From Calothrix anomala FACHB-343 (GTDB taxonomy: Bacteria > Cyanobacteriota > Cyanobacteriia > Cyanobacteriales > Nostocaceae): a stretch of DNA of 58,676 bases. This document shows positions 1-58,676 of this stretch, one piece after another. A program made the position numbers and the translations under genes. The number at the start of each line of letters is the position of its first letter. The stretch's first letter is position 1. The stretch covers positions 1-58,676 of the forward strand of contig NZ_JACJQG010000063.1 in NCBI RefSeq assembly GCF_014696435.1, written 5' to 3'. The notes under the pieces are model-generated. The model searched no databases and had not been told where the DNA came from. It saw only the letters and a program-made list of their open reading frames with translations.

Positions 1-17
1 ATTAACAATTTATTGGG

Positions 18-54
18 GTGAGAAAGCGATTGTTATCGGCAACTGCTTTCTCAC
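18..54. terminator. Hairpin, possible terminator of an upstream gene
   Basis: GTGAGAAAGC (18-27) pairs perfectly with GCTTTCTCAC (45-54) around a 17-base loop. No strong T-run follows on either strand, so termination is only a guess; the gene it might serve lies outside the window. Confidence 0.4.
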
Positions 55-177
55 ACTTAAAATGATTATCATTTTAATTACTGTATATTTTATTCTCTGG
101 AAGTCCCTAAATAATTATCCCATTGAGGTTGCATATTTTTCTCCTATTTATTAGTTCAGTTAATGGTTATTCGACAA

Positions 178-262
178 GTTACAGCGTATTTCAGGTAAAT
201 GAGGTACGCACTTCGTGAACACTGCCGTGCCCTGACAATTATCCGTACCTCATTACAGCCAG
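178..262. repeat. IS630-derived remnant or MITE
   Basis: Positions 179-200 (TTACAGCG..TTTCAGGTAAAT) closely match 58480-58501, the 3' end of the IS630-type transposase at the other end of the window, including its stop codon (TCA on this strand). A second feature is an 11-bp inverted repeat, AATGAGGTACG (198-208) and CGTACCTCATT (244-254). I read this as a short end remnant of an IS630-like element with most of the transposase gone. It carries no coding capacity. Confidence 0.5.
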
Positions 263-319
263 AAAAATTATAATTTGAGTTATAGATAAATCTGGCTAAT
301 TTCTCAAGCTTATAAAAAT

Positions 320-499
320 TTAATTACCAGCTTGCTTGGGCGAATAATTAACAGAATTTTCTCCAGTAGGTTGTGGAGAATCTATTTTTGCAAAATGAGA
401 ATTGCAGGCTTGTGCAAATAATAAAATGCTGAATGATAAGGCAAGTGTAAACAGTCTATTCCAGCGCATATTGTTCAGAGAATTTGTTAAAGTCTTCAT
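320..499 (-). CDS. Small predicted lipoprotein (59 aa)
   Basis: Short open frame of 59 codons starting ATG at 499 and ending TAA at 320. An AAGGAG ribosome site sits at the right distance upstream. The N-terminus has a basic stretch, a hydrophobic core (residues 16-29) and a lipobox-like LLFAQAC with Cys32, so the mature product would be a 28-residue, polar, Pro/Gln/Ser-rich lipid-anchored peptide. No family is recognised. Its promoter (535-580) is nearly identical to those of the flavin monooxygenase and the ABC exporter next door, which strongly suggests it is expressed and co-regulated. It could be a small envelope lipoprotein; a secreted signal or precursor peptide is possible but not shown. 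Confidence 0.7.
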   Translation of the reverse strand: MKTLTNSLNNMRWNRLFTLALSFSILLFAQACNSHFAKIDSPQPTGENSVNYSPKQAGN

Positions 500-534
500 C
501 AGTTCAACTCCTTGGTTGCAAGTGTGATGTTATC

Positions 535-580
535 TTTATAGAATTTGCAAAGTTAAAAGTCGATACAGAAAAGTTAAGGA
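535..580 (-). promoter_or_regulatory. Shared promoter, copy 1 (drives small lipoprotein)
   Basis: On the minus strand a 22-base element (580 to 559, core TTAACTTTTCTGTATCGAC) is followed after exactly 18 bases by a TATAAA -10 box (540-535). The element is identical over 22 bases to 2093-2114 on the plus strand. The predicted transcript leader is about 29 bases. The element occupies the -35 position, so it may be an activator site or an alternative sigma promoter. Confidence 0.65.
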
Positions 581-636
581 ATTAAATGTAGAAGCTAACT
601 TAACTTGAAACTTAACTTTTACAGCATCATGCTTAA

Positions 637-1920
637 CTAGAGTGAAATCTGCAATTTTTGACGCGATACAAATTTTCTTTGCAGCAATTGCAAAGCAATT
701 CTTTTCCCTGTACACCAACCGTAATATCCATAAGTTGCGGATCTAGCAACAGTTTTCTCAAAACCTACAAAGTAAAGTGTAGGGTCAACAATAGATTGGC
801 ATTTAGCATCTGTTTTTGGTAATAACCTATCGTTCGCATTAAGATACAATTGCGGCTGTCTCAAAATTTTATTTATACCAGGGCGAAAGCCAGTACCTAA
901 AATAATTGCATCATAATCTTGTGCTACACAATTGCTAAAGATTACGCCTGTTTTTGTGAGTTGTTGAATACTATTAGAGATGACTCGAATATTGCCTTTT
1001 TTGATTTGTTTAACAGTACCTCTATCTACCCAAGCTACACGGCCATGATTAACTTCTATATCCATTGGCCCTTTATCTTCTGGATAGATAGAGTATGCAC
1101 TCAAATCTAAAGCAAAACGCTGAATAAATTTATCAGTTTCCTTGATGTCTGCTTGTAATTCTTCTGGTGAGAAATCTATGGCAAAAGCCATAGCTTCTAT
1201 TCGAGAATCTATTGTATTGTTATTAAAAAAACGTTTAAAGTATGACCTAGTGCGCCATAACCAATATTGTAGCGATCGCAGTCTCGGATAAAGAGGAAAT
1301 ACCCAACGTTTACCGCGAATTAACATATCTACACGCGCAGCACCGTGTTCATATAAATCTAATGCTATTTCTGCTGCTGAATTCCCCGAACCAATGACTA
1401 AAACCTGCTGATTTTGATAAGGAATACCGTTTTTATAGGCATTACTATGAATAATCTTACCTAAAAAATCTTCTTGCCCCACAAACTTTGGTATCACAGG
1501 TTCATTAGTTAGCCCAGTACAGATAACAAGAACCTTGCAGTATAGAATGTCTTTAGTTGTTTGTATTTGCCAGTTATCATCTGTTTGATTCTGATGATAA
1601 TTTTTAGTAATATTTTGTACTTCTTCCCCAAAACGAATATGTGAATCAACTTGGAAATGATATGCATATTCTGTTAAATACTCCACCATTTCCTCTTTCG
1701 TCTTAAATGTGGAATATTTTCCCTTACCCTCAAAAAAAGGTAGAGTAAAATAAGGATTTTGAGTAACTAATCGCTCGTAGGCGTTTTTCCAGATAGTTGC
1801 GACAGTTTCACCTTTCTCTATCACCACAAAGTTATCAATTCCAAATTTTTTTAAACTTGCAGCTACAGTAATACCGCAAAAACCAGCCCCAATAATGATA
1901 ACGTCTAGTTCAGCGTTCAT
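637..1920 (-). CDS. Flavin-containing monooxygenase (CzcO/YUCCA-like)
   Basis: 427-residue class B flavoprotein monooxygenase. The FAD Rossmann motif GAGFCG is at residues 11-16, the FMO signature F-x-G-x3-H-x3-Y at 152-162, and the NADPH motif GSGNSA at 177-182. Family members use NADPH and O2 to oxygenate soft nucleophiles (N or S) or ketones; the substrate here is unknown. Length is normal and the frame is intact. It is divergent from the cyclic-peptide-type exporter and shares its promoter type, so a role in modifying an exported small molecule is an inference. The start ATG at 1920 lacks a strong ribosome site but is 29 bases from the predicted transcription start, as in the other two genes of the set. 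Confidence 0.85.
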   Translation of the reverse strand: MNAELDVIIIGAGFCGITVAASLKKFGIDNFVVIEKGETVATIWKNAYERLVTQNPYFTLPFFEGKGKYSTFKTKEEMVEYLTEYAYHFQVDSHIRFGEEVQNITKNYHQNQTDDNWQIQTTKDILYCKVLVICTGLTNEPVIPKFVGQEDFLGKIIHSNAYKNGIPYQNQQVLVIGSGNSAAEIALDLYEHGAARVDMLIRGKRWVFPLYPRLRSLQYWLWRTRSYFKRFFNNNTIDSRIEAMAFAIDFSPEELQADIKETDKFIQRFALDLSAYSIYPEDKGPMDIEVNHGRVAWVDRGTVKQIKKGNIRVISNSIQQLTKTGVIFSNCVAQDYDAIILGTGFRPGINKILRQPQLYLNANDRLLPKTDAKCQSIVDPTLYFVGFEKTVARSATYGYYGWCTGKRIALQLLQRKFVSRQKLQISL

Positions 1921-1955
1921 AACATTGACTTAGATTGCAAAACTTAACTCTTATC

Positions 1956-2001
1956 TTTATAAAACTTGTAACTTTAATAGTCGATATAGATTAGTTAGGG
2001 A
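1956..2001 (-). promoter_or_regulatory. Shared promoter, copy 2 (drives monooxygenase)
   Basis: The minus-strand element at 2001-1980 agrees at 18 of 22 bases with copies 1 and 3, ending in TATCGAC. An 18-base spacer leads to TATAAAG (1961-1955). CAA is conserved at spacer positions 12-14 in all three copies. The predicted start of transcription lies about 29 bases before the ATG. Confidence 0.65.
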
Positions 2002-2092
2002 ATTTGAACTGTTTGCAAACGTCCTGAAATCTCGTTCCTGCTTCCTCTATTCATTAGTTGAGTTTGCAAGTTAAGCCATTTTCTTTCCTATA

Positions 2093-2138
2093 TCCTTAAC
2101 TTTTCTGTATCGACACTGCAATGAACAACCTCTATATA
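2093..2138 (+). promoter_or_regulatory. Shared promoter, copy 3 (drives ABC exporter)
   Basis: The element at 2093-2114 is identical to copy 1 over 22 bases. An 18-base spacer leads to TATATA (2133-2138). The exporter ATG at 2174 is about 29 bases past the expected transcription start, the same geometry as copies 1 and 2. Copies 2 and 3 face away from each other in a 253-bp divergent region. Confidence 0.65.
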
Positions 2139-2173
2139 TAAACAGCAATACCGTTCATGAAGAAACAATTGAG

Positions 2174-3823
2174 ATGAACTTAATAACTTTGCTGTTACGT
2201 GCTTCTAGGAAAATTCTAACTCTTGCTGCTTTCATCGGGTTATTAAGTGGAGTTAGTACAGCAGGCTTGCTAGTAACTATTAATGCAACTTTTAATAATT
2301 CATCACAGCAAGTAACATTAATTTGGAGTTTTATCAGTCTTTGCTTAATAAAATTTCTGACTAATATAATTTCTAAATATTTGTTAATTAATTTGACAGA
2401 AAAAGCAATTGTAGAATTGCGTCTCACATTGAGTGAAAGAATTTTAGCCGCACCGCTATATCATCTAGAAATTTTAGGTAAACATCGGCTATTAGCTACC
2501 TTAACAGATGATGTTTTAGCAATTTCGCGCATAGTTTATATTATTCCTACTTTGTGTATTGATATAACTATCGTAGCCAGTTGTCTTTTATATTTATTTT
2601 GGTTATCCTCAACTATATTTTTTTTAGTACTGCTTTCTTTATTGCTAGGAATAATTAGCTATCAACAGGTTGCACATAAAGCAAATTCATTTTTCACCTT
2701 AGCTCGTCAGCAAGAAGATAAATTATTTAAGCATTTTCAGAGTCTAACTGAGGGAACTAAAGAACTAAAGCTTCACAAAGAACGACGACAAATATTTTTA
2801 AAGCAAGAACTGAGAGAAACGGCACAATTATCTAGACGTAATAATGTAGTTGGCATGACTATATTTGCAGTTGCTGCTAGTTGGGGAAATAGCTTATTTT
2901 TTGTAGTTGTAGGATTGGTAATTTTTGCTTTGCCTACTTTCCAAACTATCCCCACTCATATTTTATCTGGATATGCACTGACAATTCTCTACCTGCTTTC
3001 ACCTTTAGACTACATTATGAGTGCTATTCCTACTTTTAGCAAAGCAACTGTTGCTTTAAAAAATATTGATGCTCTCAAACTATCATTGTTCGCTCGCTGT
3101 TACGAAAGTAATTTAATGATTTGGGAACAAGCAGATAATTTTTGTCACAGTTTAGAATTTGTGGGTATCACTCATACTTATTACCAAGAATCAGAAGATA
3201 CAGCTTTTACTCTTGGCTCAATTGATTTAACAGTTTCGGGTGGGGAAATTGTTTTTATTGTTGGTGGTAATGGGAGTGGAAAGTCTACGCTGCTCAAATT
3301 AATTGCTGGTTTATATATTCCTGAAAGTGGAAAAATTTATTTCAATGGCAAACTAGTGACTGCGGAAAATCAAGATTGGTTCCGCCAACATTTTTCAGCA
3401 GTGTTTTCTGATTTTTATTTATTCGATAATTTTTTGAATATAGGTAAAAATATTGCTGGCGAGCAAATTAAAAATTATCTAGTTAAATTAAAATTAGATA
3501 AAAAAGTTAAAATTAAAAACGGCATACTTTCGACAACTTTATTATCTCAAGGGCAGCGAAAACGCCTAGCCCTGTTAACAGCTTATTTAGAAGACCGTCC
3601 TATATATGTATTTGATGAATGGGCTGCCGATCAAGATCCTATATTTAAAAATATTTTTTATACCCAAATATTACCTGAATTGAAAAAACAAGGTAAAACT
3701 GTAATAGTAGTCACTCATGATGACCAATATTTCTATTTATCAGACAGGATAGTTAAGTTTGATTATGGCAAGGTAGAGAACATTTATACTTGTCTCATAC
3801 CTAGTGAAAAGAATTTAGTTTAA
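2174..3823 (+). CDS. Cyclic-peptide-type ABC exporter (SyrD/PvdE/MdnE-like)
   Basis: 549-residue fused ABC half-transporter. Residues 1-300 form about six membrane segments. The ATPase domain has Walker A GGNGSGKST (about 364-372), a signature LLSQGQRKR (about 456-464) and Walker B followed by DEWAADQDP (about 480-490). The DEWAADQDP block and LSQGQ in place of LSGGQ are hallmarks of the cyclic peptide transporter family, which exports siderophore precursors, lipopeptides or microviridin-type peptides. No peptidase C39 domain is present. No NRPS or obvious precursor peptide lies in the window; the only small co-regulated product is the 59-residue lipoprotein. It converges with the sensor kinase, leaving an 11-bp gap. 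Confidence 0.85.
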   Translation: MNLITLLLRASRKILTLAAFIGLLSGVSTAGLLVTINATFNNSSQQVTLIWSFISLCLIKFLTNIISKYLLINLTEKAIVELRLTLSERILAAPLYHLEILGKHRLLATLTDDVLAISRIVYIIPTLCIDITIVASCLLYLFWLSSTIFFLVLLSLLLGIISYQQVAHKANSFFTLARQQEDKLFKHFQSLTEGTKELKLHKERRQIFLKQELRETAQLSRRNNVVGMTIFAVAASWGNSLFFVVVGLVIFALPTFQTIPTHILSGYALTILYLLSPLDYIMSAIPTFSKATVALKNIDALKLSLFARCYESNLMIWEQADNFCHSLEFVGITHTYYQESEDTAFTLGSIDLTVSGGEIVFIVGGNGSGKSTLLKLIAGLYIPESGKIYFNGKLVTAENQDWFRQHFSAVFSDFYLFDNFLNIGKNIAGEQIKNYLVKLKLDKKVKIKNGILSTTLLSQGQRKRLALLTAYLEDRPIYVFDEWAADQDPIFKNIFYTQILPELKKQGKTVIVVTHDDQYFYLSDRIVKFDYGKVENIYTCLIPSEKNLV

Positions 3824-3834
3824 TTCACATATAT

Positions 3835-5256
3835 TTAACCTTTTAAGGGCAAAGAAATTATGAAAGTTGCGCCTTGGTTGGGAGTGCTAGTAGCTGTAAT
3901 ACTACCTTGATGAGCTTCAATAATCCGCTTAGTGATGGCTAATCCTAAACCATTACCACTACTTTTGCGTGAGGGATCTGTAGTATAAAATTGCTCAAAA
4001 ATCCTGGGTAAATCGGCTTCCTTGATTCCTTTCCCCTGGTCTTGAATTTGAATAATTGCTTGTTTTCCTCTGCTATAGCCAGAAATAAAAACTTGCGAGT
4101 TGGCTGGTGAATGTTTGATTGCATTATCTAACAAATTGAGAATTGCCTGTAATAATCGTTCTGGATCGCCTTGAATCGTGAGGGGATCTACATTCACTTG
4201 GAGAGCAATTTTCACAGTTTGCATTCGCGGTTCGATTGCGTTCACAGCACGGTTAATCAATCCTTGCAGTGAAATGCTTTGCTGTTCGAGTTGCGTGACT
4301 CCCGCTTCTAAACGTCCTAAATCGAGGAGGTCATGAATTAATCTTGCCAAACGTTTGATTTCGCTGTCGATAGTTTGAAAAAAGCGATCGCGTATTTCTG
4401 GTTCTTCATAGGCTCCGCCTTTGAGTGCGTCCACTGTTACCTGAACATTACTGATGGGAGTACGCAGTTCGTGGGAAACATTGGCTAAAAATACCCGGCG
4501 TTCTTGATCTAGGGAAGCTAATCGTTCACTCATCCGGTTGAGTTCTGCGGCTAATTGATCCAACTCATTGTTCTCCTGGATGATCAGCTTATCGCCAAAA
4601 TGACCTCCACCCAAGCGAATTGCAAAGTTCTGCATAATCTCAATCGGTTTAGAGAGACTGCGAGCAAAGCGACTGCTAATCAATGCACACAGTAAAATTG
4701 TGATTGCTAGCGTACCCAAAACGCTCCAAAACACCCTTGCAAACTGTCGCTGAAACTGCTCCAGGGTAATTGACATTCGCAACACACCCAAAAATTGACC
4801 GTTGCGTTCAATCGGTCTAGCAATGTAGAGGCGATCTTTGTTAGATAAAACTCCTTTAGCAATTCCTTGTTCTACACGATTTTTTAGAGCTGCGCGCATT
4901 CCTGGAATTTGATACCAGTCTTTAACTTGAGAGTCTAACTTTGGGTCAGAAGTAGCTATCAGATTACCTTGTTGATTAAAAACACGCAACGTCAAATTTT
5001 GCGGTGCGCCGTACCGTTGCACCAGCAATTTTACCTGTGGAATATCTTTTTGTTCTAGTCCATCTGCAACACTTTCACTTAATGCACTTGTCCAGTTATC
5101 CAAATCTACTTGTCGCATTCGCATGAAATAATCAGCGAACGACCACAGGATATAACCTGCTAGCAGTGACGTTCCAAAAGCTGTCAGCATCAAGTATGTG
5201 CCAAACAGCTTTGCATGAATTGTATTTAATTTAATTCGGGGTAAGAAGCCTCTCAT
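3835..5256 (-). CDS. Membrane sensor histidine kinase
   Basis: 473 residues. TM1 is at about 17-42, followed by an extracytoplasmic sensor domain (about 43-173), TM2 (about 175-195), HAMP (194-246), HisKA with phospho-acceptor His262 in NVSHELRTP, and HATPase_c with the N box (LLDNAIKHSP), G1 (DQGKGI) and G2 (GNGLGLAI). The ATG overlaps the response regulator stop by 4 bases, so the two are translationally coupled and probably cognate. The input signal cannot be told from the sequence. Confidence 0.9.
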   Translation of the reverse strand: MRGFLPRIKLNTIHAKLFGTYLMLTAFGTSLLAGYILWSFADYFMRMRQVDLDNWTSALSESVADGLEQKDIPQVKLLVQRYGAPQNLTLRVFNQQGNLIATSDPKLDSQVKDWYQIPGMRAALKNRVEQGIAKGVLSNKDRLYIARPIERNGQFLGVLRMSITLEQFQRQFARVFWSVLGTLAITILLCALISSRFARSLSKPIEIMQNFAIRLGGGHFGDKLIIQENNELDQLAAELNRMSERLASLDQERRVFLANVSHELRTPISNVQVTVDALKGGAYEEPEIRDRFFQTIDSEIKRLARLIHDLLDLGRLEAGVTQLEQQSISLQGLINRAVNAIEPRMQTVKIALQVNVDPLTIQGDPERLLQAILNLLDNAIKHSPANSQVFISGYSRGKQAIIQIQDQGKGIKEADLPRIFEQFYTTDPSRKSSGNGLGLAITKRIIEAHQGSITATSTPNQGATFIISLPLKG

Positions 5257-5630
5257 GAAGGCTGTTCCTCAGAACGACGACGCAACACTGCTTTGATGCG
5301 TGCTAGTAATTCGCGAGTATTGAAGGGCTTAGTCACATAATCGTCTGCTCCAGCTTCTAAGCCCCATATTTTATCTACATCCTGATCTTTAGCTGTGAGC
5401 ATGACAATGGGTACATTGGAAAAGGCTCGAATTCGCCAACAGACTTCCATACCACTCACTTCCGGTAACATCAGATCAAGCAAAATTATATCTGGTACTT
5501 GCTTGTGGAACTGTTTGATTGCATTATGCCCATCAACGGCTGTACTCACTGTATAGCCTTCTTTTTGTAATGTATATGTGAGACTGTCGCGCAAGGCCGC
5601 TTCATCATCCACGAGTAAAACGTGTGGCAT
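5253..5630 (-). CDS. Receiver-only response regulator (OmpR-type, no output domain)
   Basis: 125 residues forming a complete receiver domain: acidic pair D8/D9, phosphorylation site D52, conserved T79 and K101. The sequence ends ..AVLRRRSEEQPS, exactly where OmpR/PhoB proteins enter the linker to the winged helix. No DNA-binding domain follows, because the kinase ATG overlaps the stop. It is therefore either an ancestral deletion of the output domain or a true phosphotransfer or single-domain regulator. The frame is intact. The upstream 380-bp region would hold the promoter of both genes. Confidence 0.88.
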   Translation of the reverse strand: MPHVLLVDDEAALRDSLTYTLQKEGYTVSTAVDGHNAIKQFHKQVPDIILLDLMLPEVSGMEVCWRIRAFSNVPIVMLTAKDQDVDKIWGLEAGADDYVTKPFNTRELLARIKAVLRRRSEEQPS

Positions 5631-6014
5631 TTTACATTAGTAAATTTGAGACAACTTTTTGTAATTATAAGATGTATTAGTTTTTTATATTTGACATCTA
5701 TCAATAGAAATAAATTAAGTTAATCAATAGTAAATAAAAGCTAAAATAAAAAATTTATTTTTATCAAAAAAATTGCATTAAATACTAGAAACTCATAAAA
5801 TTGTTTAAATAAATGTATTTAAAATTTATTTTGCTTATCTTTTATAGAGATACTTTTAAAGTTTCAGAGAGTAGTATTCTTATTTGAGGAAGGCAAAACA
5901 ATCTATAAACCTGAACTGCCTGAAATTTAGAAGATATCAGAGATAACAAAATACTCCCTTAGTTAGAGAGCGTAGTTGTCCGCAATGCGAGATGGTTAAT
6001 AATAAAAGGGTGCT
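5631..6014. other. AT-rich divergent intergenic region
   Basis: No gene seen. It separates the two-component operon (minus) from the DUF389 gene (plus). Positions 5956-6000 (CCCTTAGTTAGAGAG..AATGCGAGATGGTTA) form a leader that is conserved at 40421-40463, where the gene itself has been deleted. That conservation marks the stretch as part of the DUF389 gene unit, perhaps its promoter or 5' leader. Confidence 0.5.
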
Positions 6015-7301
6015 ATGCGTCAGATTATTATCCAAGTACAACATGGCTGCGGCAAACAGGTTCTCGATATTGCAGAATCTCATAATGGCACAAACCTGTC
6101 ACAAATTGAGGCGAAAAACAGCAACGAAGCAATTGACCTGGTGATTGTTCACCTTTCTAATCACAAGGTTGGGCAGTTTATAGATGAGTTGCAAGACTTA
6201 CCGAAAGTACATATTACCCTACTCCCTACAGGAGTTTTGGCTTTAAAACCACCGCCAGAAGAAGCAGCACAGCAAGTCAAAGATGTAGAAGAACGTAGCC
6301 CGATTGAAGTTTTTCTCTCTAGTTTGCAAAGTGTTGGTTCTTGGCGTGGTTTTCTGGGTTATGCAGCATTAGCTGGGGTAGTAGTTTGGATTGGGTTGTT
6401 TACCAATACAACTTATTTATTAGTAGCAGCAATGCTGATTGCACCATTTGCAGGGCCAGCAATGAATACTGCGATCGCTACCGCCAGAGGCGATCGCCAA
6501 CTGCTATGGCGGAGTCTATTACGTTATTTTGCCGCATTAGCAGTGACGATTGCGATCGCCTGGTTACTGAGCCTAGTTCTGCGCCAGCAAATCGCTACCA
6601 GCCTGATGATTGAACGCAGTCAGCTTTCAGCTGTCGCAGTACTACTACCCCTAGCGGCTGGTGCAGCAGGTGCGCTTAACCTCATGCAATCTGAGCGTAG
6701 TAGTTTAGTCTCAGGTGCAGCAACAGGAATGTTAGTAGCTGCTTCCTTAGCTCCACCTGCGGGAATTGTGGGTATGGCTAGTGCAATTGGTCGCTGGGAG
6801 ATGGTAACAGCTGGGCTATTCTTGCTCTTACTGCAACTATGCGGCATCAATTTATCAGCTTCCCTCTTATTCCGCATCTTCGGACTATCTACTCAAGCAA
6901 CTCGCTATCAGCGTGGTAAAAAAGGAGTATTTCGCTTTTCTATGGCAATTACAGTCATAGCACTTGTAGGTCTATTAACTTGGCAATTTTCCAATTCTCC
7001 CAATTTAGAACGCTCTAGTCGCGCCCAACGTGCAAATGCTGAAGTCCAAAAGGTTGTGGAGCAAGTTGGTTTAGCAAAATTAGTTGAATCAAATGTTCGC
7101 TTCACCCGTGCCAACATTTCTGGACAAAATACGCTGTTATCTGTTGTTTATGTTCAACGTCAACCAGGAGTTAGTGAGTCATCTGAGGAAATTCGTTCTC
7201 GCCTCACCCAAGCAATTCAAACTCATTTATTAAACCAAGGCTTTAATGTTACACCATTGGTTGATGTTAGTGTCTTAGAATTACCTACTAATAAGAAATA
7301 A
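6015..7301 (+). CDS. DUF389 family membrane protein
   Basis: 428 residues. A soluble N-terminal domain (about 1-95) is followed by five or six hydrophobic segments between about 110 and 330, with the characteristic LLVAAMLIAPFAGPAMN stretch, and a soluble C-terminal tail. This matches the TIGR00341/DUF389 family, whose function is unknown. It is followed 28 bp downstream by an ion channel gene on the same strand. A scar of a second copy (leader plus last codons) lies at 40421-40551. The start is supported by AAAAGGGTG just upstream. Confidence 0.85.
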   Translation: MRQIIIQVQHGCGKQVLDIAESHNGTNLSQIEAKNSNEAIDLVIVHLSNHKVGQFIDELQDLPKVHITLLPTGVLALKPPPEEAAQQVKDVEERSPIEVFLSSLQSVGSWRGFLGYAALAGVVVWIGLFTNTTYLLVAAMLIAPFAGPAMNTAIATARGDRQLLWRSLLRYFAALAVTIAIAWLLSLVLRQQIATSLMIERSQLSAVAVLLPLAAGAAGALNLMQSERSSLVSGAATGMLVAASLAPPAGIVGMASAIGRWEMVTAGLFLLLLQLCGINLSASLLFRIFGLSTQATRYQRGKKGVFRFSMAITVIALVGLLTWQFSNSPNLERSSRAQRANAEVQKVVEQVGLAKLVESNVRFTRANISGQNTLLSVVYVQRQPGVSESSEEIRSRLTQAIQTHLLNQGFNVTPLVDVSVLELPTNKK

Positions 7302-7329
7302 GTAGATTTTTCCCTAATATGAATACCTC

Positions 7330-8163
7330 ATGAGGAACGTAAATTTTTCTGATCAACAAGCCCTAGAACAAGAGCGCAACGAAGTTTTACAACAACTTGA
7401 AGATTGGCTAGAAATGCCGATGTTGATATTGGCATTTGGCTGGCTAGCACTATTTATTATCGAGTTGACTTGGGGGTTAAATCCTCTGCTAGATGTTGTC
7501 AGTACGACTATTTGGATTGTATTTATTCTAGATTTTGCAATTAAATTTATCCTCGCTCCGCGCAAACTTTCATATCTAAAAAGTAACTGGTTAACTGCAT
7601 TTTCTTTGCTATTACCTGCTTTACGTACCTTTCGCATTGTCCGAATAGTACGAAGTCTCTCATCATTACGGGCAGTGCGAGGGTTGCGGTTGTTGCGAGT
7701 AATGACCCGTGCCAACCGAGGAATGCGGGCTTTAGCAGCAAGTGTTAAGCGTCGAGGGTTTGCTTATGTAGTGTCGCTGACCACAATTGTCACTTTGGTA
7801 GGTGCTGCTGGGATGTATGCTTTTGAAAGCGATATTCCCGATGGTTCTGGTTTAAATAACTACGGCACAGCCCTATGGTGGACGGCAATGCTGATGACAA
7901 CAATGGGTTCTGAGTATTGGCCCAAAACACCTGAAGGTCGAGTGCTGTGTTTGATTCTGGCGATGTATGCTTTTGCAGTATTTGGCTATGTTACGGCAAC
8001 ACTAGCAACGTTTTTTATCGGTCGTGATGCAGATGATGACGAAGCAGAGTTAGTCGGTGCAAAATCAATTGCCGAACTTCATACCGAAATTGCTGCATTA
8101 AGGGCTGATATACAAGCACTGCTGCATCAACATATAGAGCCAAAACAAGATGGGAAAAATTAG
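7330..8163 (+). CDS. Voltage-gated-type ion transporter (six-TM channel)
   Basis: 277 residues. S1-S3 span about 28-95. S4, with regularly spaced arginines (RTFRIVRIVRSLSSLR and following), spans about 98-130. S5, a pore loop and S6 lie between about 140 and 235, followed by a short C-terminal helix likely to be a coiled coil. The fold is that of the ion transport family (PF00520). The pore has TTMGSEYWP where potassium channels carry TVGYGD, so selectivity for potassium should not be assumed. Probably co-transcribed with the DUF389 gene. Confidence 0.85.
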   Translation: MRNVNFSDQQALEQERNEVLQQLEDWLEMPMLILAFGWLALFIIELTWGLNPLLDVVSTTIWIVFILDFAIKFILAPRKLSYLKSNWLTAFSLLLPALRTFRIVRIVRSLSSLRAVRGLRLLRVMTRANRGMRALAASVKRRGFAYVVSLTTIVTLVGAAGMYAFESDIPDGSGLNNYGTALWWTAMLMTTMGSEYWPKTPEGRVLCLILAMYAFAVFGYVTATLATFFIGRDADDDEAELVGAKSIAELHTEIAALRADIQALLHQHIEPKQDGKN

Positions 8164-8172
8164 CGGTCTTAT

Positions 8173-8835
8173 TTAAGCTGTGGCACTGCGTACCAAAATA
8201 ACTGTGCAATTACTCCTACGAGAAATATTTTCAGGAATATTGCCGTTAATCGCTTGCTTGAGAAGACTTTCACGACTAGCACCCAGGATAATCACATCAC
8301 TAAGGTCTTGTTGGGCGCAATCAATGACAGCCTCAGGAACAGAACTAGCACAGACTGGAGTTGCAGTTACCTTACCACTAATTCTCGGCTGAAGAAAGCG
8401 AACACAGTTGTCGAGCAATGTGGTATCTGGTTGAGATTCAGTAGGTTTGAAAACCTGATATAGCTTAATCGCAGGTGATGAACTTAGGGTAGTCAGCGCA
8501 GGTAATAGCTGAATTGCTTGGCTAGAGTTGGGTCCACCTGCCATTGGCAGCAACCAACGCTTAAAACCTTTTTGGTAATTTAATTTAACTAACACAACAT
8601 CACAAGCAGCCTGGCGAATCACAGTATCTACCACTCGGCTAAAAACTCTACCAGGAGTTGAAGTATTCCCTTTCCAACCCATGAGTACTAAATCTATATG
8701 CCGTTCTTTGACAGTCTCTAATATTGCCCCTGCAACATCATGGGCAACCCGAATCTGTGTATGCACAGGAATTCGCCAATCTTCTCCTAACTGTACAGCC
8801 TGCTGCAACAGACGATGACTTTTGACAGTTGGCAC
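8173..8835 (-). pseudogene. C-terminal universal-stress domains of a truncated permease-type gene
   Basis: 220 codons read from a GTG at 8835. Two UspA-like halves are seen: IDLVLMGWKGNTSTPG in the first and DVIILGASRESLL in the second. Such tandem Usp tails normally follow a membrane permease (amino-acid permease or Cl channel type) in cyanobacteria. No membrane part is present: upstream, the reading frame runs into the antisense of nothing recognisable and overlaps, in another frame, a glycine-zipper fragment. I infer that a deletion removed the permease and joined its 3' end to the glycine-zipper gene. It may still make a soluble Usp protein. Confidence 0.6.
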
Positions 8836-8844
8836 TGGTGTTTC

Positions 8845-9005
8845 ACAGGGAGAGCGATCGCACCTGCAACTCCACCAATTGAGCGAGCGATTGCGGCTTT
8901 GGCAATTCCACCTCCGGCTGCTCCCAATCCCGTGGCAATCGGATGAGTATTTGATGGCGCTTGATTTTCATTTTTTTGGTTAGAAGTAGGGTGTTGTTAG
9001 TTCAT
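8845..9005 (-). pseudogene. Glycine-zipper protein fragment with early stop
   Basis: A good ribosome site (AAGGAG, 9020-9015) precedes ATG at 9005, but codon 3 is TAA (8999-8997). Past the stop the same frame continues with a plausible protein rich in Asn/Gln, then HPIATGLGAAGGGIAKAA, resembling small cyanobacterial glycine-zipper proteins. The frame is lost where it merges with the Usp fragment near 8850. No later ATG rescues it. A single-base sequencing error at codon 3 cannot be excluded. Confidence 0.55.
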
Positions 9006-9041
9006 GATTTGTTTCTCCTTGCAACTATCATCAGCATGAAA

Positions 9042-9560
9042 CTACTTCAGGCTAAATTTTGCCAGAAGCCACAGGGCAAAGCGTTCCAGTCCAACTAACA
9101 CTGTAGTAATGCCCACAGCTAAACCAAATAAAACTAGGTTGTTTTCGTTGCCAGCTTTTAAAGCAAAGCTTAAAGATGTAGCAACAGCTGGAGGATGCAT
9201 CACATCTAACAAGATCATCAGCACAATGGTGATGATCATTGCACTTCCCCCAGATAGATAACCTGAACCTAACAACATATAAGTAGCAAAACCAATCCCT
9301 GCTGCCATCATTTGGGAAATGACTAGAGTTCGTACTGTATTTGTACCGTGTTGGGGATCGAGATAAATCAGAAAGGCACTCGAAGCTAGGGACGCAAACA
9401 ACAAACGCTGGCGGGTTAGGACTTCAACTAGGGCAAACACGCTCAAGATGACTATTGTTGGAGCAGTAGCTAATGCTAACTCACCCTTCCAATTGAGGCG
9501 GCGACGGAGCGATCGATTTGCACCTTCTAAAGGTTTTAAGCTGGAACGATGGGATTTCAT
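9042..9560 (-). CDS. HPP family integral membrane protein
   Basis: 172 residues with four or five membrane segments and the family signature MHPPA at about residues 132-136. HPP proteins are small membrane proteins; some cyanobacterial and plastid members have been linked to nitrite transport, but function here is not established. The ATG overlaps the stop of the upstream DUF1622 gene by 4 bases, so the pair is one operon. Length is normal. Confidence 0.85.
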   Translation of the reverse strand: MKSHRSSLKPLEGANRSLRRRLNWKGELALATAPTIVILSVFALVEVLTRQRLLFASLASSAFLIYLDPQHGTNTVRTLVISQMMAAGIGFATYMLLGSGYLSGGSAMIITIVLMILLDVMHPPAVATSLSFALKAGNENNLVLFGLAVGITTVLVGLERFALWLLAKFSLK

Positions 9561-10057
9561 CGTCTACTCCTATCAAGTTCCGACTCTGGTAAACGGCGTT
9601 GCTCTCCCTGCTGAATCTCACGTTCCAAGAAATAATTCAGCAAAGTTCGCAGCAAAACGATCGCTCCTAAATCTAAAATATCTTGGCGTGTTGGTGCTAC
9701 TGCCGTCCGCAAAATATCGCTAGCAACAGTGAATTCCAAGCCCAATGCTAGAACTCGTCCCAATTGCAAACGCACTCCTTGTGTAGCATCAAAATGCTGT
9801 TTGGAACGAGAAAATAACAAGCGCAAATAGGCAGCAATGCCTCGGATCACTGCTGTGCCAATCACAACGGCGGCGGCAATTTCTGTGCCCGCAGCCAAGT
9901 AACCGACAATGACTTTCAGCCCTATCTCTAAAGGAGTAGTTTCTCTGCCCTCTCCCCCACCTTCTACATTCAAACTCAACAGTAGATCTAGCCCGAAGAT
10001 GAGTGCTATGGGCAATATCAAACTAATCAAAGAATCCTGTGATGTCTCTGTTTTCAT
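9557..10057 (-). CDS. DUF1622 membrane protein
   Basis: 166 residues. Hydrophobic segments lie near 10-30, 45-70 and 110-145, with the typical LGRVLALGLEFTVASDILRTAVAPTW-like block (here ending RQD) followed by LGAIVLLRTLLNYFLEREI. This is characteristic of DUF1622, a small membrane family of unknown function often found beside ion and stress genes. It is translationally coupled to the HPP gene, and the GMC fragment lies immediately upstream on the same strand. Confidence 0.8.
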   Translation of the reverse strand: MKTETSQDSLISLILPIALIFGLDLLLSLNVEGGGEGRETTPLEIGLKVIVGYLAAGTEIAAAVVIGTAVIRGIAAYLRLLFSRSKQHFDATQGVRLQLGRVLALGLEFTVASDILRTAVAPTRQDILDLGAIVLLRTLLNYFLEREIQQGEQRRLPESELDRSRR

Positions 10058-10065
10058 AGCTGTTT

Positions 10066-10437
10066 CTACTTTAATCTTTCAGCTATGCAATCCCCTATGC
10101 GCAAAGCATTAGCCATAATTGTCAGCGTGGGGTTAGTGCCGGAATTTGAAGGAAATAAACTACTATCTAAAACATAAAGATTCTCGACATCATGGGTACG
10201 ACAATTGAGAGCCAAAATAAATGTTTTGGGATCTGTGCCAAATCGATAACTAGGATAAATACTAAATTTTTGATAAACTTCCTGTGGATTCCAGTTATCT
10301 TGTTCTCTTTCTAAAAAGTCGCCTCGTTCCAGCACTAGGATTTTTTTACCCGTAGGCGCAAGGTGGTGAGCCAAAGTCCCGCCACCTGCTCCTGTACCGG
10401 TAATAATGATGTCGTAACGCTCTGTGATGCTCGTCAT
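10066..10437 (-). pseudogene. GMC oxidoreductase with large in-frame internal deletion
   Basis: 123 codons. Residues 1-73 are a normal GMC N-terminus with the FAD motif GTGAGGGTLAHHL and LVLERG. From about residue 74 the sequence jumps to the family's extreme C-terminus (VENLYVLDSSLFPSN..NPTLTIMANALR). Full-length members are about 500 residues, so some 380-400 residues including the substrate domain and active-site His are missing without loss of frame. Almost certainly non-functional as an oxidoreductase. The gene lies just upstream of DUF1622 on the same strand. Confidence 0.75.
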
Positions 10438-11156
10438 AATTTCATATCTATTACGAGTAAAAAAGTCTCACTCTGCTGTTTTATGCAAAGTAATTTAGCT
10501 ATATTTTGATTTGGTTTTGAAGTTTTGAAAATGTCAAATAGCTCTAAAGATATATTCTTATTTTTAGGCTAAAACTTTAATTTTAATAATTCTTCTGCCT
10601 GAGGTATTATGATTTTTTATATCTAAAGTTAGTAAATAATTTCCTTTAAATTTTATTTTTTGCATATATAGCGATCCTAAATGAGAATCAAACAAGGTTG
10701 ATATTGTTCTATTTTAGAAAAATCGAATTTTTGACGATCGGTAAAAAACTTAAATAGCCACTTGACAACGGAAAATGATTTACACAGATGCTAAAACTTT
10801 CTTAAAAAATTCTTAGCCTGTAACCATAAATCTTCCACAGGGTTTTATTCAGGGCAGGTATACGCTCCTGATGGAACTCGGTTAGGGAGAATTCTCGTAC
10901 CGGAAGTATGCGTCAATCTCACTTTCAAAGGCAAGGAACGCGATCGCTTGTTGATTGCGATCGCAATTTTAGGCCCTGGCGCATATTCTATAGATGCTTT
11001 GATATTGGGACGGTGAATCGTCAATTATCAAAACTGTATCTCAACTTTGGAATAAATATCATCTTACCCTATAGATGGATGCTGCTGTGGGCAGTAATCA
11101 CCTACATATATTTATCAATTGGCTAAAAAACTTAATCATGCAACCAGTTACTGAGC
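10438..11156. other. Non-coding region with gene debris
   Basis: About 720 bp without an intact gene. Positions 10672-10689 (ATAGCGATCCTAAATGA) resemble 39664-39680 (ATAGCAATCCTAAATGA), a dispersed repeat. A DoxX-like remnant lies at 10936-11016. The stretch 11077-11126 encodes a short hydrophobic tail (WAVITYIYLSIG) that may be debris of another membrane protein. Nothing else is recognised. Confidence 0.5.
10936..11016 (+). pseudogene. DoxX-family C-terminal remnant
   Basis: The plus-strand frame ending TGA at 11014 reads ILGPGAYSIDALILGR, matching the conserved C-terminus of DoxX-type membrane proteins (..GPGAYSLDA..FGR). No homologous N-terminal part is visible upstream, so only the tail survives. 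Two HIP1-type sites lie in the fragment. Confidence 0.4.
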
Positions 11157-11891
11157 TTGAATGAACTGAATATTTTAATCACAGCGATTGGTGCGATCGT
11201 TCTATTTCTAGGATTGTTATCTGACTATTTCCGGCGTAATTGGTGGACTTCTGACCCCTTAACAGCGCTGTTGTTGGGGATATTACTTGACGTATTAGGA
11301 TTAGTGAACCCTAGTGGTTGGGGTTTACCAAAAGAGCATCTTCTAGAGCAAGCACCGCGCTTTACTTTAGCGATCGGATTGATGGGGGTGGCATTGCGAC
11401 TGCCTAAGGGCTATTTTTTCCGCAACTGGCGACCTCTGGCAGTTCTGTTAGGGTTAGTCATGCCTTTGATGTGGGTGGTTAGTGGTTTGCTGGTTTATTG
11501 GATCTTAAAAATTCCCTTTTGGGAAGCCATGCTGGTTGGGGCGGCAATTACACCAACTGACCCGATTGTTTCTAATTCCATCGTGACTGGTATTGTCGCT
11601 GAAGATAATTTGCCTGGACGTTTACGACATCTCATTTCGGCTGAATCCGTTGCCAATGACGGGTTAGCTTATCCTTTTGTGCTATTGTCTATCCTCATGC
11701 TCCAGCGAAACTCAACAGAAGCATTATCTGAGTGGTTTTATCATGTTGTGCTGTGGGAAGTTGGCGGGGCTGTATTGTGCGGCGCAGTTTTAGGTTATAT
11801 AGGATCGTGTTTGTCTCGATGTTCTGAAGGAATGGGTAAATCTTTAATCAATGGATTAGTAGAGGTGCCAGCTGTCCAGATTGTCGTATAA
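11157..11891 (+). pseudogene. CPA1 Na+/H+ antiporter, truncated 3' end
   Basis: 244 codons from TTG 11157. Membrane segments and the ion-binding region ITPTDPIVSNSIV (about 131-143) are those of NhaP-type cation/proton antiporters, which are normally over 400 residues. After about residue 222 the frame runs into antisense of an NDH-2 fragment and stops. The last four to six transmembrane helices are lost. The second antiporter gene at 16131 is intact, so function may be covered. Confidence 0.7.
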
Positions 11892-11992
11892 GTTGGCAGC
11901 GTTTCCACGCGATCACCAGACTTATATTCAACTGCGGTGGGGCGAACGGCTGTTGCTTCGGCTTCAAGAATAATCTCTATCGGCACAACACG
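11810..11992 (-). pseudogene. Type II NADH dehydrogenase (NDH-2) internal fragment
   Basis: The minus-strand frame reads AVEYKSGDRVETLPTYTTIW followed by TAGTSTNPLIKDLPIP. This matches the central region of cyanobacterial NDH-2/FAD pyridine nucleotide-disulfide oxidoreductases (TIWTAG..NPLI). Neither the FAD N-terminus nor the C-terminus is present. The fragment is joined on one side to coxB and on the other to the truncated antiporter. Confidence 0.6.
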
Positions 11993-12227
11993 TTTTATAT
12001 TTGGCGGCACGAAAAAAAATTACCGAGTATACCATCATGCCTACAAGCCCAAGAATAATAAACGCGCCAATTGAAGTTAAGAAGCTAAACAAGCTATCTA
12101 CCTTTTGCGCTTCCACTGTAGCTTCCACAGGCATCCAAGAATATGCCAACTGCCCAATCCCATGACTAACAACAAGCAGCACTGCTATACAACCAGCTAT
12201 TAGTAAATATTCCAAAAATCTCTGCAT
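11964..12227 (-). pseudogene. Cytochrome c oxidase subunit II, N-terminal fragment
   Basis: 87 codons with two membrane helices (residues 7-27 and 45-70) and the subunit II N-terminal pattern SHGIGQLAYSWMPVEATVEA. It ends shortly after the second helix, where the frame enters the NDH-2 fragment (tail YKTCCADRDYS). The CuA-binding cupredoxin domain is completely missing. Upstream on the same strand are two DUF2231 genes; in other cyanobacteria such proteins neighbour cox operons, so this was probably a cox cluster that has lost subunits I and III. Confidence 0.65.
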
Positions 12228-12229
12228 AA

Positions 12230-12835
12230 TTATTTGAATAGCAAGTTTGGGTTTGTGCCCTCTTGGATTAACTTAGCTGCTGTAACATGAATGCCTAATT
12301 CCTCTCCCAATTGCGCTCCTAAAGTTCCGTGAATATACAAAATACCTAAGATGACAATCCCTGCTAATAAGTAACTCCACTGCACCTGCCTGGAAGTGTC
12401 CTTGCGCCAACGGTAGCGTTGCAAACCTCGCCATACGGTCATGGACACAATAATTCCTAGCAACAAAACACCACCCAAACCATGCAAAAGCATTGTCAAA
12501 CCAGGACTCAAGCCCCAAGCAGTCTTTTTATCAGCTAGTGGGTTTGCTAGCAGTAGCTCGAAAAAACCAAATGCAACGGTAAAAAATGTCACGATAGCTG
12601 CCCCTAGCAGGTTGTACCAACCAACATCAAAGAAGCCAGAACGGATGGCAGTAATACCCAAAAATTTGAAGATTGGTCTTTCGATGAGAAAAATAGCTCC
12701 GGCTATGTCAAACAAGATACCGATGATGAACAAACCCAAAGTTAGATGCACCAACTGTGGGTGCATGGGAATTTCGTAAGGTAATCCGTTCGCACCTAAC
12801 CTCAATCCTAAAGAGTCAATGAATTGGGAGTTCAT
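12230..12835 (-). CDS. DUF2231 membrane protein
   Basis: 201 residues with about five membrane segments. The N-terminal HPQLVHLTLGLFIIGILFD motif is the DUF2231 signature. Length and frame are normal. The ATG overlaps the stop of the upstream DUF2231 gene by 4 bases and the coxB fragment begins 3 bp downstream, so all three were one operon. DUF2231 proteins often contain redox or haem-like histidines near the membrane, but the function is unknown. Confidence 0.75.
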   Translation of the reverse strand: MNSQFIDSLGLRLGANGLPYEIPMHPQLVHLTLGLFIIGILFDIAGAIFLIERPIFKFLGITAIRSGFFDVGWYNLLGAAIVTFFTVAFGFFELLLANPLADKKTAWGLSPGLTMLLHGLGGVLLLGIIVSMTVWRGLQRYRWRKDTSRQVQWSYLLAGIVILGILYIHGTLGAQLGEELGIHVTAAKLIQEGTNPNLLFK

Positions 12836-13254
12836 GGCGAAACTCGCTGCTTCATGGCTTGGACAACAGGCTCAACGTGCAAGCCGTATACCCAAAATAA
12901 TTTGGTTCCTAGATATACTTGCAATAACACCAGGCAAATCAAAAACGTTGCCACACCAAGGTAAGCAGGCGGAACTTTGAGAGGGTTGCGATCGCGAATT
13001 ACAAACCGCCAAGCTGTAATAGCTGCAATGATCGCCCCCAGTGACCAACCCATGACTGTGTGAAAATTAAGTGTGGGTTGGACTGCTGGATACAGTTGTG
13101 CTAGACCGGCTTCAAACTGTCCCAAAATTATGGCGACAAAAATTGCGATCGCCGCGACAAACATATTCCAGAAACCAACCTCAAACAGACGTGGACTGCG
13201 GGTGAAATAACCCACCACATCGCAAATGAATGAGAAAAACACCATTGCAATCAC
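12832..13254 (-). pseudogene. DUF2231 protein, 5' end lost
   Basis: 140 codons from GTG 13254. The frame upstream reads VHFVIAMVFFSF, the middle of the usual HPxxVHFVIA motif, and then runs into unrelated sequence with a stop near 13273. The first 20-40 residues are therefore missing and the junction with the debranching-enzyme fragment is at about 13262-13272. Four membrane segments remain. The product might still be made but would lack the signature histidine-proline start. Confidence 0.65.
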
Positions 13255-14050
13255 GAAATGGACAATAATCGTCTACGATGCTTGGCGAAAAGCAGCTTTC
13301 ATTTATGAGGTGTGGGGAGAAAAAGAGCAAGGGAAAAAGCTACGTCAAAAAGCGCATGAACTTTATCAACGCTTTAATGATCGCTTTTGGATGGAAGAGG
13401 AAGGCTTTTACTGTCTTGGCTTAGATAACCACAAGCAACAAATTAAGTCTATCGCCTCAAATCCCGGTCATTTACTATGGTCTGGTATTGTACCTCAAGA
13501 GCGATCGCAAAAAGTTGTGGAGCGACTTTTTCAACCAGATATGTGGTGTGGTTGGGGTGTGCGGACTCTTTCGGCGAAAAATCAAGCTTATAACCCAATT
13601 AGTTATCAAAGAGGAAGTGTTTGGCCCCATGACAACTCTATTATTGTGGCTGGATTGAAGCGATACGGCTATCACACAGAAGCTAACTCCATTGCTGAGG
13701 GGATTTTTGCGGCTGCTAGTTATTTTCAAGCTGGGCGAATGCCGGAATTATTTGCGGGAATTGAACGCCAAGATAATAACTTTCCAGTTCCTTACCCAGA
13801 TGCCAATATACCCCAAGCTTGGGCAGCCGGTTCAATTTTCTTACTTATTCGCAGCATCTTAGGAATTGAGGCTGATGCACCACAACGAAAGTTAAAGTTA
13901 CAACCTGATCTACCAGAGTGCTTGCCAGACTTGGAATTAACAAATTTGAGTGTGGGAGACGCTAATATCTCATTGCGTTTTTGGCGGGAGGAAGAACAAA
14001 CCCGTTGGGAAGTTACCCATATTGATGGGGAATTACAAGTTTCTGAATAG
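13226..14050 (+). pseudogene. Amylo-alpha-1,6-glucosidase, C-terminal third
   Basis: 274 codons as an ORF; homology begins at about 13275 (YDAWRKAAFIYEVWGE). Segments such as NPISYQRGSVWPHDN, MPELFAGIER and PQAWAAGSIFLL belong to the (alpha/alpha)6 catalytic domain of glycogen-debranching GDE_C proteins, which are about 700 residues long. The first two thirds are missing, replaced by the antisense of DUF2231. The residues upstream of 13275 are antisense translation and not part of the enzyme. Confidence 0.7.
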
Positions 14051-14179
14051 CTATATAAATTCGCCAAAAATCAACAACAAATTCAAATCTATAAACTTAA
14101 CCTCGTCCATTTTGAAACCTGGAGTAGTGATGGCGCTCTAGCCCGCTACTATCAGTAGGGAGCAAGATACTCCTACTAC

Positions 14180-14201
14180 TTTGAAAACTATAGTTTTCAA
14201 A
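14180..14201. promoter_or_regulatory. Perfect 22-bp palindrome
   Basis: TTTGAAAACTA meets its exact complement TAGTTTTCAAA with no loop. The core ACTATAGTTTT recurs at 14509-14519. It may be an operator for a dimeric repressor or, less likely, a weak hairpin. Confidence 0.4.
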
Positions 14202-14215
14202 ATAGATGTGGTTTT

Positions 14216-14394
14216 TTAGATTAAATTTGATTTTTTGAATGTTGTACCTACACCATATTCATAGACTAACTCTCCGCCATAGTAACAGCCATAGATAATT
14301 GCATCAACTGCGATCACAGTCATGACAAGATAAATATTGCGATCGCAACTGATCAGCCAGCGATCGAGCTTTTCGCAGAGTGCAAGCAGTATCT
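14216..14394 (-). pseudogene. DUF2231-like membrane protein remnant
   Basis: The minus-strand frame ending TAA (14218-14216) reads LVMTVIAVDAIIYGCYYGGE then LVYEYGVGT. The GGELVYEYGVG tail is that of the other DUF2231 subtype. No start or N-terminal part is visible; upstream the frame is closed. Only the last 55 or so codons remain. Confidence 0.45.
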
Positions 14395-14489
14395 TGTTAA
14401 CAAGTGTGCTATGACTTTCCTTTTTGTATCTCCATTAGAGGGAACTATCTACGCTCTCTACAATTTATCTCTTTCTAGAGGACGATAAG

Positions 14490-14519
14490 AAACTATAACA
14501 ATATCGATACTATAGTTTT
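14490..14519. promoter_or_regulatory. Inverted repeat sharing ACTATAGTTTT with the 14180 palindrome
   Basis: AAACTATA (14490-14497) is complementary to TATAGTTT (14511-14518), with 13 bases between. Located 264 bp upstream of the alcohol dehydrogenase start. Together with 14180-14201 it suggests two sites for one regulator. Confidence 0.35.
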
Positions 14520-14782
14520 TAAGTGCGTATGTCATCGAGACTAAAATCAACTAATTTTTTTGATTTAGTCATTAGAAAGTTAAATTTTGGTAGCAATTTC
14601 CTCACCTTATTGCATCAATAATTTATCAAATCTTGTAGTGGCTAAACTTTACAGATACTAGTACACCACAGCCTCAATAAACATTCCCTTCCCAAGAGTG
14701 CAAAAGCCGAAAATATAATTTTGACTTCACGATGGTACTAGTTTTTTGAGATGCAACCTTCATAAATTCAGGAATATTCAAC

Positions 14783-16012
14783 ATGAAAGCAGTGGTTTTT
14801 CACGGAATTGGAGATATTCGCTTAGATAACGTCCCAGAACCCAAAATTAAAGAATCCACAGATGCGATTATTCGCTTAACTTCTAGTGCAATTTGTGGCA
14901 CAGATTTACACATGATTCGGGGTACATTTACAGGGATGAAACCCGGCACAATTTTAGGGCATGAAGGTGTTGGAATTATTGAAGAGATTGGTTCCAACGT
15001 GCGTAATTTTAAAGTAGGCGATCGCGTTGTCGTTCCCTCGACAATTGCCTGTGGTTACTGTTCCTACTGTCGCACAGGTTATCACGCTCAATGTGATAAT
15101 GCCAATCCCCACGGACATAACGCTGGCACAGCCTTTTTCGGAGGACCAGAAGCAGCTGGCCCCTTTGATGGATTGCAGGCAGAATATGCGCGGATTCCTT
15201 ACGCCAGTGCAGGGTTAGTTAAGCTACCAAAAGAAGTTACAGACGACCAAGCAATTCTGTTGTCTGACATCTTTCCTACAGCTTACTTTGGTGCTGATAT
15301 TGCAGAGATCACACCGGGGGATACAGTTGCCATCTTCGGTTGTGGACCTGTTGGACAGTTTGCGATCGTTAGTGCTAGGCTATTTGGTGCAGGACGGATT
15401 ATCGCCGTAGATACAATTCCCTCACGCTTAGAAATGGCGCGTGATTTGGGTGCAGAAGTCATCGATTATAATGCCGAAGATCCGATTGAGGCAATCCGCG
15501 AACTGACTGGGGGAATTGGTGTAGATAGAGCGATCGATGCAGTTGGTGTAGATGCGAATGCACCTGATAGCGGCCCAGCAGCCGCAAAAGCACGCAAAGA
15601 AGCAAAACAATTTCAGCAGCAGTTACAACAAATTGCCCCTAAAACTAATCCTCAAAATGGCAATTGGCATCCTGGTAATGCTCCTTCTCAAGTATTAGAA
15701 TGGGCAGTTCAGGCATTAGCTAAAGCCGGTACACTCTCAATTATTGGAGTTTATCCACCAAGCCACAATTTCTTCCCTATTGGCATGGCGATGAACAAAA
15801 ATCTGACTATAAACATGGGTAATTGTAATCACCGCAAGTATATTCCTACTTTGGTAGATTTGGTTCGCAATAGCACAGTAGACCCAACAAAAGTCTTAAC
15901 TCAAATCGAACCGCTAATGTCAGTTCTTGATGCATACAAGGCATTTGACAAACGGCAACCAGGCTGGGTGAAGGTAGAATTAGTACCAGGAAAAGCTTTA
16001 GCTAAGGTTTAG
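14783..16012 (+). CDS. Zinc-dependent alcohol dehydrogenase (formaldehyde dehydrogenase-like)
   Basis: 409-residue medium-chain dehydrogenase. Catalytic zinc ligands are seen at C38, H60/E61 and probably D162. The structural zinc cysteines are C90, C93, C96 and C104. The NAD-binding motif GCGPVG is at 186-191. An extra segment near 235-290, rich in Ala/Gln/Lys, matches the longer glutathione-independent formaldehyde dehydrogenase-like branch. Substrate is uncertain. The gene is single, with a 260-bp upstream region carrying repeated ACTATAGTTTT sites. Confidence 0.88.
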   Translation: MKAVVFHGIGDIRLDNVPEPKIKESTDAIIRLTSSAICGTDLHMIRGTFTGMKPGTILGHEGVGIIEEIGSNVRNFKVGDRVVVPSTIACGYCSYCRTGYHAQCDNANPHGHNAGTAFFGGPEAAGPFDGLQAEYARIPYASAGLVKLPKEVTDDQAILLSDIFPTAYFGADIAEITPGDTVAIFGCGPVGQFAIVSARLFGAGRIIAVDTIPSRLEMARDLGAEVIDYNAEDPIEAIRELTGGIGVDRAIDAVGVDANAPDSGPAAAKARKEAKQFQQQLQQIAPKTNPQNGNWHPGNAPSQVLEWAVQALAKAGTLSIIGVYPPSHNFFPIGMAMNKNLTINMGNCNHRKYIPTLVDLVRNSTVDPTKVLTQIEPLMSVLDAYKAFDKRQPGWVKVELVPGKALAKV

Positions 16013-16130
16013 AGTTTTTATCAAAACTGTGTTATAAACCGAAAATTTTACATCAGCAAGTTACCCAACTTGCTGATAGTTTTTGCTTTTGAGCATAGGA
16101 GGTTGTACTGCAAAAATTTCAGGTTTGCTT

Positions 16131-17426
16131 ATGGAAGAATCATTACAAATTACTATTTTAATTAGTGTAACTGTTGTAGCTGGTATTGCTGCTCAAGTTC
16201 TTGCTGGTTATTTTCAAATACCTAGCATTGTTTTACTACTCCTATTTGGGATTTTTCTAGGAAGGGATGGATTAGGTGTTTTAGATCCATCTTTATTAGG
16301 GGTTGGTTTAGAAGTTTTAGTTTCGCTATCGGTAGCACTGATTTTATTTGAAGGTGGGTTAAATCTACAACTAAGAGAGTTAAAAGCAGTTTCTAGTAGT
16401 CTTCGCAATCTTGTTAGCTTAGGAGTTGGGATTACTTTTGTTGGTGCTGGAATGGCTGCACATTGGTTGAGTGAATTTCCTTGGCCAATTGCTTTTCTTT
16501 ATGCTTCTCTAGTAGTTGTCACAGGCCCAACAGTTATTAATCCTCTTCTCAAACAAATTGCTGTTGATAAACAAATAGCTACACTTTTAGAAGGAGAAGG
16601 CGTTTTTATCGATCCAATTGGTGCAATTTTGTCTATGATTGTGCTGCACTTTGTCCAAAGTGGAAATGTACAGCCGCTAATTTTAATTAAGGGTCTGGTT
16701 TTGCGTTTGGGTATTGGTGGCATAATTGGTATAAGTGGCGGCTGGTTATTAGCTCAAATTTTTAAGCAAGAGAAATTTATCTTACAAGAGCTAAAAAATC
16801 TAGTTGTTTTAGCTAGTGTTTGGGGTTTATTTAGTTTGGCACAGGTTTTACAAGGTGAATCTGGCCTAGTAGTTGCTGTATTTATGGGCATAGTTTTAAG
16901 AGCTAATCACCTATCTTCAGAACCTTTACTGCGTCACTTTCATGAGCAATTGAGCATTTTATCTAATTCAGTTTTGTTCATTTTATTAGCAGCAGACTTA
17001 TCAATTGCCAGTGTATTTGCTTTAGGTTGGGGTAGTGTACTGACAGTTTTAGTATTAATGTTTATAGTGCGCCCAGTTGATATTTTAATATCTACTTGGA
17101 ATCAAGGTTTTGATTGGCAACAGCAGGTATTTTTATCTTGGGTTGCGCCTCGGGGAATTGTAGCTGCTTCCTTAGCTTCTTTGTTTTCAGTTTCTTTGGC
17201 AAAACAAGGTATCAATGGTGGTGATGCGATTAAAGCCTTGGTATTTTTGACAATTATGATGACAGTATTTTTGCAGGGAATAACAGCTGGTTACGTTGCT
17301 AGCTGGTTCAATGTAGGCCTAAGCAGTAAAACCGAGCAAGAGTATTTACAACCAGCTAGCGATCATATCAGTACAGAAAAATTAGAAGACAACAATATTA
17401 GTATTTCTGAATTAGTTGAATCTTAG
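16131..17426 (+). CDS. Cation/proton antiporter (CPA family)
   Basis: 431 residues from ATG 16131; the frame is open to 16083 (TTG) and an AGGAGG lies at 16097-16102, but it is too far from any good start, so the ATG is preferred. About twelve membrane segments are present, with VTGPTVINPLLKQI in the position of the ion-binding unwound helix and a conserved Asp in FIDPIGAILSM. The C-terminal tail (about 410-431) is short and acidic. Expected role: Na+ or K+ for H+ exchange at the plasma membrane. The hydrolase gene follows 15 bp downstream. Confidence 0.85.
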   Translation: MEESLQITILISVTVVAGIAAQVLAGYFQIPSIVLLLLFGIFLGRDGLGVLDPSLLGVGLEVLVSLSVALILFEGGLNLQLRELKAVSSSLRNLVSLGVGITFVGAGMAAHWLSEFPWPIAFLYASLVVVTGPTVINPLLKQIAVDKQIATLLEGEGVFIDPIGAILSMIVLHFVQSGNVQPLILIKGLVLRLGIGGIIGISGGWLLAQIFKQEKFILQELKNLVVLASVWGLFSLAQVLQGESGLVVAVFMGIVLRANHLSSEPLLRHFHEQLSILSNSVLFILLAADLSIASVFALGWGSVLTVLVLMFIVRPVDILISTWNQGFDWQQQVFLSWVAPRGIVAASLASLFSVSLAKQGINGGDAIKALVFLTIMMTVFLQGITAGYVASWFNVGLSSKTEQEYLQPASDHISTEKLEDNNISISELVES

Positions 17427-17441
17427 TTTGAACTTATAGCT

Positions 17442-18230
17442 ATGCAATCTCAAGTTCGCAGTCATTCTTATTTCTTAGCTACTCAGCCTTCTAATCCTCG
17501 CAATCCCCTATTTGTATTTCTTCCTGGTATGGATGAGATTGGAAAAGAGTTGATGTATATTCAAACAGCAGGTTTAGAGGTGGCTTTTAATGTACGTTGC
17601 TTTGTCATTCCCCCTGATGATTTAAAAGGTTGGGATGAAATGACACAACGAGTAGCTGCTTTAACTCAGCTAGAACTAGAAAAAGCACCACGTTCATCTG
17701 TTTATCTTTGTGGCGAATCATTTGGGGGTTGTTTGGCACTAAAAATTTTAGAGAAATTTCCACAACTATTTACTAGAGTTATTTTAATTAATTCTGCTTC
17801 TTCTTTTTCTCGTGTCCCTTGGTTAACTCTCGGTTCCCTTTTATTTCCTTTAACACCAAAATTCTTTTACAAATTCTCTTCTTTTATATTTTTACCTTTT
17901 CTAGCGCATTTAAATAAACTTTCATCTACTGCTAGAGAAGAACTTTTGAAATCTACCCGTTCTGCACCTCAAGCAACAGCTAATGAGCGTTTATCTCTAA
18001 TGAGAAAATTTAATATTGACCAGCAAAAACTAGCTCAAATTACTCAACCTGTGTTAATAGTTGGCAGTAAATCCGATCGACTTTTACCTTCAGCAGATGA
18101 GGCTCAACGTTTAGCTAAGATTTTTCCTCATCATCAAATCAAAATTTTACCTGATAGTGGTCATGCCTGTTTGCTAGAAGACGATGTTAATCTCTATGAA
18201 CTTTTGCTTGCTGAAAAATTTACGATGTAA
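17442..18230 (+). CDS. Alpha/beta hydrolase
   Basis: 262 residues. The nucleophile elbow is GESFGG (Ser93). The acid is probably the Asp in VGSKSDRLLP, and the catalytic His is in DSGHACLLE near the C-terminus. An FLPGMDEIG oxyanion-type loop lies at about 26-34. The layout fits small cyanobacterial alpha/beta hydrolases related to plant thylakoid esterase-like proteins; the substrate is unknown. No signal peptide. It lies between the antiporter and the DUF1400 hydrolase with very short gaps and is likely one transcript with them. Confidence 0.82.
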   Translation: MQSQVRSHSYFLATQPSNPRNPLFVFLPGMDEIGKELMYIQTAGLEVAFNVRCFVIPPDDLKGWDEMTQRVAALTQLELEKAPRSSVYLCGESFGGCLALKILEKFPQLFTRVILINSASSFSRVPWLTLGSLLFPLTPKFFYKFSSFIFLPFLAHLNKLSSTAREELLKSTRSAPQATANERLSLMRKFNIDQQKLAQITQPVLIVGSKSDRLLPSADEAQRLAKIFPHHQIKILPDSGHACLLEDDVNLYELLLAEKFTM

Positions 18231-18245
18231 TTTAGCTTGACAAGT

Positions 18246-20006
18246 ATGAAGAAGTCACAGTTAAGAAATTTTAGTACAGTGTCAACGATAATTAATAAAT
18301 ATTTGCATCTATACAATAGCGGTAAAAATCCCACTTCAAGCAAGTATTGTAAGTGGAAAAAAATTAGTAATCTTCTAGGTAAGAAAGCTGTTTGTATACA
18401 ATTAGCTTTGGGTAGTTTAGGCATTAGTTTATTACCTACACCCACTATTCATCCGGCTTTAGGTGCAGAAAGCATAACTTTTTCTTATAGTCTTTTAGAA
18501 CAGTCTATTCCCATTAAATCACTTGATACCTATGCTAAAACAGGTAAAATAGATGAAGATTTAGCTACCTATGCAAATTCTATAAATAAAAAGCAACTAA
18601 CTCAATTACGAAAAGTATTAGTAACTCCAATTTCTTTAAATGCCACAGAAATTTCCCAGTTTCTTTACACACCAATTGGTGAGCGACTGTTAACCAATTT
18701 AGGAAAAATTATTCAGACAGAATCTCATTTATCTGGATTCTATGCAATTCGCGCCGCACTGATTTTAGCAGCAGCCACAGAGCCAAAAGGTTTTACTCTT
18801 TTAGATGTATTAGAAAGATTTCCTGCTCCATCAATTTCTATTAATTTGGCAAGGAGTTTAGAAATTGTTGATACATTACAAGATTTAGTCAATCAAACTC
18901 AAGCAGCAGTAGCATTCATTAACCAACAATCTCAACAACAAGCAACAACTGTCTCTGCGTTGAATGTTGCACCATTAATCAACCTCAGACAACCAGGAAG
19001 TTTTACTTGGCAAAAGCAAACTATCACACTCAATGATGTATCACGTAACCGAACTTTTCCTGCTGATATTTACTTACCAATGACAGAAACACCTTCTCCG
19101 GTGATTGTAATTTCCCACGGATTAGGTTCTGACAGAAATAGTTTTGCGTATTTAGCTGAACATCTTGCTTCTTATGGTTTTGTAGTTGCTGTTCCTGAAC
19201 ATCCTGGTAGTAATTCTCAGCAGTTACAAGCATTATTGTCAGGTACAGCAGATAGAGTTACTAACCCTAGAGAATTTATCGATCGACCTTTAGATGTGAA
19301 ATATCTATTAGATGAAGTCTCTCGGTTATCACAATCTAACCCAACATTTAGGGGACATTTAAATTTAGACCAGATTGGTGTAGTTGGGCAATCATACGGT
19401 GGCTATACAGCTTTAGCATTAGCGGGAGCTAAAATTAATTTCACAAAACTAGAAAAAGACTGCCCAGCTTCTGAAGATACGCTCAATATTTCAATATTAT
19501 TTCAGTGCTTGGCTGTACGTTTACCACAGAATCAATATAATTTATCCGATCCTAGAGTGAAGGCGATTATTGCCATTAATCCTGTTGATAGCCAAATTTT
19601 TGGGCAAGCTAGTCTCAGTCAAATTAAAATTCCAGTGATGATTGTTTCTGGTAGTAATGATACCGTAGCTCCAGCTTTACCAGAACAAATTAAACCATTT
19701 ACTTGGTTGACTACTCCCAGTAAATATTTAGTATTAATTAATGGTGGCACTCACTTTTCGACTATCGTAGAATCATCAAATGCAGTTGTGCCAGTTCCTA
19801 CACAAGTAATCGGTTCGAGACCAGAATTAGCTCGTAGTTATGTTAAAGCTTTAAGCGTTCCTTTCTTTAAAACTTATGTAGCCCAACAACCAAGCTATAT
19901 TTCTTATCTCAGTGCAGATTATACCAATACTATTAGTCAGCAACCGCTACTTTTAAGTTTAGTTAAATCTTTGAATCCTGAGCAATTACAACAAGCTTTT
20001 AAATAG
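18246..20006 (+). CDS. Exported alpha/beta hydrolase with DUF1400 domain
   Basis: 586 residues from ATG 18246 (a TTG at 18237 is also in frame). A basic N-terminus precedes a hydrophobic stretch and ALGAE, a likely export signal ending near residue 75. DUF1400 covers about 76-200. The hydrolase domain follows, with ISHGLGSDRNSFAYLAEHLA, nucleophile elbow GQSYGG, acid in GSNDTVAP and His in GGTHFSTI. The layout resembles the PAF-acetylhydrolase/dienelactone hydrolase group found in cyanobacteria. Probably periplasmic or thylakoid-lumen lipase or esterase; substrate unknown. Confidence 0.85.
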   Translation: MKKSQLRNFSTVSTIINKYLHLYNSGKNPTSSKYCKWKKISNLLGKKAVCIQLALGSLGISLLPTPTIHPALGAESITFSYSLLEQSIPIKSLDTYAKTGKIDEDLATYANSINKKQLTQLRKVLVTPISLNATEISQFLYTPIGERLLTNLGKIIQTESHLSGFYAIRAALILAAATEPKGFTLLDVLERFPAPSISINLARSLEIVDTLQDLVNQTQAAVAFINQQSQQQATTVSALNVAPLINLRQPGSFTWQKQTITLNDVSRNRTFPADIYLPMTETPSPVIVISHGLGSDRNSFAYLAEHLASYGFVVAVPEHPGSNSQQLQALLSGTADRVTNPREFIDRPLDVKYLLDEVSRLSQSNPTFRGHLNLDQIGVVGQSYGGYTALALAGAKINFTKLEKDCPASEDTLNISILFQCLAVRLPQNQYNLSDPRVKAIIAINPVDSQIFGQASLSQIKIPVMIVSGSNDTVAPALPEQIKPFTWLTTPSKYLVLINGGTHFSTIVESSNAVVPVPTQVIGSRPELARSYVKALSVPFFKTYVAQQPSYISYLSADYTNTISQQPLLLSLVKSLNPEQLQQAFK

Positions 20007-20251
20007 TTTAATTGCTGGGGTTAATGAAGGCAGATACAAAGTGCCTACTCTAAATATTAAGTCTCTAGATGAATCCTCAAGCTAATCCAGTTTCATTTTA
20101 AAAGTAATACAAATAAACTAGCAAAATTCAATCTTAAATTTGAATAAAATCACACAAAATTTATTTCAATATCGCCAGAGTATTTAAACCCAGAGACTGA
20201 GGAAAAAGTCAGGGAAGATTATTAATCTGGAACGTAAGGGTAGAATTTGCA

Positions 20252-21157
20252 ATGATTATGAATCTCACAAATCGCCAACAGCCGATTTATGTATTCCAGG
20301 TAACTCTGGAAATCTCACTTATTTGGACTACTTTGGGTTCATTATTGTTAATAATAGCAGCCGCAGGTGCGAGTTGGTATTACGCGAGTATTCACGGAGA
20401 AACACTGATTTTCAATGTAGAAAGTTCTGAAGGTGGAGTTTGGCGCGGAATTATCCCCTTTATCTTTTTATTTGGGATTACTTTTGGTACTATCATTGTT
20501 CATGAATTTGTTCATGGAATTGCGTTTGCTGTCTTTGGTGGTTCGCCACGCTATGGATTGAAATTTAAATATTTATTACCTCTAGCTTATGCAACTTCAC
20601 CTGGCAATTTTTTCCGCCGCAATAATTTTCTTGTCATTGGTCTAGCACCATTAGTAGTCATTGATATTTTATGTTTGTTACTATTAGCAATTTTTCCCCA
20701 AGCACCTTGGTTAATTTGGGTAATTGCAATCAATACAGGCGGTGCAATTGGCGATATCTGGATGGCGGTGCAATTGCTACGTTGTCCGCAGTCAATTCGA
20801 GTTGAAGATAGGGAAGAAGGGATGGCTATTTATGCTCCTCTTCATGTAACTCGTCGAGAACTTCCGTTTGGTAGAACTGATAAAAGTAGACCTCGTTCAG
20901 TAGCAACATCTTTATTGAATCTTACTTTAATGGCTTTGTGTCTATTATTGATATCTACTTTTTTGCTGATACCGCTGTTGAAAATATTAGCAGTACCTTC
21001 ATTTATTATTGGTAATAATTATTTTTGGATTTTACGTTGGGAAAATACCGCAGCAGGATTTAATCTGGGTTTTAACTGGATCTCAATTTTAGTAATGGTT
21101 TTGAGTTTAGTTTTTATCGGCTTCTTGGTTAAGTTTCTTCAAGGTCGTATTCAATAA
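20252..21157 (+). CDS. DUF3267 putative membrane metalloprotease
   Basis: 301 residues with about six membrane segments. HEFVH at residues 84-88 is the zinc-binding HExxH motif inside a membrane helix. The region ending in FRRNNFLVIGLAPLVVID is typical of DUF3267, a family resembling site-2 proteases. Proteolysis is inferred from the motif only. The start ATG at 20252 has AAGGG 13-18 bases upstream. A 245-bp gap precedes it with no recognised feature. Confidence 0.75.
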   Translation: MIMNLTNRQQPIYVFQVTLEISLIWTTLGSLLLIIAAAGASWYYASIHGETLIFNVESSEGGVWRGIIPFIFLFGITFGTIIVHEFVHGIAFAVFGGSPRYGLKFKYLLPLAYATSPGNFFRRNNFLVIGLAPLVVIDILCLLLLAIFPQAPWLIWVIAINTGGAIGDIWMAVQLLRCPQSIRVEDREEGMAIYAPLHVTRRELPFGRTDKSRPRSVATSLLNLTLMALCLLLISTFLLIPLLKILAVPSFIIGNNYFWILRWENTAAGFNLGFNWISILVMVLSLVFIGFLVKFLQGRIQ

Positions 21158-21228
21158 TACTTAATATTAAAATTTTTAATTATTACAGTTGTTATATATC
21201 ACACACATCAATTGCAAGGAAATAAATT

Positions 21229-21828
21229 ATGATTACTGGCACTGAACAAATTGGGATTCTCAAAACCAATAATCCAAATAACCAGAATTTGCAAATTAAT
21301 ATCCGTTCTGTCCCTTCGTTGAGCAACAATGTGAAACTCACCAAACCAGCTGGTACTCGTGTGACTATTCTGGAGAAAAGTCAGCCTGCTGGTGATAGAT
21401 ATTCGTGGTATCGTATCCGGTATGCAGAGGGTAATAATGATATCGGTTGGGTACGTGAAGATGTAATTAATGTTGTACCAAATCCCAATCCATCACCATC
21501 AGATACGCGGCTGTTTTTTGAAACCCAAAGCCGACAAGTACGTGTTTATGGTAGGGAACAGCCTTATATGAATATTTACGTTAAAACAACTGATAGCACG
21601 GATTTACTGCGTGTGGCTGCGGTGCGAATTCCTAAAAGTGATGATTACCAACCTTGGATTAGCTATATATCAATCAAAGGTACAACTGTTTATCAAGTAA
21701 GATTTATTCCTGTAACTCAAACTCGATCAGGTCAAGCAGAATTGATAATTGGTGAAAGCAGTAGTGGTCGAATTTATTTGCAGGAAAAAGGCTTTGGGAT
21801 TCAGGGTTACGAATATAACCAATTATAA
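21229..21828 (+). CDS. SH3-like domain protein
   Basis: 199 residues without a signal peptide. Residues 20-85 look like a bacterial SH3 (SH3b) fold: LQINIRSVPSLSNNVK, GTRVTILEKS, WYRIRY and IGWVREDVI. The rest has mixed beta-type sequence of no recognised family. SH3b modules usually bind peptidoglycan or protein ligands, but cytoplasmic location is possible here. A strong hairpin terminator follows 19 bp after the stop. Confidence 0.65.
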   Translation: MITGTEQIGILKTNNPNNQNLQINIRSVPSLSNNVKLTKPAGTRVTILEKSQPAGDRYSWYRIRYAEGNNDIGWVREDVINVVPNPNPSPSDTRLFFETQSRQVRVYGREQPYMNIYVKTTDSTDLLRVAAVRIPKSDDYQPWISYISIKGTTVYQVRFIPVTQTRSGQAELIIGESSSGRIYLQEKGFGIQGYEYNQL

Positions 21829-21846
21829 AAAACTTTGAAGTCAAAA

Positions 21847-21876
21847 AAAAGCGATCGCAGTATTGCGATCGCTTTT
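21847..21876. terminator. Bidirectional intrinsic terminator built from HIP1 sites
   Basis: GCGATCGCA (21851-21859) and TGCGATCGC (21864-21872) pair perfectly around a 4-base loop, flanked by A-run and T-run (AAAA / TTTT). It sits between two convergent genes (21229 plus, 21904 minus) and can serve both. Confidence 0.8.
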
Positions 21877-21903
21877 CTCACTGCTAAAAATTATACCTCT
21901 TCC

Positions 21904-22755
21904 CTATTTATTGTGCCTATCACTCTTATCTACAACTGGAAGGCCTTCACTATCCACATCTAACTCTTCGCGCCTAACTGTATCACTAGCCTCAACTGTA
22001 TCTGTATCTACAACCTTATTCACTCTAACTTCCTCACGCAAAACAGCTTCTTTGGAAATATCAGGCGTTTCTTCGTAAATTTCCATGCGAGCGAATTCAC
22101 TATCTTGGAAGGCGTGTTCAGGATTGCTTGGTGTTGTCTCTGTGGGATTAACACGCTCAATTACTACACGCTCTTTTTCTACGGGAACTGCTACACGAGC
22201 CTTTTGCGTTTCTACGTGTTTACCAATTTTTACTTCCCCGGCTTTACGGCGTTGTTTGTTGGCTATTAACCTTTCTTCGTAAAGTTTTAGGCTTTGTTTA
22301 TCTTGGTTATCAATGTTGTAAAGTGAAGGTTCTTGGTCGTAGTTGTAATTGTTGCGATCGTACTTGGCAGGTTGTTTTACATCAGAATTAGTCACAGAAC
22401 CTCGATACACGCCGCGAACTCTCTCTTCATAGTCGTAATCAACCTTTTCTAATTCATCAAAATTAGGCAGATTTTCTACTTGCTCCCTGGTTAAGCCTTT
22501 GGCATAAATGTGCTTTTCAGTGTAATGGATGTCAGCTAGTCCGACAGGTAACAGGACTTTTTTACCAAAAAACCAGAAACCTGTATCTACCACAAAATAG
22601 CGGAAGTTACCTGTATGCTCATCAACTAAAATATCTGATAATGAGCCTACTTTTTCATTACGGTTAGCATAAACATCAAATTTTTTGATGTCATCTAATT
22701 CAAAGGAATCTTCTCGGTAGTTGGGATAAAAATCTTCAAGCTTTACGAGTGCCAT
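21904..22755 (-). CDS. PRC-barrel and DUF2382 stress protein
   Basis: 283 residues from ATG 22755, preferred to ATG 22779 because GAGG lies at the right distance. Residues 1-110 form a PRC-barrel (KVGSLSDILVDEHTGNFRYF, GFWFFGKKVLLPVG). The C-terminal 120 residues are DUF2382 (LYEERL.., VEKERVVIER, EVLREEVRVNK-like with AVLREEVRV, EELDVD). The combination is common in cyanobacterial and Deinococcus stress proteins. It has a shorter paralogue, 32140-32655, lacking DUF2382. A TCCAC direct-repeat element lies about 260 bp upstream. Confidence 0.85.
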   Translation of the reverse strand: MALVKLEDFYPNYREDSFELDDIKKFDVYANRNEKVGSLSDILVDEHTGNFRYFVVDTGFWFFGKKVLLPVGLADIHYTEKHIYAKGLTREQVENLPNFDELEKVDYDYEERVRGVYRGSVTNSDVKQPAKYDRNNYNYDQEPSLYNIDNQDKQSLKLYEERLIANKQRRKAGEVKIGKHVETQKARVAVPVEKERVVIERVNPTETTPSNPEHAFQDSEFARMEIYEETPDISKEAVLREEVRVNKVVDTDTVEASDTVRREELDVDSEGLPVVDKSDRHNK

Positions 22756-23190
22756 ATTATTTGCCTCAGAGTTCAACATTTTGATAGATAAGTATTGTAG
22801 GCAGTACCTACTTAAACCTGTATAGGCTGTTTATTTAAAAGTTCAATAAAAACCTTAAACCATCAATTCTGATTAATATTTTTCAGATGATTATGAAAAG
22901 TTTTATCGGAGATGACCTCCGATAAAAGCTGTGGGGACAATCTTCAACAAAAATCTAGACCAAATCTCACAATTGTGATGTGATTTTTATAGTTTTCTAG
23001 TTTAGAAGCGGAAAGTGGAAAACTGGTGGAGAAAGGAATTTAATTTTTGATTCCTAATGCTGAACATATAAGTTTACAGTCTTTATAATCCATTTTCTCA
23101 ACTTTGAATATACCAAGAGGTAGAAAAAAATCGAGATAATGGAGGTTAAGCTTAGAGATAAAAAGCTTCTTAGTAATTAGGAGAATTATT
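22756..23190. promoter_or_regulatory. Divergent control region between PRC-barrel and SLH genes
   Basis: 435 bp without a gene. It contains an 11-bp stem hairpin, TTTTATCGGAG (22901-22911) with CTCCGATAAAA (22917-22927), loop of 5 bases. It also holds a TCCAC-repeat element on the minus strand at 23012-23034, and a TATAAAAA -10-like box in the same direction near 22985-22992. The hairpin has no T-run and lies in the presumed leader of the minus-strand gene. Confidence 0.5.
23012..23034 (-). promoter_or_regulatory. TCCAC direct-repeat element A
   Basis: The minus strand reads TCTCCACCAGTTTTCCACTTT: two TCCAC units 11 bases apart, about one DNA turn. The same arrangement recurs in elements B-E. 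It points towards the PRC-barrel/DUF2382 gene. Confidence 0.55.
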
Positions 23191-24102
23191 GTGTCTGACT
23201 GTATTAGTAAATCATCATTAACTACAACTTCACTCTTTTTAGGGCTAATAGCTTTAACCTGTGTCGTAGAGCCTTTAATTTTTGCCAATCCGCAAGCAGC
23301 CGTTGCTCAAAACGCAGAAACTTACTTTCCCGATACCAAAGATCATTGGGCACAACCATTTATTAAAAGGCTAGCAGAACGCAGCATTGTCACCGGATAT
23401 CCAGATGGTACTTATAGACCCAATGAGTCTGTCGATCGCGATGAATTTGCGGCAATTATTCGTCAAGCTTTCAACCAAAATCAAGAGCGAAAAATAGCCA
23501 GTGGTAGTGTTTATAAAGATGTTCCTAATGGCTATTGGGCCGCGCCAGCGATTGAAGAAGCTTATGAAATGGGATTTATGCATGGTTTTCCGGGAGGATA
23601 TTTTCGCCCTAGACAGCCAGTTTCCCGGGTGGAAGCGTTAGTTGCTTTGGCGCAAAACTTAAATTTGACCACAGCAGTCGCAACTCAACCTAATAACCCT
23701 CAAACTACTAGGAGACAGTTGTTATTTCCCATAGGAATGACTAATTTAATGCAGCCACTGATGACTGCTCAAGCTGTATATAAAACTGCTGCTGCTTCTT
23801 CCCCACCAGTTCCGGCTTCTACTTTAGTTAGTAACTATTATACAGATGCTCAAAAGATTCCTCAGTATGCAGTTGATGAAGTAGCCGAAGCAACGAAAGC
23901 AGGTATAGTTGTCAATCATCCCGATCCTAAAGTTCTCAATCCTACTAAACCAGCTACTCGTGGCGCGATCGCAGCTTTTATCTATCAAGCATTGGTTAAT
24001 CAAGGAAGACTTGAACCATTACCTAGCAATATACAGGCTGCTAACTATATTGTTCGTCCCAGTGAATTGAGCAGTAATAATCCCCAAGAGGCTAACAATT
24101 AA
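23191..24102 (+). CDS. S-layer homology (SLH) domain protein
   Basis: 303 residues from GTG 23191 with AGGAG upstream. A signal peptide ends near residue 40 (AAVAQ). Three SLH repeats follow: FPDTKDHWAQPFIKRLAERS (about 46-95), YKDVPNGYWAAPAIEEAYEM (about 108-160) and a weaker YTDAQKIPQYAVDEVAEATK (about 210-265). SLH modules anchor proteins to secondary wall polymers or peptidoglycan; in cyanobacteria they also occur on porins, but no beta-barrel is present here. Its last bases overlap the stop of the convergent ZIP-like gene. Confidence 0.85.
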   Translation: MSDCISKSSLTTTSLFLGLIALTCVVEPLIFANPQAAVAQNAETYFPDTKDHWAQPFIKRLAERSIVTGYPDGTYRPNESVDRDEFAAIIRQAFNQNQERKIASGSVYKDVPNGYWAAPAIEEAYEMGFMHGFPGGYFRPRQPVSRVEALVALAQNLNLTTAVATQPNNPQTTRRQLLFPIGMTNLMQPLMTAQAVYKTAAASSPPVPASTLVSNYYTDAQKIPQYAVDEVAEATKAGIVVNHPDPKVLNPTKPATRGAIAAFIYQALVNQGRLEPLPSNIQAANYIVRPSELSSNNPQEANN

Positions 24103-24824
24103 AAAGCTAACAAAAGAATTGCATAGCTGATTGTACCGACAGCAAAAGCCCAAAATCGACTTTCTCGTTCTTCTGGTAGTTCTTCTTTGAGTACATTCAG
24201 TACAATACCTCCAGCTAAAAAGGCGAAGAGAACTGCAATGGCTGCTTGATGAATTGCTGTAACAGTACCAATTACCCAACCAACAACGATCGCTGCTGCT
24301 AATAACCATCTTCCTAAGCGATCGTAAACTTGTTTGTGATTTTCGCGCAAACCATTATCATTAACTACAAAATGCAGCGCCATTGCGAAAGAAAAGAACA
24401 ACAAACTCTTGATACCTGATTCTTCTCGGTGTACTAATAGGTAGCCAATTAAGGCGTTATAAATAGCAAAAGCAGCGATGTGTATCCAAAAAACCTCTGA
24501 GGAAGTTACATCCCCCTTACCTGTTTTTTGATTACGTTGACGTGACTTTTTAGCAAATCGCTCTAAGCCATAAAATACTGCTAAACCGACAAGTGCTACC
24601 AAATAAACATGATGTTCTAAAAAAGCCAACCCAGTATCTAAACTATTTTGAAGAGTTTCTTGAGCTTGACTTAGTTCTGGCAAAATATGGACAAAAACAT
24701 AAGCGACAGATACCCCACTACCAAAAGACAGCCAGCGACTACGAGGCGTGTAGTGGAGGAATCGTAGTTTACCGGAAAATAAATGTACGATAGCTAGGGC
24801 GATCGCACATATTGCTGTGTACAT
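24099..24824 (-). CDS. ZIP-like integral membrane protein
   Basis: 241 residues with about seven membrane segments. GSGVSVAYVFVHILPEL (about 36-52) resembles the HxxPE helix of ZIP metal transporters, and histidines recur at ALHFVVND and TAIHQAA. Length is slightly short for ZIP, and the central loop (about 95-110) is basic rather than His-rich, so metal transport is plausible but unproven. The luciferase-like oxidoreductase lies 8 bp upstream on the same strand. Confidence 0.6.
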   Translation of the reverse strand: MYTAICAIALAIVHLFSGKLRFLHYTPRSRWLSFGSGVSVAYVFVHILPELSQAQETLQNSLDTGLAFLEHHVYLVALVGLAVFYGLERFAKKSRQRNQKTGKGDVTSSEVFWIHIAAFAIYNALIGYLLVHREESGIKSLLFFSFAMALHFVVNDNGLRENHKQVYDRLGRWLLAAAIVVGWVIGTVTAIHQAAIAVLFAFLAGGIVLNVLKEELPEERESRFWAFAVGTISYAILLLAF

Positions 24825-24832
24825 CTTGATTC

Positions 24833-25795
24833 TTAAACCAAAGCAGGAATGACTTTCTCACCAAAAACTTCAATAAATTGTTGTTGTTCCCGATTAACGT
24901 TGTGCAGAATCAATTCATCAAACCCTAATTCCATATCTTTGTGCAACCATTCAATATGTTGTTGAGGATCTGGGGAAATGCGAACGTGCTCATATAACTC
25001 TTGGGGTTGAACAAATTCCCCAGCTGCATCAAACTGTTGAGGAGTTATAAGTTCTGTCATCAAGATATTTTTAAAGATGTTATTGCGCCATTGCTGATGT
25101 GCTTTTTGGATTGCGGTTTCTGGATTGCGATCGTAGGAAAGCTGCACTTTTAAAATCATTGGCTTACCTTCACCTCCGCCTCTACGGAAAGCATCGACAA
25201 CTTTTTTTAACTTCTCTGGTGGTCGGGAAATGGTAATCAATCCATCTGCCCAACTGCCCAGCCACTCTGCGGTTTCAACGGTAATAGCAGCGCCAATAAT
25301 TAACGGTATTGTTTGAGGACGGGTATAAAGCTTTGCTGATTCCACCGAGATTAAACCGTGATGAGTGACAGTTTCTCCCGCCCAAAGTGCGCGAATCACA
25401 TCGACACATTCTTTGAGGCGAGCATTGCGATCGCGCTTACAAGGCCAGTGTTCTCCTGTAATATGTTCGTTAAGCGCTTGACCACTGCCGACAGTCAGCC
25501 AAAAGCGGTTGGGAAACATTTCTGCCAAAGTTGCCGCAGCTTGGGCAATGATAGCAGGATGATACCGTTGTCCGGGCGCACAGACAACCCGATAGCAAAG
25601 CATTGGAGTTGCTTGCATGGCTGCACCCAACCAAGACCAAGCGAAACCACTTTGTCCTTGGTCTTCGCTCCAAGGGTGAAAATGATCGGAAGATAAAGCA
25701 TGGGTAAAGCCTGCTTGTTGAGCCATTTGCACATATTCCAACAATTCGCTCGGCTTGAATTGTTCGTGAGAAGCGTGATATCCAATTTTTGCCAT
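24833..25795 (-). CDS. LLM-class flavin-dependent oxidoreductase (TIGR03885-like)
   Basis: 320 residues. Luciferase-like TIM barrel: start MAKIGYHASHEQF, LSSDHFHPWSEDQGQSGFAW, PAIIAQAAATLAEMFPNRFWL, TVGSGQALNEHITG and SWADGLITI. The family uses FMN or F420; this branch occurs widely in bacteria lacking F420, so FMN is likelier. Substrate unknown. It is flanked by DUF1206 and ZIP-like genes on the same strand with short gaps. Confidence 0.82.
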   Translation of the reverse strand: MAKIGYHASHEQFKPSELLEYVQMAQQAGFTHALSSDHFHPWSEDQGQSGFAWSWLGAAMQATPMLCYRVVCAPGQRYHPAIIAQAAATLAEMFPNRFWLTVGSGQALNEHITGEHWPCKRDRNARLKECVDVIRALWAGETVTHHGLISVESAKLYTRPQTIPLIIGAAITVETAEWLGSWADGLITISRPPEKLKKVVDAFRRGGGEGKPMILKVQLSYDRNPETAIQKAHQQWRNNIFKNILMTELITPQQFDAAGEFVQPQELYEHVRISPDPQQHIEWLHKDMELGFDELILHNVNREQQQFIEVFGEKVIPALV

Positions 25796-25822
25796 AAGGG
25801 TAAACTTGATAATTTGAATTAG

Positions 25823-26686
25823 TTAACGTAAATTTATATCTTTAGTAAGATTTCGATAGCGAGCCTCGATTATGGAATACATACCATAAGCAATCAAACC
25901 CAAAGCCACCACACCTAAGATCCAGGGGTCAAAAGGTTGCATTGCTAAAGCTGACAATGCACCACCTAATCCTCTAGCTTGAGTACCATCTAATTGAATA
26001 GCTGCTAACATCATAAAAATGCCGATGATCGCAAAAACAATGCCACGGGCAGCAATTCCAAATCTACCTAGACGTACTGCCCAAATTTGCTCATTTCGGC
26101 TCATTTGATTAAGTTTGAAATGGTGACGAAATTTGGCTTTATATGCTTGATAAAGGAAAGCAATCCCAACAATAATTACTGTTAAACCTAAAAGTAAGAC
26201 TAACCATCTGCCAAAAGGTTGATTCAAAAAATATATTGTCCAATCTTCGACGGAATCGCTATCGCCGCTACTTAAACCAATAATTAGTTTGATAGATGTT
26301 ACAGCCAAACTCAAGTAAGCGATGGCGCTAAAAGCATAGCCTAAACGCTTGGCAATTCGTTGAGCATTGATTTTTTCACCAGAATGTTCGGGGTCGAGAA
26401 TAGTTTGCACAAACCGCCAAAATGCATAACCAATCAACCCAATAGTAACGATAATGAGGAGAAATCTACCGAAAGGCTGAGTAACAATTGCCTCCAACGC
26501 ACCACTAGTATTTGTAGTTTCGCCACCAGTACCAAATGCTGCCTGTGCTGCTAGTAAACCCACGATAAAATAAACTAAACCTTTTGCCCCATAGCCTAAT
26601 CTTGCTAATCGTTCAACCCAAAGATAAGCAGCTACTTGTCTAACTGGCTGTTTAATGTTTTCCGGTACTGGATCGTGTAGTGCCAT
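25823..26686 (-). CDS. DUF1206 membrane protein
   Basis: 287 residues with six membrane helices arranged as three repeats of about 85 residues. Each repeat starts with an RLGYGAKGLVYFIVG-like motif (about 30-44; LGYAFSAIAYLSL about 115-127; LGRFGIAARGIVFAIIG about 205-221). This triplicated pattern is the DUF1206 family, function unknown. The upstream region is occupied by a MITE at 26700-26823, only 13 bp from the ATG, so the MITE may affect or supply the promoter. Confidence 0.8.
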   Translation of the reverse strand: MALHDPVPENIKQPVRQVAAYLWVERLARLGYGAKGLVYFIVGLLAAQAAFGTGGETTNTSGALEAIVTQPFGRFLLIIVTIGLIGYAFWRFVQTILDPEHSGEKINAQRIAKRLGYAFSAIAYLSLAVTSIKLIIGLSSGDSDSVEDWTIYFLNQPFGRWLVLLLGLTVIIVGIAFLYQAYKAKFRHHFKLNQMSRNEQIWAVRLGRFGIAARGIVFAIIGIFMMLAAIQLDGTQARGLGGALSALAMQPFDPWILGVVALGLIAYGMYSIIEARYRNLTKDINLR

Positions 26687-26699
26687 ATTGTTATTCAGC

Positions 26700-26823
26700 A
26701 GGACTTACGCAGGTGTCACAATTAAATAACCATTCGTAGGGTGGGCATTGCCCACCATATCAGAGTTTCGTAAGGCATAGCCCTACCTACAAGATGAAAT
26801 TCTGTGCCAGTTGCGTAAGTCCT
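26700..26823. mobile_element. MITE with 12-bp terminal inverted repeats
   Basis: AGGACTTACGCA (26700-26711) and TGCGTAAGTCCT (26812-26823) are perfect inverted ends of a 124-bp non-coding element. ATTCAG flanks both sides (26693-26698 and 26824-26829), compatible with a target duplication. Inside lies the hairpin GGTGGGCATTGCCCACC. The element is inserted just upstream of the DUF1206 gene. Confidence 0.8.
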
Positions 26824-26961
26824 ATTCAGGTTGAGTTCAGACTAAATATTTTGAGTCTTTCAAAATTGATTCTGTTAATAATATGGAGATTAGGGTAATT
26901 TTTTTTCATCTTTCTTAGTAAATAAATATGTAATTGTGCTAGTTTAATTATCTATAAATTT

Positions 26962-27822
26962 CTACTCGCCAACACTTAATTGCTGTAGAGAAATTTGTTT
27001 GCAGATACTTTCTACTGCCAATGTGAGAGAATGCATCAGTTCAGAATTTTCGCTGTAATCTACAGGTGCAAGGTTTGCAACTCGTTGACTTTGGGTAATG
27101 CTTAACTCCCGTCCCCATTCTTCGGGAGTGCTGTCTTTATATAATGCGATCGCTGTACCCTGTTCTTGATGCATTAAGGAAAAGCAAGGAATATCTGACT
27201 CACCATCACCAACATAAATTACCTGTGTCAGTGGTATGTGCAGTTCCTCTGGCGGTACATCACGGTAAACAAACATTTGACCATCATCTTGATGACCCTC
27301 AATTCCCTTTGCTAATTGAAATATATAGCGAGTTTTTTCTGTGTGGGTAACTATTTTTTTCACAAATTCAATTCCGCCATGTTCGCCATAGAAAAATTCA
27401 CAACCCCATATTGCTTTGAAATATGGAGAAATACAGTTATGACGAGCAATTTCTACCATCCCAGAAGTAATTAAGTAAAATTCTACTTCTACCTTTGGGT
27501 TGATTTTATGGGCAGAGTGACGCAAACGATCAAACATTTGATTTACGCCATCAAACGGAGCTAAATTTTGCCCAAATTTGGCAAGATATTCCTGCGTTAT
27601 TTTATTTCCTTGTCGCTTTGATTCGGAAATTAAGGCGTAAAATCTAGCCAAAATTTTATCCCAACCTTCGTTAATGAAAGGGCGAATTTTATTTTTCCGA
27701 AACTCCAGCGAATCAATATCTAAACTAGATAACAAAGCATCAACAGTATCCGGTACAAGAGTATCGTCGAAGTCGAAAACTACAGCGATGCGATTAGATA
27801 GGGGTTTGGTGGAAAGAGTCAT
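26962..27822 (-). CDS. HAD-superfamily phosphatase
   Basis: 286 residues from ATG 27822; the longer frame to 28023 overlaps the glucoamylase gene and has no support. HAD motif I is DFDDT (residues 17-21), and motif IV is YVGDGESDIPCF. A helical cap of about 150 residues lies between. The HAD frame starts 28 bp after the GH15 stop on the same strand and is probably co-transcribed with it, which hints at a sugar phosphate or storage-carbon role. The substrate is not identifiable. Confidence 0.78.
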   Translation of the reverse strand: MTLSTKPLSNRIAVVFDFDDTLVPDTVDALLSSLDIDSLEFRKNKIRPFINEGWDKILARFYALISESKRQGNKITQEYLAKFGQNLAPFDGVNQMFDRLRHSAHKINPKVEVEFYLITSGMVEIARHNCISPYFKAIWGCEFFYGEHGGIEFVKKIVTHTEKTRYIFQLAKGIEGHQDDGQMFVYRDVPPEELHIPLTQVIYVGDGESDIPCFSLMHQEQGTAIALYKDSTPEEWGRELSITQSQRVANLAPVDYSENSELMHSLTLAVESICKQISLQQLSVGE

Positions 27823-27850
27823 AATTAAAGCTTCAATAAAATGAAGAACA

Positions 27851-30250
27851 CTAATCAACAAAAGCAACTTGATAGTTGCGGTTTTCCCAGTTTTGTGAAT
27901 CAGTCCAGAAAAAGGTGAAATCAATACAGGATGGCTGCTGGGAAGCAATAGTAATATCGACAAATTCAATATCAATTGATGTGGCTGTAGATTGAGTATT
28001 TTGGATTGTCTGCCAGTTATCATTTGACCAATGCAAGCAAAATCGAGCTAATGCTTGAATTCGCATTGTATATCCCTGCTTAATTGTGCGGATTTGACGG
28101 TTAAATTTCCAAATTTCTAGAAATTGAGTTGGTTTTTTATGTTCCGAATAACGGTTTGCTACTTCTGGAATCCAACCAAACACCTTGCCATCCTGCACAG
28201 AACGCAGTAGTTTGATATATTCTGCGTGCGCCCATGCTAGAGGCATTGCTGAACCTGTAGATCGTCCACAATATAGATGAGAGTCTGGACAATCTGGTTC
28301 ATCCCAAATTTGCTCTGGTAACATTCCCGTATCTGACGCAAAGGCTTCCATCGCTTGGATGAAAGGTTGGACATCATGTCCGGCAGCTAGTTCGTATTGT
28401 CCTCGTTCTGCTGTTAATAGCGGCCATGCACGACCTTTGCCATAAGTCAAGAAAGGGCCGCCATCTGGGCGTTGTCCATAGCTGTCGTGATTGTAACGAT
28501 GCCAGCAAGCACCCAAAGGCGTGTCTACCTTCAGTATTTTATCTACAACTTGAAGCGAATCGACAATCAAGCGATCGCTTGGCTGACGAATACCATAGCG
28601 AACTAATTCCAAAAACCCTGCATCAACAATTTCTTTGGCGGGAAATTGCCACTGGCTACCAGGAGGACGATTAGCAATAGCCAGCATTTTCTGATTTGGG
28701 TCTTCATTTGGCTGGGGGTTGTGAATATCCACCGGATTAATGCGGATATAATGTCGTTTAATCTCCGGAACCAAAGTTCCCTCGGTTGTTACTGTCCAGG
28801 CTTCTAAATGACTTTCTAAAAAATCGGCGTAATCTTCAATAAACCTAGCCGTGTCTTCATCTCCTCGCTCGCGAGCATAAGTAGCCGCACAAATAAGAGC
28901 TGCAATATTTGATGCCAGAGTTGAAGGCGAATAACCGCTTGCTTCCTCCCAACGTTCCTGCTGTGTAGCGGGGCCATGATGAATTAAGTACTTAGTTGCT
29001 CGCATCACCATCTCATAGGGATCGAATTGGCGTAAGGCGTTGTGTCGATAAAGTTGCCACGCCAACAGCATCGGAAATGCTACTTCATCTAGTTGCACCC
29101 CTGTCCAATATGGTTCGCCATTTATCCAAAAGTTCTGGGCAAATCCCCCATCTGCTTGTTGGCTAGCAGCTAAGTAAATCAAGGCTTCTAAAGCAGTTGC
29201 CCTATGTCCGGCGGCCAGCAATGCTGTAACGCTGTTTACCATGTCGCGCGGCCAAACTAAATGATAGCCTCCTTGCTGTTCGTCACCGTGTACTTCACCC
29301 CAAGGAATTGACAGCGAAGCTATCATTGCACCAGGGTAAATTTTATCTTCATGGGCAAGTAACAGACTAAAGCTACTACAGTAAAGATTCCCACCATCAC
29401 CACAGACTTGTTCTAATGGCAGACGGTCTTGACAAACACTATTCCACTGATTGATGTAGAATGCTTTCTTCTCTGCAAAAGGAATATCTAAAGACAGTAA
29501 AAGAGTTGTGACTGCATCATGGAGACGACTGGCAAATGCCAAGCCTAAGGTAAATTTATGGTGCTTTTTTGGGTCAATTTCAGATGTAATAGCAATATTT
29601 CCGCCTTGAGCTTGCTGAAACTCCCAATCCATCTGCAAGTTATCTGCTAAGTCTGTCCACCCATCACTTTCACTGACATAGCCACATGAAAGACGAGTAA
29701 AAGGAACTGTGGCTGCCATTGCCAACCATTTATCATCTTGATAAGCAGTTAAAATTTTTACTCCCGCAACATCTACCACTTGGGCGCTATCGTTCCCACC
29801 ACCCACACCCAAATGAGGCGAACAAATTGCATAAAGCCGGAGTTTTTCTAATGTTTGCGGATTTCCCGTAAGATGTGTATGTTGCAGAATACATGAATCT
29901 TGTGGATCGGCAATAATTTCTTTAGTGATGGTGTAGCGTCCTTCAGGGTCGGAGTTGACGATTCGATATCCTAAGACATGGGGGGAAATACGTTCAGTTG
30001 TGGTGTAAAGATGGCGTTGTTCTTGATGTAAAAAGCTAGAGCCATCAGTAATTAAATACTGCAAATCTCGGATTTGGGGACGGTCAATGGTGGGATAATA
30101 AACTTCGTTGAGAATGCCGTTGGAGAGGGTAAACCAAACACGACTAGAGATAGCCTTGGCTGTTCCTACCCCATCTTTGTTACCTTGAGTCCAACGAGGT
30201 TCAATTCCCGGTTTTCCAAAAGCTGTGCTTTGAGTTTGCTGTTGTGTCAT
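27851..30250 (-). CDS. Glycoside hydrolase family 15 glucoamylase-like enzyme
   Basis: 799 residues. The N-terminal beta domain (about 1-260) starts FGKPGIEPRWTQGNKDGVGTA-like, then an (alpha/alpha)6 barrel follows (about 290-680). It carries WPRDMVNSVTALLAAG, RWEEASGYSPSTLA with the presumed general acid, and LPEQIWDEPD with the presumed base. Glucan 1,4-alpha-glucosidases release glucose from alpha-1,4 glucans. No signal peptide is visible, so it likely acts on intracellular glycogen or maltodextrin. Closest neighbours are a HAD phosphatase downstream and a ZIP transporter upstream with a 6-bp gap. Confidence 0.88.
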   Translation of the reverse strand: MTQQQTQSTAFGKPGIEPRWTQGNKDGVGTAKAISSRVWFTLSNGILNEVYYPTIDRPQIRDLQYLITDGSSFLHQEQRHLYTTTERISPHVLGYRIVNSDPEGRYTITKEIIADPQDSCILQHTHLTGNPQTLEKLRLYAICSPHLGVGGGNDSAQVVDVAGVKILTAYQDDKWLAMAATVPFTRLSCGYVSESDGWTDLADNLQMDWEFQQAQGGNIAITSEIDPKKHHKFTLGLAFASRLHDAVTTLLLSLDIPFAEKKAFYINQWNSVCQDRLPLEQVCGDGGNLYCSSFSLLLAHEDKIYPGAMIASLSIPWGEVHGDEQQGGYHLVWPRDMVNSVTALLAAGHRATALEALIYLAASQQADGGFAQNFWINGEPYWTGVQLDEVAFPMLLAWQLYRHNALRQFDPYEMVMRATKYLIHHGPATQQERWEEASGYSPSTLASNIAALICAATYARERGDEDTARFIEDYADFLESHLEAWTVTTEGTLVPEIKRHYIRINPVDIHNPQPNEDPNQKMLAIANRPPGSQWQFPAKEIVDAGFLELVRYGIRQPSDRLIVDSLQVVDKILKVDTPLGACWHRYNHDSYGQRPDGGPFLTYGKGRAWPLLTAERGQYELAAGHDVQPFIQAMEAFASDTGMLPEQIWDEPDCPDSHLYCGRSTGSAMPLAWAHAEYIKLLRSVQDGKVFGWIPEVANRYSEHKKPTQFLEIWKFNRQIRTIKQGYTMRIQALARFCLHWSNDNWQTIQNTQSTATSIDIEFVDITIASQQPSCIDFTFFWTDSQNWENRNYQVAFVD

Positions 30251-30256
30251 GATAAC

Positions 30257-30991
30257 CTAGCCAAAATAGACAGAAAGAAGGGCGAATAATGCAAAGCCTC
30301 CTACAAAAAAAAGAGTTTCTAGGTAAGTTTCTTTTTCCTTCTCAGCTGCTTCGGGAACCATATTTTCTACAACCACTGTAGTCAGTATCCCAGCAGTGAA
30401 TGCTAGCAGAGTAAATTTCACAATTGCAGCTTGCCCTCTGACAGCCCAGTAACCAATGGTTATACCTAAAAAAGCAGGTAAGCAGAAGGAAGCAGAGATA
30501 ATTTGGCGCTGGCGGCGGGAAACGTTTTGATCTTTGAAGGTGGCTAGGGTGACTAAACCTCCGGGGATATTAGCCATAATTTGTCCCAATGCCAAAATCA
30601 ACCCCAATCCGAAAGAAATTGTTGAGCCAGTACCTACCATTAGTCCGTCGCTGAACAAATCAACTGCAACACCAAAAAAGATTAACCAGGATGCAGCATT
30701 GCGGCGATGTCCGCCAATACGTCTTTGTATCCATTTAATTAACTGGCGTGTGATGACAAAAAAGCCACCACCCATGACGAAAGCGAGAATAACTAACCAA
30801 GGAGGTTCAGCTTGCAGAATTTGCGGCATTAACTCCACACCGACAACTGCTAAAGCAATACCAGCCGCCAGATGCAGTGCCAAACTTAAGTTTTGTTGAG
30901 AAGAGGGGAGAAACTCTGCTAACCGCCCTCCTAAGTAGCTGCCAATGGCGGGTAGAGTAGACAAAGCCAGAGCAATTAAATAGTTTTGCAT
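30257..30991 (-). CDS. ZIP family metal transporter
   Basis: 244 residues with seven or eight membrane segments. The HLAAGIALAVVGVELMPQIL helix and the GVAVDLFSDGLMVG helix correspond to the metal-binding helices IV and V of the ZIP fold, though canonical histidines are partly replaced (VDLFSDG for HxxxDG). A likely importer or efflux permease of Zn, Fe or Mn. Located in a minus-strand run of GH15, HAD and the decayed Nramp gene, so metal homeostasis genes cluster here. Confidence 0.8.
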   Translation of the reverse strand: MQNYLIALALSTLPAIGSYLGGRLAEFLPSSQQNLSLALHLAAGIALAVVGVELMPQILQAEPPWLVILAFVMGGGFFVITRQLIKWIQRRIGGHRRNAASWLIFFGVAVDLFSDGLMVGTGSTISFGLGLILALGQIMANIPGGLVTLATFKDQNVSRRQRQIISASFCLPAFLGITIGYWAVRGQAAIVKFTLLAFTAGILTTVVVENMVPEAAEKEKETYLETLFFVGGFALFALLSVYFG

Positions 30992-31021
30992 GGAATTACT
31001 TTTAAAACTGCTGTTTTAACT

Positions 31022-31628
31022 TCAACCTCCACTAGATCCCATCACTCCCAGCAGTTGTAAAAGATAGATAACTGCAAATACACCAAAAAAGATGCCCGCG
31101 ATCGCAGTTCCAGCAAATATAATTAACGATCGCAGCTGTCACAACAATGATAATTATTGTCCACAGTTGCACAGTGCCGCCACTCACCAAAATTAATGCT
31201 GTAGCGGCGGCTCCAGCAAGACCAGCAACGGTAGAAATTGCTACCACTATCTGCGGTAGTAAAATCAGCCAGACTGCCCAGTTTTTGGGGCCGGGAAGTT
31301 GTTTAAAGCCTTCTAGAATGGTTGTGCCGGTACAAACTGAAAAGCGTCCCACTTCACCATTAATAAACCATTTGAGAATCACCGCCGCCAGTAGCGCCCA
31401 TAACAGGGTGTAACCATAAAGTGCAGCAATTCTCGGCGTAAATAGTAATTCACCCGAACCCGCCGCCGAAAGCATCCATAAAAAACTCGGGCCTAACCAC
31501 TTCAGGTTTTCCCAACCTTGGGGTGAATCGGGGATATTTACGGTGTTTTGTGGCTGTTGTCTATTATGTGTTTGTGCGGAGATATTGCGTTGGCGCAGCC
31601 CGTCGGAGACATCGCTTTCATTATTCAT
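31022..31628 (-). pseudogene. Nramp divalent metal transporter, deleted and frameshifted
   Basis: Codons 1 to about 168 (GPSFLWMLSAAGSGELLFTP, then four membrane helices) are a normal Nramp-type N-terminus. The next segment, read in the shifted frame, is IFAGTAIAGIFFGVFAVIYL and ends GVMGSSGG at TGA 31022-31024, the C-terminal helix of the protein. About 200 central residues are missing and the two parts are out of frame, giving the abnormal tail ICWNCDRGHLFWC. The junction lies near 31118-31128, next to GCGATCG repeats. Confidence 0.65.
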
Positions 31629-31703
31629 GTTTTGCCATCTTCATATACACCTGTATCGATTAGTGATGCTCAATTTGCCTGGAATTAGGGGAAATTAAGC
31701 CTG

Positions 31704-32096
31704 TTAAAAAGGGCCAGGTAGAGGTGCTGCATTAGTGCGATCGCGTAATGCTTGCCAAGTTAGCGCACCTACTCTACCATCACCCACTAATCTTTGCGAT
31801 CGCTGAAATGCTGCTACTGCTCTAGCGGTTCTCAGACCATAAATACCGTCAATAGCTCCTTGATAAAATCCTAAATTTTGTAGAACAGCTTGCACATCTC
31901 TTACAGGCTGCCCGCGAGATCCAACCCTAAGAAAGGGAGCATTGACGGGATTGTATTTTGAAAGCCTACCGACAATTGAGCCATTACTATTTACTTGTGC
32001 TTGAGCAGGTGCAAAATTGAATGGTAGCATCCCGATAAATAATGCAGAAATCAAGCCCAATGGGAGAGTTTTTGAGCTAATCAATTGAGGATTCAC
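31704..32096 (-). CDS. Exported peptidoglycan-binding domain protein
   Basis: 130 residues from GTG 32096, with GGAGGG upstream. A signal peptide ends at about residue 34 (APAQAQ). One PG_binding_1 domain spans about 58-118: GSRGQPVRDVQAVLQNLGFY, IDGIYGLRTARAVAAFQR and VGALTWQAL. It probably binds cell-wall peptidoglycan without an attached enzyme. A paralogue with two such domains is at 49333-49974. Confidence 0.85.
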   Translation of the reverse strand: MNPQLISSKTLPLGLISALFIGMLPFNFAPAQAQVNSNGSIVGRLSKYNPVNAPFLRVGSRGQPVRDVQAVLQNLGFYQGAIDGIYGLRTARAVAAFQRSQRLVGDGRVGALTWQALRDRTNAAPLPGPF

Positions 32097-32139
32097 AAAC
32101 TTATATCCCTCCAGGATGAACTACAATCAACAGATTGTT

Positions 32140-32655
32140 TCATATTGTTTTTCCATTTAAATTCTTTCTGTCTCTCATGTTTTCTTCATAGCTTCTGAAG
32201 TGGGGATCGGTTAGTTCATAAAAGTAAGGCTCCATTGTGTAATTGTAGGGAGCAGGAGCGCCAATCATGCCGAACATACCCGGCATTGCTAAAGGTACTA
32301 TAGGGCGATAAACGCCTCTAACTTGCTCTTCGTAATCCTGATCAATTGCTAAACCTTCGCTAAATTCCGGGAGATTTTCTACTTGCTCTTTAGTTAACCC
32401 AGATACAAATAAATGTTGCTTCTCATAGTTCAAACGAGCTAAACCAACAGGAAGCAACACTTTTTTACCAAAAACCCAGAAGCCTGTATCAATGATGAAA
32501 TACCGGAACCGACCGTCATCTTCATCAATTAGAATGTTTTCAACTGAACCAACTTTTTCATCATCGGCGTAAACAACAAAATTCTTGATGTCATTACCAC
32601 CAAAAATTTCTTGAGCATAGTTATGGTTGTATTCATCAAGTTTGTACAAAGCCAT
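32140..32655 (-). CDS. PRC-barrel domain protein
   Basis: 171 residues. The PRC-barrel covers about 1-115 (KVGSVENILIDEDDGRFRYF, GFWVFGKKVLLPVG, GLTKEQVENLPEF, YEEQVRGVYR) and is very close to the first half of 21904-22755. The tail is Pro/Tyr-rich and ends in a short basic stretch instead of DUF2382. Likely a stress-related soluble protein; exact role unknown. No TCCAC element is seen in front of this copy. Confidence 0.82.
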   Translation of the reverse strand: MALYKLDEYNHNYAQEIFGGNDIKNFVVYADDEKVGSVENILIDEDDGRFRYFIIDTGFWVFGKKVLLPVGLARLNYEKQHLFVSGLTKEQVENLPEFSEGLAIDQDYEEQVRGVYRPIVPLAMPGMFGMIGAPAPYNYTMEPYFYELTDPHFRSYEENMRDRKNLNGKTI

Positions 32656-32695
32656 GTTTTTGACTCCAATAAAATATATATAAATTGATTAATAA

Positions 32696-33544
32696 TTAAC
32701 TTAATGGTTGAATTTTTTCTCGATATATAGAATTATTTAAACCACCACTCAAATTAGTTTGTTGACTAGCAAGTTCTCTTCTCAAGGCGGCAATACGGTC
32801 AGTTGTTGCTGGGTGGGTACTCAAAAATGTTGGCAGAGTTGGCTGATTGAGTAGCTTTTGCATAAACGCAATCATGGCAGACTGAGCATAACCCGCGCGT
32901 CCTAAAGTTCTTAATCCCCTTTGATCGGCTTCAAATTCGTCTTGGCGACTATTGGGACGTTGTAGTGCCAAATCCACACCAATCTGAACGGCGGTACTGC
33001 GATCTAACCCAGTTGCACTAGCCAAACCACGAGCGATCGCTGTTTGTCGCATCTGTTCTATTGCATGGCGACTAGCAATATGACCAATTTCGTGAGCGAT
33101 AACGCTGGCTAATTGCGCTTCATTATCTGCGGCTTCCAACAATCCAGTTGTGACATAAACATAGCCTCCCATTGTGGCAAAGGCATTGATGCTGTTATCT
33201 TTAACTATCTGAAATGTATAGGGAATATTAGGACGAGTACTATTTGCTGCTAACCATTGACCAATTTGATTAACGTAATTATTCACATTTGAATCGCGGT
33301 AAAGTTGTATTTCATTGTTAACTAACTGCTGATTAATTTCCTTACCTAACTGAACTTCTTCGGAATCGGAAATATTAGATAACTGATAGATTTGGACTCC
33401 TTGACGCAAGAGATCAAGCAACGAAATTGCCTCGCTTTTTTGGGGTGAAGCTACACCAACACTAACCGCCACTACACCTGAAAGTAACAAATACGAACAG
33501 CGACGATAGAAATTAAAAGAAATGGAAGATAAAGAATTTGACAT
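32696..33544 (-). CDS. M48 family metalloprotease, exported
   Basis: 282 residues. A signal peptide or N-terminal anchor ends near residue 40. The catalytic zinc motif HEIGH is at 151-155, followed by ASRHAIEQM, with the third ligand Glu in DEFEADQRGLR about 50 residues later. This is the BepA/Oma1-like periplasmic M48C group, which degrades or assists misfolded outer-membrane proteins. Length is normal for the cyanobacterial form, which lacks TPR repeats. Confidence 0.88.
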   Translation of the reverse strand: MSNSLSSISFNFYRRCSYLLLSGVVAVSVGVASPQKSEAISLLDLLRQGVQIYQLSNISDSEEVQLGKEINQQLVNNEIQLYRDSNVNNYVNQIGQWLAANSTRPNIPYTFQIVKDNSINAFATMGGYVYVTTGLLEAADNEAQLASVIAHEIGHIASRHAIEQMRQTAIARGLASATGLDRSTAVQIGVDLALQRPNSRQDEFEADQRGLRTLGRAGYAQSAMIAFMQKLLNQPTLPTFLSTHPATTDRIAALRRELASQQTNLSGGLNNSIYREKIQPLS

Positions 33545-33683
33545 AAGCTTATTTCAGCAAATTAATTAAGATATTGATTATTGGCGAAAATTCCTTGCCA
33601 GCGAATCCGTCGCAGTTTAATTATTCGTTGGTTGAAAGATGCATCTTTGAGAGTATCCCTACACCATGACAAACTGAGAATTC

Positions 33684-34508
33684 CTAAGAAGGGTATATAG
33701 TTTCCGCAATTAAAACAGGTTGATTAGCGTACTCAGCATCTAACTTTCTTTTCGTATCAAGACTCCAAGTAAAGTTGTAGTCTCGCTCAATTTCAGCAGC
33801 AACAAACCGACGCACTTCACCGATTGCTGATACTGTCTGACCTTGATTTATTGCTACTTGCGGTGGTGCTGTTAATAATACTAGTAAATTTTGCCCACCA
33901 AACAATTGATTTTCATCTAATGTTAATAAAATCCCACTGCGGATATTTGCTACTTCTCCTGTGACTGTTACTTTACGACCATAATATTGTTCAGGATTCT
34001 GGGTGATTTGGCTAGGTTGGGATGATAAGGTCAGATATTGAGCAATAATTGCAGGTTTATTGATGTAATCTGTGTAATATTCATCCTCTATATTGAGATT
34101 AAATTCTCGCTCAATCTTGGGAATCACCAAATTACGAACCTGACCTGTAATTTGAACTTCTAGATTTTGGTCAACTGGTAAATCGAAAGGTAGACTGGAA
34201 GCATTGATAACTACAATAGGTTCGCCATCAAACAATTGTTGATCGCTGACGGTAAAGGAGCGTAGACCAACTTTTTGAATTGTTCTGCTTTTAATTGTCA
34301 CCGATTTACCAATAAATTCGTTTTTCTTGTTAACAATCTCTGATGTATTAGTGAAAGTAGTCTCTGAATTAAAAATACTACCTCCTCTCACTAGCAAAGC
34401 CAAGCCTAGCAGGAAAATCAAAACAGATGCATGACCAAGCCATTCTAATAAACTTCGACGTTGGTTACTATCGGTGTTTTGATTCTGGTTGGTCTTGAGG
34501 ATGTTCAT
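33684..34508 (-). CDS. Membrane-anchored protein with two OB-like repeats (paralogue 1)
   Basis: 274 residues from ATG 34508, chosen because it begins just before a basic stretch and one membrane helix (about 27-43). Two repeats of about 95 residues follow. Each has the pattern (I)GKxVTVxG/S.., FTxxxxQLFxGxxxxVxxAS, VxxTGQVRxFVxxxIERxYN and INKPAIIAQ/NQPVLIAE. They look like OB-fold modules. No family of known function is recognised. Tandem duplicate of 34630-35433; the two differ chiefly in anchor type (membrane helix versus lipid). Confidence 0.7.
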   Translation of the reverse strand: MNILKTNQNQNTDSNQRRSLLEWLGHASVLIFLLGLALLVRGGSIFNSETTFTNTSEIVNKKNEFIGKSVTIKSRTIQKVGLRSFTVSDQQLFDGEPIVVINASSLPFDLPVDQNLEVQITGQVRNLVIPKIEREFNLNIEDEYYTDYINKPAIIAQYLTLSSQPSQITQNPEQYYGRKVTVTGEVANIRSGILLTLDENQLFGGQNLLVLLTAPPQVAINQGQTVSAIGEVRRFVAAEIERDYNFTWSLDTKRKLDAEYANQPVLIAETIYPS

Positions 34509-34629
34509 GGTAAAAATGTTTGCTTTATAGACAATTATTCCAGTTGTGATAGCTGTGAAAATTCTGATTTTGGAACACATTCAATACATCTTTTGAAGTA
34601 GAGCGGTGTCATTAAAGATAGCTGGTGAG

Positions 34630-35433
34630 CTATTGCGGAATTGCTGAAGGATAAACTTCATTTGCAACTAACACAGGTCTATTACTGTATTCTGCTTCCA
34701 GTTGCTTCTGCAAAGTTAAATCCCAGTTCAAATCATAATCACGTTCTAGTTCAGCGACAACAAACGGACGCAATACACCCGTAACTGCAACTTTTTCGCC
34801 TTGATTCACAGTTCCTTTGGGAGTACCAGCGCGGATTACTAATAAGTCTTGTCCACCAAATAACTTGTCTTCATCTAAGGTGAACGAATTAGCATTTCTG
34901 ATATTTTCTACTTCACCTGTTACCGCCAGGGTTTTACCATAGTATAACTTGGGATTTGTGGTAATTTCACCTGGTTTAGGAGCCAGTGCAATTGATTGAG
35001 CAATAATCGCAGCTTGGCTCTCGTATTCTTTATACAGGTTTGGATCTAAACCCAAGTTGTAATTGCGATTAATATCTGTAATTACAAACTTGTTAACCTG
35101 ACCTGTCACCTGAATTGGTACATTTGGATCGCTAGGTAGAGTAAAAGGTTTACCAGATGCATTGACAACTATGATTGGTTCAGTACCAAAAAATTGCTTA
35201 TCGCTAATTGTAAATGTTGAAGGGCCTAATGTTCTAATAGGTGTACTTCTCACCGTGACAGTTTTACCAATTAGTTGACTTGTATTATCAGTAACTTCTT
35301 CTGTAGTCACGTTGGTTTCTGGTGCTGCGGCCTCTTGATCTAAGTTATTGCTACAAGCTCCAAGCAAGGTAGTAGAGAGTGCTAAAGCAATAGTTCCTTG
35401 GGAACTCCACTTAGTTGCAAAAAAGTTAACCAT
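34630..35433 (-). CDS. Lipoprotein with two OB-like repeats (paralogue 2)
   Basis: 267 residues. Lipoprotein signal with lipobox LLGAC (Cys27), then an acidic linker and two repeats: the first starts LIGKTVTVRSTPIRTLGPST and the second YYGKTLAVTGEVENIRN. It shows the same conserved GKxVTV / LFGGxxLLV / TGxVxxFV / ERDYxL pattern as its neighbour and is clearly the product of internal plus gene duplication. Probably in the periplasm or outer membrane. GGAGA lies ahead of the ATG. Ligand unknown. Confidence 0.75.
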   Translation of the reverse strand: MVNFFATKWSSQGTIALALSTTLLGACSNNLDQEAAAPETNVTTEEVTDNTSQLIGKTVTVRSTPIRTLGPSTFTISDKQFFGTEPIIVVNASGKPFTLPSDPNVPIQVTGQVNKFVITDINRNYNLGLDPNLYKEYESQAAIIAQSIALAPKPGEITTNPKLYYGKTLAVTGEVENIRNANSFTLDEDKLFGGQDLLVIRAGTPKGTVNQGEKVAVTGVLRPFVVAELERDYDLNWDLTLQKQLEAEYSNRPVLVANEVYPSAIPQ

Positions 35434-35584
35434 TTCTAAATCTCCATGAAAGTTAACTACAATATCAGGCTCATGTGATGAATGATTATTCAGAAATACT
35501 CATGTTATTACTGAAGTTATCGTGGTGATTTATCAAAGGAACCTGACGCTTTTGGTAATCTCCAAATTAGTGAGGAATATTCCA

Positions 35585-36247
35585 TTAATTCAAAAAGACT
35601 TGACCATCTCTTTGAATTCTTAAGACACCTTGGTCATTATTAAAATTAGTCGTTTCATCTAAGGAGACTGCAAGTGTTCCTTGTGAAGTAGACATAGGCA
35701 TAACTTTTAGTAGTCCACCATCTTGACGTACCAAAGTAATACTGACAGGTGTTGGTAAGTCTTGGAGAACAAACTCTTGTCCACCTGCAAGATACCGAGG
35801 TTCTGTATAACCAATGGCTTGAAAAGAAATACCAGCATTAGTGTTATTTTTCAATTTCACATTCACTGTACCTGCTGTTGGCGTAATAGTTGCGTAGACA
35901 CGAAGTGGCTTGTCGCCAGACATCGCACTTTGGCGATTTTCTGGAATCGGTGGTTGTATAGGTCTGACACCTGGACGAATAGGAACCACTATAATAGTTG
36001 GTTGACCTAATGTTTGTCTTTGCTGTTGCATTCTTAAAGTTGCAGCATTCGGCGGACATCCAGCGGGAACCATCACGCGATCGCGGTGTGGTACTTCATA
36101 AAATATACTCGGACAAGGGTTAATTTTAGAGTTTTGTTGTTGTGCTACTGCTGATGGAGTTATGCTAGAAAAACTAATTAATAAACTCCCAAAAGCTGTG
36201 CCTGCCAATCCAATTTTCTGCCAATTAAAATGATTTAATTTGTACAT
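35585..36247 (-). CDS. Exported protein of unknown function
   Basis: 220 residues with a strong AGGAGG-type ribosome site. Signal peptide at 1-35 (SAVAQQ). The rest begins with Cys and Pro-rich sequence (INPCPSIFYEVPHRDRV), a Pro/Ile-rich linker (GVRPIQPPIPEN) and a beta-rich C-terminal domain (YATITPTAGTVNVKLKNNTN onward). No recognised family. It sits between the OB-repeat lipoprotein and DUF3611, all on the minus strand. TCCAC element B lies about 190 bp upstream. Confidence 0.65.
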   Translation of the reverse strand: MYKLNHFNWQKIGLAGTAFGSLLISFSSITPSAVAQQQNSKINPCPSIFYEVPHRDRVMVPAGCPPNAATLRMQQQRQTLGQPTIIVVPIRPGVRPIQPPIPENRQSAMSGDKPLRVYATITPTAGTVNVKLKNNTNAGISFQAIGYTEPRYLAGGQEFVLQDLPTPVSITLVRQDGGLLKVMPMSTSQGTLAVSLDETTNFNNDQGVLRIQRDGQVFLN

Positions 36248-36438
36248 AAATACCTCCTGAACATTTGATTAATTAGTTTATTTTGGTGAATTATCATATT
36301 TGTAGCTAGAATCAACTGTTAACTATGATTTGTCCAAGAATCTCAATATTCAATTCAACATCTAAATTCAGATAAGATTGAGCTGCTCAACCAATAGAGG
36401 AGACATGAAAACAGACTGTATTTTGAGACTAAATCTAA

Positions 36439-36461
36439 ATAGTGGAAAAATCGAGGAGAAT
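36439..36461 (-). promoter_or_regulatory. TCCAC direct-repeat element B
   Basis: The minus strand reads TTCTCCTCGATTTTTCCACT: the distal unit is TCCTC and the proximal unit TCCAC, 11 bases apart. It is the weakest member of the set. It points to the exported protein at 35585-36247. Confidence 0.4.
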
Positions 36462-36531
36462 TCGAGTTGATTTAGAGAATATGACTTGAGTATTAGAACT
36501 AGTATGTCAATAGGAGTAACTAAGTAATTCT

Positions 36532-37101
36532 TTAATCTTCTACCCAATAGAGGAGTCCTAGAGAAGTAACTCCACCAAAAAAGTGAGCGCCAATCAAATT
36601 CACGTTGGCTAACATGACAAAAACATCTAGTGAACGAATCACGTTTTCTGGTTGATAAATTGCCACACCTTGAGGTTGTGCTAAGGCTTTACCTAATATA
36701 ATTGCAACTGTTTCTTCCGAAGCAATAAACGCTATTAATATTCCTACCAAACTCACGATAAATCCAATACGTAAATTTTGAATTACATCTCCTTTCCTGG
36801 GATGATTTTGAGGATTTGGTGTTTGTAAAAGTTTCGCTAATTTTCTGTAACGGAAAGCCCAATATACCCGAAAGCACAGTAACAAAATCCCAACAATAGC
36901 TAAAAATATACCAAATCCTATACCTGCATTGTTTGTTTGGGTAGTAATGTTACGGCTGAAGTAAGCCAATAACACAGCAATACCAGAAATTAAGCCTAGA
37001 ACTAACTGTACCCAAAAACTAATTTTACTTACTAAACGAAAGGTAGTAGCAAATTCTTGTTTACTTGGTGGATTTGAAAAAGATTCCAAATTATTTAACA
37101 T
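36532..37101 (-). CDS. DUF3611 membrane protein
   Basis: 189 residues with four membrane helices (about 28-50, 62-82, 110-130, 155-180). FATTFRLVSKISFWVQLVLG near the start and the YWAFRYRKLAKLL stretch after helix 2 match DUF3611, found in cyanobacteria and plastids, function unknown. GAGG lies ahead of the ATG. Element C is about 175 bp upstream. Confidence 0.82.
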   Translation of the reverse strand: MLNNLESFSNPPSKQEFATTFRLVSKISFWVQLVLGLISGIAVLLAYFSRNITTQTNNAGIGFGIFLAIVGILLLCFRVYWAFRYRKLAKLLQTPNPQNHPRKGDVIQNLRIGFIVSLVGILIAFIASEETVAIILGKALAQPQGVAIYQPENVIRSLDVFVMLANVNLIGAHFFGGVTSLGLLYWVED

Positions 37102-37456
37102 TTGTACCTCATAATATGTGTTTCATAAATAGCTCAGAGTAACTATTTGCAAAATATTGCTGAATTTAGTTGCTGATTTTTGTACTTTGATTTTTGTAAT
37201 TTAGATGGACAACAAGATTCTCTTAATTCAGCCTCAACTCAAAGCCAAAAATGAACTATTTATAAATTAAATATTAAAAGTGGAAAACTAGTGGAGAATA
37301 TATATATTTATCTAAAATTACTACTGGAGAAAGACCTTCCCTAACTATAGATAGATTATTTTTTAGCAAATCTGCCAGAAATTTTCCGCAAGATTATTCA
37401 TGATTTTAGGAAAGAAATAGCTAAATATGGAATAATGTTTTTGATTGATTATGTGT
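37102..37456. other. Intergenic region upstream of DUF3611
   Basis: 355 bp without a gene. It contains element C (37277-37299) and, 15 bases after it in the same direction, TATAAA (37257-37262 region), a candidate -10. It also lies downstream of the receiver gene at 37457; no clear terminator is seen there. Confidence 0.45.
37277..37299 (-). promoter_or_regulatory. TCCAC direct-repeat element C
   Basis: The minus strand reads TTCTCCACTAGTTTTCCACT with two exact TCCAC units 11 bases apart, followed by a TATAAA box. It points to DUF3611. Confidence 0.55.
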
Positions 37457-37828
37457 TTATTTCAAAGCTACTGCTACTTGAACTGCTAATTTTTGAGGAT
37501 TGAATGGCTTACTAATAATGCCTCTAATGCCCACTTGCATAAATGAACGCTGCTCAGATATACGTCCTTTAGCTGTTAATAAAATCACGGGAATATGTTT
37601 GGTTATGTGATTAGCTTGTAGCTTTTTAAAAGTTGTCAAACCATCCATATCAGGCATCATTAAATCCAAAAGAATGGCATCGGGTTGAGATGACTGAGCT
37701 AAAAGTAATCCTTGACTACCTGAAGTAGCTGTCAAAACATTCCAGCCCCCCATGATTTCTAGACAAGTCTGAATCAATTGACGGATGTCATCTTCATCAT
37801 CAATGACTAAAATTTGTTTAGTTTTCAT
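37457..37828 (-). CDS. Single-domain response regulator (CheY-like)
   Basis: 123 residues. Acidic residues D10/D11, phosphorylation site D55 (LLDLMMP), T85 in LLTAKG and K107 in ISKPFN are all present, with no output domain. Divergent from the PAS-type histidine kinase at 38001 across a 172-bp region with element D. A phosphorelay partner of that kinase or of the Hpt-containing regulator at 41932 is likely by context. Confidence 0.9.
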   Translation of the reverse strand: MKTKQILVIDDEDDIRQLIQTCLEIMGGWNVLTATSGSQGLLLAQSSQPDAILLDLMMPDMDGLTTFKKLQANHITKHIPVILLTAKGRISEQRSFMQVGIRGIISKPFNPQKLAVQVAVALK

Positions 37829-37939
37829 CGTTAATATGTTCGTTGCTGTTAGAATTTATTATCTCTGACTACTTTAATTCCTAAGAGCGATTATTGAGAA
37901 TGACCATACTCTTAAGATTGATTTCTAAGGTAAAACTTG

Positions 37940-37962
37940 AAAGTGGAAAACTCGTGTAGAAA
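37940..37962 (-). promoter_or_regulatory. TCCAC direct-repeat element D
   Basis: The minus strand reads TTCTACACGAGTTTTCCACT: distal unit TACAC, proximal TCCAC, same 11-base period. It points to the CheY-like gene and also lies 39 bp before the kinase on the other strand. Confidence 0.5.
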
Positions 37963-38000
37963 CCAAATCTATCTAAGGGCACAACTTGAATTAATCAAAA

Positions 38001-39554
38001 ATGCAGAGATTGACGCGGCGATCGCAACTTCTAGGCTATAGCATTGCCTGCTTCAGCGTTCTACTGGCTTTACTGCTGACACTGCTTCTATGGCAGCTAC
38101 ATAGGCTGAATTCTATTTACCCGTTGTTTTTAGCTGCCGTCATGGTTAGTTCCTGGTATGGTGGTTTCAAACCAGGATTGGTGGCTACTCTTTTGTCTGC
38201 TATCGTCTGCGCCTACTTCCTTTTACCCCCTTTTGATTCTCTGGCGGTGAGTGGGTTTAGTGTAGTGGGATTAGTTCAGTTTGTGTTAGTAGGATTGTTG
38301 ATTAGCTCACTCAACTCCGCACTGCGCCAAGCGCGATCGCAAGCTCAAATGAACGCACGAATAGCTCAAGAAAATTATGAACGTCTACATCAAAGTCAGT
38401 ATAATTTACGGCAAAGCGAAGAACGTTATCGCTTACTAGTAGAAGGAGTAACTAATTATGCAATTTTCATGCTAGATCCAAATGGTAACTTTACCACTTG
38501 GAATATTGGCGCAGAACGTATATTAGGCTATCAAGAAGCAGAAATTATTGGTCAATCTTTTGAGCGAATTTTTTCACCCGCAGCAATTGAGCAAGGATTA
38601 CCACAACAAGTATTAAGCACAGCGCTAAATTCAGGTTTTTCTAGAGAGAATCGCTGGCATATTCGTAAAGATGGCACATTTTTCTATGCTCAGTGTATAA
38701 TCACACCTTTACGAGATGAAAATGGCAATTTGCGCGGCTTCTCGAAAATCATGCAAGATATTACTGAGCGCAAACAAGCTGAAGAAGAAAGAGAGGAATT
38801 ACTATTAAGAGAACAAGCCGCACGCAGCGAAGCAGAAGCCGCAAACCGTTCTAAAGATGATTTTTTAGCGATAGTTTCTCATGAATTACGTACCCCCATG
38901 ACTGCAATTATTGGTTGGGTGGGGATGTTGCGAACAGGTGCATTAGATGAGGATAGAGCCAGTCTTGCACTTGAGACAATTGAGCGTAATGCTAACTTAC
39001 AAATGCAACTGATTGAAGACTTACTTGATATTTCGCGTATTGTGAGAGGAGAACTTTCACTTTATATTGATTTGGTTGATTTAGTAGAAGTAATTACAGC
39101 CGCCATAGAAGTTGTCCAAACATTAGCAGATGCTAAAAATATTCAACTTGAAACTATACTTGATACTTCTATCGCTAAAATTTGCGGTGATTCAGATCGC
39201 TTGCAACAAGTTATATTAAATTTACTCACCAATGCAATTAAATTTACACCTAAGGGCGGTAGAGTTGAAGTGAGATTATCATTAACTGCTGAGTTAAATT
39301 CTTCTTACTCAGCACTCATTGAAGTGAGTGATACAGGCCAAGGTATTAGTGCTGATTTTCTACCTCACGTATTTGAGCGCTTCCGCCAAGCAGATAGTAC
39401 CCATACTCGCTCAAATAAAGGATTAGGTTTAGGATTGGCGATCACACATCATGTAGTAGAGGTGCATGGTGGTACAATCACCGCTCAAAGTCCAGGGATA
39501 GGACAAGGAGCGACATTTACAGTCAAGTTACCGATTAAATCTGAGCAATTTTGA
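38001..39554 (+). CDS. PAS-domain histidine kinase with DUF4118-type membrane module
   Basis: 517 residues. Residues 1-110 are a four-helix KdpD-like DUF4118 module. A PAS domain with PAC tail covers about 140-258 (LLVEGVTNYAIFMLDPNGNF, then MQDITERKQ). A coiled linker is followed by HisKA with His294 in IVSHELRTP, then HATPase_c with N box (LLTNAIKFTP), G1 (DTGQGI) and G2 (KGLGLGLAI). No receiver is attached; the CheY-like protein next door is the natural partner. Confidence 0.9.
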   Translation: MQRLTRRSQLLGYSIACFSVLLALLLTLLLWQLHRLNSIYPLFLAAVMVSSWYGGFKPGLVATLLSAIVCAYFLLPPFDSLAVSGFSVVGLVQFVLVGLLISSLNSALRQARSQAQMNARIAQENYERLHQSQYNLRQSEERYRLLVEGVTNYAIFMLDPNGNFTTWNIGAERILGYQEAEIIGQSFERIFSPAAIEQGLPQQVLSTALNSGFSRENRWHIRKDGTFFYAQCIITPLRDENGNLRGFSKIMQDITERKQAEEEREELLLREQAARSEAEAANRSKDDFLAIVSHELRTPMTAIIGWVGMLRTGALDEDRASLALETIERNANLQMQLIEDLLDISRIVRGELSLYIDLVDLVEVITAAIEVVQTLADAKNIQLETILDTSIAKICGDSDRLQQVILNLLTNAIKFTPKGGRVEVRLSLTAELNSSYSALIEVSDTGQGISADFLPHVFERFRQADSTHTRSNKGLGLGLAITHHVVEVHGGTITAQSPGIGQGATFTVKLPIKSEQF

Positions 39555-39564
39555 AAATATCGCT

Positions 39565-39587
39565 TCTATCCACGACTTTTCCACTTT
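39565..39587 (+). promoter_or_regulatory. TCCAC direct-repeat element E
   Basis: The plus strand reads TATCCACGACTTTTCCACTT with two exact TCCAC units 11 bases apart. It points to the outer-membrane-type gene at 39775, about 190 bp away. It is the only plus-strand copy and is followed by the only plus-strand gene of the set. Confidence 0.5.
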
Positions 39588-39663
39588 TGCCAGCTAACTT
39601 CAAAGGTGTAACTCAGGCATTTAATGGTGCGATCCATGTAGTTCATAAAATTGCCTGATACTA

Positions 39664-39732
39664 TAGCAATCCTAAATGAAGAGTAGTTGACAGTCAACAA
39701 TCAACAGCACAGACGCGATTAATCGCGTCTGT
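39664..39732. repeat. Dispersed repeat and perfect 24-bp palindrome
   Basis: ATAGCAATCCTAAATGA (39664-39680) matches 10672-10689 with one difference. Next to it, ACAGACGCGATT (39709-39720) meets its exact complement (39721-39732) with no spacer. CAGTCAAC occurs on both sides (39691-39698 and 39739-39746). The palindrome could act as a terminator for the kinase gene or be a small dispersed palindromic element. Confidence 0.5.
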
Positions 39733-39774
39733 ACAAAACAGTCAACGATGTAAAAATATTGGAAAAATTGAACA

Positions 39775-40401
39775 ATGAATAATATTTGGTCACAACGATT
39801 TTCTGCGTTGCTTATTTGCTCCACAGTGACAATATTTGGTGGTGGATTATCTGCTCAAGCACAAACTCCACCAACTCCTGGTAAAACCTCAACAACAGCA
39901 GTCGATTTGATTCCTCAGCCAACAAAACCTGCTGCGGAAACTGCTGCTGAGGTGGCGCAAGTCGATATTAACCCAGGTCGAACTACTCGTAGTGGCTCCA
40001 GCTATATTGGCGTGGCTGGGAACATTGGTTTAGGTGGTGACTCAGCTTTAAGTGAAGGTGGCTTTATGATCATCAGTAAAATTGGCTTGACACGTAGTAT
40101 ATCTGTGCGTCCATCTGTGGCTATTGAGGACGATCCTGTGGTTTTGGTTCCTCTAACTTATGACTTTAACTTGCGTAGTGCAGATGCTTTGGATGAAGAC
40201 TTAGCTGTTGCACCCTATGTTGGCGCTGGTGTAGCTATTGAAACTAGTGGTGATGCAGATGTCGGTTTGCTTGTTACTGGTGGTGTAGATGTTCCGCTAA
40301 ATAGTAACTTCACCGCTACAGCAGGGGTAAATGCAGCATTTCTCGATCAAACAGATGTGGGATTGATGATCGGAGTTGGCTACAACTTCACAGGGTTGTA
40401 A
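39775..40401 (+). CDS. Exported outer-membrane beta-barrel-like protein
   Basis: 208 residues. A signal peptide ends at about residue 29 (SAQAQ). A Pro/Thr/Ala linker (30-65) is followed by about 140 residues of alternating polar and hydrophobic strands (SYIGVAGNIGLGG, ISVRPSVAIED, YVGAGVAIETSG, VGLMIGVGYNFTGL). The final aromatic-rich strand ending GYNFTGL fits a small OmpA-type or OmpW-type barrel. Function unknown. Element E is upstream. Confidence 0.75.
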   Translation: MNNIWSQRFSALLICSTVTIFGGGLSAQAQTPPTPGKTSTTAVDLIPQPTKPAAETAAEVAQVDINPGRTTRSGSSYIGVAGNIGLGGDSALSEGGFMIISKIGLTRSISVRPSVAIEDDPVVLVPLTYDFNLRSADALDEDLAVAPYVGAGVAIETSGDADVGLLVTGGVDVPLNSNFTATAGVNAAFLDQTDVGLMIGVGYNFTGL

Positions 40402-40420
40402 GCAAAATTTTGAGTTTATA

Positions 40421-40551
40421 CCCTTAGCTAGAGACAAAACTTTCTCTAATGCAAGATGGTTAGCATATAACAATCTACTGCACCAAACTGTAATCTCAAA
40501 CCTCTGGTTGATGTGAGTGTGCTTGAGGCTCCAGAACAAAGTGAGAGATGA
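40421..40551 (+). pseudogene. Deletion scar of a second DUF389 gene
   Basis: Positions 40421-40463 match the leader of the DUF389 gene (5956-6000: CCCTTAG, TAGAGA, AATGC, AGATGGTTA at the same spacing). Positions 40486-40551 read NLKPLVDVSVLEAPEQSER and stop, matching the C-terminus of DUF389 (TPLVDVSVLEL). Between them about 1.2 kb of coding sequence has gone, leaving only 5' leader and 3' end. The next gene starts 4 bp later. Confidence 0.6.
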
Positions 40552-40554
40552 GGT

Positions 40555-41433
40555 ATGAAAAGTATAAAAATCAACTCATTTATTTTGGCATTAGTAGCAG
40601 CCCTGAGTGTGATTTTGCTCTCCACAACGGCTCTAGCACAAACTGATGTCAACATTAATAACAGTAATATTGTCCGGTTTGGAGGTGATGTAATTGTCCC
40701 TCCTGGGCAAGTATTAGAGAATGTTAATGCGATTGGTGGTGATGTGACACTCCAAGAGGGTGCAAGAGTCACCCAAACTGCGATCGCTATTGGCGGAAAT
40801 GTAATTTTAGAACAGGATGCTCGTGTTGATGGTGATGCTTACGCAGTGGGAGGCGAAATTATCACATCTGCAGGAGCTACTATTGGTGGTGCTTCAGGTA
40901 CAGTCTTAGAAAATGGTAGATGGGGTATGCATGGTAGACGAAGGGGAACTAGCAGTTTTGTTGTTCGCTATTTATTAAATACTGCGTTTCACCTGATCAA
41001 CGTCCTCATCGGAACTATTATTGGTGTTGTCATCTTAATGTGGCGACCAAACTTTTTGCTCAATTTGGCAGCAACTATTAATCAATATCCCCTACAAAGT
41101 GGGTTATGGGGATTAGGCGGTTTATTTGCTGTGATTTTACTAGTTATTATCCTTGCAGTGAGCTTGATTGGTATCCCGTTTTTACCCTTGATTGGTTTAA
41201 TGGTTGGCGTTACAGTCGTACTCGGAACCCTGGGAGTGACGCTTTGGGTGGGAGAAAGAGCCGCTTCTAGGGAGCGATCGCCTATGCAACAATTTCTCAT
41301 CGGCGTGCTGATTTTAACTTTAATCGGTGTGATTCCTGTACTGGGTGGACTAGTTTTGTCAGTGGTAAATATCTTTGGTTTTGGTGCATTACTGCTATGG
41401 TTAGCCAAAAAACAGCGTTTAAAAGCAGTATAA
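40555..41433 (+). CDS. Exported bactofilin-like repeat protein with membrane domain
   Basis: 292 residues. A signal peptide ends near residue 29 (ALAQT). Residues 40-125 are short beta repeats of the polymer-forming type (GGDVIVPPGQVLENVNAIGG, DVTLQEGARVTQTAIAIGG, NVILEQDARVDGDAYAVGG). Residues 140-290 hold four or five membrane helices. The combination suggests an extracytoplasmic beta-solenoid carried by a membrane anchor, unlike cytoplasmic bactofilins. The family is found in cyanobacteria; function unknown. Confidence 0.75.
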   Translation: MKSIKINSFILALVAALSVILLSTTALAQTDVNINNSNIVRFGGDVIVPPGQVLENVNAIGGDVTLQEGARVTQTAIAIGGNVILEQDARVDGDAYAVGGEIITSAGATIGGASGTVLENGRWGMHGRRRGTSSFVVRYLLNTAFHLINVLIGTIIGVVILMWRPNFLLNLAATINQYPLQSGLWGLGGLFAVILLVIILAVSLIGIPFLPLIGLMVGVTVVLGTLGVTLWVGERAASRERSPMQQFLIGVLILTLIGVIPVLGGLVLSVVNIFGFGALLLWLAKKQRLKAV

Positions 41434-41513
41434 AAAAATCTCGCTAAAAAAATTAGAATAGTCCAATTTAGTGTTTCATCTAGCCCAAAAATAGTTTAAG
41501 GAAGAAAAAGAGA

Positions 41514-41717
41514 ATGCGCTACATTTTAATTCTTGCAATGTCGTTCTGCATCCTATTGTCAGGTTGTGAATTCTTTATTCCTCACACCAGCGATGCGATT
41601 TCTCAGACAAAGCAATTGCAGGAATTGCAAAAGCAAACTAAACAAATTCAACTACAAACAGAAGCACTGGAGCGATTATCAGATTCCGCCGCAAAACTCG
41701 CTAATCCTCAGAATTGA
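41514..41717 (+). CDS. Small coiled-coil lipoprotein
   Basis: 67 residues with AAGGAAG upstream of ATG. The lipobox is LLSGC (Cys18). The mature part is almost all coiled coil: SQTKQLQELQKQTKQIQLQT and on. It resembles small envelope lipoproteins of the Lpp type in size, but no homology is claimed. Located between the bactofilin-like protein and the multi-domain regulator on the same strand. Confidence 0.75.
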   Translation: MRYILILAMSFCILLSGCEFFIPHTSDAISQTKQLQELQKQTKQIQLQTEALERLSDSAAKLANPQN

Positions 41718-41931
41718 AAAATTTCAGTAAGTTTATTAATTAAGTATTCAAAATTAAAAATGAATTCGGAAAAATTCGCTGTCTCTAGGGTATCTGAATT
41801 TTCACATTTTTTCGCCTAAGCATTACTTTTGATAGATGTATGATAACAAGAAAACTAGCATAAACTAAGTTATCAAGATTTCAAAATTTGATGATAGCGC
41901 TTATGGTTAAGTTGATAAATAAATATTTTTC

Positions 41932-43734
41932 ATGAGAATTTTATTGGTTGAAGACGATGATTTGCTGGCTCAAGCTGTAGCAATACATCTAACTAAACAA
42001 CATTATGTAGTTGATATTGCTGCTGATGGACAAGAGGCTTGGGAGTTTGTAAATGTTTGTAACTATGATTTAATTTTGCTCGATATCGTTCTGCCCAAGC
42101 TAGATGGTATTAGCCTTTGTCAACAATTACGGCAACAAGGCTATCAAATGCTGATTCTGCTGTTAACTGCAAAAGATACCAAGACTGATAAAGTTATGGG
42201 TTTAGATGCAGGCGCAGATGATTATGTTGTTAAACCTTTCGATTTTCAAGAGTTATCGGCTCGGATTCGCGCTTTACTTCGTCGGGGAAATTCTTCTTTA
42301 CCTCCGGTTTTAGAATGGGGACATTTACGTCTAGATCCGAGTAGTTTTGAAGTAACTTATGATAGTCAAACTCTACATTTAACCGCCAAAGAATTTAGTA
42401 TTTTAGAACTTTTTTTACGCAACAATCAGCGCGTATATAGTCGGAGTGCAATTGTAGACTTATTGTGGGGTGCGGAAGAAGATCCACCAGCAGCAAATAC
42501 TATTAAGTCTCATATTAAAAGTCTGCGGCGAAAACTGAAAGCAGCAGGTGCTAACTATGATTTTATTGAAACGATTTATGGTGTGGGTTATCGCTTAAAA
42601 CCCTTATGTCAGGAAATCGAGCCACAAGCAACACAAGAGCAGCAGCAAACTTTGTTAACAGCCGTTGCTCAGGCGCGAGAGGTTTTTAAAGCTAAAGTTG
42701 GCTCGCGCATTGCTGTATTAGAGCAAGTAGTCAATAGTTACAGACAAGGTATTATTCATACTCAACTGCTTGCTGAAGCAGAGCAAGAAGCTCATAAGCT
42801 AGTTGGTTCGTTGGGAAGTTTTGGTTTTATTGAGGGTTCACAATTAGCTGAGGAAATAGAAGATTTACTTGAGGGTAAAGCATTTATCTCCGTATCAGAG
42901 TGTTTACGTTTAGATCAACTCGTGATGCAGTTACAACAGGAGTTAGATAAAACTCCTGTTGAGCTAATAAATAGTGAACCTCGTCAAAATCTGCTACTTG
43001 TAGTTAGCAATCATGCAGAAGTAGTAGAACCTTTAGTTAAAGAAGCTGCAACTGAGGGAATGAAAGTGAAGATTGTCAATCATCTTGCTGCTTTAGATGA
43101 TGCGATCGCATTTTCAAACCCCAATGCAATTTTACTTGACTTAAGTATTGGTAATTACACTCAAGATAGCTTAAATTTTGTTAAGGAGTTGTCTAGGCGA
43201 TCGCCTGCAATACCTACATTAGTAATTACAGACAAGAATAATTTTCTTGAGCGTCTCGAAGTAGCGCGTGCTGGCGGACGCTCTTTTTTACAGAAATCTC
43301 TGCCACCCCAGCAAATTTTACAGGCGATTACTCAAGTCATACAACCAACTCAGATCACTGGTAAAAGAATCATGGTTGTTGATGATGAACCAAAAGTCTT
43401 AACTGATATACAAAAACACTTGGTACCTTGGGGAGTAAAATTAAATACCTTGAATGATTCACGACGCTTTTGGGATATGTTCTTAGAATTTTCTCCCGAT
43501 TTATTGATTTTAGATGTAGATATGGCTGATATAAATGGCATCGATATTTGTCAGGTAGTACGCAATGAACCCAACTTTAACTCATTACCAGTGTTGTGTA
43601 TTATTGATAGTTTAGATGCAAATATTGTTGAGCAGTTATTTGCAGTTGGCGCTGATGATTGTTTGAGTAAGCCTATCCTATGTGCAAAACTTATCAACCG
43701 CATTTTTAACCTCTTAAAACGAACTCAACCTTAG
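41932..43734 (+). CDS. Five-domain response regulator (REC-wHTH-Hpt-REC-REC)
   Basis: 600 residues. The N-terminal receiver has D8/D9, D51 and K101. An OmpR-type winged helix spans about 128-225 (LTAKEFSILELFLRN, NTIKSHIKSLRRKL, YGVGYRLKP). An Hpt domain at about 245-330 has His288 in AHKLVGSLGSFGF. A second receiver-like domain (about 352-470) lacks the N-terminal acidic pair. A third receiver (about 481-600) has the acidic pair and K. It can accept, store and pass phosphate and bind DNA, so it is a strong candidate to control genes here. Confidence 0.9.
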   Translation: MRILLVEDDDLLAQAVAIHLTKQHYVVDIAADGQEAWEFVNVCNYDLILLDIVLPKLDGISLCQQLRQQGYQMLILLLTAKDTKTDKVMGLDAGADDYVVKPFDFQELSARIRALLRRGNSSLPPVLEWGHLRLDPSSFEVTYDSQTLHLTAKEFSILELFLRNNQRVYSRSAIVDLLWGAEEDPPAANTIKSHIKSLRRKLKAAGANYDFIETIYGVGYRLKPLCQEIEPQATQEQQQTLLTAVAQAREVFKAKVGSRIAVLEQVVNSYRQGIIHTQLLAEAEQEAHKLVGSLGSFGFIEGSQLAEEIEDLLEGKAFISVSECLRLDQLVMQLQQELDKTPVELINSEPRQNLLLVVSNHAEVVEPLVKEAATEGMKVKIVNHLAALDDAIAFSNPNAILLDLSIGNYTQDSLNFVKELSRRSPAIPTLVITDKNNFLERLEVARAGGRSFLQKSLPPQQILQAITQVIQPTQITGKRIMVVDDEPKVLTDIQKHLVPWGVKLNTLNDSRRFWDMFLEFSPDLLILDVDMADINGIDICQVVRNEPNFNSLPVLCIIDSLDANIVEQLFAVGADDCLSKPILCAKLINRIFNLLKRTQP

Positions 43735-43823
43735 GTGGATTTAATATCAGTATTTTAGTAGCTATTTTAAATTACATAGGTAGACAAAATTGCTAAAAAT
43801 AACAGCAACCTTGGGGGTGCATT

Positions 43824-44915
43824 GTGCGGTTGGGACAATTAATCGGCTTTCTCGCTCTTGTTATATGTCTTTACATTTCGTGGCAAATTCGGCAAATTCT
43901 GTTAGTGATATTTGCAGCCATAGTTTTAGCGACAATTCTCAATCAAATCGCGATTTTTTTCCAAAGATTTCGTATTAAGCGGGGTATTGCCGTTACTATC
44001 TCAGTTGTGCTTGTGCTGCTTGTTTTAGTTGGTTTCTTTGCCCTGATTGTGCCGCGTCTTGTAGAGCAATTGCAACAATTTAGTGATATTATGCCTATGG
44101 CATTAGAACGGTTGCGATCGTGGAATAACTGGTTACTAAATGTTATTCCTGACCAAATGCTAGAAAATATTCGAGGGTTGAGATATATAACTCAAGGTTT
44201 ACAATCTTGGTTAGATCAACTAATTAATAACTTCTTTTCATTGCTTAGTAGGTCTTTGAGCATTGCTTTAGGATTATTGCTCTTTGTTGCCCTCACTATC
44301 ATGCTCTTAGTTAATCCAGCGCCATATCGCCAAGGATTTATACTTTTATTTCCTGCTTTCTATCGTCGGCGGATTGATCAAATTTTAGATAAGTGTGCAG
44401 CATCTTTAACTGGCTGGATCAAAGGCACACTTTTGACGATGTTACTTATCGCCACATTGAGCTATATTGGCCTATTAATTTTAGGAATACCATTACCACT
44501 AGTAAACGCTGCTTTGGCTGGATTGCTAGAGTTTATTCCCAACCTAGGCCCAACATTGAGTGTAATTCCACCTGCACTTTTAGCCTTGAGTGTAGCGCCT
44601 TGGAAAACTGCTGCGGTGGTAGCTCTATACTTTGGTATCCAGCAGTTTGAAAGCCTAGTTATACTACCTTTCATTATGAAAAGTCAGGCCGATGTATTGC
44701 CAGCAGTTACTTTGGTAGCAGTAGTAATTTGTGGTAACTTTTTTGGCTTTTTAGGTGTGTTTCTGGCTGTACCATTGGTAATTGTGCTGCAAACTTGGAT
44801 TAAAGAAGTTTTAGTAAAAGATATACTCAATAATTGGCAGGAATATAAAAAAGATAATCAAGTAACACAACCTTTAATTACAGATAATAAGCAAGCTAAT
44901 TCAGTCCTTAAGTAA
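43824..44915 (+). CDS. AI-2E family transporter
   Basis: 363 residues from GTG 43824, supported by GGGGGTG before it. Eight membrane helices are arranged 3+5, with the family's long middle region (about 85-150) and the PLVNAALAGLLEFIPNLGPTL block. Although named after autoinducer-2 export (TqsA), many members transport other solutes or exchange Na+/H+. It may follow the regulator in the same transcript (90-bp gap). Confidence 0.85.
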   Translation: MRLGQLIGFLALVICLYISWQIRQILLVIFAAIVLATILNQIAIFFQRFRIKRGIAVTISVVLVLLVLVGFFALIVPRLVEQLQQFSDIMPMALERLRSWNNWLLNVIPDQMLENIRGLRYITQGLQSWLDQLINNFFSLLSRSLSIALGLLLFVALTIMLLVNPAPYRQGFILLFPAFYRRRIDQILDKCAASLTGWIKGTLLTMLLIATLSYIGLLILGIPLPLVNAALAGLLEFIPNLGPTLSVIPPALLALSVAPWKTAAVVALYFGIQQFESLVILPFIMKSQADVLPAVTLVAVVICGNFFGFLGVFLAVPLVIVLQTWIKEVLVKDILNNWQEYKKDNQVTQPLITDNKQANSVLK

Positions 44916-45030
44916 CTGATCTTGTCACCTAAAATTTGCCGATAAATTTAAGGCTGGGTATTATTTTAATAGTAGTGCTTCAGGTATGATTGTTAATTGT
45001 AGAGTCTGTCTTTTGCGTTGTAATTCTAAC

Positions 45031-45633
45031 TTATCGTCTACCTCCACGAGTAAGCGAATACTCAGATGTTGCAGAATTATTTGTCCATTCTTGTAATGCA
45101 AAAAGACTAATTAAAGCTGCAATTCCAGCCCCTAAAGAGTCCATAACTAAATCGATAATCGTATCATCTAAGCTTTCAATAACTTCAGTACTCAAAATTT
45201 TGCCAGCCGACCATTCCATAACCTCCCATACAGCACCAATAGCAATACCAAAACTAGTAATAGTTAGTAAATACAAAATTCTATGATTCCGAAAAATATT
45301 CAACATGGAACTATAAACTAAAAAACTCAGTGCTAAGGTAATTGCAAAAGTTGTATAAGCATGAACAATTTCATCATAGGGCCCCGGCATATTAAATAAA
45401 CCCCAAACCCAGCCGATCGCATTTACCAAAGCTGCTACTACAAATAAAAAATCAAATAAAGTTGGTAATTTGTCATCCCGAATTACAAATACCAGAGATG
45501 CTATCAAAAAAAATCCTAAAGCTAAAGCATTTACCCAATTACCCTGAACTGAGGCAAAAATTACAAATATTGCTAATAGTGCTTGTCCTACCCAAGCTAA
45601 TAATCGATATCCTCGCCAATTTATAGTTTTCAT
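45031..45633 (-). CDS. DUF2238 (YjdF-type) membrane protein
   Basis: 200 residues with six membrane helices. Conserved acidic and His positions of the family are seen: YDEIVHAYTTF (about 93-103), GAVWEVMEW (about 135-143) and DDTIIDLVMDSLGA (about 157-170). Function unknown. The ATG overlaps the stop of the upstream DUF2254 gene by 4 bases, so it is the last gene of a three-gene operon. It converges with the AI-2E gene across a 115-bp gap. Confidence 0.8.
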   Translation of the reverse strand: MKTINWRGYRLLAWVGQALLAIFVIFASVQGNWVNALALGFFLIASLVFVIRDDKLPTLFDFLFVVAALVNAIGWVWGLFNMPGPYDEIVHAYTTFAITLALSFLVYSSMLNIFRNHRILYLLTITSFGIAIGAVWEVMEWSAGKILSTEVIESLDDTIIDLVMDSLGAGIAALISLFALQEWTNNSATSEYSLTRGGRR

Positions 45634-47000
45634 TTTTTGCTCTTATGTTCGATAAAATTCCAATTTTTAATTGTATTGTTGTAGTCTAAAGCTTTAATTA
45701 CTGCATGATACTTTCGCTCTACATCTTGGCAGTCTTGCTCTTGCAAAAGCCCTTCTCGACTATCTTGTAAAATCATGTCAGCATGACGCTTGAGGGATGT
45801 AGAATATTGCCGATTGTTTGTATAGTTAGCGATAGTCGCTATAGCTTCTAACAACCTAATAGTTACTCCTACATCCGAATTACCATATTGCCGAATTTGG
45901 TTAAAGGCACGATCAAGTAATTCTGTAAAATTAGTTCCTGGGGCAATAATGCGTAGTTTGTGGTTTTGATCGTAGCGGTAAGGTGAAGGAAAATCCCTTT
46001 GAACTAATTGGCAAAAACCTGCACTGAGTCTGTCAATACAACGAATTGCTGTGAATGGATCGTTGATACCCGGAGAGATGGCCCGTAAGGCAATTTCTAC
46101 TAATTGATCTATGGGAAATTCTATATCTTGCTGCTCTGTACGTTCCATACCTAAAATAAAGGCATCATTGATTTGTTTGACAAGTTTGGAATTCACGCTT
46201 TTTTGGGGAAAAATTCTGACTAAATCGCTACCTCTAACTAGAAATTTTCCTGGTCGAGTTTCCAAGCGAATCAGCAGATTATCCTTGCAAGCAATATTCA
46301 TAATTTCTGCGTCATCTATGGCTTGCAGATAACCTGTTTTCATCACTGGAATCGGGTATGATTCCTCCTCAAAAAACATGGGAATTGATGCAGTAACATC
46401 TTGTTCGGTTTGATCTTCTCCAACTTTTTCTGGAAACAGGCGCTTGATTGTTTTATCTAAATCATGACTGACATTGATAATGACATGGGATGCCTGAATA
46501 ATAGTTGAAGCATGATGGATAAAATAAATCAGGACACCAATGCTAATAATTGCTAGTAAAATACCGACTGTCACAGAAAGTTGCGGCACAAATAGGCTGT
46601 ATCCGTCCCCTTCTCCATGAATCGTCCGCAGTACCAGCAAGCAGTAAATAAATGTACTAAGAAATGTCCCCAGAGCAAATTGATTACCCGTATCTTGCAT
46701 AAAGTTACGTAGCAACCGAGGGCCAAAATTGGATGCAGCAAGCTGCAGGGCAACAATTGTAATTGAAAAGGCTGTAGCCGCAACACTCACCATCGAACCT
46801 GCAACAGCTTCCAGTAGCGATCGCGCTCCATCTGCACCACCAGTATAAATCCACCAGTAATTAATATCTGCATTGCCAGAGCGGTCAAGATTTAGCATAA
46901 TGAATGCCAAAGCTGTAGCCGCTATCGCCATAACTGCGGGAATAAACCAGTAGCTTGAGTGCAGTTGATCCCAAAGCTTGCTTAACTTAACATTTCTCAT
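45630..47000 (-). CDS. DUF2254 membrane protein
   Basis: 456 residues. Four membrane helices in the first 170 residues (signature GSMVSVAATAFSITIVALQL, then ASNFGPRLLRNFM) and a 280-residue cytoplasmic C-terminal domain with DPFTAIRCIDRL. Typical DUF2254, function unknown. The ATG overlaps the stop of the MscS gene upstream by 4 bases, so translation is coupled. Confidence 0.85.
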   Translation of the reverse strand: MRNVKLSKLWDQLHSSYWFIPAVMAIAATALAFIMLNLDRSGNADINYWWIYTGGADGARSLLEAVAGSMVSVAATAFSITIVALQLAASNFGPRLLRNFMQDTGNQFALGTFLSTFIYCLLVLRTIHGEGDGYSLFVPQLSVTVGILLAIISIGVLIYFIHHASTIIQASHVIINVSHDLDKTIKRLFPEKVGEDQTEQDVTASIPMFFEEESYPIPVMKTGYLQAIDDAEIMNIACKDNLLIRLETRPGKFLVRGSDLVRIFPQKSVNSKLVKQINDAFILGMERTEQQDIEFPIDQLVEIALRAISPGINDPFTAIRCIDRLSAGFCQLVQRDFPSPYRYDQNHKLRIIAPGTNFTELLDRAFNQIRQYGNSDVGVTIRLLEAIATIANYTNNRQYSTSLKRHADMILQDSREGLLQEQDCQDVERKYHAVIKALDYNNTIKNWNFIEHKSKK

Positions 47001-48133
47001 TGTTCGTCAAATTGAGAATCTATGTTGCCATTCCCATCATGAGAAGAACGTTTTTGCGCCAGGAACCTTAGAGAATCGCTGATGCGGCGAGGCTTTGGTA
47101 CTTCCCGATTACCAGATGGCCAACCTTCGCGCTGACGGGAGCGATCGCCATCTGTCTCTTCAGTTTGGTCATGGAATAAAATTTGTTGGGTGGGGAAAGG
47201 TAGATCTATACCATTGGCGGTGAGGGTTTTCTTGATTGCAGTTAAGACGCGATCGCGTGAGGTCAGATCGTCGGCTCTTCTGGGTGGTTTAATCCACCAA
47301 CGGGCGCGGATATTCACAGTACTTTCAGCTAATTCCATCACCAATACATCAGGCGCAGGATCTGACAACACCTCATCAACACTCTGCATTGCTTGGAAAA
47401 TTAATTGCTTGGCTCGGTCAATATCATCACCATAACCAATGCCGACATCATACTCTAAACGACGGTTTTCAAAGGCAGTATTTACAGTCACAGAATTGGT
47501 GAACAATTCCGAATTAGGAATCACAATCCGCCTACCATCATAGGTTCTGATGGTGGTGGCGCGGGTCTCAATATTTTCTACTGTTCCTTCAAAACTTTTA
47601 AAGACTATTTGGTCATTAATTTGAAAAGGTTCAGTGAGTAAAATTAAAATTCCTGCTAAAAAGTTCTGCAAAATATCGCGGAAAGCAAAACCAATTGCTA
47701 CCCCACTGATTCCTAAAAGTTGTACTAAATCACCTGCTCTAAATGTAGGTATGACAATTGATAGAGCGATGAATAGTCCTACGAGAATTGTTGTCCCCTG
47801 TGCTAAACGCCCCAGTACTAATCCTAAGTTGCGGGCTTGACGACGGTTTCTTGTTAACCGTTTGACAACTTTCTTAATTGCCCTCGCAATGAGAAAGAAG
47901 ATGACAAAGACAATTAATGCCAACACCATATTAGGAAGCAGTGCAATAAATCCATTGAGCATGTCTTGAATTTGCTTCCAAACTACGGATATTTCTGCAT
48001 TCATGTTACTTGCTGTGACTGATAAACTAAAGATGAAAATTCCAGCGTTGAGAAGTGACACTGGTAGTAAATAGCCAAAAAGACTAGTACAAAGCCTACC
48101 AGCAATAAATAGTGCTTTATTGCTGGTGGACAT
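46997..48133 (-). CDS. Small-conductance mechanosensitive channel (MscS family)
   Basis: 378 residues. An extra hydrophobic N-terminus (about 10-40) may be a cleavable signal; a start at ATG 48004 would omit it. The TM3 pore helix is GDLVQLLGISGVAIGFAFRD, followed by the MscS beta domain (FQINDQIVFKSFEGTVENIE, RATTIRTYDGRRIVIPNSEL) and the alpha/beta vestibule. The tail (about 320-378) is basic, Ser-rich and probably disordered. Expected role: pressure release on osmotic downshock. First gene of an operon with DUF2254 and DUF2238. Confidence 0.88.
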   Translation of the reverse strand: MSTSNKALFIAGRLCTSLFGYLLPVSLLNAGIFIFSLSVTASNMNAEISVVWKQIQDMLNGFIALLPNMVLALIVFVIFFLIARAIKKVVKRLTRNRRQARNLGLVLGRLAQGTTILVGLFIALSIVIPTFRAGDLVQLLGISGVAIGFAFRDILQNFLAGILILLTEPFQINDQIVFKSFEGTVENIETRATTIRTYDGRRIVIPNSELFTNSVTVNTAFENRRLEYDVGIGYGDDIDRAKQLIFQAMQSVDEVLSDPAPDVLVMELAESTVNIRARWWIKPPRRADDLTSRDRVLTAIKKTLTANGIDLPFPTQQILFHDQTEETDGDRSRQREGWPSGNREVPKPRRISDSLRFLAQKRSSHDGNGNIDSQFDEQ

Positions 48134-48183
48134 CCATAACTTTCTTAATCAATGCATTTGCGATCTGCAAAATTGCACTGAAA

Positions 48184-48843
48184 TTAGCGCATCTGTTGAC
48201 GCTTATCAACAATTTCTACTGTGGAATCATTGCTGGTAGCGGGAGTATCTACAGTTCTTTGGCGATCGCCATACATCTCATCGGCTCTCGAAGGAGTGCG
48301 ATCGGGAGCATTAGAGATGTTATATGTTCTCCAATCACGAACCCCACGACTTCTGAGAATTGAACCAGCACGCTCAATTTCATCACCAAAGCCTTCCACC
48401 ATTACCAAGTAGTCACCTTGGGAAACGCGATCGCCGTAACTTCTGGCTTCTTCCTCTGGAATTCCTAAACCAGTTAGCGCTCCGATAATACCTCCTGCTG
48501 CTGCGCCAATACCAGCACCAGCCAAAGTAGTTGCGAAGGTTCCGGCTGCTAAAAATGGCCCTGCGCCTGGAACCACTAAACTTCCAAGACCGACAAGTAA
48601 ACCGCCAACACCCCCCAAGACTGTACCAGTGACTGCACCAGCACCAGCACCTTCTCGTGCCTCATTATCACTTGTATCTCTCACCTGAGTACCAGCAATT
48701 TGCTCGTTCTGCTCTGTATCTTTCGCCAATACAGAAACTCGATCCATTGAGAAACCTGAGTTTCGCAGTTCATTTAAAGCCTCTTCGGCTGCTTGTCGAT
48801 TAGGAAATGTACCAACTGCACGCTTGTATTGTTGAGTTGTCAT
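48184..48843 (-). CDS. General stress protein with glycine-zipper core
   Basis: 219 residues from ATG 48843; AGGAGG directly ahead rules out the longer ATG 48876. N-terminal YflT/GsiB-like domain (AVGTFPNRQAAEEALNELRN.. GFSMDRVSVLAKD, about 6-45). The glycine-rich amphipathic core, about 70-135, is GAGAGAVTGTVLGGVGGLLVG-like. A second alpha/beta segment (IPEEEARSYGDRVSQGDYLV, about 140-185) and a polar tail follow. A family often induced by salt or heat. A hairpin lies in its leader (48863-48882). Confidence 0.82.
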   Translation of the reverse strand: MTTQQYKRAVGTFPNRQAAEEALNELRNSGFSMDRVSVLAKDTEQNEQIAGTQVRDTSDNEAREGAGAGAVTGTVLGGVGGLLVGLGSLVVPGAGPFLAAGTFATTLAGAGIGAAAGGIIGALTGLGIPEEEARSYGDRVSQGDYLVMVEGFGDEIERAGSILRSRGVRDWRTYNISNAPDRTPSRADEMYGDRQRTVDTPATSNDSTVEIVDKRQQMR

Positions 48844-49332
48844 TTTTCCTCCTAAGACTATGACAAATGTATTCACATTTGTTCAATTACTGTTACAGTC
48901 TCTCTGCTCAAATCAGAATTTTCATCAGCCAAGAGGTTTACTTGTTATCTATCCAAAGTCAGTATTGCACCAGACAGCAAGGCATAAAATCGCAATCATA
49001 TAAAGTTGTAAAAATGCGAATTATAAAAAAATTTTGACTATCATCTCTGACCTATGACTGAAGTTAATGAAAAAATAATTAATTATTATCAAATTAATAG
49101 TTAAACAAGGAAATATTTGTAAAAAGTAATTGACAAATGATGATTTACTGAGATTTTGAGATATCAAAATTGTTTGTCAAATCCAGCAAAATCAATTACT
49201 TGTAAGCGAATATTTGCAGCGCATTGAGAGAATTGCTGCCAAAACTTTTTTTAATTAGTTTTGTATTTATGAGCCTTGGTGATACTTGAGGCTAAAAGAT
49301 TTTGTTGTTGTTTTTCCAAGGAGTATTAGTTT
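48844..49332. other. Divergent intergenic region
   Basis: 489 bp without a gene, between the stress protein (minus) and the peptidoglycan-binding protein (plus). ACAAATGT (48863-48870) and ACATTTGT (48875-48882) form an 8-bp stem with a 4-base loop, 20 bases ahead of the stress protein ATG. This may be an operator or leader hairpin. The rest is AT-rich; no promoter motif shared with other regions was found. Confidence 0.45.
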
Positions 49333-49974
49333 ATGAATACTCAATTTATACGTTCAAAAATTCTTAGAGTTAGCTTGTTCTCAGCATTGGTGTTAGGAGT
49401 GCTACCTGTTAGTATGACACCAGCTAGAGGACAAACAAGCTCTACACTTACCAACATCATAGCTGATGGTAAACTCACTGAATACTCACCATCAACTGCA
49501 CCCATACTTGTTCGTGGTACTGTGACACCAGCAGTCAGAGATGTACAAACCTTCCTAAAGCAGCAAGGGTTTTACAATGGATCGATTGATGGGATATATG
49601 GGCCTAATACATATTCTGCCGTAGTCACTTTTCAGCGATCGCGTAATTTAACTGCCGATGGTCGAATTGACCAAAACACTTGGGAGGCATTGCTGGATGC
49701 CTATAATCGCAACACTCCTGTCAATTCCAATAACCTCAGCCAATACTCGCTAAACACTGCACCTATTCTGACAATTGGTAGCCAGGGTCAAGCTGTTAAG
49801 GATATCCAAGCATTTTTGAAACAGCAAGGGTATTATACAGGTGCTGTTGATGGCATATATGGTTATGCAACTGCTGCATCTGTAGAAGCATTCCAGCAAC
49901 GTTATGCCAATTTACAAAATGATGGCATTGTTGGTCGAAATACTTGGAGTACCATCCTAGATACTGTAAGTTAG
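49333..49974 (+). CDS. Exported protein with two peptidoglycan-binding domains
   Basis: 213 residues with AAGGAG ahead of the ATG. A signal peptide ends near residue 35 (ARGQT). Two PG_binding_1 domains cover about 62-120 and 145-205, each with VRDVQTFLKQQGFYNGSIDG or VKDIQAFLKQQGYYTGAVDG, an IYGxxTxxxVxxFQ core and a final NTW. Paralogue of 31704-32096, which has one domain. No catalytic module is attached. Confidence 0.87.
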   Translation: MNTQFIRSKILRVSLFSALVLGVLPVSMTPARGQTSSTLTNIIADGKLTEYSPSTAPILVRGTVTPAVRDVQTFLKQQGFYNGSIDGIYGPNTYSAVVTFQRSRNLTADGRIDQNTWEALLDAYNRNTPVNSNNLSQYSLNTAPILTIGSQGQAVKDIQAFLKQQGYYTGAVDGIYGYATAASVEAFQQRYANLQNDGIVGRNTWSTILDTVS

Positions 49975-50097
49975 TCTCAACAGTAGCGATCGCACTATTC
50001 TCATAACAATAATATGGCGGTCGCTATTACCGCTATAACAATCTGTCCACAGTGCTGGAAGATAGACCTTGGACTTAGACTGAGCCTAAATATTTGG

Positions 50098-50120
50098 TTG
50101 GGTGTAAAATGGGTGTAAAG
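50098..50120 (-). repeat. Paired TTACACCCA repeats, left set
   Basis: The minus strand reads TTTACACCCATTTTACACCC: two TTACACCC units 12 bases apart, 40 bp from the tRNA fragment. A second pair in the opposite orientation lies at 52379-52400 inside the recombinase gene. They are candidate arm-type binding sites. Confidence 0.45.
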
Positions 50121-50158
50121 ATGATGAGCAAGCCCGAAGTCTTGGAAAATAAAGGTTG

Positions 50159-50208
50159 AATTCACCTTCCCAAGGTGAACTTCGTGGGTTCGAGTCCTTC
50201 TCTTGGTA
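50159..50208 (+). tRNA. 3' half of tRNA-Gly(CCC), likely attachment-site remnant
   Basis: TCACC-TTCCCAA-GGTGA forms a perfect anticodon arm with anticodon CCC. It is followed by a variable region, a T-arm GTGGG-TTCGAGT-CCTTC (one mismatch and one wobble), a 3' acceptor strand TCTTGGT and A73. The D-arm and 5' acceptor strand are missing: the preceding bases cannot pair with TCTTGGT. A tRNA 3' half near a tyrosine recombinase is the usual form of an att site. It is not a functional tRNA. Confidence 0.6.
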
Positions 50209-50783
50209 GTGAAATCAACATAGCTAAAACATCGCTTTCAAATATCAAACGTGTCGAACCTATACCAACCATAAAAGGAGACAGACCTTATCCTACTAAT
50301 GTAAATTATATATTTAGCCGCCTAACTGCTACTTATCAACAACAGTTGCAGAAACTAAAATTGACAAATATTCCTGCTGTTGGGAGTATCGGTTTATTTA
50401 CGGCTGGGCTAGAACCATTAACAGAAACTTTTAAGCAGCCTGGAGAAAATGTTAAAGATGCTGTTGAGCGTTTAACAGCTACATTTCAACTTCTGGTAGC
50501 ATCTCGCATTCTCAAAACTACTTTAAATGCTAATTCTTCTGCTCTAGATGTAGAATTAGCAGTGAATTTAGTCGAGGAGCTCAATCAAATTATTGCCAGA
50601 ATAACTACAGCAAAAGGGAGAACTAATCGTCAGCAACAAAACATTTATGACCGGAAGTTACCTGTAAATAAATTATTTCAATTCCAAGTGAAAAATAATG
50701 AAGATATACCAGTTTACCTGACAATTTTATTGGTTGATTCCAATGGAGGTATTGCGGTCAGAAATTTCTCGATTTGGCTTTGA
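50175..50783 (+). pseudogene. C-terminal part of a caspase-family-like protein (uncertain)
   Basis: 202 codons open from GTG 50175, which lies inside the tRNA fragment; the true gene start is therefore missing. The tail LPVNKLFQFQVKNNEDIPVY then LTILLVDSNGGIAV resembles the C-terminal beta domain seen behind cyanobacterial caspase-like and DUF4384-type proteins. The middle is helical and unassigned. After 50760 it changes to an overlapping frame. I judge it a fragment brought to the tRNA site by recombination. The family assignment is weak. Confidence 0.35.
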
Positions 50784-50904
50784 ATCCCCAGTTGTATTTC
50801 GCGATCGCATTCTCAAAGGAATCGAAGAAACATCTGAAGACGTTTGGACGTGGTTACCAGAGTGGAATTCATGCGGGAATTATTATCGAGGTAGATATTA
50901 TTAA
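50743..50904 (+). CDS. Small ORF or gene remnant (53 aa)
   Basis: ATG 50743 to TAA 50904, overlapping the previous frame by 41 bp. The product starts MEVLRSEISRFGFESPVVF and ends GNYYRGRYY. It has protein-like composition but no recognised family and no clear ribosome site. It may be the shifted continuation of the gene in front or debris of another gene. Confidence 0.25.
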   Translation: MEVLRSEISRFGFESPVVFRDRILKGIEETSEDVWTWLPEWNSCGNYYRGRYY

Positions 50905-50971
50905 TACTCTTACTTTCTCGGTACGATACTTTTATTAGTTAATTTAATAATTACGTAATTTTCTTCGTAAT

Positions 50972-51472
50972 ATGCAAAATTATTATTTAAAGTTTTTTCT
51001 CAAAGGCAAACAAGAACCGTTTATTTATCAAATAACAAAGCAAACAGCAAAACGAGTCGAAGAATTTCTCAGCAACAATCAACTTGTTACAGATGGTGGA
51101 TTTTTGGAAATTGAAGATACAGCCCAACGTCAAAATTTTTACATTAGAAGTTCTTACATACAGATTTGTCAGATTTTATGGGATTTTTCACCTGATGAAG
51201 ATATTAGTGAGAGTGAGGATACCCGTCATTCATTAATGCTGGTTTTAAATGATAGGAACGAGAATTTATATTATTCTTTCGTAAAATCAGAGGAGTTACA
51301 GCAACTTATTGATAACGTAACTATTATGGATAGTGATACGGAAAAGAAATCTTTTGTTAGGGTGATTGACGAAGATGGAGAAGTTAATTTCATCAGAACT
51401 GCGGACATAATATTAATCGGCTATTGCTTTGATGACCTTCCCTATGAAGTTGATGATTTTGAGCCAAATTAA
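50972..51472 (+). CDS. Hypothetical acidic protein
   Basis: 166 residues, strongly acidic in the second half (DEDISESEDT, ending YEVDDFEPN), without signal peptide or membrane helix. The sequence looks mixed alpha/beta with two short hydrophobic strands (IQICQILWDF, IILIGYCFDDL). Not recognised. It lies within the mobile island, convergent to the toxin-antitoxin pair; an accessory or phage-like role is possible. Confidence 0.55.
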   Translation: MQNYYLKFFLKGKQEPFIYQITKQTAKRVEEFLSNNQLVTDGGFLEIEDTAQRQNFYIRSSYIQICQILWDFSPDEDISESEDTRHSLMLVLNDRNENLYYSFVKSEELQQLIDNVTIMDSDTEKKSFVRVIDEDGEVNFIRTADIILIGYCFDDLPYEVDDFEPN

Positions 51473-51523
51473 ATACAAAAATTCGACCTTTAATGACGAG
51501 AACAATCAGGTTGTATACAAGTA

Positions 51524-51874
51524 TTATTTTGCCTTTTCTTCTTTCTCATAATCCTCATCATCGAGTTCTGCAAGTCCACTAATTACAACAGGTGGGCGAT
51601 CGGAAAATTTGACAACAAGTTCAAGTTCCCCTCCCATTGCATTCAAATAACCGCGTAGAGTTGACAGCAGAAGATCAGTACGTTTTTCCAGCTTTGAGAT
51701 ACTATCCTGGCGAATCCCTAACAATTCTGCCATTCGCTCTTGAGTAAGCTCCCTTGCTTTTCTGATATCCTGAAGCGTCATATATTCAGCAATTAACTCG
51801 GCTGCTCGTGCTTCGATTTTTTCGACGCGATCGCGTGGAAGTTTTTGCATTATTTCATTGAGATTCTTCGCCAT
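51524..51874 (-). CDS. XRE-family antitoxin (HigA-like)
   Basis: 116 residues from ATG 51874, supported by AAGGAG 8 bases ahead (TTG 51880 is possible). An HTH_3 domain covers about 32-85: LQDIRKARELTQERMAELLG, then DSISKLEKR. The C-terminal tail is acidic (LDDEDYEKEE), as in antitoxins that cover a basic toxin. It lies 12 bp after the toxin, toxin-first order, which is typical of HigBA-type modules. Confidence 0.85.
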   Translation of the reverse strand: MAKNLNEIMQKLPRDRVEKIEARAAELIAEYMTLQDIRKARELTQERMAELLGIRQDSISKLEKRTDLLLSTLRGYLNAMGGELELVVKFSDRPPVVISGLAELDDEDYEKEEKAK

Positions 51875-51886
51875 CACCAATACTCC

Positions 51887-52240
51887 TTATTCTTGCAATC
51901 GACTCAGATGCTCAGTAAATCGTTTATCAGCTTTTGCTATAAGTTTTTTGTAAAAGCGCTTTTGACTCGTTCCTGCTTTATCTCCAGCCATAAGCAAGAT
52001 TCCTTGGCGCTTTGGATCGAAAGCAAAAGCGACTCGCCACACTCCACCTGATGCTTTAAACCGAAGTTCCTTCATATTGTCATACGAAGAACCATTGAGC
52101 GTATCCGCATAAGGTCTTTTAAGATGCGGTCCCTGACATTCAAGCAATTTTGCATAAGCCAGCAATTCATCCTGAACTTCTTGGGGAAGCTCATAGAACT
52201 CAGGCTCAAATTCTTCATGAAATAAAACTTCCCACGCCAT
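51887..52240 (-). CDS. RelE/HigB-type toxin (phage Gp49-like)
   Basis: 117 residues. The compact RelE-fold pattern is visible: FHEEFEPEFYELPQEVQDEL, KRPYADTLNGSSYDNMKELR, GGVWRVAFAFDPKRQGILLM then AGDKAG, and basic KRFYKKLIAKADKRF. Phage-derived Gp49-like/HigB toxins cleave mRNA at the ribosome. First gene of the toxin-antitoxin operon, transcribed away from the recombinase start 58 bp away. Confidence 0.85.
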   Translation of the reverse strand: MAWEVLFHEEFEPEFYELPQEVQDELLAYAKLLECQGPHLKRPYADTLNGSSYDNMKELRFKASGGVWRVAFAFDPKRQGILLMAGDKAGTSQKRFYKKLIAKADKRFTEHLSRLQE

Positions 52241-52297
52241 ACTCTAATATTATGACTTCAAAGCCATATGGATTCAAGTCCATTTTAAATCCGAAAG

Positions 52298-53287
52298 TTG
52301 TACTTTCAGCGCCTAAATACCGAGACCATAGGAGTAAAAGGAGGAGTGATTTTTGGTCAAATTGAGTTTGGGGGTAAAGTTACACCCATTACACCCATTA
52401 GAAAGTCCCAACCTCAATTAGATGAACTTTGGGACAAGTATAGCGAGTTTAAGAAACCGCAAGTTAGTCCGAGTACTTTCGCCAAAGACTTTACTAAGCA
52501 TCGAAATCACATTGCTAAGTTACCAACGCGATCGCTAGATGAGGCATCTGCTATTCGAGATCATCTGTTATCGAATCTCACTCCAGATGCAGCAAAGCGC
52601 TGCTTAACCCAACTGAAAGCTTGTTGTAATTGGGCAATGGATGAGGGATTAATCGACACTAACCCTTTTGCCACTATGAAAATCAAAGTCCCTAAGGGTA
52701 CTTCCGAGGAACAGGACGTTAATCCTTTTACCAAGGAAGAGAGAGATTTAATTATTCGTACTTTCGCTAGCGATCGCTACTATAGCCATTACACGAACTA
52801 TGTGCGCTTCCTTTTCTTCACGGGGTGCAGACCATCGGAAGCAGTTGCCTTGAAATGGAGGAACATTACTAATAGTGTGATTCAGTTTCGGGAATCTGTT
52901 GTTGTCTCCGAAGATGGCTTAGTCCTCAAAGAAGGACTGAAAACCCAAAGAAAACGGGATTTTCCAATTAATGCAGAGGTAAAAGCAATTTTAGATGAAA
53001 TTAGACCTGAGGGAGATAACCCTGAATCTCTATTGTTTATAAGTCCCAAAGGAAAATTTATTGACCATCACAACTTTGCTAACCGTGCATGGAAGTCAAT
53101 CTTAGATAAGTGTAATGTCCCTTATCGTAAAAGCTACCAGACACGACATACCTTTATTAGTTTATGTGTGGAAGCACATATTAATAGCACTGCGATTGGT
53201 AGATGGACTGGAACTTCAGCCAAAATGATCGACAACCACTATGGTGCAACCAACTTTACAAATCTCAGACCACCTGAGCTTTCCTAA
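52298..53287 (+). CDS. Tyrosine recombinase (integrase)
   Basis: 329 codons from TTG 52298; the true start may be later, near AAGGAGG at 52338-52344. The SAM-like core-binding domain covers about 45-130. The catalytic domain has Arg in FFTGCRPSEAVALKW, Lys in GLKTQRKRDF, RH in YQTRHTFISL (Tyr replaces the first His of HxxRH, frequent in cyanobacterial integrases), GRWTGTS and the nucleophile Tyr in DNHYGATN. Catalytically complete. The N-terminal arm domain looks short. Adjacent to the tRNA-Gly remnant and a toxin-antitoxin pair: an integrative element. Confidence 0.85.
   Translation: MYFQRLNTETIGVKGGVIFGQIEFGGKVTPITPIRKSQPQLDELWDKYSEFKKPQVSPSTFAKDFTKHRNHIAKLPTRSLDEASAIRDHLLSNLTPDAAKRCLTQLKACCNWAMDEGLIDTNPFATMKIKVPKGTSEEQDVNPFTKEERDLIIRTFASDRYYSHYTNYVRFLFFTGCRPSEAVALKWRNITNSVIQFRESVVVSEDGLVLKEGLKTQRKRDFPINAEVKAILDEIRPEGDNPESLLFISPKGKFIDHHNFANRAWKSILDKCNVPYRKSYQTRHTFISLCVEAHINSTAIGRWTGTSAKMIDNHYGATNFTNLRPPELS
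52379..52400 (+). repeat. Paired TTACACCCA repeats, right set (inside recombinase ORF)
   Basis: GTTACACCCATTACACCCAT holds two TTACACCCAT units 10 bases apart, on the strand opposite to the pair at 50098-50120. Being in the first codons of the recombinase reading frame, they may also mean the recombinase starts further downstream. Confidence 0.4.
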
Positions 53288-54155
53288 AATTGCAATGTAA
53301 AGATTACCATCAGGTTCTATGACTCTCTTAGACTTTAGGATCAAGAAAACTGTAGAACCTGAAATTACATCAAGATGATTGATGCCTTTAAAAATCTGAA
53401 TTGGTGTTGCTGATTTAGAGTACTAATTTACCTGATGCAAAAACCAAAGTTCAGAGAATAAGACTGAAAGATATGTAATTTTAAAACTTTCTGTCTTTAC
53501 TGTGAATGGTATTTATCTTAAGGGGAAAATCTGCTCTATCTCACAGAACTATTTCCAAGCCCAGAAGTTTGTTAAGACTCCCCACAAGAATATGTTCCTT
53601 AAATCCACACACCATGAAAAGCTGCACAGATGGTAGGCTATCGCAATAGATTTCTAGCCATGATTGTAAGCTAGTTAAGATAATGCCATACCTGAGGCTA
53701 GATACACCAAATTTACCTACTTTCCTGATTTGCTCGAAAAATGCCTTGTGAAGGATTTTTGAACATTGAAGGAACCATATTTATTGGGGGATCTTGGTAA
53801 TGGTAGCTAAAACTATGTTGGGTAAGTTTTTAATGGCAACTTGTGAGCACCCATAATGATTTAGCCAATAACTTGAGTATTAAGTAATATAAATTTTAAT
53901 CTATACAAAATGCTTTAAGTTAAATTTTTAACTATCGTTTTGAGAACAAGTTCATCAAAATTAAGTAATGGTAGTTCTTTACCTTGCACTGCTTATACGA
54001 CATACATACCATGCTTTTAGAAGCTAAAGCAGTTCGCTCTTTGTGGAGTATTAGCTGGCATGGCACTTTTGAATATTTACATTTTAAGTATAATCAGCTA
54101 TAACTCGAATTAAGAGTGTAAAATAATACACAATTATTAAGGCGTATGAGAAAGT
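53288..54155. other. 868-bp region without a recognised gene
   Basis: No convincing reading frame. CAGGTTCTA (53311-53319) and TAGAACCTG (53353-53361) form a 9-bp stem with a 33-base loop just after the recombinase stop, possibly a terminator or att feature. The final 150 bp are AT-rich and should hold the promoter of the GTPase operon; no ribosome site stronger than GAGAAAG was seen. Confidence 0.5.
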
Positions 54156-56369
54156 ATGAGTGAAATGGGTGAAAATCAACCTCTTACTAGAAGGGAACGT
54201 ATAGCTGAGATACTTGAGAAACGCAAACCTTTGTCTCAAAAAATTGACCAAGCACGTAACTATGTTAAAGAACTATTGTCAGCGTTGAGCTTGCTTGACG
54301 ACTTGATTCCAGAGTATCAGAGACTTAGCGCATCTTCTGAAAATCTCAAGAAAATTGCAATAAATGAAATTATCGTTACTAAAGACATTCAGTCAACTCT
54401 AAATTCTCAGCTAGAACATCTTTTTTACTTATACGAACGTTTCTCTAAACCTCCTCTAAAAATTGCTGTGGCTGGTCTTCCAAAGGAAGGAAAAAGCACT
54501 TTTATCCGTGCAGTTACTGAACTAAGGGAGGAGGTAATTCCTTCATCAGAAGAATTATGCACAGGTGCATCATCTACAATTTATAATCATGACAGCACTG
54601 AAACCTATGGAGAGATAGAGTTTTACTCTAGTGATGTTTTCCTTAAGGAAGTAATTCAACCTTATTATAATGAATTAAACCTAACAGATAAGCCGATAAG
54701 TTTGGACGCATGGAAGCAACCTTCATTTACAAAGCAAGATGCGATCGAACAGACAAAGTACAAGCGTCTGTTAGCATATTATGAAAAATACTCTAAATAT
54801 AAAGACTACTTAAACCAAAAGCAGATAAGAGTTGCAGAGAATGATATTCGGCAATACATTGCTCAGGTAGATATAAATAAACAACCAATTGATATATACC
54901 GGTCTGTAAAAAATGCCACAATATATACAAAATTTCCCAATCATGATGTTGGTCAAATTGCTTTGTTAGATACTCCTGGGCTGGGAGAATTACGAAGTAG
55001 AGAAGAAGAGAAATTGGTAGAAATCCTTCGTAAAAGTGCAGATATTGTAATTTGTCTTATTCTTCCAAAACATAAAGCATTTACTTATCAGGAAAGCCAC
55101 ACTAACTTTTTCAGTCTAATGCAGAAAGGAATTGGACAGGCGGATAAGAGATGTCTGCTAGTACTGAACGATGACGGTAATAACTCTCAAGCTTGTCAAA
55201 GACTTTCTCAGCAAGATAAGCTAGCTGAGTGGACTTTAACTTTCGCTAAAGTTTTCGTTGCTAATTGCTCTAAGCCTGAGCAAGTTCAATCTCAAGTAGT
55301 CGATCCCACTATTAATTATTTAGCTGAAAAAATTTCTTCGCTTGATTGGGATGACACACAACATAGGTTTAATAGTATTCTTGAACAATGTGCCCAGACC
55401 TCTGATATTCTGCATAGAATTAACGTAGAATCATCTGGAAATATAGACATTTCTAGCCAAAGATACAGAAAACTGTTCGAGAAGGACTTTGTGCCAAAAC
55501 TGAGTAATGCATTCAAGCAAATGCAACAGTATTTTTTTAACAGGCAAGATATTTCATCAGTTAAGAAAATAGTGAGAGATAAGGTCAATGCTCTTGAGTT
55601 TAGCATTCCTTCTGCACAAGAAATTGAGTTACGAAGAACGCCAAAAGAAACCTACGACAAAGTATTTATAGAAATATTAGGAGAACTTCGTGTACAAGGA
55701 TGGCGGCACTTTCAAGACCTTGATATTCAACTTAGTCCATTGGTAGATGAATTAAAAAAGATTGTTGCAGATGAGTTCCATAAAATTGGATTAGACAGGT
55801 TATCAAACAGAGAGGGCAGTGATTTCATTGAAAATATTTATACTTTAATTCCAAAAACTTGTCCAATGCTCAAATTAGCATTTCAAATGCTTAAAGAATT
55901 TGAATTGGCTTACTTTTGGTTAATTAGAGTTAAGATTTATGAAGGGCTAGAAATTCTAGATCCTCGGAAAAATAATTTAAAACCAGACAGCAGCAATTCT
56001 AGCAAACCAGTGACAGCAGAATTATTTTACCAAGCTCTAGATGCAAGCTGCATAGCAGCTAAGTCTAAACTACTTGCTTTGCTTGGTGGAGATGCTACAG
56101 ATGACTTTTCTCCAAATAATGCTGTGCGAGCAGCTTTGGAGGAGTTTATTGATTTAGTATTTTATGCTTGGGACGAGCAGGGTAGAGGAATCGTCTCAGG
56201 TGAATGGCAAGACTTTCTAGAACCCCATAAAAGAAAAATTTGGGCAGAAGATTTCGGAAAACTTGAGCAAGAGATTGAGTTGAGAGACAAACTATCTAAC
56301 GCCGTGGAGCAAGCGAGAAACTCTATAACGAAATTACAGCGAATCTGCAATTTGGAAGGTGTATTATGA
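54156..56369 (+). CDS. Dynamin-like GTPase, first gene of a three-gene operon
   Basis: 737 residues. A helical N-terminus (1-100) with coiled-coil character is followed by a GTPase domain: G1 GLPKEGKST (107-115), G2 Thr near 136 (CTGASS), G3 DTPG (272-275), and G4 probably in VLNDDGNN. An insertion of about 120 residues lies between G2 and G3. The remaining 350 residues are mostly helical. This is the layout of the dynamin family rather than of Era/Ras GTPases. No membrane helix is seen. Its stop overlaps the next ATG by 4 bases. Confidence 0.75.
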   Translation: MSEMGENQPLTRRERIAEILEKRKPLSQKIDQARNYVKELLSALSLLDDLIPEYQRLSASSENLKKIAINEIIVTKDIQSTLNSQLEHLFYLYERFSKPPLKIAVAGLPKEGKSTFIRAVTELREEVIPSSEELCTGASSTIYNHDSTETYGEIEFYSSDVFLKEVIQPYYNELNLTDKPISLDAWKQPSFTKQDAIEQTKYKRLLAYYEKYSKYKDYLNQKQIRVAENDIRQYIAQVDINKQPIDIYRSVKNATIYTKFPNHDVGQIALLDTPGLGELRSREEEKLVEILRKSADIVICLILPKHKAFTYQESHTNFFSLMQKGIGQADKRCLLVLNDDGNNSQACQRLSQQDKLAEWTLTFAKVFVANCSKPEQVQSQVVDPTINYLAEKISSLDWDDTQHRFNSILEQCAQTSDILHRINVESSGNIDISSQRYRKLFEKDFVPKLSNAFKQMQQYFFNRQDISSVKKIVRDKVNALEFSIPSAQEIELRRTPKETYDKVFIEILGELRVQGWRHFQDLDIQLSPLVDELKKIVADEFHKIGLDRLSNREGSDFIENIYTLIPKTCPMLKLAFQMLKEFELAYFWLIRVKIYEGLEILDPRKNNLKPDSSNSSKPVTAELFYQALDASCIAAKSKLLALLGGDATDDFSPNNAVRAALEEFIDLVFYAWDEQGRGIVSGEWQDFLEPHKRKIWAEDFGKLEQEIELRDKLSNAVEQARNSITKLQRICNLEGVL

Positions 56370-57375
56370 CTACTTTTAGAGTTTTAATGCTTGGTTATCA
56401 ACGAGTTGGTAAGACAAGTCTTTTAGCTTCTATGTACAGAGCAACTCAAAAAGAGCTTGCTGGAAATTATCAATTCCAAATAAAACATGGAAATGATCTA
56501 ACATCTCAACTTCTGAGTAAAGCAGAAGATAACTTAAAATGTGCAACTGAATATATTTTTGGTGATGCAATTGCACCCACGAATGTATTACGTACCTTTT
56601 TATTTCAAATGTACTCGAATGAGCAAATGCTTTTTCAAGTGGAATTTTTGGATTACCAAGGTGGTAGACTAATGGATTCGAGTACTTCTGATGCAGCAAC
56701 GGTACGAGAGTGGTTAAATACATGTGTTGCTGTCATTATTCCTATTGACTCACCATCTCTGATGGAAAGTGAAGGTGAGTGGGCTAAGTTGATCGATGAA
56801 TGGAATAATCCTGAGGGCATTGAAAATATTTTCAGGTCAGAGATGAATAGAAATACCCCCAGATTGGTTATCTTATCACCTGTTAAGTGTGAAAAATATA
56901 TTCAATAACAAAGAGGTGAAGAACTCAGAAGGAAAGTAGAAGATGTATATGAAAATCTACTTCATTATCTCAGTGCAGAACCTGATTTAAGAAAGAATTG
57001 TATTGTTATAGCACCAGTTCAAACAATTGGGGGGCAGTATTTACTGGCTTTAAAAAAGATCCTAATAAAGGAATCCGACCGACATACGTTAATACTAAAG
57101 GCGAATATAAACCACAGGATGGAGATCAATTACTCAGGTATATAGCTCGCTTTGCACTGGCTCGTATCAATAAAGAAAATCTTGTTCGATTTAATGAGAT
57201 TAACCAAAAAATTGAAGAAGGTGGTTTATGCCCTCCCTCAGGGGCAAGACAAGAAAAAGAAAATCTGACGAAACAGATCATATTGATGAAGTCAGGATTG
57301 GCACAATTCTCTCAAAGTTGCAAGCAGGAAGGCGCTTTTAGAATTGTTAGCGGGGGAAGCTTACTAAATAGTTAA
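56366..57375 (+). pseudogene. TRAFAC-type GTPase, interrupted by stop and frameshift
   Basis: The first 180 codons carry P-loop LGYQRVGKTSLLASMYRATQ and G3 DYQGG (96-100), similar to the GTPases of predicted bacterial conflict systems (DO-GTPase group). TAA at 56906-56908 breaks the frame; past it the same frame goes on (QRGEELRRKVEDVYENLLHY, CIVIAPVQTIGG) to a run of six G (57030-57035). There a -1 shift is needed to continue as AVFTGFKKDPNKGIRPTYVN and onwards to TAG 57375. The intact product would be about 336 residues. Translationally coupled to the dynamin-like gene. Confidence 0.65.
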
Positions 57376-57385
57376 ACCTAAATTT

Positions 57386-58474
57386 ATGGATATCTTTGTA
57401 CAAAGTAGAGGCGAAAAATGGTCACAGGAATATACTTGGGTCAAAAATAATCAAAAGACAGATGAACCCTCTATATTGCATCCTTTACGTCCAGTTATTT
57501 ATGGAAATAATAAATCAGTTTTTTACATAACACATTTTTATGATTGCGAACAACCTTCTATCATAGTTGTGAGATCTAAGGAACAACTACTACTTCTATT
57601 AACTGGTATCAAAGCAGAATGGGATGCTCCTGGCGGAGCAATTTATCATTCTGTAGCTTGGTTGAGTAGCAGTAAGTCTCTTTCAAGAGAGGAGAACGTC
57701 ATACGCAAATTGATAATTCGTGCTTTGGATGACAGGTTGCAGAATGAGATTTCCTCAGTCATAACTGCAACTACCGAAAATGAACATGGTTTTTATATAA
57801 ACATTAGCAGACTTGAACAGCTTGAAAAAGATGAAAGTTTGCTACTTGTCAATGGTAAGAGTGATGATCATATTGACAAGATAGGTACAAATAATGAAAA
57901 GTTGAAAGCTGATCTTATAAAGGAGTTGACAAGTCAGAGTTTACTCCAAGAAGAAGGTGTTCTGATTGTGGTAAGTGACTTTGTTACTAAAGAAGTTTTT
58001 CGAGAAGCAAAAGTTTGGCGAGGTTTGTCCGGGAAATTGAAGAATGAAGCTTGGGAGGCGTATGAGCGAGAAAAAAAGTCTCCTCCAGAAGAGGAATCCT
58101 GGAGAAGGAAGAAATTAATTTTGGTAATGTTATTTCTGGTGGCAGTAATATTAGCAGTGCTGTTAATAGGTCAAAGCCAGAGGGAGAATCCTTTGTTCAA
58201 CCCCCAACACCCACAGAAAGAGCAGAAACAGACAGAAAAAAGCGAACACAAAGAGCAGAAACAGGCAGAGAATCCTGTGATAACACCTCCAAGCGAACAC
58301 CAGGAGCAGAAACAGGTAGAGAATCCTTTGACCCCACCTCCAAGCCAACGCCAGGAGCAGAAACAGGTAGAGAATGCTTTGACCCCACCTCCAAGCCAAC
58401 ACCAGGAGCAGAGTTTGATGATGAGCGTTCCGATCAAGAAGACTGCAAAAGTAAACCTTCAAGACCACAGCTAA
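57386..58474 (+). CDS. Membrane protein with repeat tail, third gene of GTPase operon
   Basis: 362 residues. A cytoplasmic-type domain (1-230) of no recognised family includes SVAWLSSSKSLSREENVIRK and a helical stretch before the membrane. One TM helix spans about 234-254 (LILVMLFLVAVILAVLLIG). The C-terminal tail is made of 17-residue repeats (QEQKQVENPLTPPPSQR). It follows the GTPase gene by 11 bp and is probably the third operon member. Its end lies 17 bp from the IS630 transposase stop, so the original C-terminus may have been cut off by the insertion. Confidence 0.65.
   Translation: MDIFVQSRGEKWSQEYTWVKNNQKTDEPSILHPLRPVIYGNNKSVFYITHFYDCEQPSIIVVRSKEQLLLLLTGIKAEWDAPGGAIYHSVAWLSSSKSLSREENVIRKLIIRALDDRLQNEISSVITATTENEHGFYINISRLEQLEKDESLLLVNGKSDDHIDKIGTNNEKLKADLIKELTSQSLLQEEGVLIVVSDFVTKEVFREAKVWRGLSGKLKNEAWEAYEREKKSPPEEESWRRKKLILVMLFLVAVILAVLLIGQSQRENPLFNPQHPQKEQKQTEKSEHKEQKQAENPVITPPSEHQEQKQVENPLTPPPSQRQEQKQVENALTPPPSQHQEQSLMMSVPIKKTAKVNLQDHS
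58213..58420 (+). repeat. Tandem 51-bp coding repeats
   Basis: Copies begin near 58250, 58301, 58352 and 58403 (period 51 bp); the 58301 and 58352 copies differ by only a few bases. A degenerate shorter unit precedes them at 58213. The last copy is cut short. They encode Gln/Glu/Pro-rich 17-residue units. Confidence 0.8.
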
Positions 58475-58491
58475 TTGTTTTACAGCAATTT

Positions 58492-58676
58492 TCAGGTAAA
58501 TAGACCACAGTGATGGAACCAACCGAAGGCATCATCTTCGGTAATATAATTGACAGCAAAAGCCATTGATTGGTCGAGTGATTCCAATGTGCGTGCTTCA
58601 CAGGAACGGAGAAATTGCTTGAGTTTCGACAAACACAGTTCTATGGGAGATAAATCCGGAGAGTATGGAGGTAAAA
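58492..58676 (-). mobile_element. IS630-family transposase, C-terminal part (runs off window)
   Basis: The minus-strand frame, open at the right edge and ending TGA at 58494-58492, reads [20 protein letters not shown] and ends [12 protein letters not shown]. The [11 protein letters not shown] block with its Glu is the third catalytic region of DDE_3/IS630 transposases. The N-terminal two thirds lie beyond the window. The element's end should be in the 58475-58491 stretch; it matches the remnant at 179-200. Confidence 0.85.

Follow-up and report, generated by a model that had tools for sequence, protein, structure and literature searches.

Three adjacent genes at 54156-58474 in the window (the whole 58,676-nucleotide stretch of Calothrix anomala DNA that was analysed) encode a large dynamin-like GTPase, a second GTPase and a membrane protein, and raise the question of whether they form a conserved functional unit and, if so, whether this unit is used in conflict with phages or other invaders, as was originally predicted from the sequence of the window.

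A broken copy in the window and an intact sibling

The first gene (54156-56369, plus strand) was confirmed to be open over its 737 codons and to encode an intact dynamin-like protein (DLP), and its overlap by 4 bases with the start of the second gene (56366-56369) was also as predicted. The second gene, for a Ras-like GTPase related to DO-GTPase2, had been taken for a single gene and proved to be broken: the frame from 56366 closes at an in-frame stop at 56906-56908 (first part, 56366-56908, plus strand), and the remainder lies in another frame, in the open reading frame at 56998-57375 (plus strand). When the intact sibling GTPase was used as the query, the match in the window came in two pieces, one of which contained an internal TAA. 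The third gene (57386-58474, plus strand) follows this open reading frame after 10 bp, not the 11 bp first given, and encodes a protein of 362 residues with an N-terminal domain, one membrane helix, placed at 235-267 by AlphaFold2, and a repetitive disordered tail that was read from the sequence, in agreement with the predicted one-pass protein with a repeat tail.

The predicted flanking genes were all present. The toxin-antitoxin pair (51524-52240, minus strand), which consists of an HTH_37 antitoxin (51524-51880; E = 1.1e-8) and a Gp49-family toxin (51887-52240; E = 1.6e-22), lies upstream and is outside the conserved trio; it is followed by a tyrosine integrase (recombinase) gene (52298-53287, plus strand; Phage_integrase, E = 1.5e-8), and the contig closes with the end of a transposase gene (58492-58676, minus strand; recognized from its translation), which is presumably of the IS630 family. 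The recombinase was found to lack about 80 N-terminal residues compared with an intact copy of 384 residues, and is regarded as truncated because the DNA shared with the region of the intact copy begins there. The window copy may be a recently broken remnant of the cassette, and the dN/dS of its DLP compared with the sibling copy was 0.20.

This sibling, an intact copy of the trio, is located in another genome (G002) within an element delimited by tRNA-Phe, with an adjacent intact integrase, and by an exact 46-bp direct repeat of the tRNA 3' end 24.8 kb away. The trio adjoins the integrase both there and in the window. The element also carries type I restriction-modification genes and a PD-Lambda-2-like gene (PD-Lambda-2_B, E = 2.7e-32), and it is a tRNA-integrated genomic island. 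The mobile island of the original prediction has a counterpart in this relative, whereas an integrase of the same kind was present in only 1 of the 120 DLP loci fetched.

Conservation of the trio as a unit

Relatives were collected by an alignment-based genome scan, which yielded 231 DLP relatives, 80 of which were kept; a genome scan with a single DLP as the query found no relatives. There were 62 distinct trios, all in the order DLP, Ras-like GTPase and membrane protein, in support of the predicted three-gene operon, and because they share this order the arrangement is not due to chance. Among them, the median gaps were 18 bp between the first two genes and 13 bp between the last two, both gaps were shorter than 60 bp in 48, and the pairwise distances of the three proteins were correlated with one another (Mantel r of 0.72, 0.61, and 0.75). 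Genes 2 and 3 were directly downstream of the DLP gene in 49 of the 80 named DLP loci, and in a further 6 the trio was interrupted by one or two open reading frames or by a second gene 2. In 20 loci neither partner was among the next three open reading frames, and in 1 gene 2 was present with the third gene absent, indicating, therefore, that the DLP also occurs alone; the other 4 loci were truncated by a contig end. The trio recurs outside cyanobacteria, in Streptomyces (on a plasmid of Streptomyces aurantiacus) and Nonomuraea. Taken together, it is a real conserved unit of many cyanobacteria and some actinomycetes.

The three proteins and their relation to known systems

The window DLP matched Dynamin_N (PF00350) with an E-value of 9.2e-9 and 36 bits (cut-off 27), the same family was matched by 25 of the 25 rows of the DLP alignment at E-values up to 0.1, and the invariant columns of this alignment included G112, K113, and S114 in the P-loop and D272, P274, and G275 in the DxPG motif. 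Judged by this domain and these motifs, the first protein is a bacterial dynamin-like protein; hydropathy showed no membrane helix in any of the five DLPs examined. A P-loop extension is described as marking nearly all cyanobacterial DLPs in the accessible part of a 2018 review (PMC5827413), whereas it is absent from the consensus of the 25 DLP relatives. The same part describes an HSR1 clade of cyanobacterial DLPs in which the DLP gene is followed by one that encodes a GTP-binding protein, for which a regulatory role is suggested, and this pair may be the same as that of the DLP and gene 2. The HSR1 section contains, however, neither a third protein nor links to mobility or conflict, all of which are features of the trio. 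The exact trio, predicted to be undescribed, was indeed not found in the literature searched, in which the pair of a DLP and a GTP-binding protein was noted in 2018 (PMC5827413).

Among other dynamin-family GTPases, DynA of Bacillus delays phage lysis and stabilizes the membrane according to the text available (PMC8844932), and the operon-encoded LeoABC (PMC4159319) likewise has a dynamin-family GTPase that acts at the membrane. A PADLOC search with the window proteins, with gene 2 in its two pieces, gave no full-length match; there were weak matches around the membrane helix, and the LeoA profile covered only 44 residues of the window DLP (E = 0.001).

For the second protein, of which an intact copy of 336 residues is encoded at L071:8143-9153 (minus strand), DO-GTPase2 (PF19993) was matched by 26 of the 28 rows of alignment A3 at E-values up to 0.5 (best 8.4e-13), and the model of an intact relative has a Ras-like fold (pLDDT 87.5). 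Its base-recognition motif looks unusual, with KCE in place of the textbook NKxD. Sequence similarity places this protein close to the double-GTPases of predicted conflict systems, as proposed originally, but the sibling of the window GTPase itself scored 16.7 bits, below the cut-off of 27. D105 and G108 are invariant, and no invariant or near-invariant glutamate is listed for reference columns 89-182, the exact column of the conserved Walker B glutamate being unspecified in the accessible part of the paper that describes these systems (Kaur et al, 2020; PMC7159879). As far as that part goes, the DO-GTPase/GAP1 systems resemble the trio in that a related GTPase is the likely switch, the gene immediately downstream encodes a partner, there are parts linked to the membrane, and some neighbourhoods are mobile. 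They differ in that the first member of the trio is a dynamin-like protein, a word (“dynamin”) with 0 occurrences in the accessible text of the paper, and in that the trio has a partner without GAP1-N2 and a GTPase without an invariant glutamate by the DxPG motif. Furthermore, DO-GTPase/GAP1 systems are stated there to be nearly completely absent in cyanobacteria (PMC7159879), in contrast to the third protein of the trio, for which 90 of the 291 genomes in one cyanobacterial order gave a match (4 of the 90 weak matches only).

The folded N-terminal domain of the third protein, of about 230 residues, matched no Pfam family. A clear membrane segment was present in 71 of 79 third proteins, and Lys and Arg were richer before than after this segment in 52 of the 71. 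Comparison with a GAP1-N2 profile of 11 sequences gave probabilities of 0.5%, 0.1%, and 0.2%; in addition, GAP1-N2 was not found in 39 cyanobacterial genomes, nor GAP1-M in the Stanieria and Streptomyces plasmids. A GAP1 domain was rejected, as the profile comparisons with GAP1-N2 and with the partners in cluster L225 were below 1% each time. By eye, the start (Y..R/S, followed by D-Y/F) and a D..GR motif are common to the third protein, GAP1-N2, and the L225 partners; this likeness is only a lead, because of those same comparisons. In a Foldseek search, the best match was the FLCN-FNIP2-Rag-Ragulator complex (E = 0.06, probability 0.60), with none at E-values up to 0.001, and the 50 matches shown included 18 fluorescent proteins and 13 chains from longin-, DENN-, or TagF-containing entries, which we take to carry longin or DENN domains. 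Any likeness to a longin fold was below significance in this search.

In the available text on Group 1 Rup GTPases (PMC4316618), the neighbourhoods also combine a Ras-like GTPase with a protein that has an unknown domain and one membrane helix. The Rup partner ends in a peptidoglycan-binding region, which may be compared with PG_binding_1, present behind the helix in 1 of 32 third proteins (E = 5.2e-11). Apart from these two, the Rup neighbourhoods include a coiled-coil protein and a signalling enzyme, where the trio has a dynamin, and “dynamin” has 0 occurrences in that text (PMC4316618).

Genomic context and possible use

To characterize the neighbourhoods of the 57 named loci that include gene 2, 115 of the 256 eligible flanking proteins were compared with 115 of 169 eligible control proteins. 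The controls came from 20 regions drawn at random in ten genomes, which were unmatched to those of the trio loci, and the counts are for the best 25 of 127 and 139 families, respectively. Among the families listed, AAA_35 was found in 7 flanking proteins and was absent from the 25 control families, Uma2 (a putative restriction endonuclease according to Pfam) was found in 7 in flanks versus 2 in controls, and GmrSD_N and type IV coupling-protein families each accounted for 2 of the 115 flanking proteins; the controls included Cas6 in 2 and Cas1, Csc2, and N6_Mtase in 1 each. Within these lists, restriction-modification and CRISPR families were not generally commoner in the flanks than in the random regions. 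The seven AAA_35 members most probably correspond to the seven AAA_35 genes that the sample contains at L136, L142, L170, and L182, and the excess is not a broad trend because it comes from these four loci. The AAA profile built from them detected 11 proteins in 4 of the 120 loci and had no match across the 20 control regions. The DLP was found fused to AAA_35 at three loci, with HEPN_Swt1 also in two of them, and at three loci the trio is followed by an AAA_35 gene that also matches vWA, above the cut-off in one of the three.

The predicted defence-like context is supported by the sibling's element with its restriction genes and by the AAA_35 and HEPN_Swt1 fusions, but not by the flanking families or by PADLOC. 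The 11 maps inspected by eye showed mostly ordinary neighbourhoods, with no evident mobile gene near many of the copies, so that homologues in housekeeping contexts, which the original prediction had held to count against it, were in part found. A general defence-island context was rejected, given these maps and the small difference between flanking genes and random regions; mobile or defence genes are not a general feature of the surroundings of the trio. Whole or partial DLP matches were obtained in 8 cyanobacterial plasmid records, and one plasmid trio has a TrsK-like transfer gene two genes away. Gene 2 had no match in 50,697 phage records and one weak match of 49 residues among IMG/VR contigs.

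Since the three genes are kept together and are sometimes on mobile DNA, the trio is, judging from sequence, probably a stress or anti-phage device. It is accessory, can ride tRNA-integrated elements and plasmids, and can join NTPase, HEPN, and vWA modules; therefore, we consider conflict with phages or other invaders to be the most likely use of a three-part GTPase cassette on the membrane, with a probability of about one in two, and the trio to be probably a new, accessory, conflict-related GTPase/dynamin cassette. It is possible, though somewhat unlikely, that it is instead a module for membrane stress or signalling, in which sensing of the envelope falls to the GTPase and its membrane partner, and repair or signalling to the DLP. 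The soluble dynamin-like GTPase RdcA, which serves as the signal input to a diguanylate cyclase in the accessible account (PMC6510439), the Group 1 Rup partner, and the single PG_binding_1 domain are in line with such a module, whereas the scattered distribution of the third protein (90 of 291 genomes), the trios on plasmids and in the tRNA element, and the HEPN and AAA_35 fusions of the DLP argue against it.

Streptomyces and Nonomuraea have no thylakoids, and their trios, together with the detection of gene 2 in no more than 30 of the 194 genomes from the phylum, weak matches counted, make it improbable that the trio is a lineage-specific membrane trafficking set of cyanobacteria with a housekeeping role in thylakoid or septum biogenesis, as might be supposed from named DLP relatives that are mostly cyanobacterial and from the discussion of DLPs for thylakoid dynamics in the available text (PMC5827413). 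A role in service of the mobile element itself, whether in its transfer, in its maintenance, or in keeping out rivals, is suggested by the integrases that adjoin the trio in G002 and the window, the plasmid trios (once near the TrsK-like gene), and the coupling-protein families in 2 of 115 flanking proteins, but is very improbable given the rarity of such integrases (1 of 120 loci) and the many copies with no evident mobile gene nearby.

In a conflict cassette, the domain of the third protein would face the cytoplasm, and this protein could dock the small GTPase or regulate it. A cue such as phage entry or envelope damage would flip the GTPase, and the DLP would be gathered on the membrane for remodelling; the membrane might then be sealed and lysis held back, or it might be broken and the infected cell ended. 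Abortive infection could thus be one of several ways in which the dynamin acts, with DynA, by the part of the account available, delaying lysis instead (PMC8844932). That the trio is a complete, transferable relay made up of a Ras/Rag-like switch, a longin-like regulator anchored in the membrane, and a dynamin as the membrane machine, serving cyanobacteria and actinomycetes as an immune or cell-death device, is a doubtful extension; if true, bacteria would have a GTPase relay resembling those regarded as characteristic of membrane traffic in eukaryotes. The trio joins dynamins and double-GTPase-type switches, which have been studied apart in bacteria, in one conserved gene set, offers a candidate relay for when and where a bacterial dynamin acts, and gives many “hypothetical” cyanobacterial genes a testable joint function. 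Complete trios are present in named strains, such as Nostoc carneum NIES-2107 (plasmid3, NIES2107_74360 to 74380) and Calothrix sp. PCC 7103, and the defence claim is, therefore, directly testable.

With respect to distribution, and against the conflict reading, the third protein occurs in many species of certain genera (six genomes of g60 and eight of g129, the genomes that lack it being listed in part), a pattern that a physiological gene might show. Some of the mapped loci also have a common synteny, with rhomboid and MEKHLA-like neighbours as named by eye.

A conserved three-gene unit

The genes for a dynamin-like protein (DLP), a Ras-like GTPase (gene 2) and a one-pass membrane protein (third gene), arranged in that order, form a unit. 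Two sets of loci, with some loci in common, were examined: 40 stretches around DLP or gene 2 matches in genomes of the order, picked for matching one protein, and the best 80 of 231 relatives retrieved by scanning a species-genome collection with the DLP alignment, the named ones being mostly cyanobacteria. All three families were present in 32 of the 40 stretches. Among the 80 loci, the three genes were in direct succession in 49, and were separated by one or two ORFs or by an additional gene 2 in 6 more; neither partner was located within three ORFs after the DLP gene in 20, gene 2 was present without the third gene in 1, and the sequence ended behind the DLP gene in 3 and behind gene 2 in 1. 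The neighbourhood search for intact trios that the original prediction had proposed as a check yielded, with both sets pooled, 62 distinct trios in a single order. The two gaps had medians of 18 and 13 bp and were both below 60 bp in 48 of the trios. The distance matrices of the three proteins were also correlated (r of 0.72, 0.61, and 0.75), to which species relatedness contributes.

Variants of the arrangement were observed. Two Calothrix loci (L127, L135) carry the DLP gene, gene 2, three third genes and another gene 2, and genes 2 and 3 occur twice behind the DLP gene in L112. At L088:4753-7417 (genome G056), the third gene is split into two pieces, as an insertion would leave it. Where gene 2 is long (about 425 aa), a small extra gene (about 150-240 aa) often follows the third gene (L149, L158, L162, L174, and others); that of L174 belongs to no Pfam family, and a BLAST cluster of such genes was found in 13 of 120 loci, some of which were fetched twice.

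The third protein was detected in 90 of 291 genomes of the order (4 by weak matches only), representing 53 of 122 genera, the DLP in 41 of 99 relatives at E up to 0.001, and gene 2 in 30 of 194 genomes of the phylum, 19 of these at E below 1e-50 as counted from the table. Ten plasmid records matched the DLP (8 from cyanobacteria and 2 from actinobacteria), six over at least 80% of its length; the record of Nonomuraea is chromosome-sized (11.85 Mb). It holds the trio in the same order (DLP, E 1.1e-205; GTPase, 1.9e-96; third protein, 4.3e-16), as does a Streptomyces aurantiacus plasmid (DLP, E 4.8e-84; GTPase, 2.3e-27, profile 99.4%), of which the third protein was missed by plain profile search and recovered by profile-profile comparison (77%, E 2e-5). 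Every gene of the Streptomyces and Nostoc carneum plasmid trios is annotated as 'hypothetical protein'.

The copy in the window and its sibling element

The window is the complete contig C105 (58,676 bases) of a 9.2-Mb source genome in 144 contigs, in which searches found no second copies of the DLP gene, gene 2 or the third gene. The dynamin-like GTPase of 737 residues originally predicted was confirmed as an intact plus-strand gene (54156-56369; Dynamin_N, E 9.2e-9). Gene 2, on the same strand, starts 4 bases before the DLP gene ends, as predicted, but is not intact: its first part, encoding a P-loop GTPase (56366..56908), runs into a stop at 56906-56908, and the remainder of the same protein lies in a different frame (ORF 56998-57375). 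The third gene (57386..58474, plus strand, 362 codons), encoding the one-pass membrane protein, begins 10 bases after this ORF, correcting the predicted 11 bp.

In the sibling genome G002, which holds an intact trio (locus L071), gene 2 has an uninterrupted frame of 336 codons. In comparison with this copy, pieces of 118 to 328 codons gave dS values of 0.009-0.020 for gene 2 and the third gene, and the DLP gene was more divergent (dS 0.093, dN/dS 0.20). Given the low divergence of gene 2 and the third gene, the break in gene 2 would be either recent or, in part, an assembly error. The unequal synonymous divergence across 54156-58474 (0.093 for the DLP gene versus 0.009-0.020 for the following two genes) may reflect recombination inside the gene set.

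The integrase and trio of G002 are 97-98% identical to those of the window. The G002 integrase adjoins a tRNA-Phe gene, and 46 bp spanning the 3' end of this gene recur as an exact same-orientation repeat 24.8 kb away. Besides the trio, the interval between the repeats contains a 124-aa ORF, another with a weak InsA-type zinc ribbon, a serine recombinase, type I restriction genes (two HsdM, HsdS, and HsdR in pieces), a PD-Lambda-2_B-like protein (2.7e-32), a 722-aa protein, and more small ORFs. On this comparison, the window contains the decayed remains of such an element: the integrase is truncated, gene 2 is broken and the end of an IS follows. The tRNA-Phe site (loci L209-L220) is an integration hotspot in the genus, since all nine genomes hold the flank and four (G001, G002, G003, and G008) have integrases of a single family, whole or partial, beside it.

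Predicted proteins and a possible mechanism

Dynamin_N was matched at E up to 0.1 by 25 of 25 aligned DLP rows, and the nearest solved structures to the alignment profile by sequence were yeast mitofusin Fzo1 (E 2e-4) and the immunity-related GTPase IRGB10 (4e-4). The model of an intact gene 2 relative (L142, 326 aa; pLDDT 87.5) was that of a Ras-like GTPase, with elongation factors, G-alpha, SRP receptor beta, a Loki RagA-like GTPase, atlastin, GIMAP2, and YcjX among its solved neighbours at modest TM-scores. DO-GTPase2 was matched at E up to 0.5 by 26 of 28 gene 2 rows (best, 8.4e-13); the G3 motif is DxPG, with no obvious glutamine after it, and the base-recognition motif is KCE.

The model of the third protein is folded from residue 1 to about 230, at pLDDT values mainly over 90, and continues as a helix (235-267) and then a disordered tail. 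No Pfam family reached the cut-off on the window protein or recurred over the N-domain of its relatives. A membrane segment was clear by hydropathy in 71 of 79 relatives and, because K/R residues are more numerous before than after it in 52 of the 71, the positive-inside rule would put the domain in the cytoplasm. The tail ends within 15 residues of the segment in 24 of the 71 and extends up to 455 residues in the others; a peptidoglycan-binding domain was present in the tail region in 1 of 32. Foldseek gave no significant match for the N-domain. Entries containing longin/DENN regulators of Rag, Rab or related GTPases, or TagF, supplied the top match (E 0.06, probability 0.60) and 13 of the 50 matches shown, but 18 of the 50 were fluorescent proteins; a longin fold is a possible lead.

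Because the genes are constantly linked, we infer that the three proteins would act in one pathway, in an order suggested by their families. The third protein would anchor a regulatory domain on the cytoplasmic side of the membrane; the small GTPase, its neighbour in the gene set, would be the switch; and the DLP, in which no membrane helix was seen in the copies inspected, would be the machine needing recruitment to the membrane. The outcome could be either membrane sealing, as proposed for DynA of Bacillus (PMC8844932), or killing.

Known systems and links to conflict

The original prediction knew of no description of this trio, and none was found in the available text of open-licence papers. 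The 2020 survey that defines DO-GTPase/GAP1 conflict systems describes them as nearly completely absent in cyanobacteria (PMC7159879); the word 'dynamin' does not occur in it. The trio showed neither the glutamate nor the GAP1 (GAP1-N2) features of those systems and is therefore filed as a putative relative, not a member. A 2018 review notes that, in an HSR1 clade of cyanobacterial DLPs, the next gene encodes a GTP-binding protein with a suggested regulatory function (PMC5827413); this may be the same pair as the DLP and gene 2. The Group 1 Rup GTPases have a membrane partner comparable to the third protein (PMC4316618).

The mobile, defence-typical surroundings originally predicted hold for the G002 element, with its integrase and Hsd genes, but not generally: an integrase of this kind was found in only 1 of 120 fetched DLP loci, and restriction-modification families showed no general excess among the families listed for 115 flanking versus 115 random proteins, the random set itself containing CRISPR and methylase genes. 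In this comparison, AAA_35 was commoner in the flanks (7 members, four loci most likely accounting for all of them), and Uma2 was found in 7 flanking versus 2 random proteins. Several of 11 maps read by eye (L089 and L149 being duplicates of a single locus) were plain chromosomal neighbourhoods that have rhomboid or MEKHLA-like neighbours (named by eye) in common.

A five-gene version was found at L136:2897-12104 (Argonema antarcticum) and, in two MAGs, at L170:2892-12333 and L182:183-8904. It comprises an AAA_35-like gene, a DLP with AAA_35 fused ahead of it (and HEPN_Swt1 in L136 and L170), gene 2, the third gene and an AAA_35 gene with a vWA match, over the cut-off in L136 only. G002 has a second, diverged trio (L107:2273-12873; third protein by profile, 73.7%, E 2.9e-5), upstream of which lie a metacaspase-like gene (E 3.8e-21 to Metacaspase-1) and, by eye, a TPR-type gene. 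A cluster in the sibling G001 (L225:6807-15744; G001:C1, about 8198000-8216000), with another copy of the tRNA-Phe end 2-11 kb away, combines two dynamin-type proteins (Dynamin-like_hel_bact, 7.7e-150; Dynamin_N, 3.3e-25), a DO-GTPase1/DO-GTPase2 pair (3.3e-15 and 5e-7) and two paralogous partners of 404 and 461 aa without family. On the Stanieria cyanosphaera plasmid pSTA7437.02 (L290:415-13661), a DLP of the trio family has an NB-ARC gene upstream, not far off, and is followed by a different GTPase (389 aa) beside it and by a 992-aa protein, the start of which is GAP1-N-like by eye (profile match not significant) and in which GAP1-M was not found.
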